A stretch of 64,000 nt of DNA from Jiangella sp. DSM 45060 (GTDB lineage Bacteria > Actinomycetota > Actinomycetes > Jiangellales > Jiangellaceae): assembly GCF_900105175.1 (NCBI RefSeq), contig NZ_LT629771.1, positions 6,096,622 to 6,160,621 on the forward strand, read 5' to 3'. Below, one piece after another: positions 1 to 64,000 of the stretch. Numbering within the stretch: the stretch's first letter is position 1; every line of letters starts with the position of its first letter. The notes under the pieces were generated by a model. That model did not search any database, had not been told where the DNA came from, and saw only the letters and a program-made list of their open reading frames with translations. Made by a program: the position numbers and the translations under genes.

Positions 1-873
1 CACTCGATCGACGACATCGTCACCGACACCGCCGGGCTGTCGCTGATGGCCCGGCTGGAGAGCGCGGCCGTCCTGCAGGTCGTCTTCAACGTCGTGCTGT
101 TCGTGCCGTGGGGACTGTTCCTGCGCCGGTTCTTCGGCCGCGGCCTCGGCCTGACGGTGCTCAGCGGCGCCGCGGTCTCGGTGCTGATCGAGACCACCCA
201 GGGCACCGGCGTGTTCGGGCTGGCCGGCTGCGTCTACCGCGTGGCCGACGTCGACGACGTGCTGACGAACACGGCCGGCACGGTGATCGGCGCGCTGCTG
301 GCGCCCGTGCTGCTGCGCTGGATGCCCGGCCAGGAGTTGCGGCGGACCCGCCGCGAGCCACGTCGTGTGACGCGCTCCCGGCGGTTGCTCGGCATGGTGG
401 TCGACCTCGCCGCCTACACGGCGGTGGCGGCCGTCGTCGCCACCGCCTACCGGGCGTACGTCCTCTACGGCCGCGGCGACGAGCTGCCCGCCGACGCCGG
501 CTGGGGCGACCGTGCGGTGCCGTCGATCGTGGCGTTCGTGCTGGTGGTGCTGGTGCCGACGCTGTCGGGGCCGGGCGCGTCGCTGGGCCAGCGCGCGCTC
601 TGGCTGGCGCCGCGGTGGGCCGACGGCGCCGGCCACCGGTCCCGGGCGCTGGCACGGTCGCTGTGCGGGTTCGGTCTCTACAGCCTGCTCGACGTGGTCA
701 GCGCGCTGCCGCCGCTCGGCGACGGCGTGACCGACGCCGCGGCGTCGCTGACGAACGTCGTCATCGTGGTGTCCGGGCCGGCCGTGGTGTTCGGCGGGCC
801 GCGCGGGCTGTCGTTCCGGCTGGCCGGCGCACAGCTGGCCGACGCCCGTGCGGAGGCCGCCGCCGCGCGCTGA
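1..873 (+). CDS. VanZ-like / RDD-domain membrane protein, 5' end outside window
   Basis: The frame is open to the first base of the window, so the true start probably lies upstream; the first internal ATG is at 46. The N-terminal half has VanZ-like features: hydrophobic helices, then a segment with IETTQ and VADVDDVLTNTAGT, which resembles the VanZ signature of a Gln/Glu-rich helix followed by D-D-x-x-x-N-x-x-G. The C-terminal half, from about residue 110 of the visible part, begins with a basic stretch and has further membrane helices plus GASLGQRALWLAP, resembling an RDD domain. VanZ-RDD fusions occur in actinobacteria, usually without known function. It ends one base before the convergent SDR gene. 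Confidence 0.7.
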   Translation, partial: HSIDDIVTDTAGLSLMARLESAAVLQVVFNVVLFVPWGLFLRRFFGRGLGLTVLSGAAVSVLIETTQGTGVFGLAGCVYRVADVDDVLTNTAGTVIGALLAPVLLRWMPGQELRRTRREPRRVTRSRRLLGMVVDLAAYTAVAAVVATAYRAYVLYGRGDELPADAGWGDRAVPSIVAFVLVVLVPTLSGPGASLGQRALWLAPRWADGAGHRSRALARSLCGFGLYSLLDVVSALPPLGDGVTDAAASLTNVVIVVSGPAVVFGGPRGLSFRLAGAQLADARAEAAAAR

Positions 874-1635
874 TCAGCGCCGGCGGGCCGGGTGCCGCTG
901 CCCGATACCGAGCACCAGGCTCCGCGGCAGCCGGGGCAGCGCGGCGGCGGCCACCTTGTACACCGCGCCAGGCACGGACACCACCTTCCGCCGCCGCAGG
1001 TCCTTGAGCGCGGCGGCGACCACGGCGTCGGCGTCGAGCCACATCCACGACGGCAGCCCGGACATGTTCAGCCGGGCGCGATCGTGGAACTCGGTGCGAA
1101 CGAACCCCGGAGCCAGCGCCATCACCTGGACGCCGGTGCCGCGCAGCTGCGGCGCGAGGCCCTCGCTGAACGCCGTCACCCAGGCCTTCGCCGCGCTGTA
1201 CGTGCTGCGCGGCACCCAGCCGGCGACGGAGCTGACGTTGACGACGGCGCCCCGCCCGCGCTCGACCATGCCGGGCAGCGCGGCGTGCGTCAGCCGCAGC
1301 ACCGCCCGCACCAGCACGTCCAGCAGGTACTCCTCGTCGGCGACGTCGTTGCCGAGGAACCGGCCGGGCGCCGCGAAGCCGGCGTTGTTGACCAGCAGGT
1401 CGACCGGGCGGGCGGCATCGAGCAGCCGCCGCTCCACCGCCTCGACCCCGGTCGCGAGGTCGGCCGGCAGCACCTCGGCGCCCACGCCGTAGGCGCCGCG
1501 CAGCTCGCCGGCGACGGCCTCCAGCCGGGCCTCGTCACGGGACACGAGAACGACGTCGTGGCCGCGCGCGGCGAGCGCCCGGACGAAGGCCAGGCCGATG
1601 CCCGCGGTGGGCCCGGTGACGAGTGCCGTTGCCAT
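874..1635 (-). CDS. Short-chain dehydrogenase/reductase (SDR)
   Basis: This 253-residue classical SDR has the nucleotide-binding TGPTAGIG near residue 8 (TGxxxGIG), an NNAG motif near residue 87, a catalytic Ser in VNVSSVAG and the YSAAK catalytic Tyr-Lys pair. The family catalyses NAD(P)H-dependent oxidoreduction of alcohols, ketones or acyl substrates; the substrate cannot be read from sequence. No Shine-Dalgarno is visible. A TAGGGT box lies 7 nt before the ATG, so the mRNA is probably leaderless. The stop abuts that of the convergent VanZ/RDD gene. Confidence 0.88.
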   Translation of the reverse strand: MATALVTGPTAGIGLAFVRALAARGHDVVLVSRDEARLEAVAGELRGAYGVGAEVLPADLATGVEAVERRLLDAARPVDLLVNNAGFAAPGRFLGNDVADEEYLLDVLVRAVLRLTHAALPGMVERGRGAVVNVSSVAGWVPRSTYSAAKAWVTAFSEGLAPQLRGTGVQVMALAPGFVRTEFHDRARLNMSGLPSWMWLDADAVVAAALKDLRRRKVVSVPGAVYKVAAAALPRLPRSLVLGIGQRHPARRR

Positions 1636-1642
1636 GCGCCGA

Positions 1643-1648
1643 ACCCTA
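1643..1648 (-). promoter_or_regulatory. Leaderless -10 box TAGGGT of the SDR gene
   Basis: TAGGGT on the minus strand is followed by 7 nt and then the ATG at 1635. There is no ribosome-binding site, so transcription would begin at or next to the start codon. Confidence 0.45.
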
Positions 1649-1745
1649 CGCCGCCGACCACGATGCGAGACCAGCGGCCGAATCGCGATACATCGGGACG
1701 ATCATGGTCACACATCGGTCAATGCGGTCGATAAGGTCATGATTC

Positions 1746-3185
1746 GTGAGCGATCTTTCCCACCCCGCCGTAGCCGACGCGACCCGCTACTTCGACACCT
1801 GGGTCGCCTTCCGGCAGCAGTACGACCGCGTCCCCGGCATCCAGGCCGCGGTCCTCCACGAGGACAAGCTGCTGCTGTCCAGCGCGCACGGGCTCGCCGA
1901 CGTCGAGCACCACGCCGCGCTGACCCCGCAGCACCTGTTCCGGATCGCGTCGCATTCGAAGACGTTCACGGCCACCGCGGTCCTGCAGCTGGCCGAGCGC
2001 GAGCAGTTGCGACTGGACGACCAGGCGGTGCGCTGGCTGTCGTTCCTGCGCGGCACGCCGCTGGCCGCCGTGACGGTGCGCGAGCTGCTCGGCCACGGCG
2101 GCGGCGTGGTGCGCGACAGCCGCGACGGCGACTTCTGGCAGCTGGCGCACGCGTTCCCCGACGAGGACCGGCTGCGCGACATCCTGCTCGACGACGGCGC
2201 CGGCGTGCTGCCCGCGAACGAGCGGTTCAAGTACTCCAACATCGGCTACTCGATGCTGGGCCTGATCGTCGCGGCGGCGTCGGAGCAGCCGTACCACGTG
2301 TTCGTCCAGGAGAACATCGTCGAGGCGCTGTCGCTGGAGAACACCGGTCCCGAGTACGACCCGGTCCGCGCCGGCGACTACGCCACCGGCTACACCGCGC
2401 TGTCGTATGCCGACCACCGCATCCCGATCGACCACGTCGACACCGCGGCGATGGCGGCGGCCACCGGGTTCTTCAGCACCGCCGAGGACCTCGTCCACTA
2501 CGTCGCGGCACACTTCCACGGCGACACCCGGCTGGTGTCCGACGCGTCGAAGCGGCTCATGCAGCGGGCGGAGTGGAAGGTCGACGGCCGCGGCGACGCC
2601 GAGTACGGGCTCGGGTTCGGCCGGGTCATGATCGGCGACCGGCTGGTGTTCGGCCACGGCGGCGGCTACCCGGGGCACATCACCCGGACGTCGTTCGACC
2701 CGGCCGGGCGGCTGGCCGTCTCGGTGCTCACCAACGCGATCGACGGGCCCGCGCAGGCGCTCGCCGACGGGCTGATCCGGCTGGTGAACCTGGCGCAGAC
2801 CACGGGCCCGCAGCTGGCGCCGTCGGCGGCGGACCTGTCCCGGTTCACCGGGCGGTACGCCAGCATGTGGCGCGTCTTCGACGTCGTCGACCTCGCCGGC
2901 CGGCTCTACCTGCTGGACCCGACCGACCGCGACCCCACCGAGGAGCCGATGCGGCTCGCCGTCGTCGACGACCACACGCTGCGGATCGCCGGCGGCACCG
3001 GCTACGCGCCCGTGGGCGAGACCATCCGCTACCACTTCGGCGTCGACGGCGTCGCCTCGGTGCAGGCCTTCGCCATGACGGCGTACCCGATCGACCGGGT
3101 GGCCCGGGCGGTGCGCACGCGCGACCGCGTCTCCCCGGGCACGCCGCTGGTCACGGATGGTGTCGGCGACGCTCCCGGGAGATGA
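1746..3185 (+). CDS. Serine hydrolase, class C beta-lactamase family
   Basis: This 479-residue protein has the penicillin-binding fold of class C beta-lactamases, esterases and D-aminopeptidases. Visible catalytic motifs are SHSK at residues 69-72 (SxxK), YSN at 163-165 and HGG at 304-306. It has no signal peptide, which argues for a cytoplasmic esterase or peptidase rather than a secreted beta-lactamase. A C-terminal domain of about 140 residues follows the catalytic domain, as in many family members. The start is the GTG at 1746, with AAGG 9 nt upstream; the nearby ATG at 1739 is out of frame. The substrate is unknown. Confidence 0.82.
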   Translation: MSDLSHPAVADATRYFDTWVAFRQQYDRVPGIQAAVLHEDKLLLSSAHGLADVEHHAALTPQHLFRIASHSKTFTATAVLQLAEREQLRLDDQAVRWLSFLRGTPLAAVTVRELLGHGGGVVRDSRDGDFWQLAHAFPDEDRLRDILLDDGAGVLPANERFKYSNIGYSMLGLIVAAASEQPYHVFVQENIVEALSLENTGPEYDPVRAGDYATGYTALSYADHRIPIDHVDTAAMAAATGFFSTAEDLVHYVAAHFHGDTRLVSDASKRLMQRAEWKVDGRGDAEYGLGFGRVMIGDRLVFGHGGGYPGHITRTSFDPAGRLAVSVLTNAIDGPAQALADGLIRLVNLAQTTGPQLAPSAADLSRFTGRYASMWRVFDVVDLAGRLYLLDPTDRDPTEEPMRLAVVDDHTLRIAGGTGYAPVGETIRYHFGVDGVASVQAFAMTAYPIDRVARAVRTRDRVSPGTPLVTDGVGDAPGR

Positions 3186-3240
3186 GCTCGCAGACGGCCC
3201 ACAGCAGGGGCAGGGCAAGGACAACGAGGGTCGAGGTCAT
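3151..3240 (-). CDS. Putative 29-residue single-span membrane peptide
   Basis: A short open frame encodes a peptide with an uncharged helix at residues 2-17 (MTSTLVVLALPLLWAVC) followed by a basic tail (SRERRRHHP). This is the layout of a small type-I-like membrane protein. It begins 14 bp after the stop of the small CxxC gene on the same strand and overlaps the 3' end of the convergent hydrolase by 35 bp. The upstream GGTGAG is only a moderate ribosome site. It could be a chance frame; the amphipathic layout and tandem position are the only support. Confidence 0.35.
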   Translation of the reverse strand: MTSTLVVLALPLLWAVCELISRERRRHHP

Positions 3241-3254
3241 CTCACTCACCGGGT

Positions 3255-3488
3255 TCAGAACCGCGGGCGCGGTTCGGCGCGGGTCACGCTGTGGCTCCAC
3301 TGGCCGGCCCAGGCCGCCGCGGGGCAGGGCCAGCTCTCTCCGCACTCGCGGCACGACGACGAGCGGTGCGGCATCCAGCGACGGCCCGGGACGTGGTCGT
3401 GCAGCAGCCTGGAGGCGTACGCGTCCAGCTCGTCAGCGGTCCAGTCGACGAGGCCGTACCCGTGCGCTCGGGCCGTGAAGGGGGCCAT
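3255..3488 (-). CDS. Small protein with C-terminal CxxC / WPC motif
   Basis: A 77-residue protein starts at the ATG at 3488, preceded by a near-perfect Shine-Dalgarno (GGAGGAG). The N-terminal half contains VDWTADELDAYASRLL. The C-terminal half holds H-x4-CRECGESWPC, a possible zinc-binding knuckle of His and three Cys. Similar small proteins with a C-x2-C-x3-WPC tail are common in Streptomyces-type genomes and have no assigned function. It is divergent from the XRE/DUF397 pair, a typical location for such genes. Confidence 0.6.
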   Translation of the reverse strand: MAPFTARAHGYGLVDWTADELDAYASRLLHDHVPGRRWMPHRSSSCRECGESWPCPAAAWAGQWSHSVTRAEPRPRF

Positions 3489-3731
3489 CTCTCCTCCGTC
3501 GTGCCGGGCCTCCGGGAGGCCCGTGCTCGGGGCTCGTCCGCGCCCGTTCGAGGCGGGGCGGCGGACCGGGACCTGGCACGGCTTCGCCACGGCTCGGATC
3601 AGCCGAAACGCTGCGCCATAGCCCTTGGCGAAGTATCGTGCATGATCTGAGCCACCCGCGGGAACAATCTGGGTGTCACGCCCGCCACCTGTGACGCCGT
3701 CCGCGACTTTGTGACATCGCCAGGAGATGCC

Positions 3732-4538
3732 GTGACAGACCATGATCCGGATTCCGCGGCCGCCTTTTTCGGTGGTGAGCTGGCGCGTGCGCGTCACCGT
3801 GCCGGCCTCACCCAGGAACAGTTGGCGGAAAAGCTCAACTACTCCCGCGGAGCCGTCGCTAATGTGGAAACTGCGCAGCGGCCTCCGCAGCGAGAGTTCG
3901 CGGAACGGTGCGATGAGATCCTGGGAACCGACGGCCTGCTCGTCCGCGCTTGGAAGATGGTGAGCCGCGAGTCGGTGCCCGCGAAGTATCGAGGGTTCAT
4001 CGAGGAGGAAGAACGGGCAAAGTCGATCCACACCTACGAGCAGACATTCCCGCCCGGTCTCCTGCAGACACAAGCGTATGCACGCGAGCTCCTGGCGGGC
4101 GTCAGGATGGCTTATGACAACCACGTCGACACCCAGGTCGAAGCCCGGATTCGGCGGCAGGAGATCCTCCGCCGCGATGATCCACCGAGGCTACGAGCGG
4201 TGATCGACGAGGCCGCGCTCCGCCGGATGATCGGCGGACCGGACGTCATGAGAGATCAACTGCAATACCTGCTCAAAATGGGCGAGATGCGTCATATCAC
4301 CATTCAGGTGATTCCATTCGCCGCGGGAGCGCACGCCGCGCTGAACGGACAAATGACGATCTTCGACCGCCTGAACGGGCAACCGGTGTTGTACTACGAA
4401 GGCCCTACCGGGGGTCACCTCATGACGGACAGCGGAGTCGTGGGTGATGCCGTGGACCGGATGGATGTACTCCGGGCCCAGGCGTTGTCCCCAGATGAAT
4501 CGGCGGACCTGATCCGCCAAACGATGGAGGAACTATGA
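3732..4538 (+). CDS. XRE-family regulator with DUF5753 domain (WhiJ-like)
   Basis: The protein has an N-terminal helix-turn-helix (ARHRAGLTQEQLAEKLNYSRGAVANVE, residues ~17-43) and a C-terminal DUF5753 domain (from about residue 90, with the typical QTFPPGLLQTQAYAR and HITIQVIPF). Such proteins, including WhiJ of Streptomyces, are DNA-binding regulators usually paired with a small DUF397 partner that modulates them. The GTG at 3732 is preferred because AGGAG lies 5 nt upstream; an in-frame GTG at 3711 lacks one. The stop overlaps the start of the DUF397 gene (ATGA), so the pair is translationally coupled. GC content is lower than in neighbouring genes. Confidence 0.85.
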   Translation: MTDHDPDSAAAFFGGELARARHRAGLTQEQLAEKLNYSRGAVANVETAQRPPQREFAERCDEILGTDGLLVRAWKMVSRESVPAKYRGFIEEEERAKSIHTYEQTFPPGLLQTQAYARELLAGVRMAYDNHVDTQVEARIRRQEILRRDDPPRLRAVIDEAALRRMIGGPDVMRDQLQYLLKMGEMRHITIQVIPFAAGAHAALNGQMTIFDRLNGQPVLYYEGPTGGHLMTDSGVVGDAVDRMDVLRAQALSPDESADLIRQTMEEL

Positions 4539-4744
4539 ACGAGGTGTCGGAGCTGGCCGGCGCCGTGTGGCGCAAGTCCAGCTACAGCAACGGCGATGGT
4601 GGACAGTGCGTCGAGATCACGCCGCTGTCTGACGGTGGCATGGCTGTGCGCGACAGCAAGAATCCCAACGGTGGAATTCTGAGGTTCACCGCTGGCGAGT
4701 GGTCGGCGTTCGTGATGGGCGCGAAGGCCGGCGAGTTCGACTGA
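4535..4744 (+). CDS. DUF397 domain protein
   Basis: This 69-residue protein is entirely one DUF397 domain: WRKSSYSNGDGGQCVEI at the N-terminus, VRDSKNPNGGILRF in the middle and W-x-AFV at the end. DUF397 proteins are the partners of XRE-DUF5753 regulators and are thought to relieve or modulate their DNA binding during development. It overlaps the upstream regulator by 4 bp, confirming the pairing. A strong terminator follows 15 bp downstream. Confidence 0.88.
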   Translation: MNEVSELAGAVWRKSSYSNGDGGQCVEITPLSDGGMAVRDSKNPNGGILRFTAGEWSAFVMGAKAGEFD

Positions 4745-4759
4745 AACCGAGCGACCTCC

Positions 4760-4795
4760 GACCGCCCCCGCAGCCTTCTGGCCGCGGGGGCGGTC
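4760..4795 (+). terminator. Intrinsic terminator after the XRE/DUF397 operon
   Basis: Perfect 12-bp inverted repeat: GACCGCCCCCGC at 4760-4771 pairs with GCGGGGGCGGTC at 4784-4795, with a 12-nt loop. There is no clear T-tract, as is common in GC-rich actinobacteria. The -10 box of the next gene begins 2 bp later. Confidence 0.7.
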
Positions 4796-4796
4796 C

Positions 4797-4802
4797 TACG
4801 AT
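4797..4802 (+). promoter_or_regulatory. Leaderless -10 box TACGAT of the siderophore-interacting protein gene
   Basis: TACGAT lies 6 nt before the ATG at 4809, directly after the preceding terminator. No Shine-Dalgarno is present. Confidence 0.45.
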
Positions 4803-4808
4803 GCGGGC

Positions 4809-5558
4809 ATGACCGCCGGATCCGTCCCCGCCCGCGGGTCGTACGGCCGGCTCCGGGTCACGGCCGTCGCGCCGATCACCCCGGCGATGCTCCGGCTGAC
4901 CGTCGCGGTCGAGGAGCCGCACCTGCCGCTCGACCCGTCCTGCCCGAACCAGGTGCTGCGGCTGTCACCGCCGGACGACGACGCCGGCGTGCTGAGCGGG
5001 GCGCGGCCGGCCAGCCGCACGTACACGATCCGCCGTGCCAACCCAGCGACCGGCCTGCTCGACCTCGACGTCGTCCTGCACGGTGACGGGCTGTTCGTCC
5101 GCTGGGCGCGGACGGCCGCACCCGGCGACACCCTCGACTTCACCGGCCCGCGGCCGCACGCCGTGCCGTCGCTCACCGCCGATGCCGTCGTCATGGCGAC
5201 CGACGAGACCGGCCTGCCGGCGCTGGCCGCCGTCGCCGCGGCCGCGCCGTCCGGGCTGGCGATCCACGCCGTCGTCGAGGTGGCCGACGCCGCCGAGGAG
5301 CAGCCGCTGCCGTCGGCCGCGGACCTGCGGGTCACCTGGCTGCACCGCGACGGCGCCGCGGCCGGGACGACCGGTGCGCTGGAACGCGCGGTCCGGTCGC
5401 TCCCCTGGCCCTCCGGCGCCGTCGACGTGTGGGTCGCCGGCGAGGCCGGCGAGGTGCGCGCCATCCGCCGCTTCGCCGCCACCGACCGCGGCGTCGAGCG
5501 CCACCGGCTGCACGCGTTCGGCTACTGGCGCCGCGGCCGCGCCGGCTCTCCTGCCTGA
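4809..5558 (+). CDS. Siderophore-interacting protein (FAD-dependent ferric reductase family)
   Basis: A 249-residue SIP-family flavoprotein. It has the FAD-binding arginine motif SRTYTIRR at residues ~67-74, the LDLDVVLHGDGLFVRWAR strand-helix that follows, the GDTLDF turn, and the C-terminal YWRRG of the SIP domain. Family members (ViuB/YqjH-like) reduce Fe(III) in siderophores with NAD(P)H and release iron in the cytoplasm. No siderophore transport or synthesis genes are adjacent, so it would serve unlinked uptake systems. It is convergent with clpB and separated from it by a hairpin. Confidence 0.85.
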   Translation: MTAGSVPARGSYGRLRVTAVAPITPAMLRLTVAVEEPHLPLDPSCPNQVLRLSPPDDDAGVLSGARPASRTYTIRRANPATGLLDLDVVLHGDGLFVRWARTAAPGDTLDFTGPRPHAVPSLTADAVVMATDETGLPALAAVAAAAPSGLAIHAVVEVADAAEEQPLPSAADLRVTWLHRDGAAAGTTGALERAVRSLPWPSGAVDVWVAGEAGEVRAIRRFAATDRGVERHRLHAFGYWRRGRAGSPA

Positions 5559-5596
5559 CGGGGGCGCGTGGTGCGCTGTGGGGCGGACCGTCAGGC
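5553..5596. terminator. Bidirectional hairpin between siderophore-interacting protein gene and clpB
   Basis: GCCTGACGG at 5553-5561 pairs perfectly with CCGTCAGGC at 5588-5596. Each arm contains the stop codon of one of the two convergent genes, so the structure would form at the end of both transcripts. The 26-nt loop is long for a classical terminator. Confidence 0.45.
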
Positions 5597-8176
5597 GGGG
5601 CGGACGCTGAGCTTGTCGGCGCTCTCGTCGAGGTCGACGACGACGGTGTCGCCGTCGCGGACCTGGCCGGCGAGGATCTCCTTCGCCAGCTGGTCGCCGA
5701 TGGCCGTCTGCACCAGGCGGCGCAGCGGCCGGGCGCCGTACACCGGGTCGTAGCCGGTGAGGGCCAGCCACTCCTTCGCGCTGTCGGTGACCCGAAGCGC
5801 CAGGCGGCGGTCGGCCAGGCGCTCCGCCAGCTTCACGACCTGGAGGTCGACGATGCGGGCGAGCTCGTCGGTGCCGAGCGGCTCGAACATGACGATGTCG
5901 TCGATGCGGTTGAGGAACTCGGGCTTGAACGACGCCCGGACGACCTCCATGACGGCGTCGCGCTTGGCCTTCTCGTCCAGCGCCGGGTCGGCGAGGAACA
6001 CCGAGCCGAGGTTCGACGTGAGGATGAGGATGACGTTGCGGAAGTCGACCGTGCGGCCCTGGCCGTCGGTCATGCGGCCGTCGTCGAGCACCTGCAGCAG
6101 GATGTCGAAGACCTCGGGGTGCGCCTTCTCGACCTCGTCGAGTAGCACGACGGAGTACGGGCGACGACGCACCGCCTCGGTGAGCTGGCCGCCCTCCTCG
6201 TAGCCGACGTAGCCGGGCGGGGCGCCGACCAGCCGCGCGACGCTGTGCTTCTCGCTGTACTCGCTCATGTCGATGCGGACCATGGCGCGCTCGTCGTCGA
6301 AGAGGAAGTCCGCGAGCGCCTTGGCCAGCTCGGTCTTGCCGACACCCGTCGGACCCAGGAAGACGAACGAGCCGGTGGGGCGGTCGGGGTCGGAGATGCC
6401 GGCTCGGGACCGGCGGACGGCGTCGGACACGGCCGTCACCGCGGTGCGCTGCCCGATGACCCGGCTGCCGAGCTCGTCCTCCATGCGCAGCAGCTTCTCG
6501 GTCTCGCCCTCGAGCAGCCGACCGGCCGGGATGCCGGTCCAGGCCGCCACGACGTCGGCGACGTCGTCGGGACCGACCTCCTCCTTGACCATGGTGGCCG
6601 CCGCCTGGGCGTCGGCCACCTCGCTGGCGGCCGCCAGCTCCTTCTCCAGCTCCGGGATGCGGCCGTACAGCAGCTCGCTGGCGCCGGCGAGGTCGCCCTC
6701 ACGCTGCGACCGCTCGGCCTGACCGCGCAGGTCGTCGATCTGCTCCTTCAGCGCGCCGACGCGGTTCAGCCCGGCCTTCTCCTGCTCCCAGCGGGCCTCG
6801 AGCGCGCGCAGCTCCTCTTCGCGGTCGGCCAGCTCGGCCTGCAGCGACGCGAGCCGCTCACGCGACGCGGCGTCGTGCTCCTTGTCGAGCGCGAGCTCCT
6901 CCATCTTGAGACGGTCGACCTGGCGGCGCAGGGTGTCGATCTCGACCGGCGAGGAGTCGATCTCCATGCGCAGCCGCGACGCGGCCTCGTCGACGAGGTC
7001 GATGGCCTTGTCGGGCAGCTGCCGGCCGGTGATGTAGCGGTGCGAGAGCGTGGCGGCGGCGACCAGCGCGGCGTCGGCGATCTGCACCTTGTGGTGCGCC
7101 TCGTAGCGCTCGCGCAGCCCGCGCAGGATGGCGACGGTGTCCTCGACGCTGGGCTCGCCGACGTAGACCTGCTGGAACCGGCGCTCGAGCGCGGCGTCCT
7201 TCTCGATGCGCTCGCGGTACTCGTCGAGCGTGGTGGCGCCGACCATGCGCAGCTCGCCGCGGGCCAGCATCGGCTTGAGCATGTTGCCGGCGTCCATGGC
7301 GGAGTCGCCGGTGGCGCCCGCGCCCACGACGGTGTGCAGCTCGTCGATGAACGTGACGACCTCGCCGTCGCTGGCCTTGATCTCGTCGAGGACGGCCTTG
7401 AGCCGCTCCTCGAACTCGCCGCGGTATTTCGCGCCGGCCAGCATGGCGCCCATGTCGAGGGAGACCAGCCGCTTGCCGCGCAGCGACTCGGGCACGTCGC
7501 CGTCGACCATGCGCTGGGCCAGCCCTTCGACGACGGCAGTCTTGCCGACGCCGGGCTCGCCGATGAGGACCGGGTTGTTCTTGGTGCGCCGCGACAGCAC
7601 CTGGACGACGCGGCGGATCTCGGAGTCGCGCCCGATGACGGGGTCGATCTTGCCCTCGCGGGCCCGCTCGGTGAGGTCGACGCCGTACTTGTTCAGCGCG
7701 TCGTAGCTGCCCTCGGGGTCGGGGCTGGTGACGCGGGCCGTGCCGCGCACCTCGGTGAACGCGGCGCGCACCTTCTCGGCCGTGACGCCGTGCCTGGCCA
7801 GCAGGTCGCGCACGGGCGACTGCACGTGTGCCAGCCCCACGACCAGGTGCTCGGTGGAGACGTACTGGTCGTCCATCTCGCGGGCGACCTCACCGGCGTG
7901 CGACATGACGGCGTAGGTGCTGCGCGCGAGGTTCGGCGACGCGACGGTCGAGCCGGCCGCCTTGGGCAGCCCCTCGAACGCGACGTCGACGTCGCGGCGG
8001 ACGGCCGGGAGGTCGGCGCCCGCGGCCTCGAGCAGCGGACCGGTCAGCCCACCGGACTGGATGAGCAGCGCACGCAGCACGTGCACCGGCTCGACGGCCG
8101 GGTTCCCTGCGGTCGCGGCGCTGCGCACGGCGACGGACAGCGCCTCCTGAGCCTTGGTGGTGAGCTGGTCGGACAT
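5591..8176 (-). CDS. clpB: ATP-dependent disaggregase ClpB
   Basis: An 861-residue Hsp100 chaperone that threads aggregated proteins through a hexameric ring and returns them to DnaK. The domain order is complete: Clp N-domain (1-145), AAA+ 1 with GEPGVGKT Walker A and VTFIDELH Walker B, the coiled-coil middle domain (~400-520) that contacts DnaK, and AAA+ 2 with GPTGVGKT and [11 protein letters not shown]. The start is the ATG at 8176, with GAGGAGA upstream, rather than the codon at 8200. A HAIR operator overlaps the promoter, so it belongs to the same HspR regulon as the dnaK operon 4 kb away. Confidence 0.96.
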
Positions 8177-8220
8177 CGATCTCCTCTGGTGCTCGATCAC
8201 TTTCCCAAGACAACCGTGAC

Positions 8221-8247
8221 AGAGTTGAGCCTATTCCACTCAACTCT
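8221..8247 (-). promoter_or_regulatory. HAIR element (HspR operator) upstream of clpB
   Basis: Perfect 9-bp inverted repeat AGAGTTGAG-N9-CTCAACTCT, containing GTTGAGC-N7-ACTCAAC. This matches the actinobacterial HAIR consensus CTTGAGT-N7-ACTCAAG bound by HspR. It lies 45-71 bp before the clpB start, where it would overlap the promoter. It is also only 27 bp from the divergent lipoprotein gene, which could therefore be heat-responsive. Confidence 0.85.
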
Positions 8248-8273
8248 GCGTCGCCAGTCCGAGCACTGGAACA

Positions 8274-8645
8274 ATGACGATGATGCCCGGACGTCTCCCG
8301 GCCACCCTGGCCGCCACCGCTCTCGCCGTCGCCGCCCTGGCCGGCTGCTCCGTGCTGGGCGACCGCTCGATCCCCCGCTCCGACCTCGAGGGCGCGGTGA
8401 AGCAGCTGATGGAGGAGCAGTCCGGCCAGCCGGTCGACTCCGTCGGCTGCGACGGCGACCTCGCCGGCGAGGTGGACGCCTCGGTGCGCTGCACGGCGAC
8501 GGTGGCCGGCGAGGAGGTCGGGCTCACCGTCACCACCACCGACGTCGACGGCAACGACGTCCGGTACGAGGTGCGCAACGACTCCGCGACCCCAGCGCCG
8601 ACGTCGTCGCCGACCGAGCCGGCGCCGTCACCGACGTCGGGCTGA
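8274..8645 (+). CDS. DUF4333-type lipoprotein
   Basis: This 123-residue protein has a lipoprotein signal peptide (basic MTMMPGR, hydrophobic helix, lipobox LAGC with Cys at residue 24). The mature part resembles DUF4333: two spaced cysteines in SVGCDGDLAG and VRCTATVAG. A Pro/Thr/Ser-rich tail closes the protein. It is probably an extracytoplasmic membrane-anchored protein of unknown role. It is divergent from clpB across the HAIR site and overlaps the convergent TetR gene by 18 bp. An alternative start is the ATG at 8280. Confidence 0.7.
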   Translation: MTMMPGRLPATLAATALAVAALAGCSVLGDRSIPRSDLEGAVKQLMEEQSGQPVDSVGCDGDLAGEVDASVRCTATVAGEEVGLTVTTTDVDGNDVRYEVRNDSATPAPTSSPTEPAPSPTSG

Positions 8646-9170
8646 CGCCGCCCAGCCGGCCACGTTCGCCCGTATCGCCGCGTCGAAGACGGCCGCGGGG
8701 TCGCCCGCGCGCGGGGGCATGAACGCACCCAGCTCGATCGAGACCAGGCCGTGCACGTTGGCCCACAACGCGGTGGCGATCGACTCGGCCGCCGGGTGCT
8801 TCGGGAACGTGCCCGCGCGGACCGCCCGCCGCACGGCGTCGAGCAGCGGCTCGAACGTCCGCGCACCGGCCCGCGCCGCGCGTCGCCCGACGTCGTCGGG
8901 GCTCAGCTCGCCGAACATGACGCGGTAGCCGTGCGGGTCGGCCAGTGCGTTCTCGCGGTAGGCGTGGCCGAGCCGGACGAGGTCGGCGACCGGATCGTCG
9001 CTCCGCCCGAGCGCCGCCAGCCGCTGCGCGAACCGGGCGAACACCTGCGCGTACAGCGCCGACACCAGCCCCGGCTTGCCGCCGAACAGGGAGTACACCG
9101 CGGCCGTGGACGTGCCGGCCTCGGCCGCCAGCGAGCGTAAATTCAGCGACGCGACGCCGCCGGAGGACAC
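8628..9170 (-). CDS. TetR-family regulator lacking its N-terminal helix (probably truncated)
   Basis: Residues after SSGGVASL match a TetR regulator: recognition region LNLRSLAAEAGTSTAAVYSLFGGKPGLVSALY, then a ligand-binding domain of the WHG type (HAYRENALADPHGYRVMFGE). TetR proteins begin with an ~25-residue helix 1 before the GG turn, and this is missing. Upstream in frame there is only sequence antisense to the neighbouring membrane gene (SRVASERATATV), with no helix-1 character. The GTG at 9170 would give 180 residues; an ATG at 9236 is also in frame. The gene was probably truncated by a deletion that joined it to the divergent gene. A rare TTA leucine codon sits at 9138-9140. Confidence 0.6.
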   Translation of the reverse strand: MSSGGVASLNLRSLAAEAGTSTAAVYSLFGGKPGLVSALYAQVFARFAQRLAALGRSDDPVADLVRLGHAYRENALADPHGYRVMFGELSPDDVGRRAARAGARTFEPLLDAVRRAVRAGTFPKHPAAESIATALWANVHGLVSIELGAFMPPRAGDPAAVFDAAIRANVAGWAASARRR

Positions 9171-9171
9171 C

Positions 9172-9582
9172 GTGGCGGTGGCCCGTTCCGAGGCCACCCG
9201 GCTGGCCGGAGTGCTCCTGCTCGCCGCCGTCACCATCGAGTCCGGCGGCTGGTATCTCACCCGCATCGCCCGCGGCAAGGTCCCGGCTACCGACTTCCAG
9301 CGCTCGTTCGCCCGGGCCGGCCACGGCCACGCGGGCATGTTCGTCACGCTGGGGCTGATCACCGCGGTGCTCACCGACGCGACGACCTTGGACGGGTTCG
9401 CGGCGTGGGTGGCGCGCTCAGGGGTGCCGATCGCGGCCATCGTGATGCCGGCCGGCTTCTTCTTCTCGTCGCTCGGCCCCGGCCGCACGACGCCGAACCG
9501 GCTGATCTGGCTGGTGTGGATCGGCGCGGTGATCCTGGCCGCCGGCCTGGTGACTCTCGGCGTGGGCCTGTTGACGGCCTAG
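9172..9582 (+). CDS. Four-helix membrane protein of unknown function
   Basis: A 136-residue protein with four predicted helices (about residues 10-28, 45-63, 78-97 and 112-134) and conserved-looking TDFQRSFARAGHGHAGMFVTLGL and LMPAGFF-like (IVMPAGFFFSS) segments. I recognise this type of protein beside WHG-type TetR regulators in actinobacteria but know of no function. The start is the GTG at 9172, with GGAGG 5 nt upstream. That ribosome site lies inside the truncated tetR frame, so the two genes now touch head to head. Its TAG stop lies in the CTAG target used by the IS element. Confidence 0.65.
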   Translation: MAVARSEATRLAGVLLLAAVTIESGGWYLTRIARGKVPATDFQRSFARAGHGHAGMFVTLGLITAVLTDATTLDGFAAWVARSGVPIAAIVMPAGFFFSSLGPGRTTPNRLIWLVWIGAVILAAGLVTLGVGLLTA

Positions 9583-9583
9583 T
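9578..9583. repeat. Target-site duplication CCTAGT (left)
   Basis: The six bases abutting the left end of the IS are repeated exactly at 10667-10672. CCTAGT fits the NCTAGN target described for IS481. Confidence 0.85.
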
Positions 9584-9613
9584 TGTACTCGGCCGTGAGG
9601 TTGGTGGCGGGCG
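9584..9613 (+). repeat. IS terminal inverted repeat, left
   Basis: It begins TGTACTCGGCCGTGAGGTTG and matches the reverse complement of 10637-10666 at about 25 of 30 positions. Confidence 0.8.
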
Positions 9614-9687
9614 TGTCGGATTGAACGGGTGAGAGCCTCCGGGTGGGGTGTGGCTTGTCGAAGGTCCCACTCCGCTCGGAGGCTCTC

Positions 9688-10654
9688 GTGTCTCACCGTA
9701 ATGCGCGCACCACGTTTCAGGGCCGGTTGTTGATCGTTGAGCGTCACCGTGCCGGTTGGCCGCAGTCGCACATCGCGAAGGCGATGGGTATCTCGCGTAA
9801 GTGTGTGAAGAAGTGGCTGGACCGCTAGCGGCCGAGGGCGAGGCCGGCCTGCACGAGCGATCCTCGCGGCCCCGTTCGTGTCCGCGCCGCACCAGCGCGG
9901 CGGTTGAGCAGCAGATCCTCGAGCTGCGCCGGTGCGAACGCCGTGGGCCGGATTGGATCGGCGCCGAACTGGGTGTGCCGGCCCGGACCGTGTCGCGGGT
10001 ATTGGCTCGCCACCAGGCACCACGATTGTGCACGCTGGACCCCATCACAGGGCAGGCCATCCGGGCCTCGAAGAACACCGCGGTGCGCTACGAACGCGAC
10101 CGACCCGGTGAGCTGGTCCACATGGACGTCAAGAAGATCGGCAAGATCCCCGACGGTGGTGGCTGGCGCGCCCGTGGTCAGACCCGAGACGCCCACCAGT
10201 CCCGGGTGGACAAGTCCCCGATCGGATTCGACTACGTGCACTCACTCGTCGATGACTACTCCCGGCTCGCGTACTCCGAGATCCTGCCCGACGAGAAGGG
10301 CCCGACCTGCGCGGCGTTCCTCACCCGAGCGATCAGCTACTTCGCCGCGCACGGCATCACCCGGATCGAGCGACTGATGACCGACAACGCATGGGCCTAC
10401 AGGTGGTCGCTGCGCCAGATCTGCACAGCTCACGGCATCAAGCAGAAGTTCATCCGACCCCACTGCCCGTGGCAGAACGGCAAAGTCGAGCGCCTCAACC
10501 GCACCCTGCAGACCGAGTGGCCTACCGGCAAGTCTTCACCAGCAACGCCGAACGCGCCGCAGCCCTTGACCCCTGGATCGAGCACTACAACACTCAACGA
10601 CGCCACAGCGCACTCGGCGGCCTCCCACCGATCAGCCGCCTGCCACCAACGTGA
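9688..10654 (+). pseudogene. IS481-like transposase, two frameshifts
   Basis: The reading frame starts at GTG 9688 (MSHRNARTTFQ) and encodes an N-terminal HTH with ISRKCVKKWLDR. At about 9827 one base is missing (cgcta-gcggcc), giving a premature TAG. The next frame holds AEGEAGLHERSSRPR, a second HTH and the DDE core: HMDVKKIG (first Asp), RLMTDNAW (second Asp) and WQNGKVERLNRTL (Glu). At 10520/10521 another base is missing, shifting the final VFTSNAERAAALDPWIEHYN segment into a third frame. All catalytic residues survive but never in one polypeptide. Both lesions are single-base losses, so a sequencing check is reasonable. Confidence 0.88.
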
Positions 10655-10666
10655 CGGCCCGGTACA
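10637..10666 (-). repeat. IS terminal inverted repeat, right
   Basis: Read on the minus strand it begins TGTACCGGGCCGTCACGTTG, the partner of the left repeat at 9584-9613. Confidence 0.8.
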
Positions 10667-10672
10667 CCTAGT
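10667..10672. repeat. Target-site duplication CCTAGT (right)
   Basis: Exact copy of 9578-9583. The CTA at 10668-10670 is the stop codon of hspR on the minus strand. Confidence 0.85.
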
Positions 10673-11084
10673 CGCCGGTGACGAAGCGGGAGCGGTACAC
10701 CGCCAGGGCCGACGTGAACGCCGGCACCGGCAGGTAGTCGGCGGGCTCTTCGGCCGCGCCGGTGATGAGCTCGAGCTGCTGGCGCAGCGTGTGCACCTCG
10801 GCCTCGAGCGCGAGGATGCGCTTGATGCCGACGAGGTTGACGCCGTCTTCCTGCGACAGCCGCTGCACCTCGCGCAGCAGCTCGACCTCGCGCAGCGAGT
10901 AGCGACGGCCGCCGCCGGGGGTGCGCCGAGGCGACACCAGCCCGAGGCGGTCGTACTGCCGCAGCGTCTGCGGGTGCATGCCGGCCATCTCGGCCGCCAC
11001 GGAGATGACGTACAACGGCTCGTCGTCGCTGACCAGCCGGGCGGCGCCGGACAGCGCCACGATGAACCGTCCTCCGGCCTCCAT
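10668..11084 (-). CDS. hspR: Heat-shock repressor HspR (MerR family)
   Basis: A 138-residue MerR-type repressor. The winged HTH is YVISVAAEMAGMHPQTLRQYDRLGLVSPRRTPGGGRRYS (residues ~22-60), followed by a dimerisation helix. HspR binds HAIR operators with DnaK as co-repressor. Three HAIR sites are present in this window, two before dnaK and one before clpB. It is the last gene of the dnaK operon. The ATG at 11084 is chosen because GGAGGG lies 6 nt upstream; an in-frame ATG at 11090, overlapping the dnaJ stop, has no room for it. Its stop codon is part of the IS target duplication, so the protein is unaltered. Confidence 0.93.
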   Translation of the reverse strand: MEAGGRFIVALSGAARLVSDDEPLYVISVAAEMAGMHPQTLRQYDRLGLVSPRRTPGGGRRYSLREVELLREVQRLSQEDGVNLVGIKRILALEAEVHTLRQQLELITGAAEEPADYLPVPAFTSALAVYRSRFVTGD

Positions 11085-11086
11085 GG

Positions 11087-12235
11087 TCATCCCTCCTTCG
11101 CCGCCAGGCCCATCAGCTCGGCCCGGACGTCGTCGCCCGAGGTGGCCGTCTGGAACTCCTCGAGCGCGTGCTTCGCGTCGCCCTTGAGCGACGGAGGCAC
11201 CGTGACCTCGACGGTGACCAGGAGGTCGCCGCGGGTGCCGTCCTTGCGGGGCGCGCCGCGGCCGCGGACCCGGAAGGTGCGGCCGTTCGGCGTGCCCGGC
11301 GGCAGCTTGAGCGTGACCGCGCTGCCGCCCAGCGTGGGCACCTTGATGTCGGCGCCCAGCGCCGCCTCGGGGAACGTGACCGGGACGGTGACGGTGAGGT
11401 GCTCGCCGCGCCGCCCGAACACCGGGTGGGTGCCGACGTGGATGATGACGTAGAGGTCGCCCGCCGGGCCGCCGCGCTCGCCCGGCACGCCCTTGCCGCG
11501 CAGCCGGATGCGCTGGCCGTCGACCACGCCGGCCGGGATGCGCACGTGCATGACCTTGCTGGTGGTGCCGCGGCCCGAGCCGGCACACACCGGGCAGGGG
11601 TCGTCGACCACCAGGCCACGGCCCCGGCAGTCCTTGCACGGCTCGGCCATGCCGAAGCCGCCGGAGTCGGTGCTGGTGAAGCCGGTGCCCGAGCACGTGG
11701 GGCAGACCCGCGGGACGGTTCCGGCCCGCGCGCCGGTGCCGGCACAGGCCGAACACGCCGACGAGCTGGTCAGCTTCAGCGGGATGGTCTTGCCCTCGAC
11801 CGCCTCGCTGAACGTGACGGTGACCTCGCGCTCGACGTCGGCGCCCCGGCGTGCGCCGGTGCTCCGCGGCCGGTTGCGCTGGCCGAAGATGCCGCCGAAC
11901 ACGTCGCCGAGACCACCGCCGCCGCTGCCGGAGAACAGGTCGCCGAGGTCGAAGTTGAAGTTCCCGCCGCCCCCGCCGGCCGGCGTGCGGATGCCACTGC
12001 CGAACAGCGTGCGCGCTTCGTCGTACTGCTTGCGCTTGGCGGGATCGGACAGCACGGAGTACGCCTCGGAGACGTCCTTGAAGCGCTCTTCCGCCGCCTT
12101 GTCGTCCTTGTTGCGGTCGGGGTGGAGCTCGCGAGCAAGGGTGCGGTAGGCCTTCTTGACCGTGGCCGCGTCGGCGTCCTTCCCGACGCCCAGGATCTTG
12201 TAGTAGTCCTTCTCGATCCAGTCCTTGGTGCTCAC
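11087..12235 (-). CDS. dnaJ: Co-chaperone DnaJ (type I)
   Basis: A 382-residue Hsp40 that delivers clients to DnaK and stimulates its ATPase. It has a J-domain (residues ~10-75) with HPD in ARELHPDRNKD, a Gly/Phe-rich linker (GGGGNFNFDLGDLFSG), and four CxxCxGxG zinc modules (CSACAGTG, CPTCSGTG, CKDCRGRG, CPVCAGSG). The C-terminal peptide-binding domains follow. The start is GTG at 12235 after a long purine-rich Shine-Dalgarno. The N-terminus STKDWIEKDYYKILGV is typical of the operon-encoded actinobacterial DnaJ1. It is third in dnaK-grpE-dnaJ-hspR. Confidence 0.95.
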   Translation of the reverse strand: MSTKDWIEKDYYKILGVGKDADAATVKKAYRTLARELHPDRNKDDKAAEERFKDVSEAYSVLSDPAKRKQYDEARTLFGSGIRTPAGGGGGNFNFDLGDLFSGSGGGGLGDVFGGIFGQRNRPRSTGARRGADVEREVTVTFSEAVEGKTIPLKLTSSSACSACAGTGARAGTVPRVCPTCSGTGFTSTDSGGFGMAEPCKDCRGRGLVVDDPCPVCAGSGRGTTSKVMHVRIPAGVVDGQRIRLRGKGVPGERGGPAGDLYVIIHVGTHPVFGRRGEHLTVTVPVTFPEAALGADIKVPTLGGSAVTLKLPPGTPNGRTFRVRGRGAPRKDGTRGDLLVTVEVTVPPSLKGDAKHALEEFQTATSGDDVRAELMGLAAKEG

Positions 12236-12266
12236 GGGCTCCCCCCTCCTCTCCGTTGACTGAACG

Positions 12267-12949
12267 TCAGCTCTGGTCGTCCTTATTCTCCGCCGAGTCG
12301 TCCTCGGCGGGTGTCGCCGGCAGCGCCTCGGTCGGCTCGGCCACCGCGACGCGCGCCGCCCGGATGATCCGCTCGCCGATGCGGTAGCCGGGCTGCAGGA
12401 TCTGCGTGCAGGTGGGCACCTCGACGTCGTCGGAGTAGCCGTGCATGAGCGCCTCGTGGATCATCGGGTCGAAGGCGTCGCCGGGCTCGCCGTAGCGGAC
12501 CAGGCCGGCCTTCGCCGTGACGGCCTCGAGCGCCTCGCCGACCGACCGGAATCCGCCGTTGAGGTCGCCGTGTTCGCGGGCCCGGCCGATGTCGTCGAGC
12601 ACGCCGAGCAGCTCGGCCAGCACCTCGGCCTTGGCCGCCTCGCGGTTGGCCTCGCGGTCGCGCTCGACCCGGCGGCGGTAGTTGACGTACTCGGCCTGCA
12701 GCCGCCGGAGGTCGTCGAGCCGCTCGGCCGCCTCGGCCTTGGCGGCGGCCAGCTCTTCGCCGGCCACCGCCGCCGCGGCGTCGGACGCGGCGGACGCCGC
12801 GGACGCGGGAGCCGCGGCCCCCGCGTCCGGACCGGCGGCGTCGTCGGCACGACGCTCGCCGGTCTCGGGATCGATACGGCGCCGGTCGCGGATGACGGGC
12901 TTCAGCTCTTCGGGGTCATCGCCCGACCCCGCGGGTCGCTGCGCATCGG

Positions 12950-12953
<4 letters not shown>
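12267..12953 (-). CDS. grpE: Nucleotide exchange factor GrpE
   Basis: A 228-residue GrpE that releases ADP from DnaK. It has a disordered acidic N-terminus with an Ala/Asp-rich stretch (residues ~30-70), a long dimeric coiled coil ([22 protein letters not shown] onward), and the C-terminal beta domain with [10 protein letters not shown] and a VGERIIR-like segment ([12 protein letters not shown]). It starts at GTG 12953 and overlaps the dnaK stop by 4 bp (GTGA). Confidence 0.95.
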
Positions 12954-14833
<1,880 letters not shown>

Positions 14834-14864
14834 GGCAGATACCTCCAGTGTGTTCCTCAGCAGT

Positions 14865-14885
14865 GTTGAGTCAGTATGGCTCAAC
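14865..14885 (-). promoter_or_regulatory. HAIR element 1 (HspR operator), dnaK proximal
   Basis: GTTGAGT-N7-GCTCAAC, matching the HAIR consensus. It lies 32-52 bp before the dnaK start. Confidence 0.88.
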
Positions 14886-14892
14886 CTACAAC

Positions 14893-14913
14893 CTTGAGCC
14901 ACGTTGGCTCAAC
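14893..14913 (-). promoter_or_regulatory. HAIR element 2 (HspR operator), dnaK distal
   Basis: CTTGAGC-N7-GCTCAAC, 28 bp from element 1 centre to centre. On the minus strand its TTGAGC, followed by 18 nt and TAGGTT, could form the -35/-10 pair of the dnaK promoter, which repressor binding would block. Confidence 0.88.
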
Positions 14914-14970
14914 TTCTGACATACGGCACAACGAGCGAACCGCTCTGAGGATTCCCTCAGTTTCTGCGCG

Positions 14971-14976
14971 TACGCT
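14971..14976 (+). promoter_or_regulatory. Leaderless -10 box TACGCT
   Basis: TACGCT is 7 nt before the ATG at 14984; no Shine-Dalgarno is present. Confidence 0.45.
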
Positions 14977-14983
14977 GACCGCC

Positions 14984-15112
14984 ATGTTCCCGGAGTTCCA
15001 GGACGACGACGCACCCCGCCGTCCCGACGTGCGCAAGAAGATCGTGGCCGCGGTCCTCATCCTCTGCCTGGTCGCGGGCGTGGCGCCGTTCCTCGCCGCC
15101 CTGATCTTCTAG
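14984..15112 (+). CDS. Small single-span membrane protein
   Basis: A 42-residue protein with an acidic/basic N-terminal segment (MFPEFQDDDAPRRPDVRKK) and one transmembrane helix (residues ~20-41, IVAAVLILCLVAGVAPFLAALIF). The ATG at 14984 fits a leaderless mRNA. The stop is 4 bp before the start of the next membrane gene, so the two are probably co-transcribed. It is divergent from the dnaK operon. No function is known to me. Confidence 0.6.
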   Translation: MFPEFQDDDAPRRPDVRKKIVAAVLILCLVAGVAPFLAALIF

Positions 15113-15116
15113 TCGC

Positions 15117-16304
15117 ATGGCCGTTCAGGAGGACGCCCGGCCGGTCGCCGTCCGCAGCCGCCTGCTCGGCGTCGACGCCGCCCGCGGTATCGCCCTCCTG
15201 GGCATGATGTCGGTGCACATCCTCCCGGCCGTCGGCGAGGACGGCGGCCTGACCGCGTCGCGGCTGATCGCCAGCGGACGGTCGTCGGCGCTGTTCGCGG
15301 TGCTCGCCGGCGTCGGGCTGGCGCTGGCCACCGGGGGGCGCACGCCGCCGCGGGGCCGGCCACTGGCCGCCGCGAGCGTCGGCGTGGCGCTGCGGGCGCT
15401 CGTCATCTTCCTGGTCGGCCTCTGCCTGGGCGCCTTCCCGTCCGGCGTCGCGGTCATCCTCGCCTACTACGGGGTGCTGTTCCTGCTGGCCATCCCGTTC
15501 CTCGGGCTCGGGCCGCGGGTGCTGCTGCCGCTCGGCCTGCTGTGGGCCGTCGGCGCGCCGTTGCTGAACCACCAGTGGCGCATCGACCGGCCGCCGGCGT
15601 CGTACGACATCCCCACGTTCGACTCGCTCCAGCAGCCCGGCGACCTCCTGCGCGAGCTGCTGGTCAGCGGCTACTATCCGGTGTTCCCGTGGCTGGCGTA
15701 CGTGCTCGTCGGGCTGGGCATCGGCCGGCTGGCGCTGGCGTCGACGCGGGTCGCGACGACGCTGCTGGCCGGCGGCGCCGCGCTGGCGGTGGCCGCCTGG
15801 GTGACGTCGAGCGTCCTGCTCGACAACGGCGGGCTGGAGCACCTGGTGGCCGCCGGGCTGGGCGGGCACCCGGCCAGCCCGTTCGACTTCGCCGACGTGG
15901 TCAACCACACCTCCTTCTACGGCACCACGCCGGCGACCAGCTGGTGGTGGCTGATCGTCGCCTCACCGCACTCCGCGACGCCGTTCGACCTGCTGCACAC
16001 CATCGGCACCAGCGCGGCCGTGCTCGGGCTGATGCTGCTGCTCGCGCCGCGGGCCCGGCCGCTGGTGTGGCCGCTGGCGGCCATCGGCGGCATGACGTTC
16101 ACGCTCTATACCCTGCACGTCGTGCTGCTGTCCGGCCCGATCCAGGGCCACGACCTCTCGACCTACCTGGTCCACGTGGCGATCGCGTTCGCCATCGCCA
16201 TGCCGTGGCGGGCGTTCATCGGACGCGGGCCGCTGGAGGCGGTCGCGGCGGGGCTGGGCCGGGCGGGGCGGGAGGCCGTGCTGTCACCGTCGCCGCGGCG
16301 ATAG
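15117..16304 (+). CDS. Multispan membrane protein, DUF1624/DUF418-like (acyltransferase-type)
   Basis: A 395-residue protein opening with RLLGVDAARGIALLGMMSVHILP. This matches the start of DUF1624/HGSNAT-type and DUF418-type membrane proteins, which are related to acyltransferases that move acyl groups across the membrane. About ten hydrophobic helices follow, with conserved-looking GMTFTLYTLHVVLL near the C-terminus. Such proteins are thought to modify envelope glycans or lipids; no substrate can be inferred. It starts 4 bp after the small membrane gene and overlaps the convergent SGNH hydrolase by 21 bp. Confidence 0.75.
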   Translation: MAVQEDARPVAVRSRLLGVDAARGIALLGMMSVHILPAVGEDGGLTASRLIASGRSSALFAVLAGVGLALATGGRTPPRGRPLAAASVGVALRALVIFLVGLCLGAFPSGVAVILAYYGVLFLLAIPFLGLGPRVLLPLGLLWAVGAPLLNHQWRIDRPPASYDIPTFDSLQQPGDLLRELLVSGYYPVFPWLAYVLVGLGIGRLALASTRVATTLLAGGAALAVAAWVTSSVLLDNGGLEHLVAAGLGGHPASPFDFADVVNHTSFYGTTPATSWWWLIVASPHSATPFDLLHTIGTSAAVLGLMLLLAPRARPLVWPLAAIGGMTFTLYTLHVVLLSGPIQGHDLSTYLVHVAIAFAIAMPWRAFIGRGPLEAVAAGLGRAGREAVLSPSPRR

Positions 16305-17591
16305 CACGCTGAGGTCCACCGCGTCGGCCATCGCCGCGTACCCGGCGTCGCCGGGGTGCAGGTGGTCGCCGGAGTCGTACTCGGCGCGCATGCGCAGCGG
16401 CTCGTCCGGGTCGCGCAGGACGGCGTCGAAGTCGATGACCGCGTCGAACGCGCCGGACTCGCGGATCCACTCGTTGACCGCCGTCCGCACGGCCTCGCGT
16501 TCCGGCGTCCACGTGCCCCAGCCCTGGAACGGCCCGATGGTCGCGCCGACCACCCGCATGCCCTGGTCGTGGGCGCGCTGGATGATCTGCTCGTACGCCG
16601 CGATCAGCTTCTCGGGGTCGTACTGCGAGTTCGGCTGCTGGATGTCGTTGACGCCCTCGAACACCACCACGGTGCCGGCGCCGGTCTGCGTCAGCACGTC
16701 GCGGTCGAACCGGGCCAGCGCGTTGTCGCCCTGGCCGGGGCTGTTGGCGTGCAGCAGCAGGCGGTTGCCGCCGATGCCGGCGTTGAGGATGCCGAAGCGG
16801 TGCGGCCGCGGCTGCTGGAGCATGCGGTCGGCCAGGTAGTCGGGCCACCGGTGGTTGGCGTCGCGGGTGGAACCGCTGCCGTCGGTGATGGAGTCGCCCA
16901 GGAACACCACCGCGCCCGACGTCGCGCCCCGCACGTCGAGGCCGTCCAGGAACCAGAACGACGTCGTCGTCGCCGGGAACGACGACCCCGACGGCGCGGT
17001 GGTCTGGTCGCCGGTCGCGACCCAGCCGGTCGAGTGCGCCGCCGAGTGATAGGTCGCGGGACCGGTCGGGCCGGGCACGTAAAGGCTCACCAGCACGTCG
17101 CTGTCGTCGGCGATGCGCAGCGCGACGGGGTCCGAGACCAGCTCGGCGCCGGCCGGGATCGTCACGGCGGCATCGCCGGAGAACGTCACCGCGCTCACCG
17201 TCGCCGCGTCGACGTCGCCCGGGCCCGCGCCCGGCAGCGCGAGCGTCGCCGCACCCACGACCAGAGGCTGGGCGCCGTACACGTTGGTGAGCCGGAGCCG
17301 GACCTGCGAGCCGCCGACGGAGACGTGCAGCCGCTGGCGCAGCGTGGTGTCGGTGAACCCGGCCAGGGCCTGGCCGTTCTGCGGGCGGGCGACGGCGGTG
17401 GCCCAGGTTCCGACCCAGTCGTCGGACGCGGACGTCGCCGCCGGGGCGGCGTGGTCCGGTGGCGCCGGCGGGGCGTCGGCGGCGGGGACGGCGGTGGTGG
17501 CGCCCGCGATGAGCGCGGCGCCCGCGGCTGCTGCGGCCAGCGGTCCGGCCCAGCGTCGAAGGGAGGTCGGCAGCGAACGGGACAGCGGCAT
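16284..17591 (-). CDS. Secreted SGNH/GDSL-family hydrolase
   Basis: A 435-residue exported esterase. It has a signal peptide (basic N-terminus, hydrophobic residues ~15-38 ending near AVPAADA), an N-terminal beta-domain (residues ~55-220), then the SGNH catalytic domain. SGNH blocks are visible as FLGDSITDG (nucleophile Ser), NAGIGGN (Gly), GVND (Asn) and DHLHPGD (Asp-His pair). Relatives act on plant polysaccharide acetyl esters or lipids; the substrate is not evident. A purine-rich GAGGAG precedes the ATG at 17591. Confidence 0.85.
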   Translation of the reverse strand: MPLSRSLPTSLRRWAGPLAAAAAGAALIAGATTAVPAADAPPAPPDHAAPAATSASDDWVGTWATAVARPQNGQALAGFTDTTLRQRLHVSVGGSQVRLRLTNVYGAQPLVVGAATLALPGAGPGDVDAATVSAVTFSGDAAVTIPAGAELVSDPVALRIADDSDVLVSLYVPGPTGPATYHSAAHSTGWVATGDQTTAPSGSSFPATTTSFWFLDGLDVRGATSGAVVFLGDSITDGSGSTRDANHRWPDYLADRMLQQPRPHRFGILNAGIGGNRLLLHANSPGQGDNALARFDRDVLTQTGAGTVVVFEGVNDIQQPNSQYDPEKLIAAYEQIIQRAHDQGMRVVGATIGPFQGWGTWTPEREAVRTAVNEWIRESGAFDAVIDFDAVLRDPDEPLRMRAEYDSGDHLHPGDAGYAAMADAVDLSVLSPRRR

Positions 17592-17937
17592 CGGCGTCTC
17601 CTCGTCGTGTCGGCCGCGCCCGGCAGGGGGTGGCCGGGCGCGGCACTCGTGACGCTATGTCGCCCTCCGCACCGGCCACCAGCCGTGCTGCGGCGAACGG
17701 CCGCTTCGGTGCGGCAAGCGGTTTCCCCGCCCGACCGGACCGCACCGGTAAATGCACGGCAAACAGCCCAATTTACCGGTTCGTTATTGCAGCGTCAATA
17801 GTATCTTGCACCGCAACATCAGCATTGACCCCCGGGATTCCTGTCGCTAGGTTACGTGCACCCCCACATCAGTCTGTCCGGCGAATAGCAGGGCACAAGA
17901 TGCGTCGCCGGGCACTATTCCACCGGAGGTCCCGACG
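17592..17937. promoter_or_regulatory. 346-bp divergent intergenic region
   Basis: Contains the promoters of the divergent SGNH hydrolase and M14 peptidase genes. It includes an AT-richer core (about 17755-17830), unusual for this window. The M14-side promoter is described separately. No gene or further structure was recognised. Confidence 0.5.
17825..17853 (+). promoter_or_regulatory. Housekeeping-type promoter of the M14 peptidase gene
   Basis: TTGACC (-35) at 17825-17830, a 17-bp spacer, and TAGGTT (-10) at 17848-17853. This is close to the HrdB/SigA consensus, with a leader of about 77 nt before the start at 17938. Confidence 0.65.
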
Positions 17938-20568
17938 ATGTCAATGAAGCGCGCTCTGACGGGTGTGGCCGCAGCCGCCCTCGCAGCAACAGTGCTGGTC
18001 GTCGTGCCAGGCGAGCGAGGAGCGAGCACCGCGGACGCCGCTGCTGATGACATTCCCACCCCCACGGAATTCTTCGGATTCGCCATGGGCACCAGCGGAA
18101 AGCTGGCGCCTTTCGAGCAGATCAAGGACTACTTCGAGCTGGTCGCCGAAGAATCGGACAGCGTCGAGTACGAAGTGGCCGGCACCACCACGCTGGGCCA
18201 CGAATACCCGGTCCTACGGGTGAGCTCAGCCGCGAACCTCGCCCGGATCGACGAGATCCTGGCCGCGAACGAGCGGCTGGCCGACCCGCGGGCCGACCTC
18301 ACCGAGAGCGAGGCCCGCACGCTGGCCGAGCAGAGCGTGCCGGTCTACTACCTGGAAGCGACGCTGCACTCCACCGAGGTGGGCAACCTGCCCGCGCTGG
18401 TCGATGTGATCCACCGGTTGTCGACCGAGCGGTCGGAGTTCGTCCAGAACATCCTCGACAACCTGGTGATCCTGGTGGTGCCGTCGGCCAACCCGGACGG
18501 CCAGCACCTGCTGGTCGACTACTTCAACGAGACCGAGGGCACCGGCTACGCGCGCACCTATCCGGACCTGTACCACAAGTACGTCGGGCACGACAACAAC
18601 CGCGACTGGATCTTCTTCACGCAGGAGGAGTCGCGCATCCGCACCCGGCTGGAGCAGCAGTACCGGCCGGTGATCCTGCACTTCATGCACCAGGCCGGGT
18701 CCAACAGCCCGCGCATGTGGGTGCCGCCGTTCGACGAGCCGCTCGGCCCGAACATCGACTCCATCACGATCTCCGCGTCGAACGCGCTGGGCGCCGAGGT
18801 CGCCAACGCCGCCGCCGAGGCGGGCCTGCCCGGCGTCAGCACGGACGACGCCTACGGCATCTTCTGGAACGCCGACGTGTTCGGCACCGGCCCGCACCGC
18901 GGCGCGTCGCTGTTCCTGCACGAGATCGCCTCGGTCCGCGACCTCGCGCTGCCGTTCTCGAACCCCGACGGCACCCCGCCCGGCGCCCGCGACCGCACCA
19001 TGCGCACGTTCGACCCGTACACCGAGAAGACGTGGACGCTGGAGCAGATCGTCGAGTACGCGAAGCTGTCGATGTACACCGGCCTGGACAGCGTGGCCAA
19101 GGACGCCGACGACTGGCTGTACAACAACCTCTACCAGGTCAACCGCAAGAACATGGAGCCCGATGGCGGGCCGGAGACGTACCTCGTGCCGGCCGGCCAG
19201 CGTGACCCGTTCGCCGTCAAGCAGCTGGTCGAGATCTTCGACATCGCCGGCGTCGAGGTCGACCGCGCGCTGTCGACGGTGCGGGTGGGCCGGCAGACGT
19301 ACCCGGCCGGCACGCTGCTGGTCCAGAGCCGGCAGCCGATGGGCAGCTGGGTCGACCAGGTGCTCGAGGTGGACCAGTACCCCGACCAGGCACGCAAGTG
19401 CGCCGACTGCCCGCTGATCATGCCGTACAGCGAGACCACCGACAATCTCGGCATGTTGCTCGGCCTGACGGTGCAGCCGGTCGACGGCGCGCGGGTGGCC
19501 CGCACCGAGCGGATCACCGCCGCCGACATCACCGCGCCGGCGGTGCCGAACGCGCCGGCCGGCGGCGCCTACCTGGTGCGGCCGACGACGTACGGCCTGA
19601 CGCACGCGATCGCCCGGCTGCAGGAGGACGACGTCCCGGTGTTCCGCGCGGCGGCGGGCTTCACCGCCGGCGGCACAACGTACGAGCCCGGCACGCTGAT
19701 CGTCCCCGCGACGGCGGCCGCGCGCGCCACGCTGACCGAGGTGTCGCAGCTCACCGCGCTGCCGGTGACGACGGCGGCGCAGGTGCCCGGCGTCGACGCG
19801 CTGCAGCTGAAGCCGGACACGAAGATCGGGCTGATCCGCGGCGCGAACAACATGCCCGGCGGCTGGCTGATGTGGCTGGCCGACACCTACGGGCTGAACT
19901 ACGAGGTGGTCGAGGCGGACGACTACGCCGACCTGGCGCAGTTCGACACCATCCTCGTCGCGCCGGGCGTCACCAAGGCCCGCATCGTCACCGGGGTCAA
20001 CCCGGCGCTGGTCCCGGAGGAGTTCCACTGGGCCCGCGGCGTCGGCGAGGCCGGCTGGCAGGCGCTGGCGACGTGGGTGCGCGACGGCGGCAACCTGGTC
20101 GCCGTCGGGTCGGCGGCGGAGACGGCACGCGACCTGCTCGCGCTGCCGATCACCAACGCGACGCCGGCCGACCGGGCCGCGTTCAGTGCTCCGGGCACGC
20201 TGCTCAACGCGCAGTTCGACCCGGCCGCCCCGGCCACCTGGGGCATGCCGGCGAACTGGCCGGTCTGGTACAACAACAGCCCGGCCTACCGGGTGACGGC
20301 CGGCGCCGGCGCCACCGTCGCCTCGACGTACCCGGCCTCCGGTGAGCTGCTGGCCAGCGGGTACGCGCACGGCCAGGCGGCGCTGGCCGGGCTGGCGAAC
20401 GTCGTGACGGTGCCGGTGGGCGCCGGTGAGGCGACCGTCGCCGGTGCGGACATCACGTTCCGCAGCTGGCCGCGGGCGACGTGGACGATCGTGTCGAACG
20501 CGCTCTACAACGGCGCCGGCAGCACCGTGCCGGCGGCCGAACTGGCGGCCCGGGTGACCGGCCGCTAG
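17938..20568 (+). CDS. Secreted M14-family zinc carboxypeptidase with C-terminal amidotransferase-like domain
   Basis: An 876-residue exported peptidase. A signal peptide (residues 1-34) is followed by an M14 domain with HSTE at 144-147 (HxxE zinc ligands), NPDG at 185-188, NNRDW with Arg222 (substrate carboxylate binding) and an HFMHQ segment at 248-252 that may hold the third ligand. The C-terminal region from about residue 620 (KIGLIRGANNMPGGWLMWLA) resembles a class I amidotransferase-like fold, a combination seen in large M14-like exopeptidases. The start has GGAGG 8 nt upstream. The likely role is extracellular peptide degradation. Confidence 0.85.
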   Translation: MSMKRALTGVAAAALAATVLVVVPGERGASTADAAADDIPTPTEFFGFAMGTSGKLAPFEQIKDYFELVAEESDSVEYEVAGTTTLGHEYPVLRVSSAANLARIDEILAANERLADPRADLTESEARTLAEQSVPVYYLEATLHSTEVGNLPALVDVIHRLSTERSEFVQNILDNLVILVVPSANPDGQHLLVDYFNETEGTGYARTYPDLYHKYVGHDNNRDWIFFTQEESRIRTRLEQQYRPVILHFMHQAGSNSPRMWVPPFDEPLGPNIDSITISASNALGAEVANAAAEAGLPGVSTDDAYGIFWNADVFGTGPHRGASLFLHEIASVRDLALPFSNPDGTPPGARDRTMRTFDPYTEKTWTLEQIVEYAKLSMYTGLDSVAKDADDWLYNNLYQVNRKNMEPDGGPETYLVPAGQRDPFAVKQLVEIFDIAGVEVDRALSTVRVGRQTYPAGTLLVQSRQPMGSWVDQVLEVDQYPDQARKCADCPLIMPYSETTDNLGMLLGLTVQPVDGARVARTERITAADITAPAVPNAPAGGAYLVRPTTYGLTHAIARLQEDDVPVFRAAAGFTAGGTTYEPGTLIVPATAAARATLTEVSQLTALPVTTAAQVPGVDALQLKPDTKIGLIRGANNMPGGWLMWLADTYGLNYEVVEADDYADLAQFDTILVAPGVTKARIVTGVNPALVPEEFHWARGVGEAGWQALATWVRDGGNLVAVGSAAETARDLLALPITNATPADRAAFSAPGTLLNAQFDPAAPATWGMPANWPVWYNNSPAYRVTAGAGATVASTYPASGELLASGYAHGQAALAGLANVVTVPVGAGEATVAGADITFRSWPRATWTIVSNALYNGAGSTVPAAELAARVTGR

Positions 20569-20580
20569 GCGGTTCGCGCC

Positions 20581-20618
20581 CCGCCCCCGTGGTCCGGAGT
20601 TCCGGGCCACGGGGGCGG
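20581..20618. terminator. Bidirectional terminator between M14 peptidase and ferritin genes
   Basis: Perfect 12-bp stem: CCGCCCCCGTGG at 20581-20592 with CCACGGGGGCGG at 20607-20618, loop 14 nt. It sits 12 bp after one stop and 7 bp from the other convergent stop. Confidence 0.75.
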
Positions 20619-20625
20619 TTCGTCG

Positions 20626-21138
20626 CTACTCGCCGTCGTCGGCGCCGGGCGTGCGGACGCCGAGCTCGGCGTCGAGACGCAGCAGGCCGGGGCCGTCGTC
20701 GCCGATGAGGTGCAGGCGGCCGAGGATCTCGGAGACGGTCGCCTCTTCCTCGATCTGCTCCTCGACGAACCAGCTGAGCAGCGGCAGGCTGTCGATGTCG
20801 CCCTCGGCGACGGCCAGCCGGTACAGCGCCCGGATGGACTCGGACACCCGCTGCTCGTGCGCCAGCGATGCCTCGAACGCCGTGACCACCGCCGAGCCGG
20901 GATCCTTCGGCGCCGCGATGTCGCCGATCTGCGGACGGTTGCCGCGGTCGGTGACGTGCTGGGTGAACTTGGCCGCGTGCACACGCTCTTCATCGGACTG
21001 GATGCGCATCCACGACGCCATGCCCGGCAGGTTGGCGTCCTCGAGCGCGATGGCCAGCTGCAGGTAGGCGATGGACGACTCGAGCTCGAGCGTGATCTGC
21101 TCGGAGAAGGCTTTGGCAAGCGTGTCGTTGAGCTTCAT
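20626..21138 (-). CDS. Ferritin-like iron storage protein
   Basis: A 170-residue ferritin with a four-helix bundle. Ferroxidase-type residues are visible: Glu in [12 protein letters not shown] (helix A), the [11 protein letters not shown] ExxxH pair (helix B), and Glu in the FVEEQIEEE helix. It stores iron as a mineral in a 24-mer shell and limits Fenton chemistry. The ATG at 21138 is preferred; a TAACGT box 7 nt upstream suggests leaderless transcription. It is not operonic. The siderophore-interacting protein at 4.8 kb is the other iron gene here. Confidence 0.92.
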
Positions 21139-21145
21139 GTGCACG

Positions 21146-21151
21146 ACGTTA
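21146..21151 (-). promoter_or_regulatory. Leaderless -10 box TAACGT of the ferritin gene
   Basis: TAACGT is 7 nt before the ATG at 21138; no Shine-Dalgarno is present. Confidence 0.4.
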
Positions 21152-21219
21152 ACGCAGCTCAGAGGGTATTTCCACGAAGTCCTGCCTACCCTTGCGAAGG
21201 TTCGCCGAACCTGCCTTCG

Positions 21220-23154
21220 TCATTCGCGCGCGGCGGCCAGGGCCACCGGCCGCGCGCGCGTGACCCACCACGCGACGGCCGGCGCCACCACGGCGGCCAG
21301 CAGCATCGTGCCGGCCACCGTCGCGGCGGCGAGCCCCCAGGGCAGCTCGACGATCGCGACGCCGACCGACTTCCGGGCCGCGACGGCGATGCCGGCGAGC
21401 GCCGCGGCGACCACGAGTCCGCCGAGAACGAGTCCCACCGCCGTGACGACGAGCGCCTCGACGGCGGTGGTCGCCACGACCTGGCCGCGGGTCAGCCCGG
21501 ACAGCCGGGCCACGGCGTGCTCGCGGCGGCGTCCGGTGCCGGCGATCACCATGGCGTTGACGACCGCCATGACGGTATAGAGCGCGGCGAGCACCAGGAG
21601 CACGGTGAGGGTGGCGGTGTTCGTGCGCTGCTGGTCGCGTGCGGCCGCGGCGATCCAGGCGTCGACGCCGATCACCTCGCCGTAGGCGGCGGCCGCGCGG
21701 GTCACCGTCGCCGGGTCCTCGCCGGGCACGACGCGCAGCAGGACGTCCGCGGGCGCGTCGGCCAGCTCGGCCGCGGGCACCAGGTCGCGCGGGACGAGGA
21801 TCCGCTGCCGGTCGGAGAGCCGTTCGGGCAGGACCACGGCGATCCGTGCGTCGACGACGGTGTCGCCGACGCGGACCGTGGCGCGCTCCCCCAACGGGTA
21901 GCGGACACCGTCGGTGGGCCGCTCCATGACCGCGATCGCGGGCCCGGTGAGCTCGCCGAGCTCACCGGCGACCGGCCGGACCCGATGGACCCGGGCATAG
22001 GCGTCCGGGTCCACGACGGCGATGCCGTCGTGATGTCGCTCGGTCGCGGGACCGTCGTCGCCGGTGGCGGGCAGGTCGACGGCGAGCGGCAGCCGCTGTT
22101 CCGGCGACGCCGCCTCGACCCCCGGCAGCCGGGCGAGGTCGGACACGTGCTCGCCGGTCGTGGCGACGACGAGGTCCGCGCCGGTCTGCGCGCGCTGCTC
22201 GACGGCGATCCCGCTGGTCGTCGCGTTCACCCCGCCAGTGAGGCTGAGCACGGTCGCGACCAGGACGATCACCGGGGCCGCGGTCGACGCCGATCGCTGG
22301 ACGCCCTGGCGGACGTTGGCGTAGGCGAGCCGCCCGAGGGTGCTCGGCCGCACGGGCGCCGCGAGCAGCAGGCTCATCGACGGCAGCAGCGCCGGGCCGA
22401 GCAGGCTGAACGCGACGGCCCCGGTGATCGCGATCCCGAGACCCAGTGCCAGGGCGACGACGAGCCCGGCGAACGATGCGGCGACGACCTGCACGACGGT
22501 CAGCGTCAGCATCGCGAGTCCGCCGGCCCACCGTCCGGCCGTCATCACCGAGGACGCCGCCGGGGCGTCGCGGACCGCATCCAGCGGCGGGATGCGGCCC
22601 GCCCGCCGGGACGCGACCGCCACGCCGAGGACGGCCACACCGACACCGATGCCGGCGGCGAGCCACCCGGGCCAGGCCGGCCGGGTGAGGACGAAGCCGG
22701 CGGGCACGAACTCGGCGCGCCGGAGCAACCACAGCTGCGCCGCCACTGCCGGGCCGGTCAGTGGCAGACCCAGCGCCGCGCCGATGCCCCCGAGGAGCAC
22801 CGCCTCCCCCGTCAGCACCAGCCGCACCTGGAGCCGCCCGGCGCCGAGCAGTCGCAGCAGGGCGAGGTCACGGCGGCGTTCGGCGACCGTGAACGAGAAC
22901 GTGGTGGCGACGATGAAGACGGTGAGGAACCCGGCGAGGATCGCGCTGATGATCATCACCGTGGCCACGCCGTCGAACGCCTCGCGAACGGCGGCCGCGA
23001 CGTGCGGCGTGAGGCCGGCGGTGACGGGCGGCGTGGCGGAGGCGGCGACCGTCGCGGCCGAGGCGATCAGCGCGACCCCGGCGGCGACGGTGACGACGGC
23101 GCCGGCGAACAGCGGCCAGCGGTCGCGGAAGCCCCGCAGCGACAGGCCGATCAC
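21220..23154 (-). CDS. ABC transporter permease, FtsX/MacB type
   Basis: A 644-residue permease with two FtsX-like cores: an early one ([36 protein letters not shown]) and a C-terminal one ([29 protein letters not shown]). A large extracytoplasmic region lies between. This is the organisation of efflux or mechanotransmission permeases that pair with a single ATPase. It starts at GTG 23154, overlapping the ATPase stop by 4 bp. Confidence 0.85.
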
Positions 23155-23891
23155 CGTCGCTCCAGCCCGGCCAGGGTGGCCGCGACCGCGCCGGCCGACG
23201 CACGCTCCAGCCGGTCGACGACACCGCCGTCGACCAGGAACACCACGCTGTCGGCGGCCGCCGCAGCGGCGGGATCGTGGGTGACCATGACGACCGTCTG
23301 GCCGTCGTCCACCATCCGGCGCAGCAGGCCGAGCACCGACCGGGACGCGGCGGAGTCCAGGGCGCCGGTGGGCTCGTCGGCGAACAGCACCGCGGGGCGC
23401 GTCGCGATCGCGCGAGCCAGCGCCACGCGCTGCTGCTGGCCACCGGAGAGCTGGCCGGGGCGGTGGCGGGCGCGGTCGCCGAGCCCGACGGACTCGAGCG
23501 CGGCACGGATCCGCGCGCGGGACGGCCGCGTGCCCGCGAGCCGGAGCGGCAGGGCGACGTTCTGGGCGGCCGTCAGCGACCCGACCAGGTTGAAGTTCTG
23601 GAAGGCGAAGCCGACGGCGGTGCGCCGCAACCGGGTCAGCGTGCGGTCGGCGGCCCGGGTGATGTCGGTGCCGGCCAGCACGACCCGGCCGGCGTCGGCC
23701 CGTTCCAGCCCGGCCAGACAGTGCAGCAGGGTTGACTTCCCCGAGCCGGACGGGCCCATGACGGCCAGCCAGGTCCCCGCCGGCACCTGGAGGGTCACGT
23801 CGGCCAGGGCGGCCACGGCAGTCGCGCCGGAACCGTAGGTCTTGGTCACGCCGACGGCGGTGATCGCCGCGGGCGGTGTGGTGTCGGTCAT
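23151..23891 (-). CDS. ABC transporter ATP-binding protein, MacB/LolD type
   Basis: A 246-residue ATPase with Walker [10 protein letters not shown]-loop FQNFNLV, signature LSGGQQQR, Walker B AVLFADEP and H-loop VTHDP. It would power the FtsX-type permease encoded downstream with a 4-bp overlap. The ATG at 23891 (MTDTT) is taken as start; an in-frame ATG at 23900 is possible. The pair is divergent from a membrane LuxR-type regulator, its probable controller. Confidence 0.88.
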
Positions 23892-23982
23892 CGCGTCCAT
23901 CCCAGCCGCGACGGCGCCGTCACGGTATGGGCGTGGACGAGACAATCGCCGCCGGCCTGGGGTAGCGCGCACGCCACCCCCG

Positions 23983-23988
23983 TACTGT
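23983..23988 (+). promoter_or_regulatory. Leaderless -10 box TACTGT of the LuxR-type gene
   Basis: TACTGT is 6 nt before the ATG at 23995. Confidence 0.4.
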
Positions 23989-23994
23989 GAGGTC

Positions 23995-24543
23995 ATGACC
24001 TCGCCCGTCACGGCCTTGGCGCCACAGCGTGCGCTGCCGCTCCCGGCCACGATCCTGCTCGCGGCGGCGCTCGCGGTCGTCGACGTCGTCGTGGTGGTGG
24101 CCGCCGCCGCGCTGCCGGTGATCCTGGTCGTCGCGCCCGCTCTCGTTCCGGCCGACCGCATCGACCTCGGCTTCTGGCACATCGACAGCACGGCAGAGGC
24201 GTGGCTCGCGGTGCTGCCGGGGGCGGCACTGCTGGCGGCCGAGCTCCCGCTCTTCGCCCGGCTCGGACGGGCCCAGCTGGACCTCGTGCGCCGGCCGGCC
24301 GCCCCGGCGCCGGCGCCGCCCGAGCCGGCCCCGTCCGACTTCGTGGCCGCCCTCACGCCACGCGAGCGCGAGGTGCTCGAGCTGATGGCCGAGGGCCTGA
24401 CCAACACCGCCATCGCGGCGAGGTTGTTCGTCAGCGAGGCCACCGTGCGCAAGCACATCGGGCGCATCTTCGCCAAGCTCGGCGCCGACCGCGGCGCCAC
24501 CGACCGCCGAGTGGCGGCGGTCGTCGCCTACCTGCGCACCTGA
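23995..24543 (+). CDS. Membrane-anchored LuxR-type transcriptional regulator
   Basis: A 182-residue protein with two hydrophobic segments (residues ~17-48 and ~62-84), a Pro/Ala-rich linker and a C-terminal LuxR helix-turn-helix (LTPREREVLELMAEGLTNTAIAARLFVSEATVRKHI). There is no receiver or ligand domain, so a signal would reach the DNA-binding domain through the membrane segments. It is divergent from the ABC efflux pair across ~100 bp and probably regulates it. Confidence 0.75.
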   Translation: MTSPVTALAPQRALPLPATILLAAALAVVDVVVVVAAAALPVILVVAPALVPADRIDLGFWHIDSTAEAWLAVLPGAALLAAELPLFARLGRAQLDLVRRPAAPAPAPPEPAPSDFVAALTPREREVLELMAEGLTNTAIAARLFVSEATVRKHIGRIFAKLGADRGATDRRVAAVVAYLRT

Positions 24544-24562
24544 GCCCGTGAACGCGAGATCG

Positions 24563-25750
24563 TCAAGGCCGGCCGGCCCGCCCGAGCGAGACGGCCACCG
24601 GGACCGCCACGACCAGCGCCACCATCGCCGCTCCGGCCACCAAGGCCGTGAAGCCGCCCGCCGCCACCACCAGCCCGGCGACCGGCGCGCCGCCGCCCGC
24701 GGCCAGGCCCATCGCCACCTCGCCCACGCCCTCGGCCCGCGGCCGGTTCTCCGGCGCCGCGCCCGCGGTCAGCAGCGCGCTGCCGGCCAGCACGCCGGCG
24801 TTCCAGCCGAGGCCGAGCAGGCCCAGCGAGACCAGCAGCGCGACCTCGTCGTCCGCACCGGCGGCGCCCACGACGCCTGACGCGACCAGCAGCACGGCGG
24901 CCGCGGCCGTCACTACCACCGGGCCCACGCGGTCCAGCACTGGGCCCGAGACGATCGACGGGACGAACATGCACAGCGCGTGCACGCTGACGATGCCCCC
25001 GACCACCGCCGGGCCGTGACCATGCGCGACGAGGTGCACCGGCGCCACCGCCATGACCCCGACCATCACCAGGTTCGTGCCGGCCAGCAGCGCGACCGCG
25101 CGCGCCGGCACGGCCGTCCTTACGGCGGGCGGGCGGCGCGCCGGCGGCTGGTCCGTCCGGGCCAGCGGACCGAGCAGGGCCGCCGCGACGACGAAGGCCA
25201 CGACGGCGATGAGGTACAGCCCGGTGAGCGGGGGCAGGCCGGCCGCGGACGCGAACCGACCGCCGGACGCCAGCAGGTTCGGCCCCGCGACCGCACCGGC
25301 CGCGACCGCGAACAGCACCAGGCCCAGTGCCCGGCCCCGGCCGGCCGGCTCGCCGGCGTCGGCCGCGGCGTAGCGGGCGAGGAACACCGACGCGTTGCCG
25401 ACGCCGAACACCGCGCTGCCGGCCAGCAGCAGCCCGAGCCCGGCCCACGCGGCGGCCGCGACGACGATCACGGCGCCGGCCGCGCCCAGGAGGTATCCGA
25501 GGGCCAGTCCGGACGGTCGCCCGGCGCGTGCACTGACCCGTGAGACGAGGACGGCGCCGACGGCGGACCCGGCGACGTGCACGCCGACCGGCAGTCCAGC
25601 CGTCGCGGGGTCACCGGTCAAGTCGTGCGCCAGCAGCGGTCCGGCGAGACCGCCGGCGGCCAGGCCGACGCTGCCGACGGCGGTCGCGGCGGCGAGCAGC
25701 GCCAGCCGGGTGCGGGTGGTGGCGTGCATCGTGCTGAGGGAGATCGTCAT
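24563..25750 (-). CDS. MFS transporter
   Basis: A 395-residue major facilitator with about 12 predicted helices and a basic loop between helices 2 and 3 (SRVSARAGRPSG). The substrate is unknown; the short loops and compact length resemble drug or arabinose-efflux types. The ATG at 25750 has GGAGG close upstream; a GTG at 25759 is also in frame. It is divergent from a LysR regulator with a dyad LysR box in between, so it is probably that regulator's target. Confidence 0.85.
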   Translation of the reverse strand: MTISLSTMHATTRTRLALLAAATAVGSVGLAAGGLAGPLLAHDLTGDPATAGLPVGVHVAGSAVGAVLVSRVSARAGRPSGLALGYLLGAAGAVIVVAAAAWAGLGLLLAGSAVFGVGNASVFLARYAAADAGEPAGRGRALGLVLFAVAAGAVAGPNLLASGGRFASAAGLPPLTGLYLIAVVAFVVAAALLGPLARTDQPPARRPPAVRTAVPARAVALLAGTNLVMVGVMAVAPVHLVAHGHGPAVVGGIVSVHALCMFVPSIVSGPVLDRVGPVVVTAAAAVLLVASGVVGAAGADDEVALLVSLGLLGLGWNAGVLAGSALLTAGAAPENRPRAEGVGEVAMGLAAGGGAPVAGLVVAAGGFTALVAGAAMVALVVAVPVAVSLGRAGRP

Positions 25751-25804
25751 GTCCTCCACGATCGGGCCCGTCGCCCGCGAGCGTCCAACACCTGTTCGAG
25801 CGGC

Positions 25805-25827
25805 ATTGACCGCCCCGGGTTGTCAAT
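25805..25827. promoter_or_regulatory. LysR-type operator ATTGAC-N11-GTCAAT
   Basis: Perfect interrupted dyad with the T-N11-A core of LysR binding sites. It lies between the divergent MFS and LysR genes, and its left arm overlaps a TTGACC that could serve as the LysR gene's -35. Confidence 0.65.
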
Positions 25828-25830
25828 CGA

Positions 25831-25836
25831 TAGGGT
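25831..25836 (+). promoter_or_regulatory. Leaderless -10 box TAGGGT of the LysR gene
   Basis: TAGGGT is 6 nt before the GTG at 25843. TTGACC lies 19 bp upstream, overlapping the LysR dyad, consistent with autoregulation. Confidence 0.45.
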
Positions 25837-25842
25837 GGCCGG

Positions 25843-26817
25843 GTGCCCGACGTCGACACCCGGCTGCTACGGCACTTCGTGGCCGTGGCCCAGGATCTCC
25901 ACTTCGGCCGCGCCGCGGCGCGGCTGTTCGTCGCGCAGCAGGCGCTCAGCCGCGACATCGCCCGGCTCGAACGCGACCTCGGCGTCCGGCTGTTCGATCG
26001 CACCACCCGCAAGGTGACGCTGACCCCGCCGGGCGAGCGGCTGCTGGCCCGCGCCACCGAGCTGCTGGCCCTGCACGACGCCATGCTCGCGGAACTGCGC
26101 GACACCACGCGGCCGCTGCTGGTCGACGTCATGCACGACCGCTCGACGGCGCTGCGAGTGCTGGAGGCGGCCCGGCCACTGGCGCCGGAGCTAGAGCTGG
26201 AGGCGCGCTTCCACGGCGGCTGCGACGCCGCCGTCCGCGGCCTGCTGGCGCACCGCGTCGACGTCGTTTTCGGCCGACTCAGCGGGGTGCTGGTCGCGCT
26301 GCCCGCGAACCTCACCCGCCGCCTCGTCCGGCTGGAGCCGCTGGGCCTGATGGTGCTCGACGACGATCCGCTCGCACGCCGCGACACCGTCCCGCTGGCC
26401 GCCCTGCGCGGCCGCACCGTCGACACCAGCGGCGGGAACCCCGAGGCGCCCGAGTGGGTCGAGCTCGGCGCGGAACTGGTGCGCACGCACGACGGCACCG
26501 TCGCGCCCGACCACCACCCGGGCATGGCGGCCGTCGCCGCCGCCCCGCCGGAGGAGACCACGCACCACCTGCGCGCCACCGGCTGGCCGGTGCTCACCAA
26601 GACCGACGCGGCGCCGATCCCGGGCACCGTCGTGCGGCCGTTGACCGACCCGGTGCCGCTCTACCCGTGGACGATGGCGCACCGGGCCGAGCTGCGCCAT
26701 CCCGGCCTCGACGCCCTGAACCGCGCCCTCGACCGGCTCATCCCGGCCGAGGGCTGGCTCGACCCGCCGGCCGGCGCCTGGCTGCCGGCCGCCGACCGCG
26801 CGCTACTGTCCGGCTAG
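25843..26817 (+). CDS. LysR-family transcriptional regulator
   Basis: A 324-residue LysR regulator. The N-terminal winged HTH is [57 protein letters not shown] (residues ~6-63), followed by a linker helix and a LysR substrate-binding domain. The probable target is the divergent MFS gene. It starts at GTG 25843, apparently leaderless. Its 3' end overlaps the convergent hutI by 15 bp. Confidence 0.9.
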
Positions 26818-27987
26818 GCCGGGCCGGCCGCCGACCCAGGTGTCGGCGATCTGCGGCACGCCCGGCCGGTAGGCGAGATGGACGTACGAGGGCGCGTCGA
26901 GGACGGCGAGGTCGGCGCGGGCGCCGGGCGACAGCCGCCCGACGTCGGTGCGGCGCAGGGCCGCCGCGCCGCCGGCCGTCGCCGACCAGAGCGCCTCGGC
27001 CGGCGTCATGCGCATCTCGCGGACCGCCAGCGCGATGCAGAACGGCATCGAGGACGTGAAGCAGGAGCCGGGGTTGCAGTCGGTGGCCAACGCGACGGTG
27101 GCGCCGGCGGCCAGCAGCCGGCGGGCGTCGGGGTACGGCGAGCGGGTGGAGAACTCCACCCCCGGCAGTAGCGTGGCGACTGTGCCGGAGCCCGCCAGCG
27201 CGGCGACGTCGGCGTCGTCGAGGAAGGTGCAGTGGTCGGCGCTGGCGGCGCCCAGCTCGCAGGCCAGCCGCACGCCCGGGCCCTGGCCCAGCTGGTTGGC
27301 GTGCATGCGCGCGCCCAGCCCGCGGGCGAGGCCGGCCGTCAGCACCGCGCGGGCGGCGTCGGCGTCGAACGCGCCGGTCTCGCAGAACACGTCGATCCAG
27401 CGGGCGTGCGGCGCGCAGGCGTCGAGCATGGGGCCGGTGACGAGGTCGACGTAGGCCGCGGGGTCGGACGTGTACTCGTCCGGGACGACGTGGGCGCCGA
27501 GGTAGGTGGTCTCGTCGGTGTGCTCCGCCGCCAGCGCCAGGGCACGGGCTTCGTCGGCCACCGTCAGGCCGTAGCCGCTCTTGATCTCGACGGTGGTGGT
27601 GCCCTGCCGGCGCATCTCCAGCACCAGGCGGGCGAGGTTGAGGGCGAGCTGCTCGTCGGGGGCGGCCCGGGTGGCGGCGACGGTCGTGCGGATGCCGCCG
27701 GCGGCGTACGGCTGGCCGGTCATGCGCGCGGCGAACTCGGCCGAGCGGTCGCCGGCGAAGACGAGGTGGGCGTGGCTGTCGACGAACCCGGGCACGACGC
27801 AGCGGCCGTCGAGGTCGATACGGGAGTCGGCGCTGGGTGCGGCGGGGGCCGGGCCCACCCAGAGGACCTGACCACCGGAGTCGGCGATCAGGGCGGCGCC
27901 GGAGATCTCACCGAGCGGCGAACCGTCGCCGTACGCGGGGTCGTTCGTGACCAGCAGCCCGATACCGTCGAGGAGAGTCGTCGCCAC
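26803..27987 (-). CDS. hutI: Imidazolonepropionase HutI
   Basis: A 394-residue amidohydrolase of histidine catabolism that opens 4-imidazolone-5-propionate to N-formimino-glutamate. Metal and substrate motifs are visible: [43 protein letters not shown] and [15 protein letters not shown], the last characteristic of HutI. The other hut genes (hutH, hutU and a formimidoylglutamase) are not in the window, although hutU or hutH normally flank it. A TAGGCT box sits 6 nt before the GTG start. Confidence 0.92.
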
Positions 27988-27993
27988 GACGTG

Positions 27994-27999
27994 AGCCTA
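27994..27999 (-). promoter_or_regulatory. Leaderless -10 box TAGGCT of hutI
   Basis: TAGGCT is 6 nt before the GTG at 27987; no Shine-Dalgarno is present. Confidence 0.4.
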
Positions 28000-28007
28000 G
28001 CTGCGGC

Positions 28008-28505
28008 TCAGGCGGAGCTGGCGGCCAGGACGCCCCACGCGACGAGCTTCTCGCGTAGTTCGGCCGGCGGGATCTCGTAGAGCAGTGCGGCCAGCGAGAT
28101 GTCCTCGGACCGGATGGTCAGCACCGGGCTGCCGAAGTCGTTGCGCTGCCGCTGGATGGACGCCACGAAGGTGGCCAGCCGCTCGGCCTCGGGCGGTGCG
28201 TTGCGCAGCGCGTCGAGATCGAGGACCAGCTTGCCCTCCTGCGTCGGGATACGGGACCGGGCGCCGTCGGACACCAGAGTGTCGACCGGGACGCCGTAGA
28301 ACTCGGCGAGCTCGGCGATGCGCCTGATCGACGCCACGCGGTCACCGCGTTCGTAAGAACCGACCACGACAGCGCGCAGCCGGCCACCGGACTTCTCCTC
28401 GACGGCCTGGAGCGAGAGCCGCCGGCGCTTGCGCAACGCGCGCAACCGTGCGCCCACGACCTTCGCGAAGTCCTCCTCCGTCGAGTCCGGACTGCCGTCG
28501 TTCAT
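28008..28505 (-). CDS. bldD: BldD-type developmental regulator with c-di-GMP-binding motif
   Basis: A 165-residue protein colinear with Streptomyces BldD. The XRE HTH is RLSLQAVEEKSGGRLRAVVVGSYERGD (residues ~29-55, including the typical VVVGSYERGDR), followed by the hinge and the BldD C-terminal domain. The c-di-GMP signature RxD-x8-RxxD is intact: R121-N-D123, eight residues, R132-S-E-D135. In Streptomyces, tetrameric c-di-GMP binding at this motif dimerises BldD on DNA and represses sporulation genes. The ATG at 28505 has GGGGAG 7 nt upstream. It lies 213 bp downstream of a GGDEF-EAL gene on the same strand, an unusual linkage. Confidence 0.88.
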   Translation of the reverse strand: MNDGSPDSTEEDFAKVVGARLRALRKRRRLSLQAVEEKSGGRLRAVVVGSYERGDRVASIRRIAELAEFYGVPVDTLVSDGARSRIPTQEGKLVLDLDALRNAPPEAERLATFVASIQRQRNDFGSPVLTIRSEDISLAALLYEIPPAELREKLVAWGVLAASSA

Positions 28506-28583
28506 CGTCGAACTCCCCAAAGGTGCCTCGTCCTCCGTACTGATCCGCCCGCACCAGCACGCCTGCGCCGCCCCCCTGGCAGG

Positions 28584-28604
28584 GTCCCGGACAACGCCCG
28601 GGAC
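28584..28604. other. Inverted repeat between the GGDEF-EAL gene and bldD
   Basis: GTCCCGG-N7-CCGGGAC, a perfect 7-bp stem in the 212-bp spacer. It could terminate the upstream operon or act as an operator before bldD; the sequence does not decide. Confidence 0.35.
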
Positions 28605-28717
28605 AGATCAGAGAATACCGGGCAATCGTGGCCGATTGATCACCGACCGTCCGAGACTTTGTTCAGCTGGCATGCTAGGAGGTCAGGCGAGGACACGCCA
28701 ACGGCACGTGTTCCACG

Positions 28718-30952
28718 TCACACCATGCGAAGCGGGACTCCTGGGTTGCGGGCCTGCTCCAGCACCACCTGGGCAGGCAGCGGCTTGGACATGAAGAACC
28801 CCTGCGCGCGGTAACAGCCGAGGTCGAGCAGGGTCGTGACCGCCGCTGGGTCCTCGACGCCCTCGGCCACCGTGGTCAGGTTGAACGCCTCGGCGAGCCG
28901 GACGATCGCGGCGACGATGGCGCGATCGCCACTGCTCTCGGCCAGTGCCGAGACGAAGCTGCGGTCGATCTTCAGGATGTCGACCGGGAGCTGCTTCAGC
29001 TGGGCCAGCGAGCTGTACCCGGTGCCGAAGTCGTCGATGGCGAGCGTGACGCCCAGCCCGCGCAGCCCGTTGAGGGTGGTCTGGACGTCGTCGATCTCGC
29101 GCATCACCGTGCTCTCGGTGATCTCGATGCCCAGCTCGGCCGGCGCCAGGCCGTACCGGCTGAGCAGGGTGGCGACGAAACCGACGAAGTCGGCGCTGAT
29201 CAGCTCGCCGGCGGAGATGTTCACCCGGACCAGCGGCGGCGGCACCGGCGACGTGCGCTTCCACGCCGCGAGCTGCCGGCACGCCTCCTCGAGCACCCAG
29301 CGGCCGAGCTCGGCGGAGAGGTTGATCTCTTCGACGACGGAGATGAAGGCGTCGGCCGCGAGCAGCCCGCGCTCGGGGTGCTGCCAGCGCACCAGCGCCT
29401 CGACGCCGGTCATGCGGCCGTCGCGGAGGTCGAACTCGGGCTGGAAGTACAACCGCATCTCGTTGTGGCTGATGGCGGAGCGCAGCCGCAGCTCGAGATC
29501 GGCGCGGACGAGGAGCTTGGATCGTAGGTCGTCGTTGAACACCACTACGGAGTCTCCACCACGCTCTTTGGCCTCGAGCAGCGCGACATCGGCGTTGCCG
29601 AGCAGCTCGTCGACCGTGCTGGGCATGTCCCCGTTGACCACGACGCCGATGCTGGCGCTGCGGCTGATGGCATGGCCGCCGACCTCGAGCGGCTCGGCGA
29701 CGCGGTCGAGGATGCGCCGGGCGGCCCGCTCGGCGGCGGACGTCGACCCGATCTCGTGCAGCACGATGACGAACTCGTCGCCCGCCAGCCGTGCGACCAC
29801 GTCGTTCGGGCGGACGGAATCGCGCAGCCGTTCCGCGACGGCCTGGATGAAGCTGTCGCCGACGGTGTGGCCCAGCACGTCGTTGACCGTCTTCAACCGA
29901 TCCATGTCGGCGAAGAGCACCGCGAGCGGAGCCCGGGGATCGGCCTCCAGCACGGCGTTGAGGTCTTCGACGAACGCCCGGCGGTTCCACAGCCCGGTCA
30001 GCTCGTCGTGGTAGGCGTGGTGGTGCAGGCTCTCCTCGGCCGCGACCCGGGCGTCGAGCTGCACCAGCAGCGAGGAGATGGCGCGCAGCGCCCGAACCTC
30101 GGGGCGGGTCCAGATGCGGTCGCCGAAGTGGATGAGGCCGAGCACACCGCGGGTGGTGTCGTCGTGGATGAGCGGCACCATGGCCAGCGAGACCTCGGGC
30201 ACGCCGGAACCGGCGCGGACACGTTCCTGGTAACTGAGCTGCCCGTCGGTCGGCCGGGTGATGAACGGCTCGCGCTGGTCCTTGATCATCGCGAAGATCG
30301 GGTCGTCGGTGTCCCACGGCACGATGCCGAGCGGGTCGGGATCGGGGACGTCCACCCGGCGCGGCCATTCGTCGACCAGCACGCTGGCCTGCAGCCCCGG
30401 GTCGTTGTGCCGCAGAAAGCAGGTGTCGGCGCCGAAGTAGCGGCCCAGCTCGCTGATGACCCGGAACAGTGTCTCGGCGAGGTCGCGGGCGGTGACGCCC
30501 ATCAGCTCGGCGGCGACGTAGGTGACGAGGGCGTCGAGCCGGCCGTGCTGGTCGGTGATCTCGCCGGCCTCCATGACGGCCGTGCACAGCTGCCCGGAGA
30601 CCGACAGCAGCTCGCGGTCCTTCGCGACGTACGTGGTGCCGTCGAGCCGCACCAGGCAGATGGCGCCGACGAAGTCGCGGTAGGCCACCTTGACGGCGAG
30701 AACGGTGTAGCCGGCGGGCGTGGCGCGCTCGACCGGCTCGGTGCCGGACCGGCCGGCGACCTCGCTGGTGGCGGCGCGGATGGCGTCGCGCATGGCGGTG
30801 AGGTCTTTGCCACCGACCCCGGCCGCGGCGGCGCTTCCCCACGACACCATCGGCATGCCGCCGTCGACGGCGAGCAGGTCGGCCGAGATGGAATCCGTGG
30901 CCCGAGCCAGCGCCTCGAGGAGCGGCTGGATCGTCTCCGGGTCCATCTTCAT
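28718..30952 (-). CDS. GAF-GGDEF-EAL c-di-GMP turnover protein
   Basis: A 744-residue cytoplasmic protein. An N-terminal region (1-140) is followed by a GAF-like sensor (~155-305), a GGDEF domain (~312-470) with AGDEF at 390-394 (an active variant) and inhibitory site R381-P-N-D384, and an EAL domain (~490-740). The EAL domain keeps EAL 518-520, the NIS Asn, EITES, DDFGTGYSS, KIDRSFV, EGVED and QGF motifs. Both synthesis and hydrolysis of c-di-GMP look possible. The order GAF-GGDEF-EAL and the adjacent ThiF-nitroreductase gene match M. tuberculosis Rv1354c-Rv1355c. It overlaps that upstream gene by 4 bp. Confidence 0.92.
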   Translation of the reverse strand: MKMDPETIQPLLEALARATDSISADLLAVDGGMPMVSWGSAAAAGVGGKDLTAMRDAIRAATSEVAGRSGTEPVERATPAGYTVLAVKVAYRDFVGAICLVRLDGTTYVAKDRELLSVSGQLCTAVMEAGEITDQHGRLDALVTYVAAELMGVTARDLAETLFRVISELGRYFGADTCFLRHNDPGLQASVLVDEWPRRVDVPDPDPLGIVPWDTDDPIFAMIKDQREPFITRPTDGQLSYQERVRAGSGVPEVSLAMVPLIHDDTTRGVLGLIHFGDRIWTRPEVRALRAISSLLVQLDARVAAEESLHHHAYHDELTGLWNRRAFVEDLNAVLEADPRAPLAVLFADMDRLKTVNDVLGHTVGDSFIQAVAERLRDSVRPNDVVARLAGDEFVIVLHEIGSTSAAERAARRILDRVAEPLEVGGHAISRSASIGVVVNGDMPSTVDELLGNADVALLEAKERGGDSVVVFNDDLRSKLLVRADLELRLRSAISHNEMRLYFQPEFDLRDGRMTGVEALVRWQHPERGLLAADAFISVVEEINLSAELGRWVLEEACRQLAAWKRTSPVPPPLVRVNISAGELISADFVGFVATLLSRYGLAPAELGIEITESTVMREIDDVQTTLNGLRGLGVTLAIDDFGTGYSSLAQLKQLPVDILKIDRSFVSALAESSGDRAIVAAIVRLAEAFNLTTVAEGVEDPAAVTTLLDLGCYRAQGFFMSKPLPAQVVLEQARNPGVPLRMV

Positions 30953-33081
30953 AGATTGCTCCCTGCCTCCAGGGCGTCCCGAACGGTGCGGTCGGCAGAC
31001 AGGCGGCGGCTCCGGACGCTGACGCTAGGAGCGTATCCGATCCGCATCACCAGTGCGACGTGCCTCCGCCCAAGTCCGACGATCCCGGCGAAATCATCAC
31101 GCAGCCGGCGAAGCCGGTCGGAGTACCGCGGCGACAGCTGCTCGAAGTCGGCGTCGTCGACCCCGAAGATGAACACCGGCGACATCGGGTGGACGGCGAG
31201 GCCGAGCCGCTCGGCCTCGATCCAGACCCGCTCGACGGCCTGGCCGCCGCGCACGTAGTCGGCCGGCGACGACCCCGCGACGGAGACGACGGCCAGCCCG
31301 CCGGCGGCCTCGACGCGGTCGCGGGTGGACTCGCCGAGCGCCCGGCCGAGGTCCTGCTCGGCGAGGACGGCCATGACGTCGGACCGCCGCGCCACGCCCA
31401 GCTTCGCGAGGTCGGAGCGGTCCAGCTCGAGCGTCCGGACGTCGATGCCCCAGTCCAGCGCGTCGATGCCGGGCCAGCGCAGCTCGCGCATCATCTCGCG
31501 GTGCAGGTGCTCGGTGAGGTAACGCAGCCGGTCGGACTCGCCCAGTAGCTCAGCCAGCTCCTGCAGGTGGTCACGCCCGGTGACGAGGTGGACGTCGCCG
31601 CTCTCGGCCGCGGCGGCCGCGCGCAGCACGTCCTTCGTCTCCGGCGGCAGCGGCCTGGGCTCGTTGACGTGCCGGTTCGAGACCCGCCGCAGCATGGCGT
31701 CGTACAGGTCGGCCAGCTCCGGGTCGGAGGCGGTGCCGAAGCGCAGGCCGGCCACGTGGTCGCCGTCGGGCCGGATCTCGACGTCGCCGAGCAGCCCGTG
31801 CCGGGCGGCCGCGACCCGCGCGTTGAACAGCGCCGCGCCGATGGCGACGTAGCTGCCGCGGAACGCGACGTCCAGCGTGGACGTCTGTGTGCGATCGAGG
31901 CCGATGTCCAGCCGGCCGGGGCCGAGCGTGAACGTCCACGGCTGGGTGTTGCCGCCCGACGGCGCCAGCCGCGCGGCGTGCACGACGGCGGCACGCGGCT
32001 CGGCCGGCGCCGGTTCGGGGTCGACGACGAGGTCGGCGCCGAAGTCGGCGTCGGCGGCCGGCGGCGGATCGGCCAACTTGGACAGCACGGCTTCGAGGTC
32101 GACCCGGGCCCGACCGGACGGCAGCGGCGCGCCCAGGCCGAGCTTGCGGACCGCGGCGGCCACCGTCGCGGCGCCCAGCGTGATGTCGCCGCCCAGCTGC
32201 GGCCAGGTGTTGAGGGTCTCGTCGACCTCCGTCATCGACGCGGCCATCGACGCCGACAGCTCGCTCGGCTCGAGCACCCGCAGCACGTACGGGACCTTGT
32301 CGTGCGTCGACAGGCCCATGAGGTCGGCCGGGCGTGCGTCGCCGAGCAGCCCGTGGAACAGCGGCCGGTCCGGCTCGAGGTCGTAGCGCTCGACGTCGAG
32401 CAGGCCGCGATCGCTGGTCTCCATGACGAGCGGCAGCCGGTGCCGCCGCGCACCGTCGCGCAGGGCCAGCTTCACGTCGAAGGAGTCGCACTCCTCGACG
32501 ACGACATCCAGGCCGCCGAGGAAGTCGTCGACGGTGTCGAGGGTGAGGCCGGACGGCTCGATGCTCACCTCGATGTACGGGTCCAGCTCGGCGATGCGGC
32601 GGGCCACCACGACCGCCTTGTTCACACCGAGGTCGAAGATCGTCCCCGGAATGCGGTTGAGGTTGGACAGCTCGATCTCGTCGAAGTCGGCCAGCCGGAT
32701 GTGCCCGCAGCTGCCCTCCAGCGCCAGCGTGTGCGCGATGGCGTGGCCGACGCTGAGGCCGACGATGCCGACGGAGACGCGGCGCAGCCGCTGCTGTTCC
32801 TCGGCGGTGATCTTGTTGCGGTTGCGGTCGGTGCGCAGCCGCTGGAAGGCCTCGGGCCCGAGCAGATGCACCAGGGTGCGCCGCCACGGGTAGTAGTACC
32901 ACCGCGCCGGCTCGCCGACGATCTCCGGTGAGGGCGCGGAGAGCAACCGGGCGAGGTCACGCTGCTGCTGCTCGATGGTGTCGACGACCTGCACCGCGGA
33001 GTCGGCGCGCAGGCCGGCCAGCCGCTCGGGGTCGTCCACCAGCTCAGGGCGCCAGCTGGCCCCGTTCGTGGCATCGGTCAT
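30949..33081 (-). CDS. ThiF/E1-like adenylyltransferase fused to a nitroreductase (Rv1355c family)
   Basis: A 710-residue fusion. An unassigned N-terminal helical region (1-100) precedes an E1-like Rossmann domain (~103-330) with GIVGLSVG at 105-112, DFDEIELSNLNR at 132-143 and Lys155 of the adenylation site. A flavin nitroreductase domain (~365-700) has the FMN motif APSGGNTQPW at 373-382. No ThiF-type catalytic Cys motif is obvious. The pattern suggests adenylation of a carboxylate coupled to a flavin redox step. The family (annotated moeY in M. tuberculosis) has no proven reaction. It overlaps both neighbours by 4 bp, forming one operon with a GNAT-like and a GGDEF-EAL gene. Confidence 0.85.
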   Translation of the reverse strand: MTDATNGASWRPELVDDPERLAGLRADSAVQVVDTIEQQQRDLARLLSAPSPEIVGEPARWYYYPWRRTLVHLLGPEAFQRLRTDRNRNKITAEEQQRLRRVSVGIVGLSVGHAIAHTLALEGSCGHIRLADFDEIELSNLNRIPGTIFDLGVNKAVVVARRIAELDPYIEVSIEPSGLTLDTVDDFLGGLDVVVEECDSFDVKLALRDGARRHRLPLVMETSDRGLLDVERYDLEPDRPLFHGLLGDARPADLMGLSTHDKVPYVLRVLEPSELSASMAASMTEVDETLNTWPQLGGDITLGAATVAAAVRKLGLGAPLPSGRARVDLEAVLSKLADPPPAADADFGADLVVDPEPAPAEPRAAVVHAARLAPSGGNTQPWTFTLGPGRLDIGLDRTQTSTLDVAFRGSYVAIGAALFNARVAAARHGLLGDVEIRPDGDHVAGLRFGTASDPELADLYDAMLRRVSNRHVNEPRPLPPETKDVLRAAAAAESGDVHLVTGRDHLQELAELLGESDRLRYLTEHLHREMMRELRWPGIDALDWGIDVRTLELDRSDLAKLGVARRSDVMAVLAEQDLGRALGESTRDRVEAAGGLAVVSVAGSSPADYVRGGQAVERVWIEAERLGLAVHPMSPVFIFGVDDADFEQLSPRYSDRLRRLRDDFAGIVGLGRRHVALVMRIGYAPSVSVRSRRLSADRTVRDALEAGSNL

Positions 33082-33794
33082 CGTGTGCCCGGAACCTCCG
33101 TGCCCGTGGCGGTGCGGAACTCGCGCTCGAAGAGCCGACGCTGGTCTTCAGTGGCGCGCCCTGCCGCCGTCTTGCCGTCCCACGTCAGCATCGTCGTGCG
33201 GTAGCGGTCGTCGGGGTAGCGGGCCGGGATGATGCCGGGCAGCTCCTCGGCGCCGGAACTGGCCCAGCGCGGCGCCGCGTGCTCCGCCGCGGAGCAGTAG
33301 GCGTAGCGCACCCCGAGCAGCCGCATGGCGTGCACGAAGGCCCTCGACATGAGGTCGGCCAACGCGGACTTGTGCTCCGCCGTGGCGTCCACCCAGACAC
33401 CCTTGAGCTCGATGACGCCGTCCGGCAGCGCGGCCTCGATCCACTCACTGGCCAGCGAGGCGGACACCGGCTCACTGGCCAGCTCGCGGGGCGCGTAGGC
33501 GTCGCGCACGGAGCCCAGCGGGCCGTTGACGTAGCAGCCGGCCCAGACCTTCCCGCTGTCGTCGGACACGATCGCGAACACCGGTGCGCTGGACGTCTGC
33601 GTGGCCACGGGCAACGCCAGGGCCTGTTCGACGTGATAGCGCCGGTAGCTGGCCCGGGCGCCCTCGGCGTATGCGATCCACTGATCGAACCGCCGACTCG
33701 GCGTATAGAAGCGCATCATCATGCCTGATGCCTCGTCCCGGAAGCCGTACAGCTCGCGGGTGATGTGCGCGGCAGGCTTGAGGGGGCTGGTCAT
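33078..33794 (-). CDS. GNAT-fold acyltransferase, N-acyl amino acid synthase (FeeM)-like
   Basis: A 238-residue protein whose middle (about residues 70-210) looks like a GNAT/FeeM fold: strand VFAIVSDDSGKVWAGCYV, then VIELKGVWVDATAEHKSALADLMSRAFVHAMRLLGVRYAYCSA, a helix-strand pair typical of acyl-CoA/acyl-ACP N-acyltransferases. The assignment to FeeM-like enzymes is by pattern and not certain. The ATG at 33794 is used; an in-frame GTG at 33815 is possible. It is first in a three-gene operon (4-bp overlap with the E1-nitroreductase fusion), so it probably supplies or modifies the substrate of that enzyme. Confidence 0.6.
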   Translation of the reverse strand: MTSPLKPAAHITRELYGFRDEASGMMMRFYTPSRRFDQWIAYAEGARASYRRYHVEQALALPVATQTSSAPVFAIVSDDSGKVWAGCYVNGPLGSVRDAYAPRELASEPVSASLASEWIEAALPDGVIELKGVWVDATAEHKSALADLMSRAFVHAMRLLGVRYAYCSAAEHAAPRWASSGAEELPGIIPARYPDDRYRTTMLTWDGKTAAGRATEDQRRLFEREFRTATGTEVPGTR

Positions 33795-33876
33795 GGCATC
33801 CACACCTGGCTTCACGGCTCCGTCCGGTCTACTCGATCTGTACCGTATGCGCCGTTCACGCTATAGATGCATAATG

Positions 33877-34048
33877 CCCGACTCGACGCGAGGGCGACGC
33901 CGGAATGGAGAACGCGACGGGTGCCTGCCCCCCAACAGACCCGCCGCGTCTCCACAATGCGGCGGCAGGACCAGCCCGCGGAAACCTGCCGCCGCCCCGT
34001 TTGGGACGTGGTGCGAACGTCCCCGGACGCGCGCACCACGTCCCCTTT
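33877..34048 (+). ncRNA. Candidate structured RNA: three consecutive hairpins ending in a T-tract
   Basis: Three stems follow one another on the plus strand. 33907-33922 pairs with 33939-33953 (one bulge, one mismatch; loop with six Cs at 33928-33933). GCGGCAGG at 33961-33968 pairs with CCTGCCGC at 33984-33991. GGGACGTGGTGCG at 34002-34014 pairs with CGCACCACGTCCC at 34031-34043, with a nested CGTCC/GGACG stem, and is followed by CCTTTT, an intrinsic terminator. No gene precedes it on this strand, so it would end an independent small RNA. An AT-rich CATAAT at 33870-33875 is a possible -10. The 5' end is a guess. Confidence 0.4.
34002..34048 (+). terminator. Intrinsic terminator with 13-bp stem and T-tract
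   Basis: Perfect 13-bp stem with an inner 5-bp stem and a TTTT run at 34045-34048. T-tracts are rare in this window, so the plus-strand orientation is meaningful. Confidence 0.65.
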
Positions 34049-34657
34049 TCACGGCACGGCCTGTGCAGGGCGGAGGGCCGTACCGGTCCAAGGTCACGGC
34101 TCGAGGCCGTGAATCGCACCTCCGATGCTTCCCCGGCCGCGAGGCGCCACTTCCGTGACATCCCCGTCCCTCGCGACCAATCCAACGTATTGGACTGGAG
34201 CACCTAATTGCTGGTGCGGATGTTTAGAAGAATAGACAGGGAAAACCGATCTCGCAACAACTACTTTGCGTAACAAAATGTGACGCAGAGTAGCGGTTCG
34301 ATCTTGGGCCGTGGCGTGACGCTCAGTGATCAAAAACTTACGCTACGTCACTGCTCTGCAGCTCAGCGGCCTGCCGCCGCGAACGGCGCGAGACGCCGAC
34401 GGCGCCCGCCGCTCCGGACGATAACGCTGCGCGACGATTCCGCGGAACCGAAACGCGCGATTTTCCCAGCGATCCGGCAGGGCTATTCCGAACGCCCATC
34501 CGGTGCCCACTCAATTGACCGCCGAACTTCGTCGCAAGGTAGGAGTCGTCCGTGGCGACGCCCCTGTCACCGGCGACAACGGCCGCGCGAAGCCACCGCG
34601 CCGCATCGTGATCACCACCTTGCCCGTCGTCATCGGACCGGTCAGACTTCACCGGAA
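34049..34657. other. 609-bp intergenic region before the MFS gene, no gene recognised
   Basis: It contains a relatively AT-rich stretch (about 34180-34350) with a small dyad TCCAA-N4-TTGGA at 34181-34194 and a hairpin CACGGC/GCCGTG near 34096. Open frames here lack ribosome sites and plausible composition. It presumably holds the promoter and leader of the MFS gene at 34658, but no clear -35/-10 pair was found. Confidence 0.4.
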
Positions 34658-35950
34658 ATGTCTACGCCGCCGGCTTCCTACCGCCACGTCTTCGGCGTGG
34701 CGGAGTTCCGCTGGCTGTGGCTGGCGCACCTGCTCTCCGTCATCGGCGACCAGCTCGCGCGCGTGGCGCTGACCCTGCTGGTGTTCGACCGGACGGAGTC
34801 GGCCGGACTGGCCGCGCTGACCTACGCGCTGACGTACCTCCCGGACCTCGTCGGCGGCGCGACGCTGGCCGGACTGGCCGACCGGTTCCCGCGGCGCGAC
34901 GTCATGGTGGCCGCCGACCTCGCGCGGGCGGCACTGGTGGCGGCCATGGCGATCCCCGGCGTCCCACTGGCCGCGCAGGTGTGCCTGCTGGCCGTGGTGC
35001 AGCTGCTGGCGGCGCCGTTCTCGGCCGCGCGACAGGCGGCGCTGCCGGACATCCTGAGCGGCGACCGGCTGGCCCTCGGGCTCGGCGTCTTCTCCATGAC
35101 CTACCAGGCGGCGCTCGTCGTCGGCTTCGGCGCCGGCGCGGCGCTCGTCGCGGGGCTGGGCGCACCCACCGCCCTGCTGGTCGACGCGGTGACGTTCCTG
35201 CTGTCGGCGGTGCTGATCGCGCGCGGTATGGGCCCGCACCGTCCCGTCGCGCCGCCGCCGGGCCCGGCGCCGGGCACCCAGGCGCCGCCCGGCCAGTGGG
35301 CCACCGTCCGGGCCGGCTGGCGCGTGGTCGTCGGCGACCCGCGGCTGCTGACCCTGCTCGCGATTGCCTGCTGTTCGGGGTTCTACGTGGTGCCGGAGGG
35401 GCTCGCGGTGCCGTTCGCGGCCGAGATCGACGCCGGTTCCTCCGGCGTCGGCTGGCTGCTCGTCGCCAACCCCGTGGGGACGGTCGTCGGCATGCTGGTG
35501 CTGGGCCGGCTCCGGCCGGAGCGCCGGCTCGCGCTGATGGGACCGCTCGCGGTCGCGAGCAGCCTGGTGCTGATCCCCACCGGGCTGCTGCCCGGCCTGA
35601 CCCTCTCGGTCGTGCTGTGGACCGTGAGCGGGGCGTGCTCCGCCCACGACATGGTCGTCCAGGCCGCCTACGTCCAGTCGGTGCCCGCACACCGCCGAGG
35701 CCAGGCGGTCGGGCTCGCGATCGCCGCCCTGCGGGCAGCGCAAGGCCTCGCCATCGTCGCCGCCGGCGTCCTGGCCCAGTTCCTCTCACCGTCGACGATC
35801 ATCCTCGTCGCGGCGATCGTGGGCACCCTGGCCGCCGGCGCCGCATGGCACCGCTGGTCCCGCTTGGCCTCGCCCCGCGCCCATCCACCACCCCAGGGCG
35901 AAGCCGGCAGTCTCCTCGACCGGTCTCGAACGGCCGGAAACACACCATGA
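34658..35950 (+). CDS. MFS exporter (12-helix, macrolide-efflux-like)
   Basis: A 430-residue transporter beginning YRHVFGVAEFRWLWLAHLLSVIGDQLARVALTLLVFDRT. This N-terminus resembles MFS_3/macrolide-efflux-type proteins (WLWxGxxxSxxGDxxxxxA), with about twelve helices and a basic GLADRFPRRDVMV loop after helix 2. The preceding frame is open to 34280, but the ATG at 34658 starts just before the conserved region; only a weak CGGAA lies upstream. Its 3' end is convergent with the MRDNTWT micro-ORF array, 10 bp away. Export of the array's product is possible but not shown. Confidence 0.82.
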   Translation: MSTPPASYRHVFGVAEFRWLWLAHLLSVIGDQLARVALTLLVFDRTESAGLAALTYALTYLPDLVGGATLAGLADRFPRRDVMVAADLARAALVAAMAIPGVPLAAQVCLLAVVQLLAAPFSAARQAALPDILSGDRLALGLGVFSMTYQAALVVGFGAGAALVAGLGAPTALLVDAVTFLLSAVLIARGMGPHRPVAPPPGPAPGTQAPPGQWATVRAGWRVVVGDPRLLTLLAIACCSGFYVVPEGLAVPFAAEIDAGSSGVGWLLVANPVGTVVGMLVLGRLRPERRLALMGPLAVASSLVLIPTGLLPGLTLSVVLWTVSGACSAHDMVVQAAYVQSVPAHRRGQAVGLAIAALRAAQGLAIVAAGVLAQFLSPSTIILVAAIVGTLAAGAAWHRWSRLASPRAHPPPQGEAGSLLDRSRTAGNTP

Positions 35951-35960
35951 CTCGTCGAGG

Positions 35961-35984
35961 TCAGGTCCAGGTGTTGTCGCGCAT
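35961..35984 (-). CDS. Micro-ORF 4, heptapeptide MRDNTWT
   Basis: Eight codons, ATG to TGA, encode MRDNTWT. GGAGGGAG at 35992-35999 gives a Shine-Dalgarno 7 nt from the ATG. The 64-bp distance from unit 3 is not a multiple of three, so this unit cannot be read in the same frame as the others and needs its own start. Last unit of the array, 10 bp from the convergent MFS stop. Confidence 0.6.
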   Translation of the reverse strand: MRDNTWT

Positions 35985-36024
35985 GGCACTACTCCCTCCG
36001 CGTCGTCGTTGTCCGAGTGACCCG

Positions 36025-36048
36025 TCAGGTCCAGGTGTTGTCGCGCAT
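36025..36048 (-). CDS. Micro-ORF 3, heptapeptide MRDNTWT
   Basis: The same 24-nt frame as unit 4 with an identical upstream region: GGAGGGAG at 36056-36063, 7 nt from the ATG. The spacer is almost identical to that of unit 4, so this pair arose by recent duplication. Confidence 0.6.
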   Translation of the reverse strand: MRDNTWT

Positions 36049-36087
36049 GGCACTACTCCCTCCGCGTCGTCGTTGTCCGAGTGACCG

Positions 36088-36111
36088 TCAGGTCCAGGTG
36101 TTGTCGCGCAT
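36088..36111 (-). CDS. Micro-ORF 2, heptapeptide MRDNTWT
   Basis: The frame is identical at DNA level to units 3 and 4 but has a different upstream spacer, with its own ribosome site GAGGAG at 36118-36123, 6 nt before the ATG. Conservation of the frame against a diverged spacer argues for coding function. Confidence 0.6.
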   Translation of the reverse strand: MRDNTWT

Positions 36112-36143
36112 GGCCCGCTCCTCTTCTGCTCGTATCGGTCGTG

Positions 36144-36159
36144 GCCGGGTCGTCCCGGC
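36144..36159 (-). other. Hairpin directly after micro-ORF 1
   Basis: GCCGGG-N4-CCCGGC immediately follows the TGA of unit 1 on the minus strand. It could be a weak attenuator or an mRNA-stabilising stem; units 2-4 lack it. Confidence 0.4.
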
Positions 36160-36183
36160 TCAGGTCCAGGTGTTGTCACGCAT
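36160..36183 (-). CDS. Micro-ORF 1, heptapeptide MRDNTWT
   Basis: First unit on the minus strand. It encodes the same MRDNTWT with one synonymous change (CGT for Arg). The ribosome site GGGGAGG at 36192-36198 is the strongest of the four. It is also in frame with a longer open frame back to a GTG at 36348 (62 residues, very basic), but that frame has no ribosome site, so the short ATG-initiated form is preferred. Confidence 0.6.
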   Translation of the reverse strand: MRDNTWT

Positions 36184-36331
36184 GGCGCTCACCTCCCCGT
36201 CGAGTAGCAGGGCAGCCTTCGGCACCGCGTCGTCGCACACCGCGCGACCCCTCCTCTCGCAGCGCCGCGCACGCCTGAATCGGAGTGCGGCGAAACGCCC
36301 CATATGCGCTCTCATTGTTGCCGACGCTCCA

Positions 36332-36361
36332 GCGACAGAACGTCCCACTTTCAGTTACTAT
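36332..36361 (+). promoter_or_regulatory. Possible promoter of the diguanylate cyclase gene
   Basis: GCGACA (-35-like) at 36332-36337, an 18-bp spacer and TACTAT (-10) at 36356-36361, 46 nt before the GTG at 36407. The divergent micro-ORF array begins 148 bp to the left. Confidence 0.4.
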
Positions 36362-36406
36362 GTGCCCACTCTGCGGGACCCCAGCGAACTGCGCAGGTGA
36401 GAGCGA

Positions 36407-37771
36407 GTGCACGGCATGATTCGGCGAACTCGGAGCTGGTTCGTCGGCTGGGCGCTCTGGCAGGCGCCGCCGCCTGTGCGCGTGCTCGTCGTGCTGGCGT
36501 GCACGGTCGCCGCCGGCACGAGCATCGCGACCGCGTTCCCGTTCCCGATCACCGGTTCCGACGTCGCCCGGTTCAGCGTGCTGGCGGTCTGTGCCGTGGT
36601 CTCGGTCGAACTCACCCGGCACATCGAACGTCGCCGGGTCTACGGCCACAGCAGTTCGGTCGCCTACATCGACACGAAGGCGGTCTGGAGCTTCGCCGCC
36701 GTCATCGTCCTGCCGCCGGTGTTCGCCACGGCGATGGTCATCCTGACCTACCTGCTGACCTGGACCCGCGTTCAGCACGAGCGTTCGGGCGGTCTGGTCT
36801 ACCGCTGGTTGTTCTCGGGCGCGACGGTGCTGTGCGGCACCCAGGCCGCGGTCGCCGTCCTGGCCCTCGGCATGCACGACTACCCCGGCGCGCCGGCCAC
36901 GTCCGGGCTGGCCGGGCTCTCCGACCTCGGCGTCATCACACTCGCCGCGGTGCTGCGATGGGCCATCAACGTCGCCCTCGTGATGGTGGCGATCGCCCTC
37001 AGCAAGCCGAACATCGAGGTGCGCGAGCTGTTCTCGAACTTCGGTGAGCAGATGCTCGAGGCCGGTGCGATGGGCCTCGGGCTGGTCGCCGCCACGGTAG
37101 TCGTGACCAACCCGTTCGTCATGCCGGGCATCGTCGTCGCCATCGTCGCGCTGCACCGCGGCATCCTGGTCAACCAGTACCAGCAGGCGTCGCGCACCGA
37201 TGCGAAGACCGGGCTGTCGACCGCCGGGTGGTGGCACGACTTCGCCGACCAGGCGCTCGTCCGGGCCCGCGACCACGGCGCGACCCTGGGTCTGCTGATC
37301 GTCGACCTCGACCACTTCAAGCGGCTCAACGACACGTTCGGGCACCCGCACGGCGACCGCGTGCTCAAGGCGGTGGCGGAAGAGCTGATCGCGGAGATCC
37401 GCAACGAGGACGCCTGCGGCCGGTGGGGCGGCGAGGAGTTCGTCGTGGTGCTGCCCGACGTCGGCGACCACCGCAACCTGTACAACGTGGCGCAGCGCAT
37501 CCGACGGCGCATCGAGTCCGTCGCTGTCGAGCCGCCGGCGCACCTCGCCGACGCCGGCGACCCCGCGTTCACGGCGTCGGTCGGTGGCGCCATCTACCCG
37601 TCGCCGGGCGTCGGCAACCTCGACGAACTGCTGCTGGCCGCCGACACCGCGCTCTACGCGGCCAAGAACGGCGGCCGCAACACGGTCCGGCTCAGCGAGC
37701 TCGACCTCCCGGCCGCCCCGGTCCGGCCGACCCTCTCGCCGTCGGCGGAACCGCCGTCGTCGGCCGGCTGA
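36407..37771 (+). CDS. Membrane-bound diguanylate cyclase (GGDEF)
   Basis: A 454-residue protein. An integral membrane sensor with about six helices (residues ~24-255) precedes a GGDEF domain (~260-435) with the active site GGEEF at 341-345, LIVDLDHFKRLND metal-binding loop and inhibitory site R332-N-E-D335. It should make c-di-GMP in response to an unidentified membrane or envelope signal. The start is the GTG at 36407 with AGGTGAG 5 nt upstream. It is divergent from the micro-ORF array and lies 8 kb from bldD and the GGDEF-EAL gene. Confidence 0.9.
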   Translation: MHGMIRRTRSWFVGWALWQAPPPVRVLVVLACTVAAGTSIATAFPFPITGSDVARFSVLAVCAVVSVELTRHIERRRVYGHSSSVAYIDTKAVWSFAAVIVLPPVFATAMVILTYLLTWTRVQHERSGGLVYRWLFSGATVLCGTQAAVAVLALGMHDYPGAPATSGLAGLSDLGVITLAAVLRWAINVALVMVAIALSKPNIEVRELFSNFGEQMLEAGAMGLGLVAATVVVTNPFVMPGIVVAIVALHRGILVNQYQQASRTDAKTGLSTAGWWHDFADQALVRARDHGATLGLLIVDLDHFKRLNDTFGHPHGDRVLKAVAEELIAEIRNEDACGRWGGEEFVVVLPDVGDHRNLYNVAQRIRRRIESVAVEPPAHLADAGDPAFTASVGGAIYPSPGVGNLDELLLAADTALYAAKNGGRNTVRLSELDLPAAPVRPTLSPSAEPPSSAG

Positions 37772-37813
37772 CCCGCGGGCGGGCCGCCGGCGCCGTTCCG
37801 GAATGATGGGCCG

Positions 37814-38836
37814 ATGCGCGCATTCATCGGGGCCGCCACCTCGGGTGGCCAGGGCCGGCCAGCAGCAGGCATCACCGTCGCCGACATCGAGAAGGGCGTG
37901 GTGACGCCGGTCGGCGAGCCGGCCCTCCACGGCGTCGGCAATCCCATGTACCTGGCGTTGTCGGACGACGGCCGGGTGCTCTACGCGATCCACGAGGTCG
38001 ACGACGGCGCGGTCAGCGCGTGGGCGGTCGGCGATGGCGCACCGCGGCCGCTGGGCGAGCCGCGGTCCACGGGCGGCAACGGGCCGTGCCACCTCTCGGT
38101 GCACCCGAGCGGACGGTACCTGCTCACCGCCGACTACGGGTCCGGCTCGCTGAGCGTGCACCCCATCGGCGCCGACGGCTCGCTGGGCGACGCCACGCAC
38201 GTCGTCCGGCACGAGGGCGGCGGACCCGACCCGGAGCGGCAGAACGGCCCGCACGCGCACATGATCGTCACCGACCCCGAGCGCGGCCACGTCCTGGCCG
38301 CCGACCTCGGCACCGACACCGTCTACCGCTACGCCCTCGACGACGCGACCGGCCGGCTGTCGCTGGTGGACGAGATCACGCTCGCGCCCGGCGCCGGGCC
38401 CCGTCACCTCGTCATCCGCGGCCGGTACGCGTACGTCGTCACCGAGCTGGCCTCCACGGTCACGGTCGTCGACCTGACGACGGCCGAGGTCGTCGCCGAC
38501 GTCTCGACGCACGTCGACGACGGCCGCGGGGCGAGCTACCCGTCGGCCATCCGGATCGGCGCCGACGGCCGGTTCCTGTACGTGGCGAACCGCTTCGTCG
38601 ACGACATCGCCGTGCTGTCCGTCGACGGGCCGGACGTCGCGCTGGTCGCGACCGTGCCCTGCGGCGGCGGCCACCCGCGCGACCTCGAGCTGGACCCGTC
38701 CGGCGAGTACCTGTACGTCGCCAACCAGTTCACCGACCAGCTGGTGTCGTTCCGCATCGACCGGCAGACCGGCCGGCCCGAGCCCACGGGGGACGTGCTC
38801 AGCACGCCGAGCCCGGCCAGCATCCTGTTCGGCTGA
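37814..38836 (+). CDS. pgl: 6-phosphogluconolactonase-type seven-bladed lactonase
   Basis: A 340-residue beta-propeller of the Pgl/YbhE lactonase family, with repeated blades such as GNGPCHLSVHPSGRYLLTADYGSGS, QNGPHAHMIVTD and GGGHPRDLELDPSGEYLYVANQ. These carry the conserved His/Arg cluster of the active site. The family hydrolyses 6-phosphogluconolactone in the pentose phosphate pathway, although some members act on other lactones. No other pentose phosphate gene is adjacent. An AATGAT 6 nt before the ATG suggests leaderless transcription. Confidence 0.85.
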   Translation: MRAFIGAATSGGQGRPAAGITVADIEKGVVTPVGEPALHGVGNPMYLALSDDGRVLYAIHEVDDGAVSAWAVGDGAPRPLGEPRSTGGNGPCHLSVHPSGRYLLTADYGSGSLSVHPIGADGSLGDATHVVRHEGGGPDPERQNGPHAHMIVTDPERGHVLAADLGTDTVYRYALDDATGRLSLVDEITLAPGAGPRHLVIRGRYAYVVTELASTVTVVDLTTAEVVADVSTHVDDGRGASYPSAIRIGADGRFLYVANRFVDDIAVLSVDGPDVALVATVPCGGGHPRDLELDPSGEYLYVANQFTDQLVSFRIDRQTGRPEPTGDVLSTPSPASILFG

Positions 38837-38853
38837 CCGGGCCGGCCACTGGG

Positions 38854-40293
38854 TCAGGACCGGGTGCGCTGCCGGCGCGCCCGGCGGGCGCCCGGCCGTC
38901 CCGGCACGGTGTCGTGCATGGCGGCCGGGCGGTGCGCCCCGCCCGGGGTGAGGCGGCGACGGCCGCGGCGACCGGCCGCGGCCGGCTCGGGCACGTGCGC
39001 CTCGACCACCGCCGGCGGCGGGGTCTCGCCGGTGATCGGCGGGTCGGGCTCGAGACCGGAGATCTGCTTGGGCCGCGCGACCAGGAACATCGCGCCGACG
39101 GCGAGCACCGACATCGCGAACATGACGCCCGCCATGGGCACCGCCGAGCCGGTGCCGAACGCCCCGACCAGCGGCGCGCTGACCGCGCCGACGACGAAGT
39201 TCATGGCGCCCAGCAGCGCGGCCGCCGTGCCCGCCGAGCGGCTGTGCCCGGCCAGCGCCAGCACCGGGATGTTCGGCATGGTGAAGCCGACCGTGGTGAG
39301 GATGACGAACAGCGGCACCGCGATGCCGTAGATGCCCAGCAGCCCGGTGGCCGCGAACAGCACCATGAGCGCGGCAGCCACCGAGGCGGCGACCAGTGCG
39401 CCGGCCAGGATCCACTGTGGCCGCACCCGGCGCACCAGCCGCGCGTTGAGCTGCGTCGCCGCGATGAGCCCGAGCGAGTTGACGCCGAAGAGGATGCCGT
39501 AGGCCTGCTCGGACAACCCGAACACGTCCTGGAACACGAACGACGAGCCGGAGATGTAGCCGAACAGCGCGGCCATCATCAGCCCGCCGGTCAGCATGAG
39601 GCCCACGAACGTGCGCTCGCGCAGGATCGAGCCATACGTGCGCAGGGTGTCGGCGACCCCGCCGGAGCGGCGACGCTCCTCGGGCAGCGTCTCCTGCAGC
39701 CCGAACAGGACGACGGCGACCAGCCCGAGGCCGAGGGCGGCCAGCACCCAGAAGACGCCGCGCCAGTCGGTGAACTGCAGCATCTGGCCGCCCAGCGTCG
39801 GCGCCAGCACCGGTGCGACGCCGGTGACCAGCATCAGCCGCGACAGCAGCCGGATGGCGGGCATGCCGGTGTAGAGGTCGCGGACCACGGCCATGGACAC
39901 GACGGCACCGGCCGCGGCGGCCATGCCCTGCAGGACGCGGAAGACCCCGAGCACCTCGATGGTGGGCGCGACGGCGCACAGCAGCGACGCCACGACGTGC
40001 ATCAGCGTGGCGGCGATGAGCGGACGGCGGCGGCCGACGGCGTCGGACCACGGGCCGAGGATGAGCTGGCCGACGGCGAAGCCCAGCAGCGTGCCGGTGA
40101 GGGTCAGCTGGACCTGGGCCTCGGTGGCGCCGAGGTCGCCCGCGATGTCGGGGAACGCGGGCAGGTAGAGATCGATGGTCAGCGGTCCGAGTGCGGTGAG
40201 CGCGCCGAGCACGAGGATCCGGCGGATCATCGTGCTGCGGGACAGGCCGGTGACGCCGTCGGCGTCCGGCACGGCGCGAGTGCGCGCAGGCAA
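38854..40293 (-). CDS. Multidrug MFS exporter, Bcr/CflA type
   Basis: A 479-residue 12-helix exporter of the Bcr/CflA (DHA1) subfamily. Visible are GPLTIDLYLPAFPDIAGDLGATEAQVQLTLTGTLLGFAVGQLILGPWSDAVGRRRPL and the motif C-like GVAPVLAPTLGG in helix 5. The C-terminus has a long basic extension (GRRGRRRLTPGG and beyond). The start is uncertain: TTG at 40293 has GAAGAGG upstream, while the ATG at 40229 begins at the first helix. Family members expel bicyclomycin, chloramphenicol and similar compounds. Confidence 0.85.
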   Translation of the reverse strand: MPARTRAVPDADGVTGLSRSTMIRRILVLGALTALGPLTIDLYLPAFPDIAGDLGATEAQVQLTLTGTLLGFAVGQLILGPWSDAVGRRRPLIAATLMHVVASLLCAVAPTIEVLGVFRVLQGMAAAAGAVVSMAVVRDLYTGMPAIRLLSRLMLVTGVAPVLAPTLGGQMLQFTDWRGVFWVLAALGLGLVAVVLFGLQETLPEERRRSGGVADTLRTYGSILRERTFVGLMLTGGLMMAALFGYISGSSFVFQDVFGLSEQAYGILFGVNSLGLIAATQLNARLVRRVRPQWILAGALVAASVAAALMVLFAATGLLGIYGIAVPLFVILTTVGFTMPNIPVLALAGHSRSAGTAAALLGAMNFVVGAVSAPLVGAFGTGSAVPMAGVMFAMSVLAVGAMFLVARPKQISGLEPDPPITGETPPPAVVEAHVPEPAAAGRRGRRRLTPGGAHRPAAMHDTVPGRPGARRARRQRTRS

Positions 40294-40438
40294 GGGCGGC
40301 CTCTTCCAGAGGTAGTACGTGAAGGGAGCAAGCGGCGCGCGACTGCTGCGGCGCGAAACACCGACATGCTCAACTGTGCCAGAGGCGCCTAACATTCCGA
40401 CAGGGAGTTTCGTGTGACGCGGCGTACAGCCGCCCGCG

Positions 40439-41476
40439 TCAGCGCAGTAGCGGCGCGACCGCCTTCCAGCCCGGGTCGGGCCGGCTCTGCACCGCGGCGG
40501 TGCCGTGCGTCCACTGCTGCAGCACCGCGCCCACCGGCGCGGGGTCGACCTCGAGGCCGTCGACGTAGAGGTGCACGACGACCTTGCCCTCGCCGGTGAC
40601 GCGGCCGACATGGACGACCTGCGGGCCCTCGCCGCCCAGCTCCGCGATGACCTGCTGGACCAGCCGCTCGGCGTCGTCGAGCAGGGAGTCGTCCGGCGGC
40701 ATGCCGTCGGACCCGGGCGCGTAGTCGAGCACGAGCGCGACGTGGGTGTCGGCCAGCGGCCGCTCGACGCGGTCCAGCGGGCGGCGCACCAGCGCGACGA
40801 TCGGGCCCTTGCGCCCGCTGCCGCGCAGCAGCGCCCAGACGTCGTCGGACGGGCGCAGCTGGTCGACCACCGTACCCAGCATCGACACCGGGATGGCGTC
40901 GAGCGGCGGGTCGGCGGCGACCTCGACCTCGCCGATCCAACGCTCCGCCTCGTCCTCGCCCAGGGCGGCGTCGAGGCCGTGGAAGGCGACGGAGAGCCGG
41001 TGCTCCTTGTCCAGCAGCGGGAACAGCGGGTGATGGATGACGACGTCCAGCCGGCTGCGCTGCGGGTCGACGCGGGTGCCGGCCACCAGCTCGCGCAGCT
41101 CGATGTCGTAGTCGTCGACCTTCATGACGACGGAGTCGAACAGGGCGGGGTCGGCGCGGCGCACCGGCGCGAACTCGACCTCGGGGTCGTCGGGCGCGGC
41201 CAGCATCCAGCGCTCGGCCAGCCCGCGCAGCTCGGCCTTGCCGCCGCTGGACACCACCAGCATGAACCGCTTCGCCGCGCTCGGCGAGACCTCCCAGTTC
41301 AGCGACGGGTCGATGGCGGCGACCGGCGGGCGCAGCAGCTCGATGAGGTCGTCGGAGCGCTTCTCCTCGAACGCCGCGAGGACGTCGTCGCGGTGCTCGC
41401 TCCACCACGCCCAGAACCGGGCGATCGCGGGCCGGGGGTCGTCGGTCACCCTGGTCTTGCGGCGGAAGATCGCCAT
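40439..41476 (-). CDS. Conserved hypothetical protein, DUF695-like
   Basis: A 345-residue acidic cytoplasmic protein with no signal or membrane segment. The N-terminal FWAWWSEHRDDVLAAFEEK and the later HHPLFPLL segment resemble the DUF695 family, but I cannot assign it with certainty. The C-terminus ends with a two-strand region (VVHVGRVTGEGKVVVHLYVDGLEV). It is a single gene between an MFS exporter and a divergent SPW-repeat protein. Function unknown. Confidence 0.6.
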   Translation of the reverse strand: MAIFRRKTRVTDDPRPAIARFWAWWSEHRDDVLAAFEEKRSDDLIELLRPPVAAIDPSLNWEVSPSAAKRFMLVVSSGGKAELRGLAERWMLAAPDDPEVEFAPVRRADPALFDSVVMKVDDYDIELRELVAGTRVDPQRSRLDVVIHHPLFPLLDKEHRLSVAFHGLDAALGEDEAERWIGEVEVAADPPLDAIPVSMLGTVVDQLRPSDDVWALLRGSGRKGPIVALVRRPLDRVERPLADTHVALVLDYAPGSDGMPPDDSLLDDAERLVQQVIAELGGEGPQVVHVGRVTGEGKVVVHLYVDGLEVDPAPVGAVLQQWTHGTAAVQSRPDPGWKAVAPLLR

Positions 41477-41586
41477 TTGGAGCTCGTCTCTTACGGCGGC
41501 GGCTGATCGCTTCGACGATCAAGGGTCGAGAGGAGCATCATAAGAGTGCGGGATCGACCCGGTGTCCTCCGAAGGAGGTGGGGGTC

Positions 41587-42015
41587 ATGACCATGCCGAC
41601 TCCCGACATCGAACAACACCCCGACGTCGCCGCCATGAGGCACAGGTACGACCAGCTCGCCGAGACCCCCGTCGCGCAGTCCGCCGACGGCCTCACGTTC
41701 CTGGCCGGCCTCTACGTCGCGATGTCGCCATGGGTGATCGGATTCTCCGACCACTCCGCGCTCACCATGGCCAACCTGTTCACCGGCATCGCCGCCGCCC
41801 TGCTGGCAGCCGGGTTCGTGGCCTCCTACGGCCGCTTCCACGGCATGGCCTGGGTCGCGCCCATCCTCGGCGCCTGGGCCATCGTGGCGCCCTGGGCCGT
41901 CGAGGGGCCGACGCCGGAGAACTCCGCCATCGTGAGCAACATCATCGCCGGCGCCGTCATCGTGTTGTGCGCCCTCGCCATGATGTCCGGCGGCATGCGC
42001 CGGACGCGCACCTGA
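41587..42015 (+). CDS. SPW-repeat membrane protein
   Basis: A 142-residue protein with four hydrophobic helices and two SPW-type repeats: FLAGLYVAMSPWVIGF and the second copy ILGAWAIVAPWAV. The family is widespread in soil bacteria, is often stress-induced, and has no known biochemical role. The ATG at 41587 is chosen because a full anti-16S match AAGGAGGTG lies 8 nt upstream; a GTG at 41578 overlaps that site. Confidence 0.82.
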   Translation: MTMPTPDIEQHPDVAAMRHRYDQLAETPVAQSADGLTFLAGLYVAMSPWVIGFSDHSALTMANLFTGIAAALLAAGFVASYGRFHGMAWVAPILGAWAIVAPWAVEGPTPENSAIVSNIIAGAVIVLCALAMMSGGMRRTRT

Positions 42016-42094
42016 ACAACGGGCCTCCGGGCGGCGGCGCTCCTTCCCCGATCCCGTGCGCCGCCGCCCGGACCTGGTCCACGATGATGGACCC

Positions 42095-42697
42095 ATGGAG
42101 TTCGCCGACGTCGTCGTCCGTCGCCGCATGGTCCGCAACTACACCGACGAGCCGGTCGACCCCGCCGTCGTCGACCGCGTCCTCACCCACGCGCTGCACG
42201 CGCCGAGCGCCGGGTTCAGCCAGGGCTGGGCGTTCCTGCGCCTCGACTCCCCCGCCGACGTCGCCCGGTTCTGGGACGCGGCCACGCCGCCCGGCGACGG
42301 CTCCGACGCGTGGTCGGCCGGGCTGCGCCGAGCACCCGTGCTGATCGTGCCGCTGTCGTCGAAGGCGGCCTACCTCGACCGGTACGCGGAGCCGGACAAG
42401 GGCTGGACCGACCGCGACGAGGCGCGCTGGACGGCGCCGTACTGGGACATCGACACCGGCATGGCCAGCCTGCTCATGCTCCTGACCGTCGTCGACGAGG
42501 GCCTGGGCGCCTGCTTCTTCGGCATCCCCGCCGAGCGCGTCGACGCGTTCCGCGCGGCCTTCGGCGTCCCGGCCGACTACAAGCCGATCGGCGTCGTCAG
42601 CATCGGCCACCGCGCGCCCGACCGCCGTTCGCCGTCGCTGCGCCGCGGCCGCCGCGACCTCGACGCCGTGGTGCACCGAGGCCGCTGGTCGGCCTGA
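42095..42697 (+). CDS. Nitroreductase-family flavoprotein
   Basis: A 200-residue FMN-dependent nitroreductase. The N-terminal VVVRRRMVRNYTDEPVD and HAPSAGFSQGWAFL (FMN-binding Ser) are typical, as are the LLMLLTVVDEGLGACFFGIP helix and the GVVSIGH segment. The family reduces nitro groups, quinones or enones; the substrate is unknown. A GATGAT 6 nt before the ATG fits a leaderless transcript. Convergent with the SRPBCC gene, 2 bp apart. Confidence 0.85.
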   Translation: MEFADVVVRRRMVRNYTDEPVDPAVVDRVLTHALHAPSAGFSQGWAFLRLDSPADVARFWDAATPPGDGSDAWSAGLRRAPVLIVPLSSKAAYLDRYAEPDKGWTDRDEARWTAPYWDIDTGMASLLMLLTVVDEGLGACFFGIPAERVDAFRAAFGVPADYKPIGVVSIGHRAPDRRSPSLRRGRRDLDAVVHRGRWSA

Positions 42698-42699
42698 CG

Positions 42700-43224
42700 T
42701 CACCCGCGCCCGGCCGCCGCCGCGTACGTCGCGGCCAGGCCGGCCCAGTCGGGTTCCAGCGCCGCGACATCGCCGCCGTCGAGGTGGACGCCGAGCGCGT
42801 CGAGCATGGCGTGCCAGCCCGTGCCGAAGTCGACGGCCGGCTCGGGGCGCAGCGGCCGGTGCAGGAGCACGAGGACGGTGCCGTCGCCGGACGCGGTGAG
42901 TTCCCAGCGCACCGTGGACTCGGGCTCGCCCGGCCACCGCCAGGTGTGCTCGAGCGCCACCAACGGCTCGACCGCGAGGACGACGCCGTCGGCCGTCCCC
43001 TCGTCGCCGAAGTCGTAGGTGACCGTGCCGCCTACGACCGCCTCGATGCGGACGCCGGGAACCCAGCGGTCCTGCTGGTCGGGGTCGACCAGTGCCTGCC
43101 AGACGCGCTCGGGGCGGTGCCGCAGCCGGCGTTCGAACCGCACCTGCCAGGCGCCGTCGTCGCCGACACCGAACGTGCCGCGGCGGTCGTCGGCGGGCGG
43201 AGGAGCGTCGGGAGCCGTCGTCAT
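42700..43224 (-). CDS. SRPBCC/AHSA1-domain protein
   Basis: A 174-residue START-like protein: VRFERRLRHRPERVWQALVDPDQQDRWVPG at the N-terminus and the GTGWHAMLDALGVHL C-terminal helix are typical of AHSA1/SRPBCC. These proteins bind hydrophobic ligands in a deep cavity. It is translationally coupled (ATGA) to an upstream ArsR regulator. This pair, ArsR plus AHSA1-like, is common in actinobacteria, and the regulator is assumed to control both genes. Confidence 0.88.
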   Translation of the reverse strand: MTTAPDAPPPADDRRGTFGVGDDGAWQVRFERRLRHRPERVWQALVDPDQQDRWVPGVRIEAVVGGTVTYDFGDEGTADGVVLAVEPLVALEHTWRWPGEPESTVRWELTASGDGTVLVLLHRPLRPEPAVDFGTGWHAMLDALGVHLDGGDVAALEPDWAGLAATYAAAAGRG

Positions 43225-43541
43225 GGGATGTCCTTCCATCGTTCGTCCAGATGTGCTTCGAAGGCGTCGAGCCGCGCCGCCCAGTTGTCCCGGGTGCGCT
43301 CCAGCCAGTCGTCGACCTCGGCCAGGCCACCGGGCCGCAGGCGGTACAGCCGGCGCTGCCCCTCGCCGCGCCAGTCGACCAGGCCGGCCTCGCGCAGCAC
43401 CCGCAGGTGCCGCGAGACGGCCGGCCGGCTGACGTCGAACTCCGCGGCCAGCTCGCCCGCGGTGTGCTCGCGACGCGTGACCAGCTCGAGCAGCCGCCGG
43501 CGGGTCGGGTCGGCCAGCGCCTCGAAGACGTCTGAGGTCAT
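43221..43541 (-). CDS. ArsR-family repressor
   Basis: A 106-residue ArsR regulator of the metal-independent, SRPBCC-linked type. The winged HTH is FEALADPTRRRLLELVTRREHTAGELAAEFDVSRPAVSRHLRVLREAGLVDWRGEGQRRLYRL, and there is no Cys metal site. The ATG at 43541 begins just before the conserved FEALADPTRR. Two GTAAC-N6-GTTAC dyads lie directly upstream, indicating autoregulation. Confidence 0.9.
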   Translation of the reverse strand: MTSDVFEALADPTRRRLLELVTRREHTAGELAAEFDVSRPAVSRHLRVLREAGLVDWRGEGQRRLYRLRPGGLAEVDDWLERTRDNWAARLDAFEAHLDERWKDIP

Positions 43542-43550
43542 GGTCCATTC

Positions 43551-43582
43551 GTAACACATAGGTTACGTAACTGCCAAGTTAC
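43551..43582. promoter_or_regulatory. Double ArsR operator, two GTAAC-N6-GTTAC dyads
   Basis: Identical dyads occupy 43551-43566 and 43567-43582, abutting exactly at a 16-bp period. The first begins 10 bp before the arsR start. Tandem dyads suggest cooperative binding. Confidence 0.75.
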
Positions 43583-43589
43583 CCAACGC

Positions 43590-44612
43590 TCAGACACCGC
43601 CGAAGCGACGCTCCAGCAGGGCGTTGAGCAGCGCCGCCGCGGTGCCGGCGTCGTCGACGGTGACGAGAGTGCGCACGCCGTCGGTCCGTTCGACCAGCAG
43701 CGCCTCGCCGCCGCGCAGCACGTACCCGCGGGTGCCCTTCAGCGGGCCGACGGCGGAGAGGCGGTAGCCCCAGCCGCCGAAGTCGCGGGCCGGGCGGACG
43801 GTGACGGTGCTGGCTCGCGCGATGCGGTCCAGCGACGTGTGCAGACGCGGCCGCCCGAACCGGCCGCGGACCGTGAGCCCGCGCTCGTCGACCGTCACCG
43901 TGATGGAGAACATCGCGGCCGCGAGGACGGCCAGCGCCACACCGATGCCGAGCACCCACCACTGCCGGGCCAGGACGCCGACGACCGCGGTGACGCCGAT
44001 GCCGGCGACGAGCACGACGGCGGGCAGGCCGCCGGTGGCGGCGGACCGGGTCCAGACCACCCGCTCACCAGCGCCGACGGCCAGCTGCGGCGCCTCGGTG
44101 GCGCCGGGCGGCAGCGGCCCGAGCGGCCGGCCGGGCGACGTCCAGCGCGGCGTCAGCGCCACGGCCAGCAGCGCGACGACGACACCGGCGGCCACCGCCA
44201 GCGCGATGACCGCCCCGGGCAGCTCGACGGAGGCAGCGTCGGCCGTCCCGCGCTGCCGCTCGGTCAACAGCACGACCAGCGCCGTGACGAACGCCGTCGT
44301 GCCGGCCGTGGTGGCGGCGACGACCCGGGTGACGGTGCCGTCGGCGCGGACCGCGATGACCAGCACGACCCCGATGACGGCGAACGCGGCGGCGAACCCC
44401 GCGATCAGCCAGGCCACCGTGGACACCGAGCTGAAGCCGTCCGCCGTCCCGTCGGCGCCCCAGTGGCTGGCGACCCGCGCCGGCAACTCGTCGCGCCAGC
44501 CCAGCACCAGCGCGGCGCCCACGGCGCCGATCGCGATCGGCAGGCCGGCCGCGGCCAGCAGCGCCCGTGTCAGCACGCCGCGGCCCGGGCCACCCGTCGT
44601 CTGCTCCGTCAT
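43590..44612 (-). CDS. DUF1648-type membrane protein
   Basis: A 340-residue protein with an N-terminal helix, the DUF1648 segment ELPARVASHWGADGTADGFSS, and about five more helices. A soluble PH-like C-terminal region (from ~250, TVDERGLTVRGRFGRPRLHTSLDRIARASTV) follows. It overlaps the YtrA-type GntR gene by 4 bp, the usual genetic partnership of DUF1648 proteins. Function unknown, probably envelope-stress related. Confidence 0.82.
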   Translation of the reverse strand: MTEQTTGGPGRGVLTRALLAAAGLPIAIGAVGAALVLGWRDELPARVASHWGADGTADGFSSVSTVAWLIAGFAAAFAVIGVVLVIAVRADGTVTRVVAATTAGTTAFVTALVVLLTERQRGTADAASVELPGAVIALAVAAGVVVALLAVALTPRWTSPGRPLGPLPPGATEAPQLAVGAGERVVWTRSAATGGLPAVVLVAGIGVTAVVGVLARQWWVLGIGVALAVLAAAMFSITVTVDERGLTVRGRFGRPRLHTSLDRIARASTVTVRPARDFGGWGYRLSAVGPLKGTRGYVLRGGEALLVERTDGVRTLVTVDDAGTAAALLNALLERRFGGV

Positions 44613-44962
44613 GAGTACTCCCTCCGGATCAATGCGGTGAGCTCGTCGGCGCTCAGCCCCAGCCGGCGCGCTTCGGCGATGGCGCCGGCGACGGCCTCAC
44701 GCAGCCGCGCCAGGCCGCCCGCGCCGGCCTCGGTGACCACCGCACCGCGCCCGCGGCGCAGCTCGACCAGCCCTTCGTCCCGCAGCAGCTGGTAGCCGTG
44801 CAGGACCGTGTGGACGTTCAGCCCGAGCGACTCGGCCAGCTCGCGCGCGCTGGGCAGCCGCTCCCCGGCCGCCAGCTCGCCGCGCGCGATGGCGCCGCGG
44901 ACCGCTCCGGCCAGCTGGGCGAAGAGCGGCTCGGCGGATGCCGGGTCGAGTCGGATGAGCAT
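44609..44962 (-). CDS. GntR-family regulator, YtrA subfamily
   Basis: A 117-residue regulator: winged HTH PLFAQLAGAVRGAIARGELAAGERLPSARELAESLGLNVHTVLHGYQLLRDEGLVELRRGRGAVV, plus a short C-terminal dimerisation helix and no ligand domain, as in YtrA. It is first in an operon with the DUF1648 membrane protein. A TACAAT box lies 6 nt before the ATG, and a perfect 8-bp dyad adjoins it, so autorepression is likely. Confidence 0.88.
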   Translation of the reverse strand: MLIRLDPASAEPLFAQLAGAVRGAIARGELAAGERLPSARELAESLGLNVHTVLHGYQLLRDEGLVELRRGRGAVVTEAGAGGLARLREAVAGAIAEARRLGLSADELTALIRREYS

Positions 44963-44968
44963 GCCTCG

Positions 44969-44974
44969 ATTGTA
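44969..44974 (-). promoter_or_regulatory. -10 box TACAAT of the GntR operon
   Basis: TACAAT is 6 nt before the ATG at 44962. The GntR dyad begins at the next base. Confidence 0.5.
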
Positions 44975-44997
44975 TTGTTCTAGCTCTAATAGAACAA
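44975..44997. promoter_or_regulatory. GntR (YtrA-type) operator
   Basis: Perfect dyad TTGTTCTA-N7-TAGAACAA. It directly abuts the -10 box of the gntR operon and lies 35-57 bp before the oligopeptidase B start, so one bound dimer could affect both divergent promoters. Confidence 0.78.
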
Positions 44998-45019
44998 CTT
45001 GACGGGCGTGGTGGTGCGA

Positions 45020-45025
45020 TAGCGT
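45020..45025 (+). promoter_or_regulatory. Leaderless -10 box TAGCGT of the oligopeptidase gene
   Basis: TAGCGT is 6 nt before the ATG at 45032; TTGACG at 44999-45004 is a possible -35 with a short 15-bp spacer. Confidence 0.45.
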
Positions 45026-45031
45026 CTGCTC

Positions 45032-47137
45032 ATGACGGAGATCCCCGCGCCGCCCGTGGCGAAGCAGGTCCCTGCCGAGCGGACCGTCCATGGCGACACC
45101 GTCGTCGACGAGTACGCCTGGCTGAAGGACCGCGACGACGCCGACACCGTCGCCTACCTCGAGGCCGAGAACGCCCACACGCAGGCGGCCACGGCGCACA
45201 CAAAGGCGCTGCAGGACGAGATCTTCGACGAGATCAAGAGCCGCACGCTCGAGACCGACCTCTCGGTGCCGGCGCGGCACCACGGCTGGTGGTACTACAC
45301 GCGCACGCTCGAGGGCAGCCAGTACCCCATCCACTGCCGCTCGCGCACCGAGCCGGAGCTGCCCACGGACCCCGCCGAGCCGATCGTCTCGCCCGCCGAC
45401 GAGCAGGTGCTGCTCGACCAGAACGAGCTGGCCGGCGACTCCCCCTACTTCGCGCTCGGCGCGTTCGACGTCAGCCCCGACGGCCGGCTGCTGGCGTACT
45501 CCACCGACTTCGACGGCGGCGAGAAGTACACGCTGCGGTTCAAGGACCTCGAGACCGGCGCCACGCTGCCCGACGAGGTGCCCGGCACCTACTACGGCTC
45601 GGCGTGGGCGGGCAACGGCAGCGCGCTGTTCTACACCACCGTCGACGACGCCATGCGGCCGTACCGCGTGTGGCGGCACCTGCTCGGCACCGAGGCCGCC
45701 GCCGACGTCATCGTGCACGAGGAGACCGACGAACGGTTCTTCGCCGGCGTCGGGCTCACCCGCAGCGAGCAGTACGTCGTCATCGAGCTGGGCAGCCAGA
45801 TCACCAGCGAGACGTGGGTGCTGCCGGCCGGCGACCCACGTGGCGAGTTCCGCGTCGTCCAGCCGCGCGAGCAGGGTGTCGAGTACTCGATCGACCACAC
45901 CGGCGACTCCTTCTTCATCGTGCACAACAAGGACGCCGTCGACTTCGAGCTGGTCGTCGCGCCGGCTTCGGCGCCGGAGCGCGGCAACTGGCGGCCGGTG
46001 CTGCCGCACACCCCGGGCGTCCGCGTCACCGGCGTCGACGCGTTCGCCGGCCATCTCGTCGTGTCCATGCGCCGCGAGGGCCGCACCGAGCTGCACGTCA
46101 TGCCGCTGGCCGACGGCGTACCCGGGCCCGGGCGCGACATCGGGTTCGACGAGCCCGTGCGCACCGTCCGGCCGGGCGGCAACCCCGAGTTCGACACCAC
46201 GGTGTTCCGGCTCGGCTACGCCTCGCTCACCACGCCCAGCTCCGTCTACGACTACGACGTCGCCGGCGGCGGGCTGACGCTGCGCAAGCGGCAGCCGGTC
46301 CTCGGCGGCGTCGACCTGTCCGCGTACGAGTCGGTCCGCGAGTGGGCCCTCGCCGACGACGGCACCCGCATCCCGATCTCCCTGGTCAAGCGGCGCGACA
46401 CCCCGCGCGACGGCAGCGCTCCGTGCGTCCTGTACGGCTACGGCGCCTACGAGGCGTCGATGGACCCGTGGTTCTCGATCGCGCGGCTCTCGTTGCTGGA
46501 CCGCGGCTACGTGTTCGCCATCGCGCACGTGCGCGGCGGCGGCGAGCTGGGGCGGCGCTGGTACGAGGACGGCAAGCTGCTGCACAAGCGCAACACGTTC
46601 ACCGACTTCATCGCCTGCGGCGAGCACCTGGCGTCGGCCGGCTGGACCTCGCGCGACCGGCTGGCCGGACGTGGCGGCAGCGCCGGCGGCCTGCTCATCG
46701 GCGCCGTCGCCAACCTGTCCGCCGGCACCTTCGCCACGTTGGTCGGCGAGGTGCCGTTCGTCGACGCACTCAACACCATCCTCGATCCGACGATGCCGCT
46801 GACCGTCGTCGAGTGGGAGGAGTGGGGCAACCCCGTCGACTCCGCCGAGGTGTACGCCTACATGAAGTCGTACTCGCCCTACGAGAACCTCTCGGCGCGG
46901 CCCTATCCCGCCATCCTCGCGACGGCCGGGCTGAACGACCCCCGGGTCGGCTACCACGAGCCGGCCAAGTGGGTGGCACGGCTGCGCGCGACCGCCACCG
47001 GCGACCGTCCGCTGCTGCTCAAGACCGAGATGGGCGCGGGTCACGGCGGGCCGTCCGGCCGCTACGACGCCTGGCGCGACGAAGCGTTCACGCTGGCCTT
47101 CATCATCGATGCAACAAGCCCCTCAAGCTTCGCATAA
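45032..47137 (+). CDS. ptrB: Oligopeptidase B (S9 family)
   Basis: A 701-residue S9A serine peptidase. The N-terminal beta-propeller (~70-410), which gates access to short peptides, is followed by an alpha/beta-hydrolase domain. The nucleophile lies in GRGGSAGGLLIGAV, the Asp in AGLNDPRVGYHEP and the His in GAGHGGPSGRYD. Oligopeptidase B cleaves after Arg/Lys in peptides under ~30 residues in the cytoplasm. The C-terminal FIIDATSPSSFA is ordinary for length. Divergent from the GntR operon and possibly within reach of its operator. Confidence 0.9.
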   Translation: MTEIPAPPVAKQVPAERTVHGDTVVDEYAWLKDRDDADTVAYLEAENAHTQAATAHTKALQDEIFDEIKSRTLETDLSVPARHHGWWYYTRTLEGSQYPIHCRSRTEPELPTDPAEPIVSPADEQVLLDQNELAGDSPYFALGAFDVSPDGRLLAYSTDFDGGEKYTLRFKDLETGATLPDEVPGTYYGSAWAGNGSALFYTTVDDAMRPYRVWRHLLGTEAAADVIVHEETDERFFAGVGLTRSEQYVVIELGSQITSETWVLPAGDPRGEFRVVQPREQGVEYSIDHTGDSFFIVHNKDAVDFELVVAPASAPERGNWRPVLPHTPGVRVTGVDAFAGHLVVSMRREGRTELHVMPLADGVPGPGRDIGFDEPVRTVRPGGNPEFDTTVFRLGYASLTTPSSVYDYDVAGGGLTLRKRQPVLGGVDLSAYESVREWALADDGTRIPISLVKRRDTPRDGSAPCVLYGYGAYEASMDPWFSIARLSLLDRGYVFAIAHVRGGGELGRRWYEDGKLLHKRNTFTDFIACGEHLASAGWTSRDRLAGRGGSAGGLLIGAVANLSAGTFATLVGEVPFVDALNTILDPTMPLTVVEWEEWGNPVDSAEVYAYMKSYSPYENLSARPYPAILATAGLNDPRVGYHEPAKWVARLRATATGDRPLLLKTEMGAGHGGPSGRYDAWRDEAFTLAFIIDATSPSSFA

Positions 47138-47235
47138 TTCATTTATTGGGCGTTCGTGACCTGCGCGAACGCGGCGCATACGCGCGTCCCGATCGGGTAA
47201 GCCGCCACTCAACGGCGAGAAACCTGGGAGGGACC

Positions 47236-47559
47236 ATGAAAGGCAAGCTGATCCTCCTGGCCGGCGCCGCGGTCGGGTACGTCCTCGGCACCCGGGCCGG
47301 GCGGCAGCGCTACGAGGAGCTCAAGGGCAAAGCCGACGCGCTGTGGCACGACCCCAAGGTGCAGCAGAAGGTCACGGACGCGCAGGAGGCCATGCGGGCC
47401 CGGGCGCCGGAGCTCCAGGAGAAGCTCACCGACGCCGCGTCGCGCGCCTCCGGCAAGGTGCGCTCGACGATGCACCGCAACGACGGCGACGGCGACGCCA
47501 GCGACATCCCGGAGGTGAGCGCCCATGGCCGCAACGGGCACTACCCGCAGTCAGGATGA
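47236..47559 (+). CDS. YtxH-like membrane-anchored protein
   Basis: A 107-residue protein with one N-terminal membrane helix (KLILLAGAAVGYVLGTRAGRQRYEEL, the YtxH-type glycine helix), then an amphipathic helical region and a hydrophilic tail. A GGGAGGG site precedes the ATG. It overlaps the holin-X gene by 35 bp and opens a four-gene envelope operon. Such proteins are linked to general stress, but no mechanism is known. Confidence 0.75.
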   Translation: MKGKLILLAGAAVGYVLGTRAGRQRYEELKGKADALWHDPKVQQKVTDAQEAMRARAPELQEKLTDAASRASGKVRSTMHRNDGDGDASDIPEVSAHGRNGHYPQSG

Positions 47560-47938
47560 CCACTCCGTCGCGGAACTGGTCCGGGAGTTCTCGACGCAGA
47601 CGTCGCATCTGATCCGCGACGAGTTGCGCTTGGCCCAGGCGGAGATGTCGGTGAAGGCGAAGCATGCCGGAATCGGCCTCGGCCTGTTCGGCGGCGCCGG
47701 GCTGCTGGCCTTCTTCGGGGTCGGCGCCCTGGTGACGGCAGCCATCGCCGCGCTCGCACTGACCAGCCTGGACGTGTGGGCCGCGGCGCTGATCGTCGCC
47801 GCCGTCCTGTTCCTGCTGGCCGGCGTCGCCGCGCTGGTCGGCCGCGGCGAGACCAAGCAGGCCTCGCCCACCCCGGACCGCACCGTCGAGAACGTCAAAC
47901 GCGACGTCGAGGAGCTCAAGGAGGGCAGGCACCGATGA
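47525..47938 (+). CDS. Phage holin family protein (Actinobacterial holin-X)
   Basis: A 137-residue protein: ELVREFSTQTSHLIRDELRLAQAEMSVKAKHAGIGLGLFGGAGLLAFFGVGALVTAAI is the holin-X signature, with two adjacent transmembrane helices and an amphipathic N-terminal helix. Despite the name there is no phage context, and the chromosomal genes are probably envelope proteins. The ribosome site GGAGGTGAG lies in the overlap with the YtxH gene. It overlaps the DUF3618 start by 4 bp. Confidence 0.85.
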   Translation: MAATGTTRSQDDHSVAELVREFSTQTSHLIRDELRLAQAEMSVKAKHAGIGLGLFGGAGLLAFFGVGALVTAAIAALALTSLDVWAAALIVAAVLFLLAGVAALVGRGETKQASPTPDRTVENVKRDVEELKEGRHR

Positions 47939-48279
47939 GCACCACCACTACGCGCACGAACGCCGCCACGACCGGTGAACCGCCGAAGGACGCGACACCG
48001 GAGGACATCGAGCGGCACATCGAGCAGACCCGCGCCGACCTCGGCCGCACCGTCGAAGCGCTGCAGCACAAGCTGGACGTGCGCAGCCAGGCACGCGAGC
48101 GGCTGAGCGCCGTCCGCGACCGGGCCGGTTCCCTGGCCGGGTCGGCCCGCGACCGGGCCGGCTCCCTGGCCGCGAGCGTCAAGGCACTGGCCACCCGCCC
48201 GGCGACGATGATCGCCGCCGGCGCCACGGTCGTGGTCGGCGGCGTGGTGGGCGCGGTCGCGTGGAAGCGGCGGCACTGA
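47935..48279 (+). CDS. DUF3618 membrane protein
   Basis: A 114-residue protein with the DUF3618 signature TPEDIERHIEQTRADLGRTVEALQHKLDVRSQARERL and a C-terminal transmembrane helix (MIAAGATVVVGGVVGAVAW). An internal near-repeat, RDRAGSLAGSARDRAGSLAAS (two copies of RDRAGSLA), extends the linker. It is coupled to holin-X by a 4-bp overlap. Unknown function, consistently found with holin-X and YtxH genes. Confidence 0.85.
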   Translation: MSTTTTRTNAATTGEPPKDATPEDIERHIEQTRADLGRTVEALQHKLDVRSQARERLSAVRDRAGSLAGSARDRAGSLAASVKALATRPATMIAAGATVVVGGVVGAVAWKRRH

Positions 48280-48289
48280 GGAGCACCCC

Positions 48290-49384
48290 ATGGCGACGCA
48301 CATCCACGGACGCGATTCCTCGGCGGACCGGCCGCGCCCCGACGACGTGGCGGCGGACCAGTCGGCGGCGGACGGGCCGAGGCAGCTCACCCGACCGTCC
48401 TGGACCTACGTCGCCCGCCGCTCGGTGCGCGAGTTCATCCGCGACGAGTGCCCGGACATGGCGGCGGCGCTGACGTACTACTCGGTGCTGTCGCTGTTCC
48501 CGGCCCTGGTGGCGCTGGCGTCGTTGCCGGCGCTCATCGGGCAGGACAGTCAGCGGACGACCGACCAGCTCGTCGGCATCGTCCAGGACATCGCGCCGTC
48601 GTTGGTGACGTCGGATCTGGAAGGACCCATCAATCAGCTCACGAATGCTCCGGGCGCCGGCTCAGCGCTGATCATCGGTCTGCTGGTCGCGCTGTGGTCG
48701 GCGTCCGGCTACATCGGCGGTTTCGGCCGCGCGATGAACCGCATCTACGACGTCGACGAAGGACGGCCGTTCTGGAAGCTGCGGCCGCAGCAGCTGGCGC
48801 TCACGCTGCTGACGATGCTGCTGGTACTGGCGGCCGCCGTGCTGCTGGTGGTCAGCGGCCCGGTGGCGCGGGCCATCGGCGACGCGATCGGGGTCGGCGA
48901 CACCGCCGTGACCGTCTGGAACATCGCCAAGTGGCCGGCGCTCGTGCTGATCGTCGTGGTGATCGTGGCGATGCTCTACTGGGGCACCCCGAACGTGCGC
49001 CGGCCACGCTTCCGCTGGGTCAGCGCCGGCGCCTTCATCGCGATCGTCGTGTGGGCGCTCGGCTCGGCCGCGTTCGGCCTCTACGTCGCGAACTTCGGCA
49101 GCTACGACCGCACCTACGGGTCGCTGGCCGGTGTGGTGATCTTCCTGCTGTGGCTGTGGCTGACCAACCTGGCCCTGCTCTTCGGCGCCGAGTTCGACGC
49201 CGAGACCGAACGGGCCCGCGAGTTGCTGGCGGGGGTGCGCGCCGAGGAGGCGATCCAGCTGCCGCCTCGCGACACGCGCAAGATCGAGAAGGACTCCGAG
49301 AAGCACGCCACCCTGGTGCGCCGCGGCCTGCGGCTGCGGCAGTCCGGCGGCGACGACACGTCGCTGCCGGAGAAGCGCCCCTGA
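48290..49384 (+). CDS. YihY/virulence factor BrkB family membrane protein
   Basis: A 364-residue protein with a disordered N-terminus (1-40), FIRDECPDMAAALTYYSVLSLFPALVALASL (the YihY entry helix) and six membrane helices ending in LAGVVIFLLWLWLTNLALLFGAEFDAE. Long annotated as ribonuclease BN, the family is now regarded as membrane proteins of unknown transport role. Last gene of the envelope operon, 10 bp after DUF3618. Confidence 0.88.
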   Translation: MATHIHGRDSSADRPRPDDVAADQSAADGPRQLTRPSWTYVARRSVREFIRDECPDMAAALTYYSVLSLFPALVALASLPALIGQDSQRTTDQLVGIVQDIAPSLVTSDLEGPINQLTNAPGAGSALIIGLLVALWSASGYIGGFGRAMNRIYDVDEGRPFWKLRPQQLALTLLTMLLVLAAAVLLVVSGPVARAIGDAIGVGDTAVTVWNIAKWPALVLIVVVIVAMLYWGTPNVRRPRFRWVSAGAFIAIVVWALGSAAFGLYVANFGSYDRTYGSLAGVVIFLLWLWLTNLALLFGAEFDAETERARELLAGVRAEEAIQLPPRDTRKIEKDSEKHATLVRRGLRLRQSGGDDTSLPEKRP

Positions 49385-49991
49385 CGGCGGCTCGTTCTGG
49401 CGGCGGGCGCACCATCGGCCGCGGCCGGCGGTCAGCGGGCCGAACCCGGCGGCGACGCGCCAGCGGCAGGCAACCGGCCGCCCGTCGGTTGGCGCGGACC
49501 CGGCCACGACCGCCCGCCCAAGCCCGGCGGCGACGCGCCGGCGGCAGGCAACCGGCCGCCCGTCAGTTGGCGCGGACCCGGCCACGACCGCCCGCCCAAG
49601 CCCGGCGGCGGCGCACCAGCGGCCGGCCGACGGTCAGCGGGGCGAACGGTCAGCGGGGCGAACGCCGCATCGGAGGCTGGCCGAGGGTCAGGTGGCGGGA
49701 ACCTGCCACGCCCGCGAACCCGGCCACGCACCGCCCGCCCCGATCCCGGGGGCGCTCCATCGGCCGCGGCCGGCGGTCAGCGGGGTGGACCCGGCGGCGC
49801 CGTTGCCAGCGGCAGGCAACTGACCGTCCGCCGGCCACGCCCGCGACCCGGCGACGCCCGGCGACCCAGCCACCCCGGCGACCCAGCCACCCCGGCGACC
49901 CAGCCGCCCGGCGACCCAGCCACCTCGGCGACCCGGCCTCGCCCGCCCTCCGACCTGCCGCGGCGCGCCACGGCAGGCAGCCGGCCGTCCG
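49385..49991. repeat. Non-coding GC-rich repeat region (78-bp and 18-bp repeats)
   Basis: A 607-bp stretch without a convincing gene. A 78-bp unit starts at 49445 and 49523, with a third partial copy at 49601. A block of about four 18-bp units (core GGCGACCCAGCCACCCC) lies near 49858-49935. Because 78 and 18 are multiples of three, long open frames persist on both strands. They encode only Arg/Pro- or Gly/Pro-rich low-complexity sequence without ribosome sites, so they look like by-products. Confidence 0.65.
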
Positions 49992-50183
49992 TCAGATGGC
50001 GCGGACGCGGCTGGCGCAGGCGCGGGCCTCGAGCCGGCGGGCGAGGCGGTCGAGCAGACGGGCGGCGAGTTCGAGGCGGCGGGTGCGGCGGGCTCGGCGG
50101 GCGAGCCCGGCCGTGACGGCGGCGTGCTCGAGGTCGGCGGCGCGGACACGGTGCAGGGTGTCGGGGTACGGCTCGTAGCTCAT
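49992..50183 (-). CDS. Small basic protein downstream of DUF4097 gene
   Basis: A 63-residue Arg/Ala-rich helical protein (MSYEPYPDTLHRVRAADLEHAAV, then ARRARRTRRLELAARLLDRLARRLEAR). The AAGGAGA site before the ATG supports translation. It lies 12 bp after the DUF4097 gene on the same strand, so it is probably the last gene of that operon. No family is recognised. Confidence 0.55.
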   Translation of the reverse strand: MSYEPYPDTLHRVRAADLEHAAVTAGLARRARRTRRLELAARLLDRLARRLEARACASRVRAI

Positions 50184-50195
50184 GACGGTCTCCTT

Positions 50196-51044
50196 TCAGG
50201 TCGTGCGGAGCAGCCGGACGGAGCCGCTGACGGTGGTGATGGCGAGCAGCAGGGCGCGGTCGGTCTCGGCGGGCGCGTCGGTGTGGTCGAGATCGGAATG
50301 GATGGACCCAGAGATCGACGACACGTCGAGGTGGGCGGCGGTGCCGGTGACGATGCCGACCGTGACGTTGCCGCTGGCGCTGCGGGCCCGGAGCTCGCCC
50401 TCGACGGCGCGGTGGGCGGTGATGTCGCCGGACGCGGTCTTGAGCTCGACTCGGCCGTCGACCGCGGCCAGCCGGATGTCGCCGGAGGCGGCGGAGACAC
50501 GGCCGCTGCTGAGCGGCTGCTCGACGTCGATGGAGCCGGAGCCGGACTCGAGCTCGACGGTGCCGCCGGCAGTGCCGAACCGGATGGACCCGGAGCCGGT
50601 GCGGACCCGGGCGCCGGCGGTCTCGGTGACGTAGACGTCGCCGCTGCCGGTGGTGAGCTGGAGGTCGGAGCAGGTGTCGACGGCGATGTCGCCGGAACCG
50701 CACTTGGCGGCGACGTCGGCGAACCGGCCGTCGAGGCGGAGGTCGCCGGAGCCGGCCTGGGCGTCGACGCGGCTGCCGGTGGGGATCGTGACGGTGATGT
50801 CGACCGACGTGGAGCGGCCGAGCAGCGACGTGGTGCGCGGGACCTCGATGCGCAGCGCGCCCGGCCGGTGCTCGACCAGCGTGCGGTGGGCGAGGTCTTC
50901 GCCGTCGTGGCCGGCCGGTCGCAGCTCGACCAGGATCTCGGTGGCGTCGTCGGCCGCGGTGACGACGACGTCGCCGGAGCGCTGCTCGACGGTCAGGCCG
51001 ATGGGGCCGTCGGCGGGGAAGCGGTGGGTGACGATGTCGGACAC
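50196..51044 (-). CDS. DUF4097-family beta-strand repeat protein
   Basis: A 282-residue protein made of repeated beta-solenoid rungs with the recurring SGDI/SGSI motif (AGSGDLRLDG, CGSGDIAVDT, TGSGDVYVTE, TGSGSIRFG, SGSGSIDVE, ASGDIRLAA). This is the DUF4097 adhesin-like fold. It has no signal peptide, so it probably acts in the cytoplasm or at the membrane face. Second gene after an RHH regulator (28-bp gap), which probably controls it. Function unknown. Confidence 0.85.
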   Translation of the reverse strand: MSDIVTHRFPADGPIGLTVEQRSGDVVVTAADDATEILVELRPAGHDGEDLAHRTLVEHRPGALRIEVPRTTSLLGRSTSVDITVTIPTGSRVDAQAGSGDLRLDGRFADVAAKCGSGDIAVDTCSDLQLTTGSGDVYVTETAGARVRTGSGSIRFGTAGGTVELESGSGSIDVEQPLSSGRVSAASGDIRLAAVDGRVELKTASGDITAHRAVEGELRARSASGNVTVGIVTGTAAHLDVSSISGSIHSDLDHTDAPAETDRALLLAITTVSGSVRLLRTT

Positions 51045-51072
51045 GGGAGTCTCCTGAGGTCGCGGGCGGGCG

Positions 51073-51567
51073 TCAGCGCACCCAGCCGGAGAGGTTCCGG
51101 CCGATGGTGACGCGGCTGGTGGACGAGCGCTGCGGCTCGAAGGTCTGCAGCACGGCGCGGATCAGCCAGGCGTTGACGGACATGCCCTCGGCGGCGGCCG
51201 CCTCTTCGACCCTGACCTTGAGCGTCTCGGGCAGGCGGAGCGACACCCGCGAGGTGCCTTCGTCCTCCGGCGGCAGCGGCGGCGCCGGCGGGGTGGGCGG
51301 CTGCGGCGGGTGCGGCGGCGCGTGGACGGTCTCGGTGGCGACCATCTCGGGGTCGCCGCCGCGCAGTCGGACCTCCACGGCGATGCCGTCGAGCTGGCTG
51401 GTGACCTCGGCCGCGGCGTCGCCCAGCGCCTCGAGGAGCGTGAGCCGCAGCGACGGCTCGACGGCGTACGACAGCCGCTCGGCGGCACCGCGGACGTCGT
51501 CGGAGGCGGCCTGGCCGGCCGCGGCCAACGAGCCGCGCAACGCTTCGACGTACTGGGTGAGGTCCAT
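51073..51567 (-). CDS. Ribbon-helix-helix regulator (HicB-like C-terminal domain)
   Basis: A 164-residue protein: an N-terminal helical region (1-70), a Pro-rich linker (APPHPPQPPTPPAPPLPP) and a C-terminal RHH domain (SRVSLRLPETLKVRVEEAAAAEGMSVNAWLIRAVLQTF, residues ~106-144). The RHH fold resembles HicB antitoxins, but no HicA toxin gene is adjacent; the partners are DUF4097 and a small basic protein. TGGCGTCA repeats at the start codon are its likely operator. Confidence 0.8.
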   Translation of the reverse strand: MDLTQYVEALRGSLAAAGQAASDDVRGAAERLSYAVEPSLRLTLLEALGDAAAEVTSQLDGIAVEVRLRGGDPEMVATETVHAPPHPPQPPTPPAPPLPPEDEGTSRVSLRLPETLKVRVEEAAAAEGMSVNAWLIRAVLQTFEPQRSSTSRVTIGRNLSGWVR

Positions 51568-51596
51568 GACGCCATGATGGCGTCATCGTGGCGTCA
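51567..51596. promoter_or_regulatory. RHH operator: TGACGCCA/TGGCGTCA repeats at 11-bp period
   Basis: TGACGCCA-N3-TGGCGTCA (51567-51585) is followed by a third TGGCGTCA at 51589-51596. The 11-bp spacing is one helical turn, as expected for adjacent RHH dimers. The first site overlaps the start codon of the RHH gene. Confidence 0.7.
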
Positions 51597-51640
51597 CGTC
51601 AAGCGCCAGAATGACGCATCGCTGACAGCAGGCTGCGCCG

Positions 51641-51673
51641 GGTGACGCCACAACGGCGTCACCCGGGCGTCAC
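51641..51673. promoter_or_regulatory. Second GGCGTCA cluster / hairpin after the Fe-S oxidoreductase gene
   Basis: GGTGACGCC-N5-GGCGTCACC at 51641-51663 is a perfect dyad, followed by GGCGTCACC at 51665-51673, again 10-11 bp apart. It carries the same TGACGCC core as the RHH site 60 bp away and also sits 11 bp after the Fe-S gene stop, so it may be operator and terminator at once. Confidence 0.6.
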
Positions 51674-51683
51674 CTGGAGTGGG

Positions 51684-53807
51684 TCAGGAGCCTCGCTGCA
51701 CGGCGGCGAGCAGCAGTTGGGCGACGTCGAGGACCTCGACGCCTTCGCCGCGGCCGTCGGCCTGGGCCTCGGTGAGGCCGTCGGAGAGCATGACGCGGCA
51801 GAACGGGCAGCCGACGGCGATGGCCTCGGCGCCGGTGTCGAGCGCCTCGGCGGTGCGGGCGCTGTTGATGCGGGTGCCGATGCGCTCTTCCATCCACATG
51901 CGGGCACCGCCGGCGCCGCAGCAGAACGAGTTCTGCTGATTGCGTGGCATCTCGCGCAGCTCCACGCCCGGCAGCGCGCCGACCAACTCGCGCGGCGGGG
52001 TGTAGACCTGGTTGTGCCGGCCCAGGTAGCAGGGGTCGTGGTAGGTGACCGGCCGTCCCGCGATCTGAGCGTCGCCGACGGGCGCGACGGGGGTCAGCTT
52101 CCCCTCGCGGACCAGCCGGTTCAGCAGCTGGGTGTGGTGCACGACCTCGAGCTCCAGCCCGAGCTGGGCGTACTCGTTCTTGATGGTGTTGAAGCAGTGC
52201 GCGCACGTCGACACCACCCGCACCGCCTTGGACTCGCGCAGCACGTCGATGTTCTGCGCGGCCAGCTGCTGGTACAGGAACTCGTTCCCGGACCGGCGTG
52301 CGGGATCGCCGGTGCAGGTCTCGCCGTCGCCCAGGACGGCGAACGACACCCCGGCGGTGTGCAGCAGCTCCGCGACCGCCTGCGTCGTCTTCTTCGCGCG
52401 GTCCTCGAACGCGCCCGCGCAGCCGACCCAGAACAGCCACTCGACCTCGTCGAGCGAATCGACCTCGACGCCCACCCGCGGCACCTCGAACGACAGCCCC
52501 GACGCCCAGTCCATGCGCTTGGACGCGTTGACGCCCCACGGGTTGCCGGCCTTCTCCAGGTTCTTGAACAACCCGTTCAGCTCGGACGGGAACTCGGACT
52601 CGATCAGCGACTGGTACCGGCGCAGGTCGAGGATGTGGTCGACGTGCTCGATGTCGACCGGGCACTGCTCCACGCACGCCCCGCAGGTGGTGCACGACCA
52701 CAGCACGTCCGGGTCGATCACGCCGCCCGCGTCGACGGGGCCCACGAGCGGACGCTCCGCCTCGGCCTTCGCCGACTCGTCGCCCGACAGCAGGTACGGC
52801 GCCTTCGCGTAGGCGTGGTCGCGCAGCGCCGTCACGAACAGCTTCGGCGACAGCGGCTTCTCGGTGTTCCACGCCGGGCACTGCGACTGGCACCGCCCGC
52901 ACTCCGTGCACGTCGAGAAGTCGAGCAGCCCCTTCCAGGAGAAGTCCTCGACCTTCCCGACCCCCAGCGACGCGTCGTCGTCGAGATCGTCCAGCGCCTC
53001 GAAGTCGACCGGCTCGCCGTTGACCGTCAGCGGCTTCGCCGCACCCAGCGCGGGCCCGCCCTCGGGGTCGCGCTTGAACCAGATGTTGAAGAACGCCAGC
53101 CCCCGGTGCCAGCCCACCCCCATCGTCAGGTTCCACGCCAGCACGATGAAGAACACCCACGACACGGTGATCTTCAGCCCGGCGACCAGGTGCACCGTCA
53201 GCTCGACGTCAGCCGTCGGCACACCGGAGAACCACGACCTGATGAACGCCGTCAGCGGGAAGTGCAGCACGTCACCGAACAGGCGGTACTCCAGGCCGCG
53301 CAGCACCAGGATGCTCGCCGCGATGGTCGCGATGGTGAACTCGACGTAGTACGCCTGCCAGAAGTTCGACCCGAAGAACCGCGACCCCCGCTCCAGCCGC
53401 CGCGGATGCGAGCGCTGCCGCACCACCGTCAGCACAGCGATGCCCAGCAGCGTCGTCCACGCGATGACCTCGGTAAACCACTCGAACGGGATCCAGTGCC
53501 CGATGAGCGGCAACGCGTACCGCGCGTCGAACAACTGCCCGTACGCCGTCACCAGCGTGAAGAACAGCGCGAAGAACCCGACCATGACGAACCAGTGCGC
53601 CACCGCCACCACGGGCCGCTTCGCCATCTTCGTGTGCCCGAGGAACTCGCGCACCAACGTGCGAGTGCGGCCCGACGGGTTCAGCTTGCGGCCCGGCGCG
53701 GGCCCACCCAGCCGGATGACCCGCACCATCCGCATGATCGCGTCGGTGAGCACCACCAACGACAACACCGTCACGCCCAGCGCGACGACGATCGCGACAT
53801 ACTGCAT
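51684..53807 (-). CDS. Membrane-bound Fe-S oxidoreductase, heterodisulfide reductase-like
   Basis: A 707-residue protein. The N-terminal membrane part (about five helices, residues 1-240, with His residues such as HWFVMVGFF) resembles the NarI/HdrE haem-binding module. Next come two 4Fe-4S ferredoxin motifs (CTECGRCQSQCP and CTTCGACVEQCP, ~300-400), and two CCG domains (STCAHC with an upstream WVGCAGAF, and the C-terminal HDPCYLGRH with SFCCGAGG). This layout is that of GlpC/HdrD-like quinone-linked electron-transfer proteins common in actinobacteria. The electron donor is unknown. AAGGAGG precedes the ATG. Confidence 0.88.
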   Translation of the reverse strand: MQYVAIVVALGVTVLSLVVLTDAIMRMVRVIRLGGPAPGRKLNPSGRTRTLVREFLGHTKMAKRPVVAVAHWFVMVGFFALFFTLVTAYGQLFDARYALPLIGHWIPFEWFTEVIAWTTLLGIAVLTVVRQRSHPRRLERGSRFFGSNFWQAYYVEFTIATIAASILVLRGLEYRLFGDVLHFPLTAFIRSWFSGVPTADVELTVHLVAGLKITVSWVFFIVLAWNLTMGVGWHRGLAFFNIWFKRDPEGGPALGAAKPLTVNGEPVDFEALDDLDDDASLGVGKVEDFSWKGLLDFSTCTECGRCQSQCPAWNTEKPLSPKLFVTALRDHAYAKAPYLLSGDESAKAEAERPLVGPVDAGGVIDPDVLWSCTTCGACVEQCPVDIEHVDHILDLRRYQSLIESEFPSELNGLFKNLEKAGNPWGVNASKRMDWASGLSFEVPRVGVEVDSLDEVEWLFWVGCAGAFEDRAKKTTQAVAELLHTAGVSFAVLGDGETCTGDPARRSGNEFLYQQLAAQNIDVLRESKAVRVVSTCAHCFNTIKNEYAQLGLELEVVHHTQLLNRLVREGKLTPVAPVGDAQIAGRPVTYHDPCYLGRHNQVYTPPRELVGALPGVELREMPRNQQNSFCCGAGGARMWMEERIGTRINSARTAEALDTGAEAIAVGCPFCRVMLSDGLTEAQADGRGEGVEVLDVAQLLLAAVQRGS

Positions 53808-53869
53808 GCGGGCTCGGCCTCCTTGCCGATCGGACGGGTCTCACGACCCAGATTACTCGCGGGTAACCG

Positions 53870-54454
53870 CTACGCGCCCTCGACCCGGGTCCGGTGGAAG
53901 TTGAGATGCGACCGGCTGGGCGTCGGGCCGCGCTGCCCCTGGTAGCGCGAGCCGTGCCGGGCGGTCCCGTACGGCTCCTCGGCCGGCGACGTCAGCTGGA
54001 AGAAGCACAGCTGGCCGATCTTCATGCCCGGCCACAGCTTGATCGGCAGCGTCGCCACGTTGGACAGCTCGAGCGTGACGTGGCCGGTGAAGCCGGGGTC
54101 GATGAACCCGGCGGTCGAGTGCGTCAGCAGCCCCAGCCGGCCCAGGCTGGACTTGCCCTCGAGCCGGGCCGCGACGTCGTCGCCGAGCGTCACCGCCTCG
54201 TAGGTCGACGCGAGCACGAACTCGCCGGGGTGCAGGACGAACGGCTCGCCGCCGTCGGGCTCGACCATGCGGGTGAGGTCGGGCTGCTCCTCCGCGGGGT
54301 CGATGTGCGGGTACCGGTGGTTCTCGAACACCCGGAAGTAACGGTCGAGCCGGACGTCGATGCTCGACGGTTGGATCATCTCCGGGTCGAACGGGTCGAG
54401 CACGACCCGCTTCGACTCGACGGCGGAGCGGATGTCCCGGTCGGAGAGCAGCAT
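53870..54454 (-). CDS. dcd: dCTP deaminase
   Basis: A 194-residue enzyme of the dUTPase fold: [14 protein letters not shown] start, [64 protein letters not shown] (catalytic Ser and Glu region) and [11 protein letters not shown]. It converts dCTP to dUTP for thymidylate synthesis. Actinobacterial forms are often bifunctional deaminase-dUTPases giving dUMP; which type this is cannot be told with certainty. A TAGTGT box sits 6 nt before the ATG. Confidence 0.95.
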
Positions 54455-54460
54455 GTTGGG

Positions 54461-54466
54461 ACACTA
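54461..54466 (-). promoter_or_regulatory. Leaderless -10 box TAGTGT of dcd
   Basis: TAGTGT is 6 nt before the ATG at 54454; no Shine-Dalgarno is present. Confidence 0.45.
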
Positions 54467-54476
54467 CCGAACGCGC

Positions 54477-55115
54477 TCAGCCGTCCGGGGCCTGACGGCG
54501 GTAGGCCAGGGGCGCGCGCCAGCTGTAGCGCAGGGCCAGCGCCCGCAGCGTGAACGTCACGACACTCGCGCCGACGCCGGTCCAGACCGACAGCGCGTCC
54601 AGCCGCCACAGCACGGCGGTCGCCGCGGCGCCCACCATGGCGGGCAGCGCGTAGATGTCGTCGTAGCGGAACAGCGACGGCACCTCGCGGGCCACGACGT
54701 CGCGCAGCAGACCGCCGCCGACCGCGGTCGTCACGCCGAGCAGCACCGCCGACACCGCCGGCACGTCCGCGGCCAGCGCCTTCGCCGTCCCGGTGACGCA
54801 GAACAAGCCCAGCCCGACCGCGTCGAACAGCAGCAGGGTGCGCCGGAACCGCGAGACGTGCGGGTAGTAGAGGTAGACGACGCCGACGGCGAGCAGCACC
54901 GGCGCGAGGTACACCGGGTGTTCCAACGCGGCCGGCCGCACCCCGATGATGACGTCACGGACGACCCCGCCGCCCAGGCCCGTCATCCCGGCCAGCAGCG
55001 CGCTGGCGACGACGTCGAACCCCTTGCGCGCCGCCAGCAGCGCGCCGGTGACCGCGAAGAAGAACACTCCGACGAGGTCGAGCGCGAGCTGGGTCCGCTC
55101 CGCGAAGATCTCCAC
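54477..55115 (-). CDS. TRIC-family (UPF0126) cation channel protein
   Basis: A 212-residue protein with seven helices and the two diagnostic repeats of the trimeric intracellular cation channel family: GMTGLGGGVVRDVIIG (repeat 1) and GVTTAVGGGLLRDVVA (repeat 2). Bacterial homologues are K+-permeable channels; a glycine-transport role has also been suggested for some. GATGCT, 6 nt before the GTG start, suggests a leaderless mRNA. Confidence 0.88.
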   Translation of the reverse strand: MEIFAERTQLALDLVGVFFFAVTGALLAARKGFDVVASALLAGMTGLGGGVVRDVIIGVRPAALEHPVYLAPVLLAVGVVYLYYPHVSRFRRTLLLFDAVGLGLFCVTGTAKALAADVPAVSAVLLGVTTAVGGGLLRDVVAREVPSLFRYDDIYALPAMVGAAATAVLWRLDALSVWTGVGASVVTFTLRALALRYSWRAPLAYRRQAPDG

Positions 55116-55149
55116 GGACCCAGCATCGCGCAGCCAGGCCGGCGAGGTG

Positions 55150-55581
55150 TCAGGACGCGACGCCGTGCGGGCCGATGTCGCGGGTCAGGGTGTACGGGCT
55201 GCCCGGCCGCGGCTCGTGCCAGTACCAGGACTCGGCGTCCCAGCGCACGCCGCCGAGGTCGCGGCCGGTGCGCAGGACGTCGTCGTGCTCGGGGGCCAGC
55301 ATCGCGACCCAGAGCTTCGCCGGTTCGAACAGCCGCACCCGCCAGTGGGTGCCCTCGCCGAACCGGGGGAGCTCGACCGGCGCGATGATGTCACCGAGCC
55401 GGGCGATGACGTCGACGTCGCGTCCCGCCGGGCGGAGCGTCACGAACACCGCCACGTAGTCGACCTCGTCTACGCTGCCGACCCGCTCGTGGTGCCGCAC
55501 CGTCGCGTCGTACACGCGCGGGTCCAGCAGACACGGCGGCTCCTGACGTGAGCGGCGGAAGAACTCCCTGGGGCTGCGCAT
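55150..55581 (-). CDS. Conserved hypothetical protein
   Basis: A 143-residue soluble protein. It has a basic N-terminus (MRSPREFFRRSRQEP), a central beta-rich region (VDYVAVFVTLRPAGRDVDVIARLGD) and an aromatic C-terminus (WDAESWYWHEPRPG). I recognise no family. A TAGGCT box sits 7 nt before the ATG and no ribosome site is present. It stands alone between the TRIC-like gene and the export operon, all on the same strand. Confidence 0.6.
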   Translation of the reverse strand: MRSPREFFRRSRQEPPCLLDPRVYDATVRHHERVGSVDEVDYVAVFVTLRPAGRDVDVIARLGDIIAPVELPRFGEGTHWRVRLFEPAKLWVAMLAPEHDDVLRTGRDLGGVRWDAESWYWHEPRPGSPYTLTRDIGPHGVAS

Positions 55582-55588
55582 CGGAGTC

Positions 55589-55594
55589 AGCCTA
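55589..55594 (-). promoter_or_regulatory. Leaderless -10 box TAGGCT of the hypothetical gene
   Basis: TAGGCT is 7 nt before the ATG at 55581. It overlaps the last codons of the upstream permease gene. Confidence 0.4.
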
Positions 55595-56824
55595 GCCGCT
55601 GCGCAGCGCCGCGATCGGCTCGACGGCGGAGGCCCGCCAGGCCGGGTAGGCGCCGGCGACCAGCCCGATCAGCCCGCCGAGCAGCGGCGCCACCAGCGCC
55701 AGCCTGATGTCCAGCAACGGCGTCCAGTCGCGCACCACCGACACCCCGACCGTGGCGAGCACCCCGACGGTCGACCCGACGAGCCCGCCGAGCAGCCCGA
55801 CGATGCCGCTCTCGATCAGGAACTGCCCGGCGACGTGTGACCGCCCGGCGCCGATCGAGCGCCGCAGCCCGATCTCGGAGATCCGCTCCATCACCGACAG
55901 CAGCGTGACGTTCGCGATGCCCAGCCCGCCGACCAGCAGCGCCAGCCCGCCGAGCGCCAGGAACAGCCCGTTGACGTCGGCCGACACGTTGTCGCGCATG
56001 GACCCGGGCGGCGGCGGCGCGTTGACGTCGAGCAGGTCGGGGTTGTTCGGGTCGACGGCGATCGGCGCCTGCCGGCCGATCAGCTGGGCCGCGCCGACGT
56101 CCGTCCGGACCTCCAGGGCCTCGGGCGCCGCCAGCGCGTACAGCTCGCGCGCGGTCGTCATCGGCATGATCACGGAGTCCTGCAGCTCGGTGCGGTAGTC
56201 GACGGCGTCGAGGATCCCGATGACGGTGAACGCGCGGTCGCCGATGAAGATCGACGGCTGCGAGTCGACCCGGTTGATGCCCAGGCGGTCGGCGGCGTAC
56301 CGGCCGAGGACGACGACGGCGTCGCCGCGCGCGTCGTGCCCCTCGTCGAAGAACCGGCCGCCGGCCAGCCGCGCGCCGAGCGCCTCGAACAGCCCGGCCG
56401 ACGCGGCACCGACCGGCACCACCTGCTCCTGTGTGCCGTACGGCACCCCGCGAACGGCGTCGCCGCCCACGTCGACGGAGGCGAACGTGCCCGCCGACGC
56501 GACGCCGGCCAGCCGCAGCATCCGCTCCGGCGCGTCCCACGGCAGCTGCGTGAGCGCCACCTCGCCGTCGGGGCCGTCGGTCTCACCCGCCGCGACGGTG
56601 ACCCGGGTGGCCGCGACGGCGTCGAAGCGGTCGGTGATCTGCCCCGCGGCGGTCTGCCCGAGCCCGATCGTCGCCACCATCGCCGCGATGCCGAGCACCG
56701 TGCCCAGCGTGGTCAGCGCCAGCCGCGACGGCCGGGCGGCGACGCCGGCGAGCGCCTCGCCGAACAGGTCGGTCATCCGCATTCGACGGCCGCGGTCGGT
56801 CGCCCGCTGCCGCGGCCGCCTCAC
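55592..56824 (-). CDS. MacB-like ABC export permease
   Basis: A 410-residue permease of MacB type. It has an N-terminal helix (ALTTLGTVLGIAAMVATIGLGQ), a large periplasmic-type MacB_PCD domain (~50-270) and a C-terminal FtsX core (GLGIANVTLLSVMERISEIGLRRSIGAGRSHVAGQFLIES). It exports peptides, lipoproteins or toxins with its ATPase and adaptor. Last of a four-gene operon joined by 4-bp overlaps, starting at GTG 56824. Confidence 0.88.
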   Translation of the reverse strand: MRRPRQRATDRGRRMRMTDLFGEALAGVAARPSRLALTTLGTVLGIAAMVATIGLGQTAAGQITDRFDAVAATRVTVAAGETDGPDGEVALTQLPWDAPERMLRLAGVASAGTFASVDVGGDAVRGVPYGTQEQVVPVGAASAGLFEALGARLAGGRFFDEGHDARGDAVVVLGRYAADRLGINRVDSQPSIFIGDRAFTVIGILDAVDYRTELQDSVIMPMTTARELYALAAPEALEVRTDVGAAQLIGRQAPIAVDPNNPDLLDVNAPPPPGSMRDNVSADVNGLFLALGGLALLVGGLGIANVTLLSVMERISEIGLRRSIGAGRSHVAGQFLIESGIVGLLGGLVGSTVGVLATVGVSVVRDWTPLLDIRLALVAPLLGGLIGLVAGAYPAWRASAVEPIAALRSG

Positions 56825-57516
56825 GCGACCACCCCGGCCGCCACGACGTCGGACATCACGCCGTCGACGATGCGGACCCGCCGCTCTGCCCGCTCGCTGA
56901 CGTGGTCGTCGTGGGTGATGACGGCGAGCGTGATGCCCTCGGCGTGCAGCTCGTCGAACAGGTCGAGCACCGACGCCGCGTTGCCGGAGTCGAGGTTGCC
57001 GGTCGGCTCATCGGCCAGCAGCAGGCTGGGCTGGGCGACCAGCGCGCGGGCGATGGCCACCCGCTGCCGCTCGCCGCCGGACAGCGTGAGCGGGTCGAAG
57101 TCGAGCCGGTGACCGAGCCCGACCCGCTCCAGCGTGGCGACGGCGCGCGCCGTGCGCTCCTTGCGCGGCACCCGCCGGTAGATCATCGACAGCTCGACGT
57201 TCTCCAGCACGCTGCGGTGCGGCAGCAGGTGGAACGCCTGGAAGACGAACCCGATGCGCTCGCCGCGCACGCGGGTGCGGCGCCTCTCGGACAGCGTGCT
57301 GACGTCGACGCCGTCGAGCCGGTAGACGCCGTGCGACGGCCGGTCCAGCAGGCCGAGCAGGTTCAGCAGCGTCGACTTCCCCGACCCGGACGGCCCGATG
57401 ATCGACAGGTACTCGCCCTGCGCGATGGACAGGTCGACGTCGCGGACGGCCTCGACCCGCGGCGGGCCGGGGAACACCCGGCCGATGCCGCTCATCTCGA
57501 CGACCGGCGGCGTCAC
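56821..57516 (-). CDS. MacB-like ABC ATPase
   Basis: A 231-residue ATPase with Walker [11 protein letters not shown]-loop FQAFHLLPH, signature LSGGERQR, Walker B LLLADEPTGNLD and H-loop ITHDD. The LNLLGLLDRPS segment is typical of MacB/LolD. It overlaps the adaptor and permease genes by 4 bp on each side. Confidence 0.92.
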   Translation of the reverse strand: MTPPVVEMSGIGRVFPGPPRVEAVRDVDLSIAQGEYLSIIGPSGSGKSTLLNLLGLLDRPSHGVYRLDGVDVSTLSERRRTRVRGERIGFVFQAFHLLPHRSVLENVELSMIYRRVPRKERTARAVATLERVGLGHRLDFDPLTLSGGERQRVAIARALVAQPSLLLADEPTGNLDSGNAASVLDLFDELHAEGITLAVITHDDHVSERAERRVRIVDGVMSDVVAAGVVA

Positions 57517-58859
57517 TCGTCGCCTCCGTCGCCGGAGTCGTCGCCGCTGTCGCCGACGACCACCAGGTCGCCCGCGGCGAGCGTGCCGTCGACGGCGGTG
57601 ACCTCGGCGTAGCCCTGGGCAGTCAGGCCGACCTCGACCTCGACCAGCTCGGCGACGCCGTCGCGCATGACCTCGACCCGCGACTCGCCGCCCGGCCCGG
57701 CGGTGAGCGCCGCCAGCGGGACGGCGAGCACGTCGCCCTCGGTGCTCTCGATCGGCACCGTGACGCGCACGTTCTGCCCGCGCAGCGCCTCGGCCTGCTC
57801 GGGCGTCAGCTCGCCCGGCGTGACGGTGACGTTCCAGCCGGAGGCGCCCTCGCCCTCGGCTTCGGCGATGGCGGTGATGGTGCCGGGCACCTGCTCGCCG
57901 GTCGGCAGCTCGATGGAGACGGGCTGGTCGACGGCGAGCAGCTCGAAGTCGGCCTTGTCGACATTCGCCGTGACGACCAGCGAGGCGCCGCTGACGGACA
58001 TGGCCGCGCCGTCGATCTGGCCGCCGCGGCGCACGTGCACCTCGTCGACCCGGCGCGGCAGGCTCGGCACGAACACCACCTCGGACGCGGGCAGCGGGGT
58101 GCCGGCGGCGGCCGCGGCCTCGTCGCGGGCCGTCCGCGCGTCGGCGAGCTGCTCGCGCGCGTCGTCGAGCGCGTCCTCCAGGGCGTCGGTGTCGACCGGC
58201 GCGCCGTCCGGACCGGGCGCGGACTCGTCGGCCGACTCGACTGCGTCCTCGGCGTCCTCGACCGCGTCCTCGGCCGCCTCGACGGCGTCGTTGGCCGCGT
58301 CGAGCTCGGCCTCGGCCCCCGGATCCGGCGCCGGCGCCTCGTAGCCGATGCGTTCGAACAGCTCGGCCACGGCGTTGCCGGTCGACAGCGTGTACTCGTC
58401 GTCGACCTCGCCCGGGTCGAGCCCGAGGCGGTCGAGTGTGACCTCCAGTTGTGCGACGTCCGGGCCGCTCATGCCCGGCCGCAGCGACCGGTACATGGGC
58501 AGCTCGCCGGCCAGCGCGATCAGCGGCCGGCCGACGATCTCCAGCAGCGCGGCGCCCTCGGCGATCTCCGCGCCGACCTCGGGCACCTGGCCGGTGACGA
58601 TCGGCGGCGTCTCCAGCCCACCGGTCTCCGGCTTGACGTCGACGGCGCCGGCCGCGGACACGTCGCCGCGGGTCACGACCTCGCTGTTGAGCGTGCGGGT
58701 CTCAACCGGCACCGTGACCTCGGACGCCTCGGGCGCGGCCGTCCGCGCGATGGCGTCGGCGGGTGAGGTGATGCGGGTGCCGGCGAAGATGCCGGCACCC
58801 AGGGCGATGACGGCAGTACCGCCCACGACGAGCAGGGTCCGGCTGCGTGCTCGGCTCAC
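57513..58859 (-). CDS. Membrane-fusion (HlyD-like) adaptor with peptidoglycan-binding domain
   Basis: A 448-residue adaptor with an N-terminal signal anchor (TLLVVGGTAVIALGAGIFAGTRI) and a lipoyl/barrel-like domain. The peptidoglycan-binding domain 1 segment LRPGMSGPDVAQLEVTLDRLGL lies at ~127-148. A long Ala/Glu/Asp coiled coil (~185-260) and C-terminal beta-barrel domains follow, ending in an acidic tail. Gram-positive adaptors of this kind reach across the wall and pair with MacB-like ATPase and permease, here encoded next. Confidence 0.85.
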   Translation of the reverse strand: MSRARSRTLLVVGGTAVIALGAGIFAGTRITSPADAIARTAAPEASEVTVPVETRTLNSEVVTRGDVSAAGAVDVKPETGGLETPPIVTGQVPEVGAEIAEGAALLEIVGRPLIALAGELPMYRSLRPGMSGPDVAQLEVTLDRLGLDPGEVDDEYTLSTGNAVAELFERIGYEAPAPDPGAEAELDAANDAVEAAEDAVEDAEDAVESADESAPGPDGAPVDTDALEDALDDAREQLADARTARDEAAAAAGTPLPASEVVFVPSLPRRVDEVHVRRGGQIDGAAMSVSGASLVVTANVDKADFELLAVDQPVSIELPTGEQVPGTITAIAEAEGEGASGWNVTVTPGELTPEQAEALRGQNVRVTVPIESTEGDVLAVPLAALTAGPGGESRVEVMRDGVAELVEVEVGLTAQGYAEVTAVDGTLAAGDLVVVGDSGDDSGDGGDE

Positions 58860-60013
58860 CCGACGCCACCGGCGCTACCCGCCGGGCCTTCGGCCATCGC
58901 GTCGCGATAGCGCTCGAGCTCGGCCTCGTGCTGGTCGACGAACTCCTCCTCGAAGCCCCACGCGACGTCCTTCTGGACCTCGGCGTACTCCTGCTGCTCG
59001 CAGTCGTAGTCGGCGGTCGCGACCGCGATCTCGTACTCCTGCAGCTCGGCCAGCGCCGCCTCGTCGATGTCGGCCTCGGTGTCGCCGCCGACGCTGACGC
59101 TCGGCTCGTCCTCGCTGTCCGGCGCGTCGGTCGGGGCCTCGTCCTCCCAGCCGTAGAGCTCGCTCATCCGGTCCATGACCGTCTCTTCGGGCTGGCCCGT
59201 GGTGTCGAACTCGCTGTAGCCGGCCTCGGCCATGCACGCCGCCCACGCCTCGGTCGCCTCGACCATGCGCGGGTCGCTCTCGACCCGCTGGCGCAGCGCC
59301 TCCAGGTCCTCGAACAGGCCCTCGAACTCGCTCATGTCGAAGCCGCCCATGAGGCCCTCGTCGCCGTAGACCTCCGCGCTGGCCTTGCCGTGGCAGCCCT
59401 GGTCCTGCAGATCCGGCGGCGCGCCGTCCTCGCCCGGCGCGATGGAGACCGCGCCGCCGTTGCCGCTCACCTCCACGGCGTCGCCGAAGAGCGCGCGGTT
59501 GTACTCCTCGAGCGCCGCCTCGGACAGGCCGTCGCGGATCGCCGCGTTCGGGTCGGTGTCCTCGGTCTCGGTGTCCTTGCCCGGGTCCATGAGCGTCGTC
59601 ATGCCGTAGCCGTACTCGCGGGCGAACTCGTCCGGCGGCAGCGAGTAGGCCTCGGCGAACGGGTCGTCGCCGCCCTCGCCGCCGCCTGGGTCGACCGGGA
59701 TGTACTCGAAGCCCGCCTCCTGCATGCAGGACGCGACCAGCTCTTCGACCTGCCGCAGCTGCTGGCGCTCGTCCTCGCCCAGGTCGGCCATCGAGAAGGC
59801 GACGGTCATGCCGCCACCGCTGCCGAGGCCGGAGTCCTCGCCCAGGTACTGCTCCAGGGGGCTCAGCTCCTCGCCGTCGCCTGACTGGCCCGACGTGCCG
59901 CCGTTGCCCCCGTCGTTCTGCCCGCCGCTGCCGTCGTCGCCGCAGCCGGTCAGGACCAGGCCGGCCACGCAGGCGTACGCCAGCAGCCGGGCCCGTGCTC
60001 GCCAATTCGTCAT
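58856..60013 (-). CDS. Lipoprotein of unknown function, first gene of the export operon
   Basis: A 385-residue lipoprotein with lipobox LTGC (Cys24). A Gly/Ser/Asp-rich linker (25-65) leads to an acidic helical domain that repeats a C-M-x-E-A-G-[FY] motif: ELVASCMQEAGFEY and AAWACMAEAGY-like (AWAACMAEAGYSEF). Further Cys residues (DQGCHGKA, ATADYDCEQQE) could form disulfides. It overlaps the adaptor gene by 4 bp. A related Cys-containing segment occurs in the sensor domain of the divergent histidine kinase. It may be the extracytoplasmic binding or signalling partner of the system. Confidence 0.75.
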   Translation of the reverse strand: MTNWRARARLLAYACVAGLVLTGCGDDGSGGQNDGGNGGTSGQSGDGEELSPLEQYLGEDSGLGSGGGMTVAFSMADLGEDERQQLRQVEELVASCMQEAGFEYIPVDPGGGEGGDDPFAEAYSLPPDEFAREYGYGMTTLMDPGKDTETEDTDPNAAIRDGLSEAALEEYNRALFGDAVEVSGNGGAVSIAPGEDGAPPDLQDQGCHGKASAEVYGDEGLMGGFDMSEFEGLFEDLEALRQRVESDPRMVEATEAWAACMAEAGYSEFDTTGQPEETVMDRMSELYGWEDEAPTDAPDSEDEPSVSVGGDTEADIDEAALAELQEYEIAVATADYDCEQQEYAEVQKDVAWGFEEEFVDQHEAELERYRDAMAEGPAGSAGGVG

Positions 60014-60034
60014 GCCAGCAGGGTGCGATCAGCG

Positions 60035-60084
60035 CTGTGAAGAACCTGTGAAGGAGCCGTCAGATCCGCGCTCTTCACAGGTTC
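60035..60084. promoter_or_regulatory. Response-regulator operator: CTGTGAAG direct repeats and inverted repeat
   Basis: CTGTGAAG at 60035-60042 and 60046-60053 form an 11-bp direct repeat, typical of OmpR/PhoB-type regulators. GAACCTGTGAAG at 60042-60053 is perfectly inverted at 60073-60084 (CTTCACAGGTTC). The elements lie between the divergent lipoprotein-export operon and the two-component genes. Confidence 0.7.
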
Positions 60085-60113
60085 CTGACAGCTTCCTGCC
60101 ACACTCGAATGCC

Positions 60114-60818
60114 ATGGGAGCCCGGATCCTCGTGGCCGAGGACGACGTCAAACAGGCCGAGCTCGTCCGCCGTTACCTCGAACGCGAGGGCCACTCCGTC
60201 GTCATCACGCACGACGGCCGCGCCGCCCTCGACGAGGCGCGGCGGCGCCAGCCCGACCTGCTCGTGCTGGACGTGATGATGCCGCGGGTCGACGGCCTCG
60301 ACGTCTGCCGCATCCTGCGCACCGAGTCCGACACCCCCATCATCATGCTGACCGCGCGGTCCACCGAGGACGACCTGCTGCTCGGTCTCGACCTCGGCGC
60401 CGACGACTACCTCACCAAGCCGTACAGCCCCCGCGAGCTGGTCGCCCGGGTCCGCACCATCCTGCGCCGGGCCGACCGGCACCGGGCCGCCGACTCCCGG
60501 CTGCGCATCGGCGACCTCGTGGTCGACACCGCGCGGCACCAGGTGTACGTCGGCGGGCGCGAGATCGACGTGACGCCGGCCGAGTTCAAGATCCTGGCCT
60601 GCCTGGCCGCCGAGCCCGGGCGGGTGTTCCCGCGGCAGAAGCTGCTGGAGCAGGCGTTCGGCTTCGACCACTACGCGCTGGACCGCACCGTCGACGTGCA
60701 CGTCATGAACCTGCGGCGCAAGCTCGAGGCCGATCCGGCGGCCCCGGCGTTCCTGCTGACGGTGTACGGCGTCGGCTACAAGATGGCCGATCACCCAGGA
60801 GTGCGCGATGCGTCGTAG
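60114..60818 (+). CDS. OmpR-family response regulator
   Basis: A 234-residue regulator. The receiver (1-120) has the acidic pair EDD, phospho-acceptor Asp in LLVLDVMMPRVDG and Lys in LTKPYSP; the C-terminal winged HTH (~130-230) has TPAEFKILACLAAEPGRVFPRQKLLEQAFG and DRTVDVHVMNLRRKLE. The ATG at 60114 begins the receiver directly. It overlaps the kinase gene by 11 bp. Divergent from the export operon, which is its likely target through the CTGTGAAG repeats. Confidence 0.93.
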   Translation: MGARILVAEDDVKQAELVRRYLEREGHSVVITHDGRAALDEARRRQPDLLVLDVMMPRVDGLDVCRILRTESDTPIIMLTARSTEDDLLLGLDLGADDYLTKPYSPRELVARVRTILRRADRHRAADSRLRIGDLVVDTARHQVYVGGREIDVTPAEFKILACLAAEPGRVFPRQKLLEQAFGFDHYALDRTVDVHVMNLRRKLEADPAAPAFLLTVYGVGYKMADHPGVRDAS

Positions 60819-62760
60819 CCTGTTCGTCCGCCTGCTCGTGCTCTCGCTCGGGGTGGCGGTCATCTCGATCTCCGCGACCGCCTGGCTCACCACGCAGAGC
60901 ACCAGCCAGCGGCTGCGCGGCGAGTTCGCGCGCACGCTCGAGGCCGATTCCCACGTCTACCAGAACCTCGTCGTCTACGCGCAGAACAACGACTCGTGGG
61001 ACGACGTCGGCGACCTCGTCGACGAGCTCGCGCGGGCGACGGGCAGCCGGGTCGCGCTGACCGGCGCCGACGGCGAGGTGCTGGCCGACTCCGCCGGTTC
61101 CGGCGGCGACGCGCCGCCGCTGCCGTCGACGCCGACCGCCGAGATCGACGCCATGGCGCCGCTGTCGGTCATGGCCGGCGACTTCTCGATGGCGTCGGCC
61201 GTGCCGTTCGTCGACACCTGGTCCAGCGGTGTCGTGGCCGACGAGGCGACACCGTCCCCGGGCGACGAGGCCGCGCCGCTGGAGGAGACGATCAGCATCA
61301 CCGGCATGGGCACCAGTTTCGTCAGCATCGGCACGCCGATGTCGACGCCGCTGGACTGGCGGCTGACCAAGGAGGAGGCCAGGGCCCGCGAGCGCCTGGT
61401 CGCCGACGCCAACGCCTGCCTGCGCGACCTCGGCAGCGACGAGCTGATCGTCAGTCCCGACGGCACGGTGCTGCGCGCCACGACCGACACGCTCACCAGC
61501 GTCCTGGAGCTGCCGGCCGAGTCGACGACGGTCGACGACTCCGTCCGCGGCTGCGTGCCGCCCGAGCTGTCCGAGGCCAGCGCGGCCAGCAAGGCGCTGA
61601 ACGCCGAACAGGTGCGGCTGACCGAACAGTGCCTCGCCGACGCCGGCATCGTGCCCCAGCCCACGGTCGCCGAGACCGGGCTGGTGCAGCTCTCCGTCGA
61701 CTCCGGAAACGAGGCCGAGGTCGACCAGCTGTACGACTGCTCCGTGTCGGCCGGCGACCAGGCGATGGAGCCGTTCCTCGCCGACGCCGCGCTGCTGTAC
61801 ATCGGCACGACCGACCGGTTCGACGCGCTCTCCGGCGACGGATGGGTGCGTACGGCGCTGACCGGCCTCGGCGTGCTCGCGGCCGCCACCGGCATCACCG
61901 TCTTCGCCGGCCGGCGACTGTCGCACCCGATCCGCACCCTCACCGAGGCGGCCCAGCGGCTGGCGTCCGGAGGACGGGGCACCCGGGTCCAGGTGACGGG
62001 CAGCGACGAGGTGGCGCGGCTGGGGCACGCGTTCAACGCCATGGCGTCGTCGATCGAGGAGAACGAGCGGCAGCGCAAGGCGATGGTCAGCGACATCGCG
62101 CACGAACTGCGCACGCCGCTGGCCAACGTCCGCGGCTACCTCGAGGCGGCCGAGGACGGCGTGGTGCCGATGGACCCGCAGCTGGTGTCGTCACTGCTGG
62201 AGGAGTCCACGCTGCTGCAGCGGCTGATCGACGACCTGCAGGACCTCGCGCTCGCCGACGCCGGCATGCTGCGGATGCACCGCGAGAGCATCGACGTCGC
62301 CGACCTCGCCCGCCAGGTGGTCGCCGCGCACCAGCCGTCGGCGTCCGGGTCGCAGGTTGAGCTGGTGGTGGCCGCGCCGCCGTCGGTCGTGGCCGACGCC
62401 GACCCGGTGCGGCTGCGCCAGGCGCTGGGCAACCTGGTGGCCAACGCCGTCCAGTACTCCGGCACCGGCAGCACCGTGCTGGTGCGGGTGTCGCGCGACG
62501 CGGTGTCCGACGAGGTGGTGCTGGCCGTGCGCGACGACGGTCCCGGCATCGCGCCCGAGCACCTGGAGCACCTCTTCGATCGCTTCTACCGCACCGACAC
62601 CTCCCGCACCCGGGCCACCGGCGGCAGCGGCCTGGGCCTGGCCATCACCAAGCACCTGGTCGAGGCGCACGACGGCACCGTCACGGTGTCGAGCATGGTG
62701 GGCGCGGGGTCGACGTTCACCGTCCGGCTGCCGTCGCGGGCGCCCGTCCCGGCCACCTGA
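60808..62760 (+). CDS. Sensor histidine kinase with large extracytoplasmic domain
   Basis: A 650-residue kinase: TM1 (residues ~7-28), an unusually large external domain (~30-345), TM2 (~348-366), HAMP, HisKA ([19 protein letters not shown], phospho-acceptor His) and HATPase with [12 protein letters not shown] (N box), DDGPGI and GGSGLGLAI. The external part has four Cys, including [11 protein letters not shown] and [15 protein letters not shown]. The latter resembles the C-M-x-E-A-G motif of the neighbouring lipoprotein. The cognate regulator overlaps by 11 bp. Confidence 0.9.
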
Positions 62761-64000
62761 TCAGCCGAAGGCGACCTCCGGCAGCCAGGTGACCAGGCCG
62801 GGGACCAGCGCCAGCAGCAACAGCATGGCGATCATCACGGCGAGGAACGGCAGCACGGCCACGCTGAGCTTCCCGAACGACACCCCGCTCATCTTGGTGA
62901 GCACGTAGAGCAGCGCGCCGACCGGCCACGTCAGCAGGCCGAGCATGAGGTTCACGACGACGATGACGCCGAAGTGGATCGGGTCGATGCCCAGCTCGGT
63001 CGCCACCGGCAGCAGGATCGGCAGGAAGATCAGGATCGCCGGCACCGCGTCCATCGGCATCCCGACGATGAGGAAGAACACCATCGCCAGCAGGATGAAC
63101 GCCACCGGGCCCACGTTGAGGTCCTCGACCAGCGACGACAGCCCGGTCGCGAGGTCGCCCACCGTCAGCACGTACGAGAACGCGCCGACCACCGCGAAAA
63201 GGATCATGATGGTCGCGCTGAACACGGCGCCGTCGCGGAACAGCGGCAGCAGGTCGCGCGGCGCCAGCGTCCGGTAGACCACCAGGCCGAGGAACAGCAC
63301 GTACGCCGCGGCCAGCATGGACAGCTCGGTGATGGTCGCGAAGCCGGTGAGGATGCCGCCGATCAGCAGCACCGGCGCGCCGAGCGCGGGCAGCGCGGCC
63401 AGCGTCAGCGGCCACAGGTCGGCGGCCCGGCGCGGCACCCGCTCCGTCCGCGGCAGCAGGCCGCGGCGGGCGTTCCACATGATCAGCAGCACCATCGAGC
63501 CCGCCAGCAGCAGCGCCGGCACGACGCCGCCGAGGAACAGCTTGCCGACGGACAGGTTCGTCACCAGCGCGACGAAGATCATCGGGATGCTCGGCGGCGC
63601 GATCGGCCCGATGACGGCGGCGCTGGCGTTCACGGCGGCGGCGAACTCGGGCCGGTAGCCCTCCTTCTTCATCGCCGGCAGCATCACCGACGAGACGGCG
63701 GACGCGTCGGCCGGCGCGCTGCCGGACACCCCCGACACCGCGACGTTGACGCCCACCGACGCGTACGCGAGGCCGCCGCGGTAGCGGCCGAGGAAGTACA
63801 TCATCAGCCGCAGGATCCGCTCGGTCATGCCGGTGCGGTTCAGCAGTTCGCCGGTGAGGATGAAGAACGGGATCGCCAGCAGCTCGAAGTTGCCGATGCC
63901 CTTGGCCATCGCCGTCGGCAGGCTGGTCGCGTCCCCGAGGCCGAGCGCGCCGATCGTCACCAGCGCGGCCACGCCCATCGAGATCCAGACCGACAGGCCC
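62761..64000 (-). CDS. TRAP transporter large permease (DctM family), 5' end outside window
   Basis: The visible 413 residues carry DctM features: [46 protein letters not shown], and [19 protein letters not shown]. The frame stays open to the last base (GLSVWIS before the internal ATG at 63978), so about 15-25 N-terminal residues lie beyond the window. DctM forms the channel of sodium-driven TRAP uptake of carboxylates with a DctQ subunit and a binding protein, expected just upstream outside the window. It ends one base after the convergent kinase gene. Confidence 0.9.

Follow-up and report, generated by a model that had tools for sequence, protein, structure and literature searches.

The window, by which we mean the whole 64,000-nucleotide stretch of Jiangella sp. 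DSM 45060 DNA that was analysed, contains a tandem array of four 24-nucleotide reading frames on its minus strand, each running from ATG to TGA and each encoding the heptapeptide MRDNTWT. The array is placed between a divergent gene for a membrane diguanylate cyclase and a convergent gene for an MFS transporter, in the following arrangement:

34658..35950, plus strand: MFS transporter gene, convergent, 430 aa (PF07690, 1.2e-30; TIGR00900)
35961..35984, minus strand: micro-gene 4, MRDNTWT
36025..36048, minus strand: micro-gene 3, MRDNTWT
36088..36111, minus strand: micro-gene 2, MRDNTWT
36160..36183, minus strand: micro-gene 1, ATG CGT GAC AAC ACC TGG ACC TGA = MRDNTWT
36192..36198, minus strand: ribosome-binding site of micro-gene 1, GGGGAGG
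36312..36363, minus strand: AT-rich boxes (ACATAGTA, ACAATGA) in the intergenic region between the GGDEF gene and the array, with similar boxes 5' of other arrays
36407..37771, plus strand: membrane diguanylate cyclase gene, divergent, starting at GTG 36407 or ATG 36416

The four frames share the consensus ATG-CGY-GAC-AAC-ACC-TGG-ACC-TGA. Their positions, strand and product are as originally predicted, and the only difference among the copies is indeed a synonymous Arg codon, CGT or CGC. Each copy also has the ribosome site of its own that had been claimed for it, a purine-rich stretch about 6-8 nt 5' of the ATG (GGGGAGG, AGAGGAG, GGAGGGAG and GGAGGGAG). The start-to-start spacings, when re-measured, were again 72, 63 and 64, and the last copy is therefore out of frame with the rest. 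With up to three mismatches allowed, the window has four matches to the MRDNTWT pattern, and 100 dinucleotide shuffles have no match at all; with no mismatch, the codon pattern occurs four times in the whole 7.49-Mb genome, every time in this array. The spacers preceding copies 3 and 4 are almost the same, and the array thus arose in part by recent duplication, which does not in itself prove function. Coding by the four micro-genes is plain, and a translation yield from them may be presumed.

The AT-rich boxes at 36312..36363 are possibly the promoter of the array. Boxes GGACAATAGG / GACAATGA / ACATAGTA recur 5' of the first micro-gene in many arrays of the window's own family (f1, 22 genomes), and GTAACACAATAGTTGC lies 5' of several micro-genes of family f17, being present too at four loci where no micro-gene was seen (L128, L130, L177 and L184); such recurring boxes are possibly a shared promoter or operator. 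A sigma-70 and terminator scan of 35900-36450 gave no match, a result that says little for an actinobacterial host.

The divergent gene encodes a membrane sensor of about 258 aa followed by a GGDEF domain (Pfam PF00990, E 2e-36), whose motif RNEDACGRWGGEEF contains GGEEF with RxxD five residues earlier. RxxD is the feedback site of diguanylate cyclases, and in possessing both GG(D/E)EF and RxxD the window protein bears the sequence marks of an active enzyme. Among 27 array-linked GGDEF proteins, GGEEF is intact in 26 (the remaining one, at L093, is cut), and RxxD stands five residues before it in 25 (L044 differs). The product of the convergent gene, for which the domain search query began 9 codons into the frame, resembles MFS proteins of drug-efflux types; it is a candidate peptide exporter in f1, or may be a regulated target instead.

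How widely is this arrangement distributed? The tandem search pattern fixed only ATG-CGN-G and TGG, thus imposing Arg as the second residue and Trp as the sixth, and detected arrays in 17 of the 393 genomes of the class, namely 16 of the 22 f1 genomes and one genome of family f10 (G030, with four arrays). The reversed pattern, used as a control, matched in 5 of 393 genomes, and 9 of the 14 control matches fell in a single genome. The set examined comprises 29 arrays and 131 copies, nearly all of 7-8 codons, with arrays of 2-13 micro-genes in related species. MRDNTWT accounts for 33 copies, MRGNSWD for 24, MRDTTWS for 21, MRANSWD for 10 and MRDNNWN for 8, and 18 rarer forms, including the 8-residue MRDNKWSR and MRDNHWTP, make up the rest; 22 of the 29 arrays encode a single peptide and seven are mixed. 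The exact heptapeptide pattern was found in five copies in Jiangella rhizosphaerae, eight in Jiangella ureilytica and four in Phytoactinopolyspora halotolerans (one genome per species). A single exact match in Arthrobacter rhombi (L006), without a ribosome site and apparently inside a longer coding frame, was attributed to chance; two matches in genome G013, again lacking a ribosome site and resembling coding sequence, were rejected, and most two-mismatch matches outside f1 are solitary and were treated as noise. The Jiangella genome itself carries a second array (contig G000:C1, about 1,482,372-1,482,694; L081, 7873-8195), in which MRGNSWD is encoded five times, once from a GTG start and with both AGC and TCC as Ser codons, and which has GGDEF and MFS neighbours of its own.

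The surroundings of the arrays are as constant as their contents. Beside 28 of the 29 arrays lies a divergent sensor-GGDEF gene, identified by neighbour clustering at 27 of them and by tblastn at one (L042); at the sole exception, L090, a contig end cuts the locus. A convergent MFS gene lies near 24 of the 29; at L041, L044 and L092 the contig ends first, and for L090 and L093 none was found by tblastn or clustering. When all 29 loci were clustered, membrane-GGDEF and MFS were the two gene families to recur across differing wider contexts. Flanked by a divergent and usually a convergent gene, the array constitutes its own transcription unit. The sensor occurs in 18 of the 22 f1 genomes and micro-genes occur in those same 18 (16 by the tandem pattern, G020 and G021 by further inspection); no sensor and no tandem array was found in the remaining four genomes, two of which are only 75-81% complete. 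The array of G021 (L157) has four units, each of two fused repeats, MRDTNWVLRDTNWSW, between the sensor-GGDEF gene and the MFS gene, and a second sensor gene follows about 0.7 kb past the latter. Sensor matches number 6 in G030, 10 in G399 and 9 in G401, and hence many parallel systems in these genomes; G030 has at least five, with differing peptides. The original prediction had missed both the divergent GGDEF and convergent MFS genes as constant partners and the extent of the family far beyond one genome. The search for homologues with codon and flank analysis that it proposed revealed the constant divergent GGDEF gene and, as described below, selection on the peptide.

Codons 2 (Arg) and 6 (Trp), being set by the search rule, were left out of the selection test, and the presence of Trp in 131 of 131 copies was not used as evidence because the rule imposes it. 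At the free codons (3, 4, 5 and 7), the distinct extra codons within arrays are synonymous in 26 cases and non-synonymous in nine, where random single changes would be synonymous in 20% (excess p 8e-12; 29 arrays, 131 copies); this count replaces one over all codons, including those fixed by the rule, of 39 to 10. In five arrays Ser is encoded by both AGC and TCC, a swap that requires two changes. Mean spacer identity is 0.59-0.78 in 13 of the 21 arrays having enough spacers, compared with 0.49 for shuffled spacers, and 0.85-1.0 in the remaining eight, which resemble recent duplications. Taken together, the mainly synonymous codon changes, the Ser swaps and the diverging spacers show that selection acts on the peptide: it is the encoded peptide that is kept. 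The comparison of codon with spacer change, by which the original prediction was to stand or fall, thus went in its favour. Without the Trp rule, 28 more micro-frames with a ribosome site were found inside the array spans, about two thirds of them in-frame GTG extensions of accepted copies and the rest in other frames; units that had lost Trp were not seen inside these spans. In one array, L036, a single gap of 126 may mark a decayed unit.

A search led by the sensor alone extends the association beyond arrays. Of 296 genomes of the class, 61 contained a match to the profile of the sensor domain (residues 1-258 in the window protein), and a wider sensor profile matched 182 of 200 genomes of f17; in a phylum-wide sample, the profile matched one genome of 296, its own. 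A 72.7% identical sensor in Nonomuraea gerenzanensis, where the micro-gene encodes MVRGVTWT, suggests that family f17 is Streptosporangiaceae or a close relative. Micro-genes were called by a rule demanding a ribosome site, a length of 6-9 residues with Trp in one of the last four positions, and a location on the divergent strand upstream of the sensor. In the first set outside f1, 17 of 32 loci had such a gene. This set omits seven f1 entries and is not blind, since the rule was fixed with knowledge of the arrays in f1 and of an earlier, looser list. The corresponding figures are 0 of 32 for the opposite strand, 22 of 4986 for random stretches, 27 of 3200 for shuffles and 0 of 117 for the divergent upstreams of other genes at these loci. 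A second set, mostly f17 and seen in a looser scan before the rule was applied, gave 31 of 45 loci (other strand, 0 of 45; random stretches, 14 of 2531); L166 in this set and L126 in the first are one gene. With the Trp rule dropped, 63 of the 68 micro-frames of 6-9 codons with a ribosome site at 76 loci still have Trp among the last four residues, as do 25 of 340 from random stretches and 0 of 8 from the opposite strand; the Trp near the end was therefore not put in by the rule. The peptides found in this way, mostly from single-copy genes, include MLRGVTWT, MVRGVTWT, MARGVVWT, MSSGVQWI, MASVVQWG, MRHTSWS, MRDVHWG, MRNIIWG and MRGWKWS. The linkage of micro-genes to the sensor-GGDEF gene holds in several families.

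The same rule leaves 15 of 32 sensor genes in the first set and 14 of 45 in the second without a micro-gene. Three were missed by the rule, at L135 (MAAGIQWV), L152 (fused, MREIRWTREIRWTRA) and L195 (MRGVIWS); at most of the other no-match sensor loci, not all of them inspected by eye, no micro-gene was seen. At L147 and L153, both of family f18, the micro-genes look broken, the Trp codon being TGA in one (MRNII followed by the stop) and the frame being changed in the other. Sensors without a micro-gene and these broken loci indicate that the pair is separable.

What kind of sensor is it? MASE9 is an N-terminal membrane sensor fused to GGDEF. The sensor part of the window protein has no match in Pfam, MASE9 (PF20972) included, and PF20972 matched none of 20 listed f1 genomes. 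Of 43 aligned sensors, 13 show weak matches to it (best E 3.4e-5), and distant sensors from genomes G057 and G115 pass its cut-off. These weak and distant matches make the sensor a remote MASE9 relative. Two AlphaFold2 models, built from different first sequences with overlapping alignments, have pLDDT values of 91.8 and 89.7 and a pTM of 0.88 each. For the first model, ECF-transporter S components or CbiM fill the top 12 rows of structural matches (best Z 10.9, 3.5 Å over 153 aligned residues; next row 6.0), as they do the top 17 rows for the second, of which row 2 is titled only transition metal transporter (best Z 13.2, 2.9 Å over 154 aligned residues; next 7.4); for helical folds, the comparison tool warns that a Z under about 13 may mean a common arrangement only. 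Foldseek returned no match to the first model at E < 0.001, and two short matches in a PDB sequence search with the sensor profile (E 0.39 and 0.89) were discarded as chance. A resemblance of the sensor to the ligand-binding S components of ECF transporters is predicted, as a statement about the fold and no proof of a ligand. Known S components bind small ligands from outside.

Do the peptide and the sensor vary together? Over 60 loci (74, less 8 short of sequence and 6 near-duplicates), peptide distance follows sensor distance with GGDEF distance removed (partial r 0.31; 0 of 2000 permutations), as judged by a Mantel test from which shared ancestry is not fully removed, and shows no relation to GGDEF distance with sensor distance removed (r -0.002). 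This co-variation favours the sensor as the peptide's partner; part of the correlation can be accounted for by linkage, by shared ancestry and by the greater variability of the sensor. The outer loops, placed from helix order and charges, showed no extra tracking of the peptide relative to the remaining sensor (r 0.006, 60 loci), a null result that points to no peptide site on the sensor.

Since the micro-gene family adjoins a membrane c-di-GMP enzyme in many actinobacteria, the micro-peptide is probably the dedicated signal of that adjoining c-di-GMP-making enzyme, and we lean towards reading the array as a multi-copy gene for a leaderless heptapeptide signal to a membrane c-di-GMP synthase. 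Each seven-codon frame would be translated separately to give (formyl-)MRDNTWT, a product from which no leader has to be cleaved. This peptide would then exit the cell, in this lineage probably via the convergent MFS transporter, and bind, from outside, the S component-like membrane sensor of the divergently encoded diguanylate cyclase, where binding would change c-di-GMP synthesis by the GGDEF domain. Tandem duplication would raise peptide output, and paralogous systems in one genome, here MRDNTWT and MRGNSWD, would provide separate peptide codes. In this chain, we infer export, binding and the effect on c-di-GMP. Of the three roles offered in the original prediction, the secreted signal peptide fits best, and the RiPP precursor and the regulatory leader are unsupported, for the reasons given below.

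The main rival is an intracellular one, in which an unexported micro-peptide acts as a feedback micro-protein, binding and tuning the diguanylate cyclase, or the membrane domain of that enzyme, on the cytoplasmic side. It accounts for linkage and selection equally well, and seven residues leave no room for a signal sequence. Moreover, outside f1 an MFS gene was found close to no more than 2 of the 32 sensor loci (L139 and L140, with a partial one in L134, in stretches of up to about 10 kb); MFS being so scarce there, export would need another route, a real gap in the signalling model. Against the rival stand the MFS gene kept at 24 of the 29 arrays, the predicted S-component fold, whose known members bind their ligands on the outer side, and the separate ribosome sites of the copies, which suggest high output. 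We consider this rival possible and rather unlikely.

Less probable still, in our estimation, is that the array encodes a minimal RiPP or antimicrobial precursor in the manner of biarylitides or microcin C, to be modified by enzymes from nearby or distant genes and exported by the MFS protein. Seven-codon precursors are known, as described for microcin C (PMC6495379), and the drug-efflux likeness of the MFS protein and the presence of a ThiF-protein gene near 12 of the 29 array loci, about 3 kb off in the window, would suit such a role. All 12 of these ThiF loci are a single syntenic genus locus, no other context has the gene, and the microcin C idea that the window's ThiF enzyme and MFS gene had raised was dropped. 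In tests for motifs in called frames, the P450 haem motif occurred at one of the 29 array loci, about 4 kb away, and CxxxCxxC, a radical SAM-like motif (rSAM-like), likewise at one; the window locus has no haem motif, in keeping with the earlier statement that no P450 is adjacent, and a P450-dependent RiPP was rejected as well. With no recurring modifying enzyme, a RiPP precursor becomes less likely; in addition, Asn is C-terminal in only 9 of 131 copies and the constant partner is a signalling enzyme. As for the ThiF gene of the window, it encodes a ThiF-nitroreductase protein (30949-33081) within a group at 28718-33815, followed by a GAF-GGDEF-EAL protein (28718-30952) and preceded by a 245-aa protein (33078-33815), a layout resembling Rv1355c-Rv1354c of mycobacteria.

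A translated regulatory element, in which translation of the tiny frames regulates a neighbouring RNA through stalling or tRNA titration, is very improbable. Very short frames with a rare residue such as Trp are typical of attenuators, which act on a co-directional gene downstream; here, both in the window and at 24 of the 29 arrays, the gene that follows is convergent, and with divergent and convergent genes flanking the array the originally suggested cis-acting leader falls away (the downstream exception, L093, is without an MFS gene). The array RNA folds no more stably than its shuffles would suggest (z 0.77) and has no Rfam match at gathering score, so that a leader or structured RNA was rejected on these counts too, and the peptides have one Trp only, with residues 3-5 and 7 varying between species. 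Finally, a non-coding repeat or DNA-binding array with an open frame by chance, to which tandem duplication and spacers identical in L031 and nearly so in several others might point, can be set aside in view of the synonymous excess (26 to 9), the AGC/TCC swaps and the single-copy homologues elsewhere with a similar peptide pattern and ribosome site.

What would follow from a peptide signal to a membrane diguanylate cyclase? Such a peptide would set c-di-GMP with neither a two-component system nor a cytosolic receptor involved. To our knowledge, the input ligands of actinobacterial c-di-GMP signalling are mostly unknown, and the micro-genes would supply a genetically encoded family of them, cheap to synthesise and testable at once. 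Arrays that mostly encode one peptide each and differ between many species would amount to a natural series of ligand-receptor variants. The work also adds a large family of 7-8-codon genes that ordinary gene finders skip, and a search route for similar ones, through micro-frames with ribosome sites in the divergent upstream regions of orphan receptors. Searches of open-access PMC papers yielded no mention of the seven peptides looked for and, among the papers listed, no report of such a gene pair, and we rate the gene family and its partner as new in kind. Whether they represent a new class of signalling pair across several families of Actinomycetes, a pheromone from a seven-codon gene with a membrane diguanylate cyclase bearing an S component-like sensor, is to our mind evenly poised; should the function be ordinary peptide signalling, the novelty would lie in the receptor class.

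How does the system compare with those already described? MASE9-GGDEF proteins (PF20972) have the same layout of sensor and GGDEF domain, with the differences that the window sensor is unmatched by the family and that the four classical MASE9 loci inspected have no micro-gene. The microcin C cluster of E. coli includes an MFS exporter, and microcin C-type precursors end in Asn. Its mccA is a 7-codon gene for the peptide MRTGNAN, and frames of its size were found in vitro to be translated repeatedly by one ribosome without release (PMC6495379). A seven-residue product, in most members, and the MR- start are shared with the peptides here; on the other hand, none of the window's copies is among the nine with a C-terminal Asn, no MccB-like gene is found across the family, the micro-genes occur in arrays, and the partner is a sensor-GGDEF protein and not an antibiotic cluster. 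Biarylitides have very short precursor genes and a P450-made crosslink as their defining feature (PMC12951456); the very short genes are common to both, and no P450 recurs here.

The closest parallel is with the leaderless communication peptide (LCP)/RopB quorum-sensing systems of Firmicutes, in which an 8-9-residue peptide is encoded by a micro-gene with its own ribosome site, divergent from the receptor gene; several such systems have a convergent gene beyond the micro-gene, as target, and their peptide codes differ by species (PMC10518010). Leaderless micro-genes with ribosome sites of their own and a divergent neighbour are found here likewise (28 of 29 arrays), the neighbour being the putative receptor, and so are the order of receptor, divergent micro-gene and convergent gene and the distinct peptide codes. 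The LCP receptor is the cytosolic regulator RopB, whereas here it would be a membrane diguanylate cyclase; LCPs are aliphatic or aromatic, whereas these peptides are polar with one Trp; and the present family belongs to another phylum and forms arrays of up to 13 copies. Since a tested defining feature of each is absent, the MRDNTWT system falls outside the LCP/RopB, microcin C and biarylitide groups. By analogy, it would work most like an LCP system, with an unrelated receptor.
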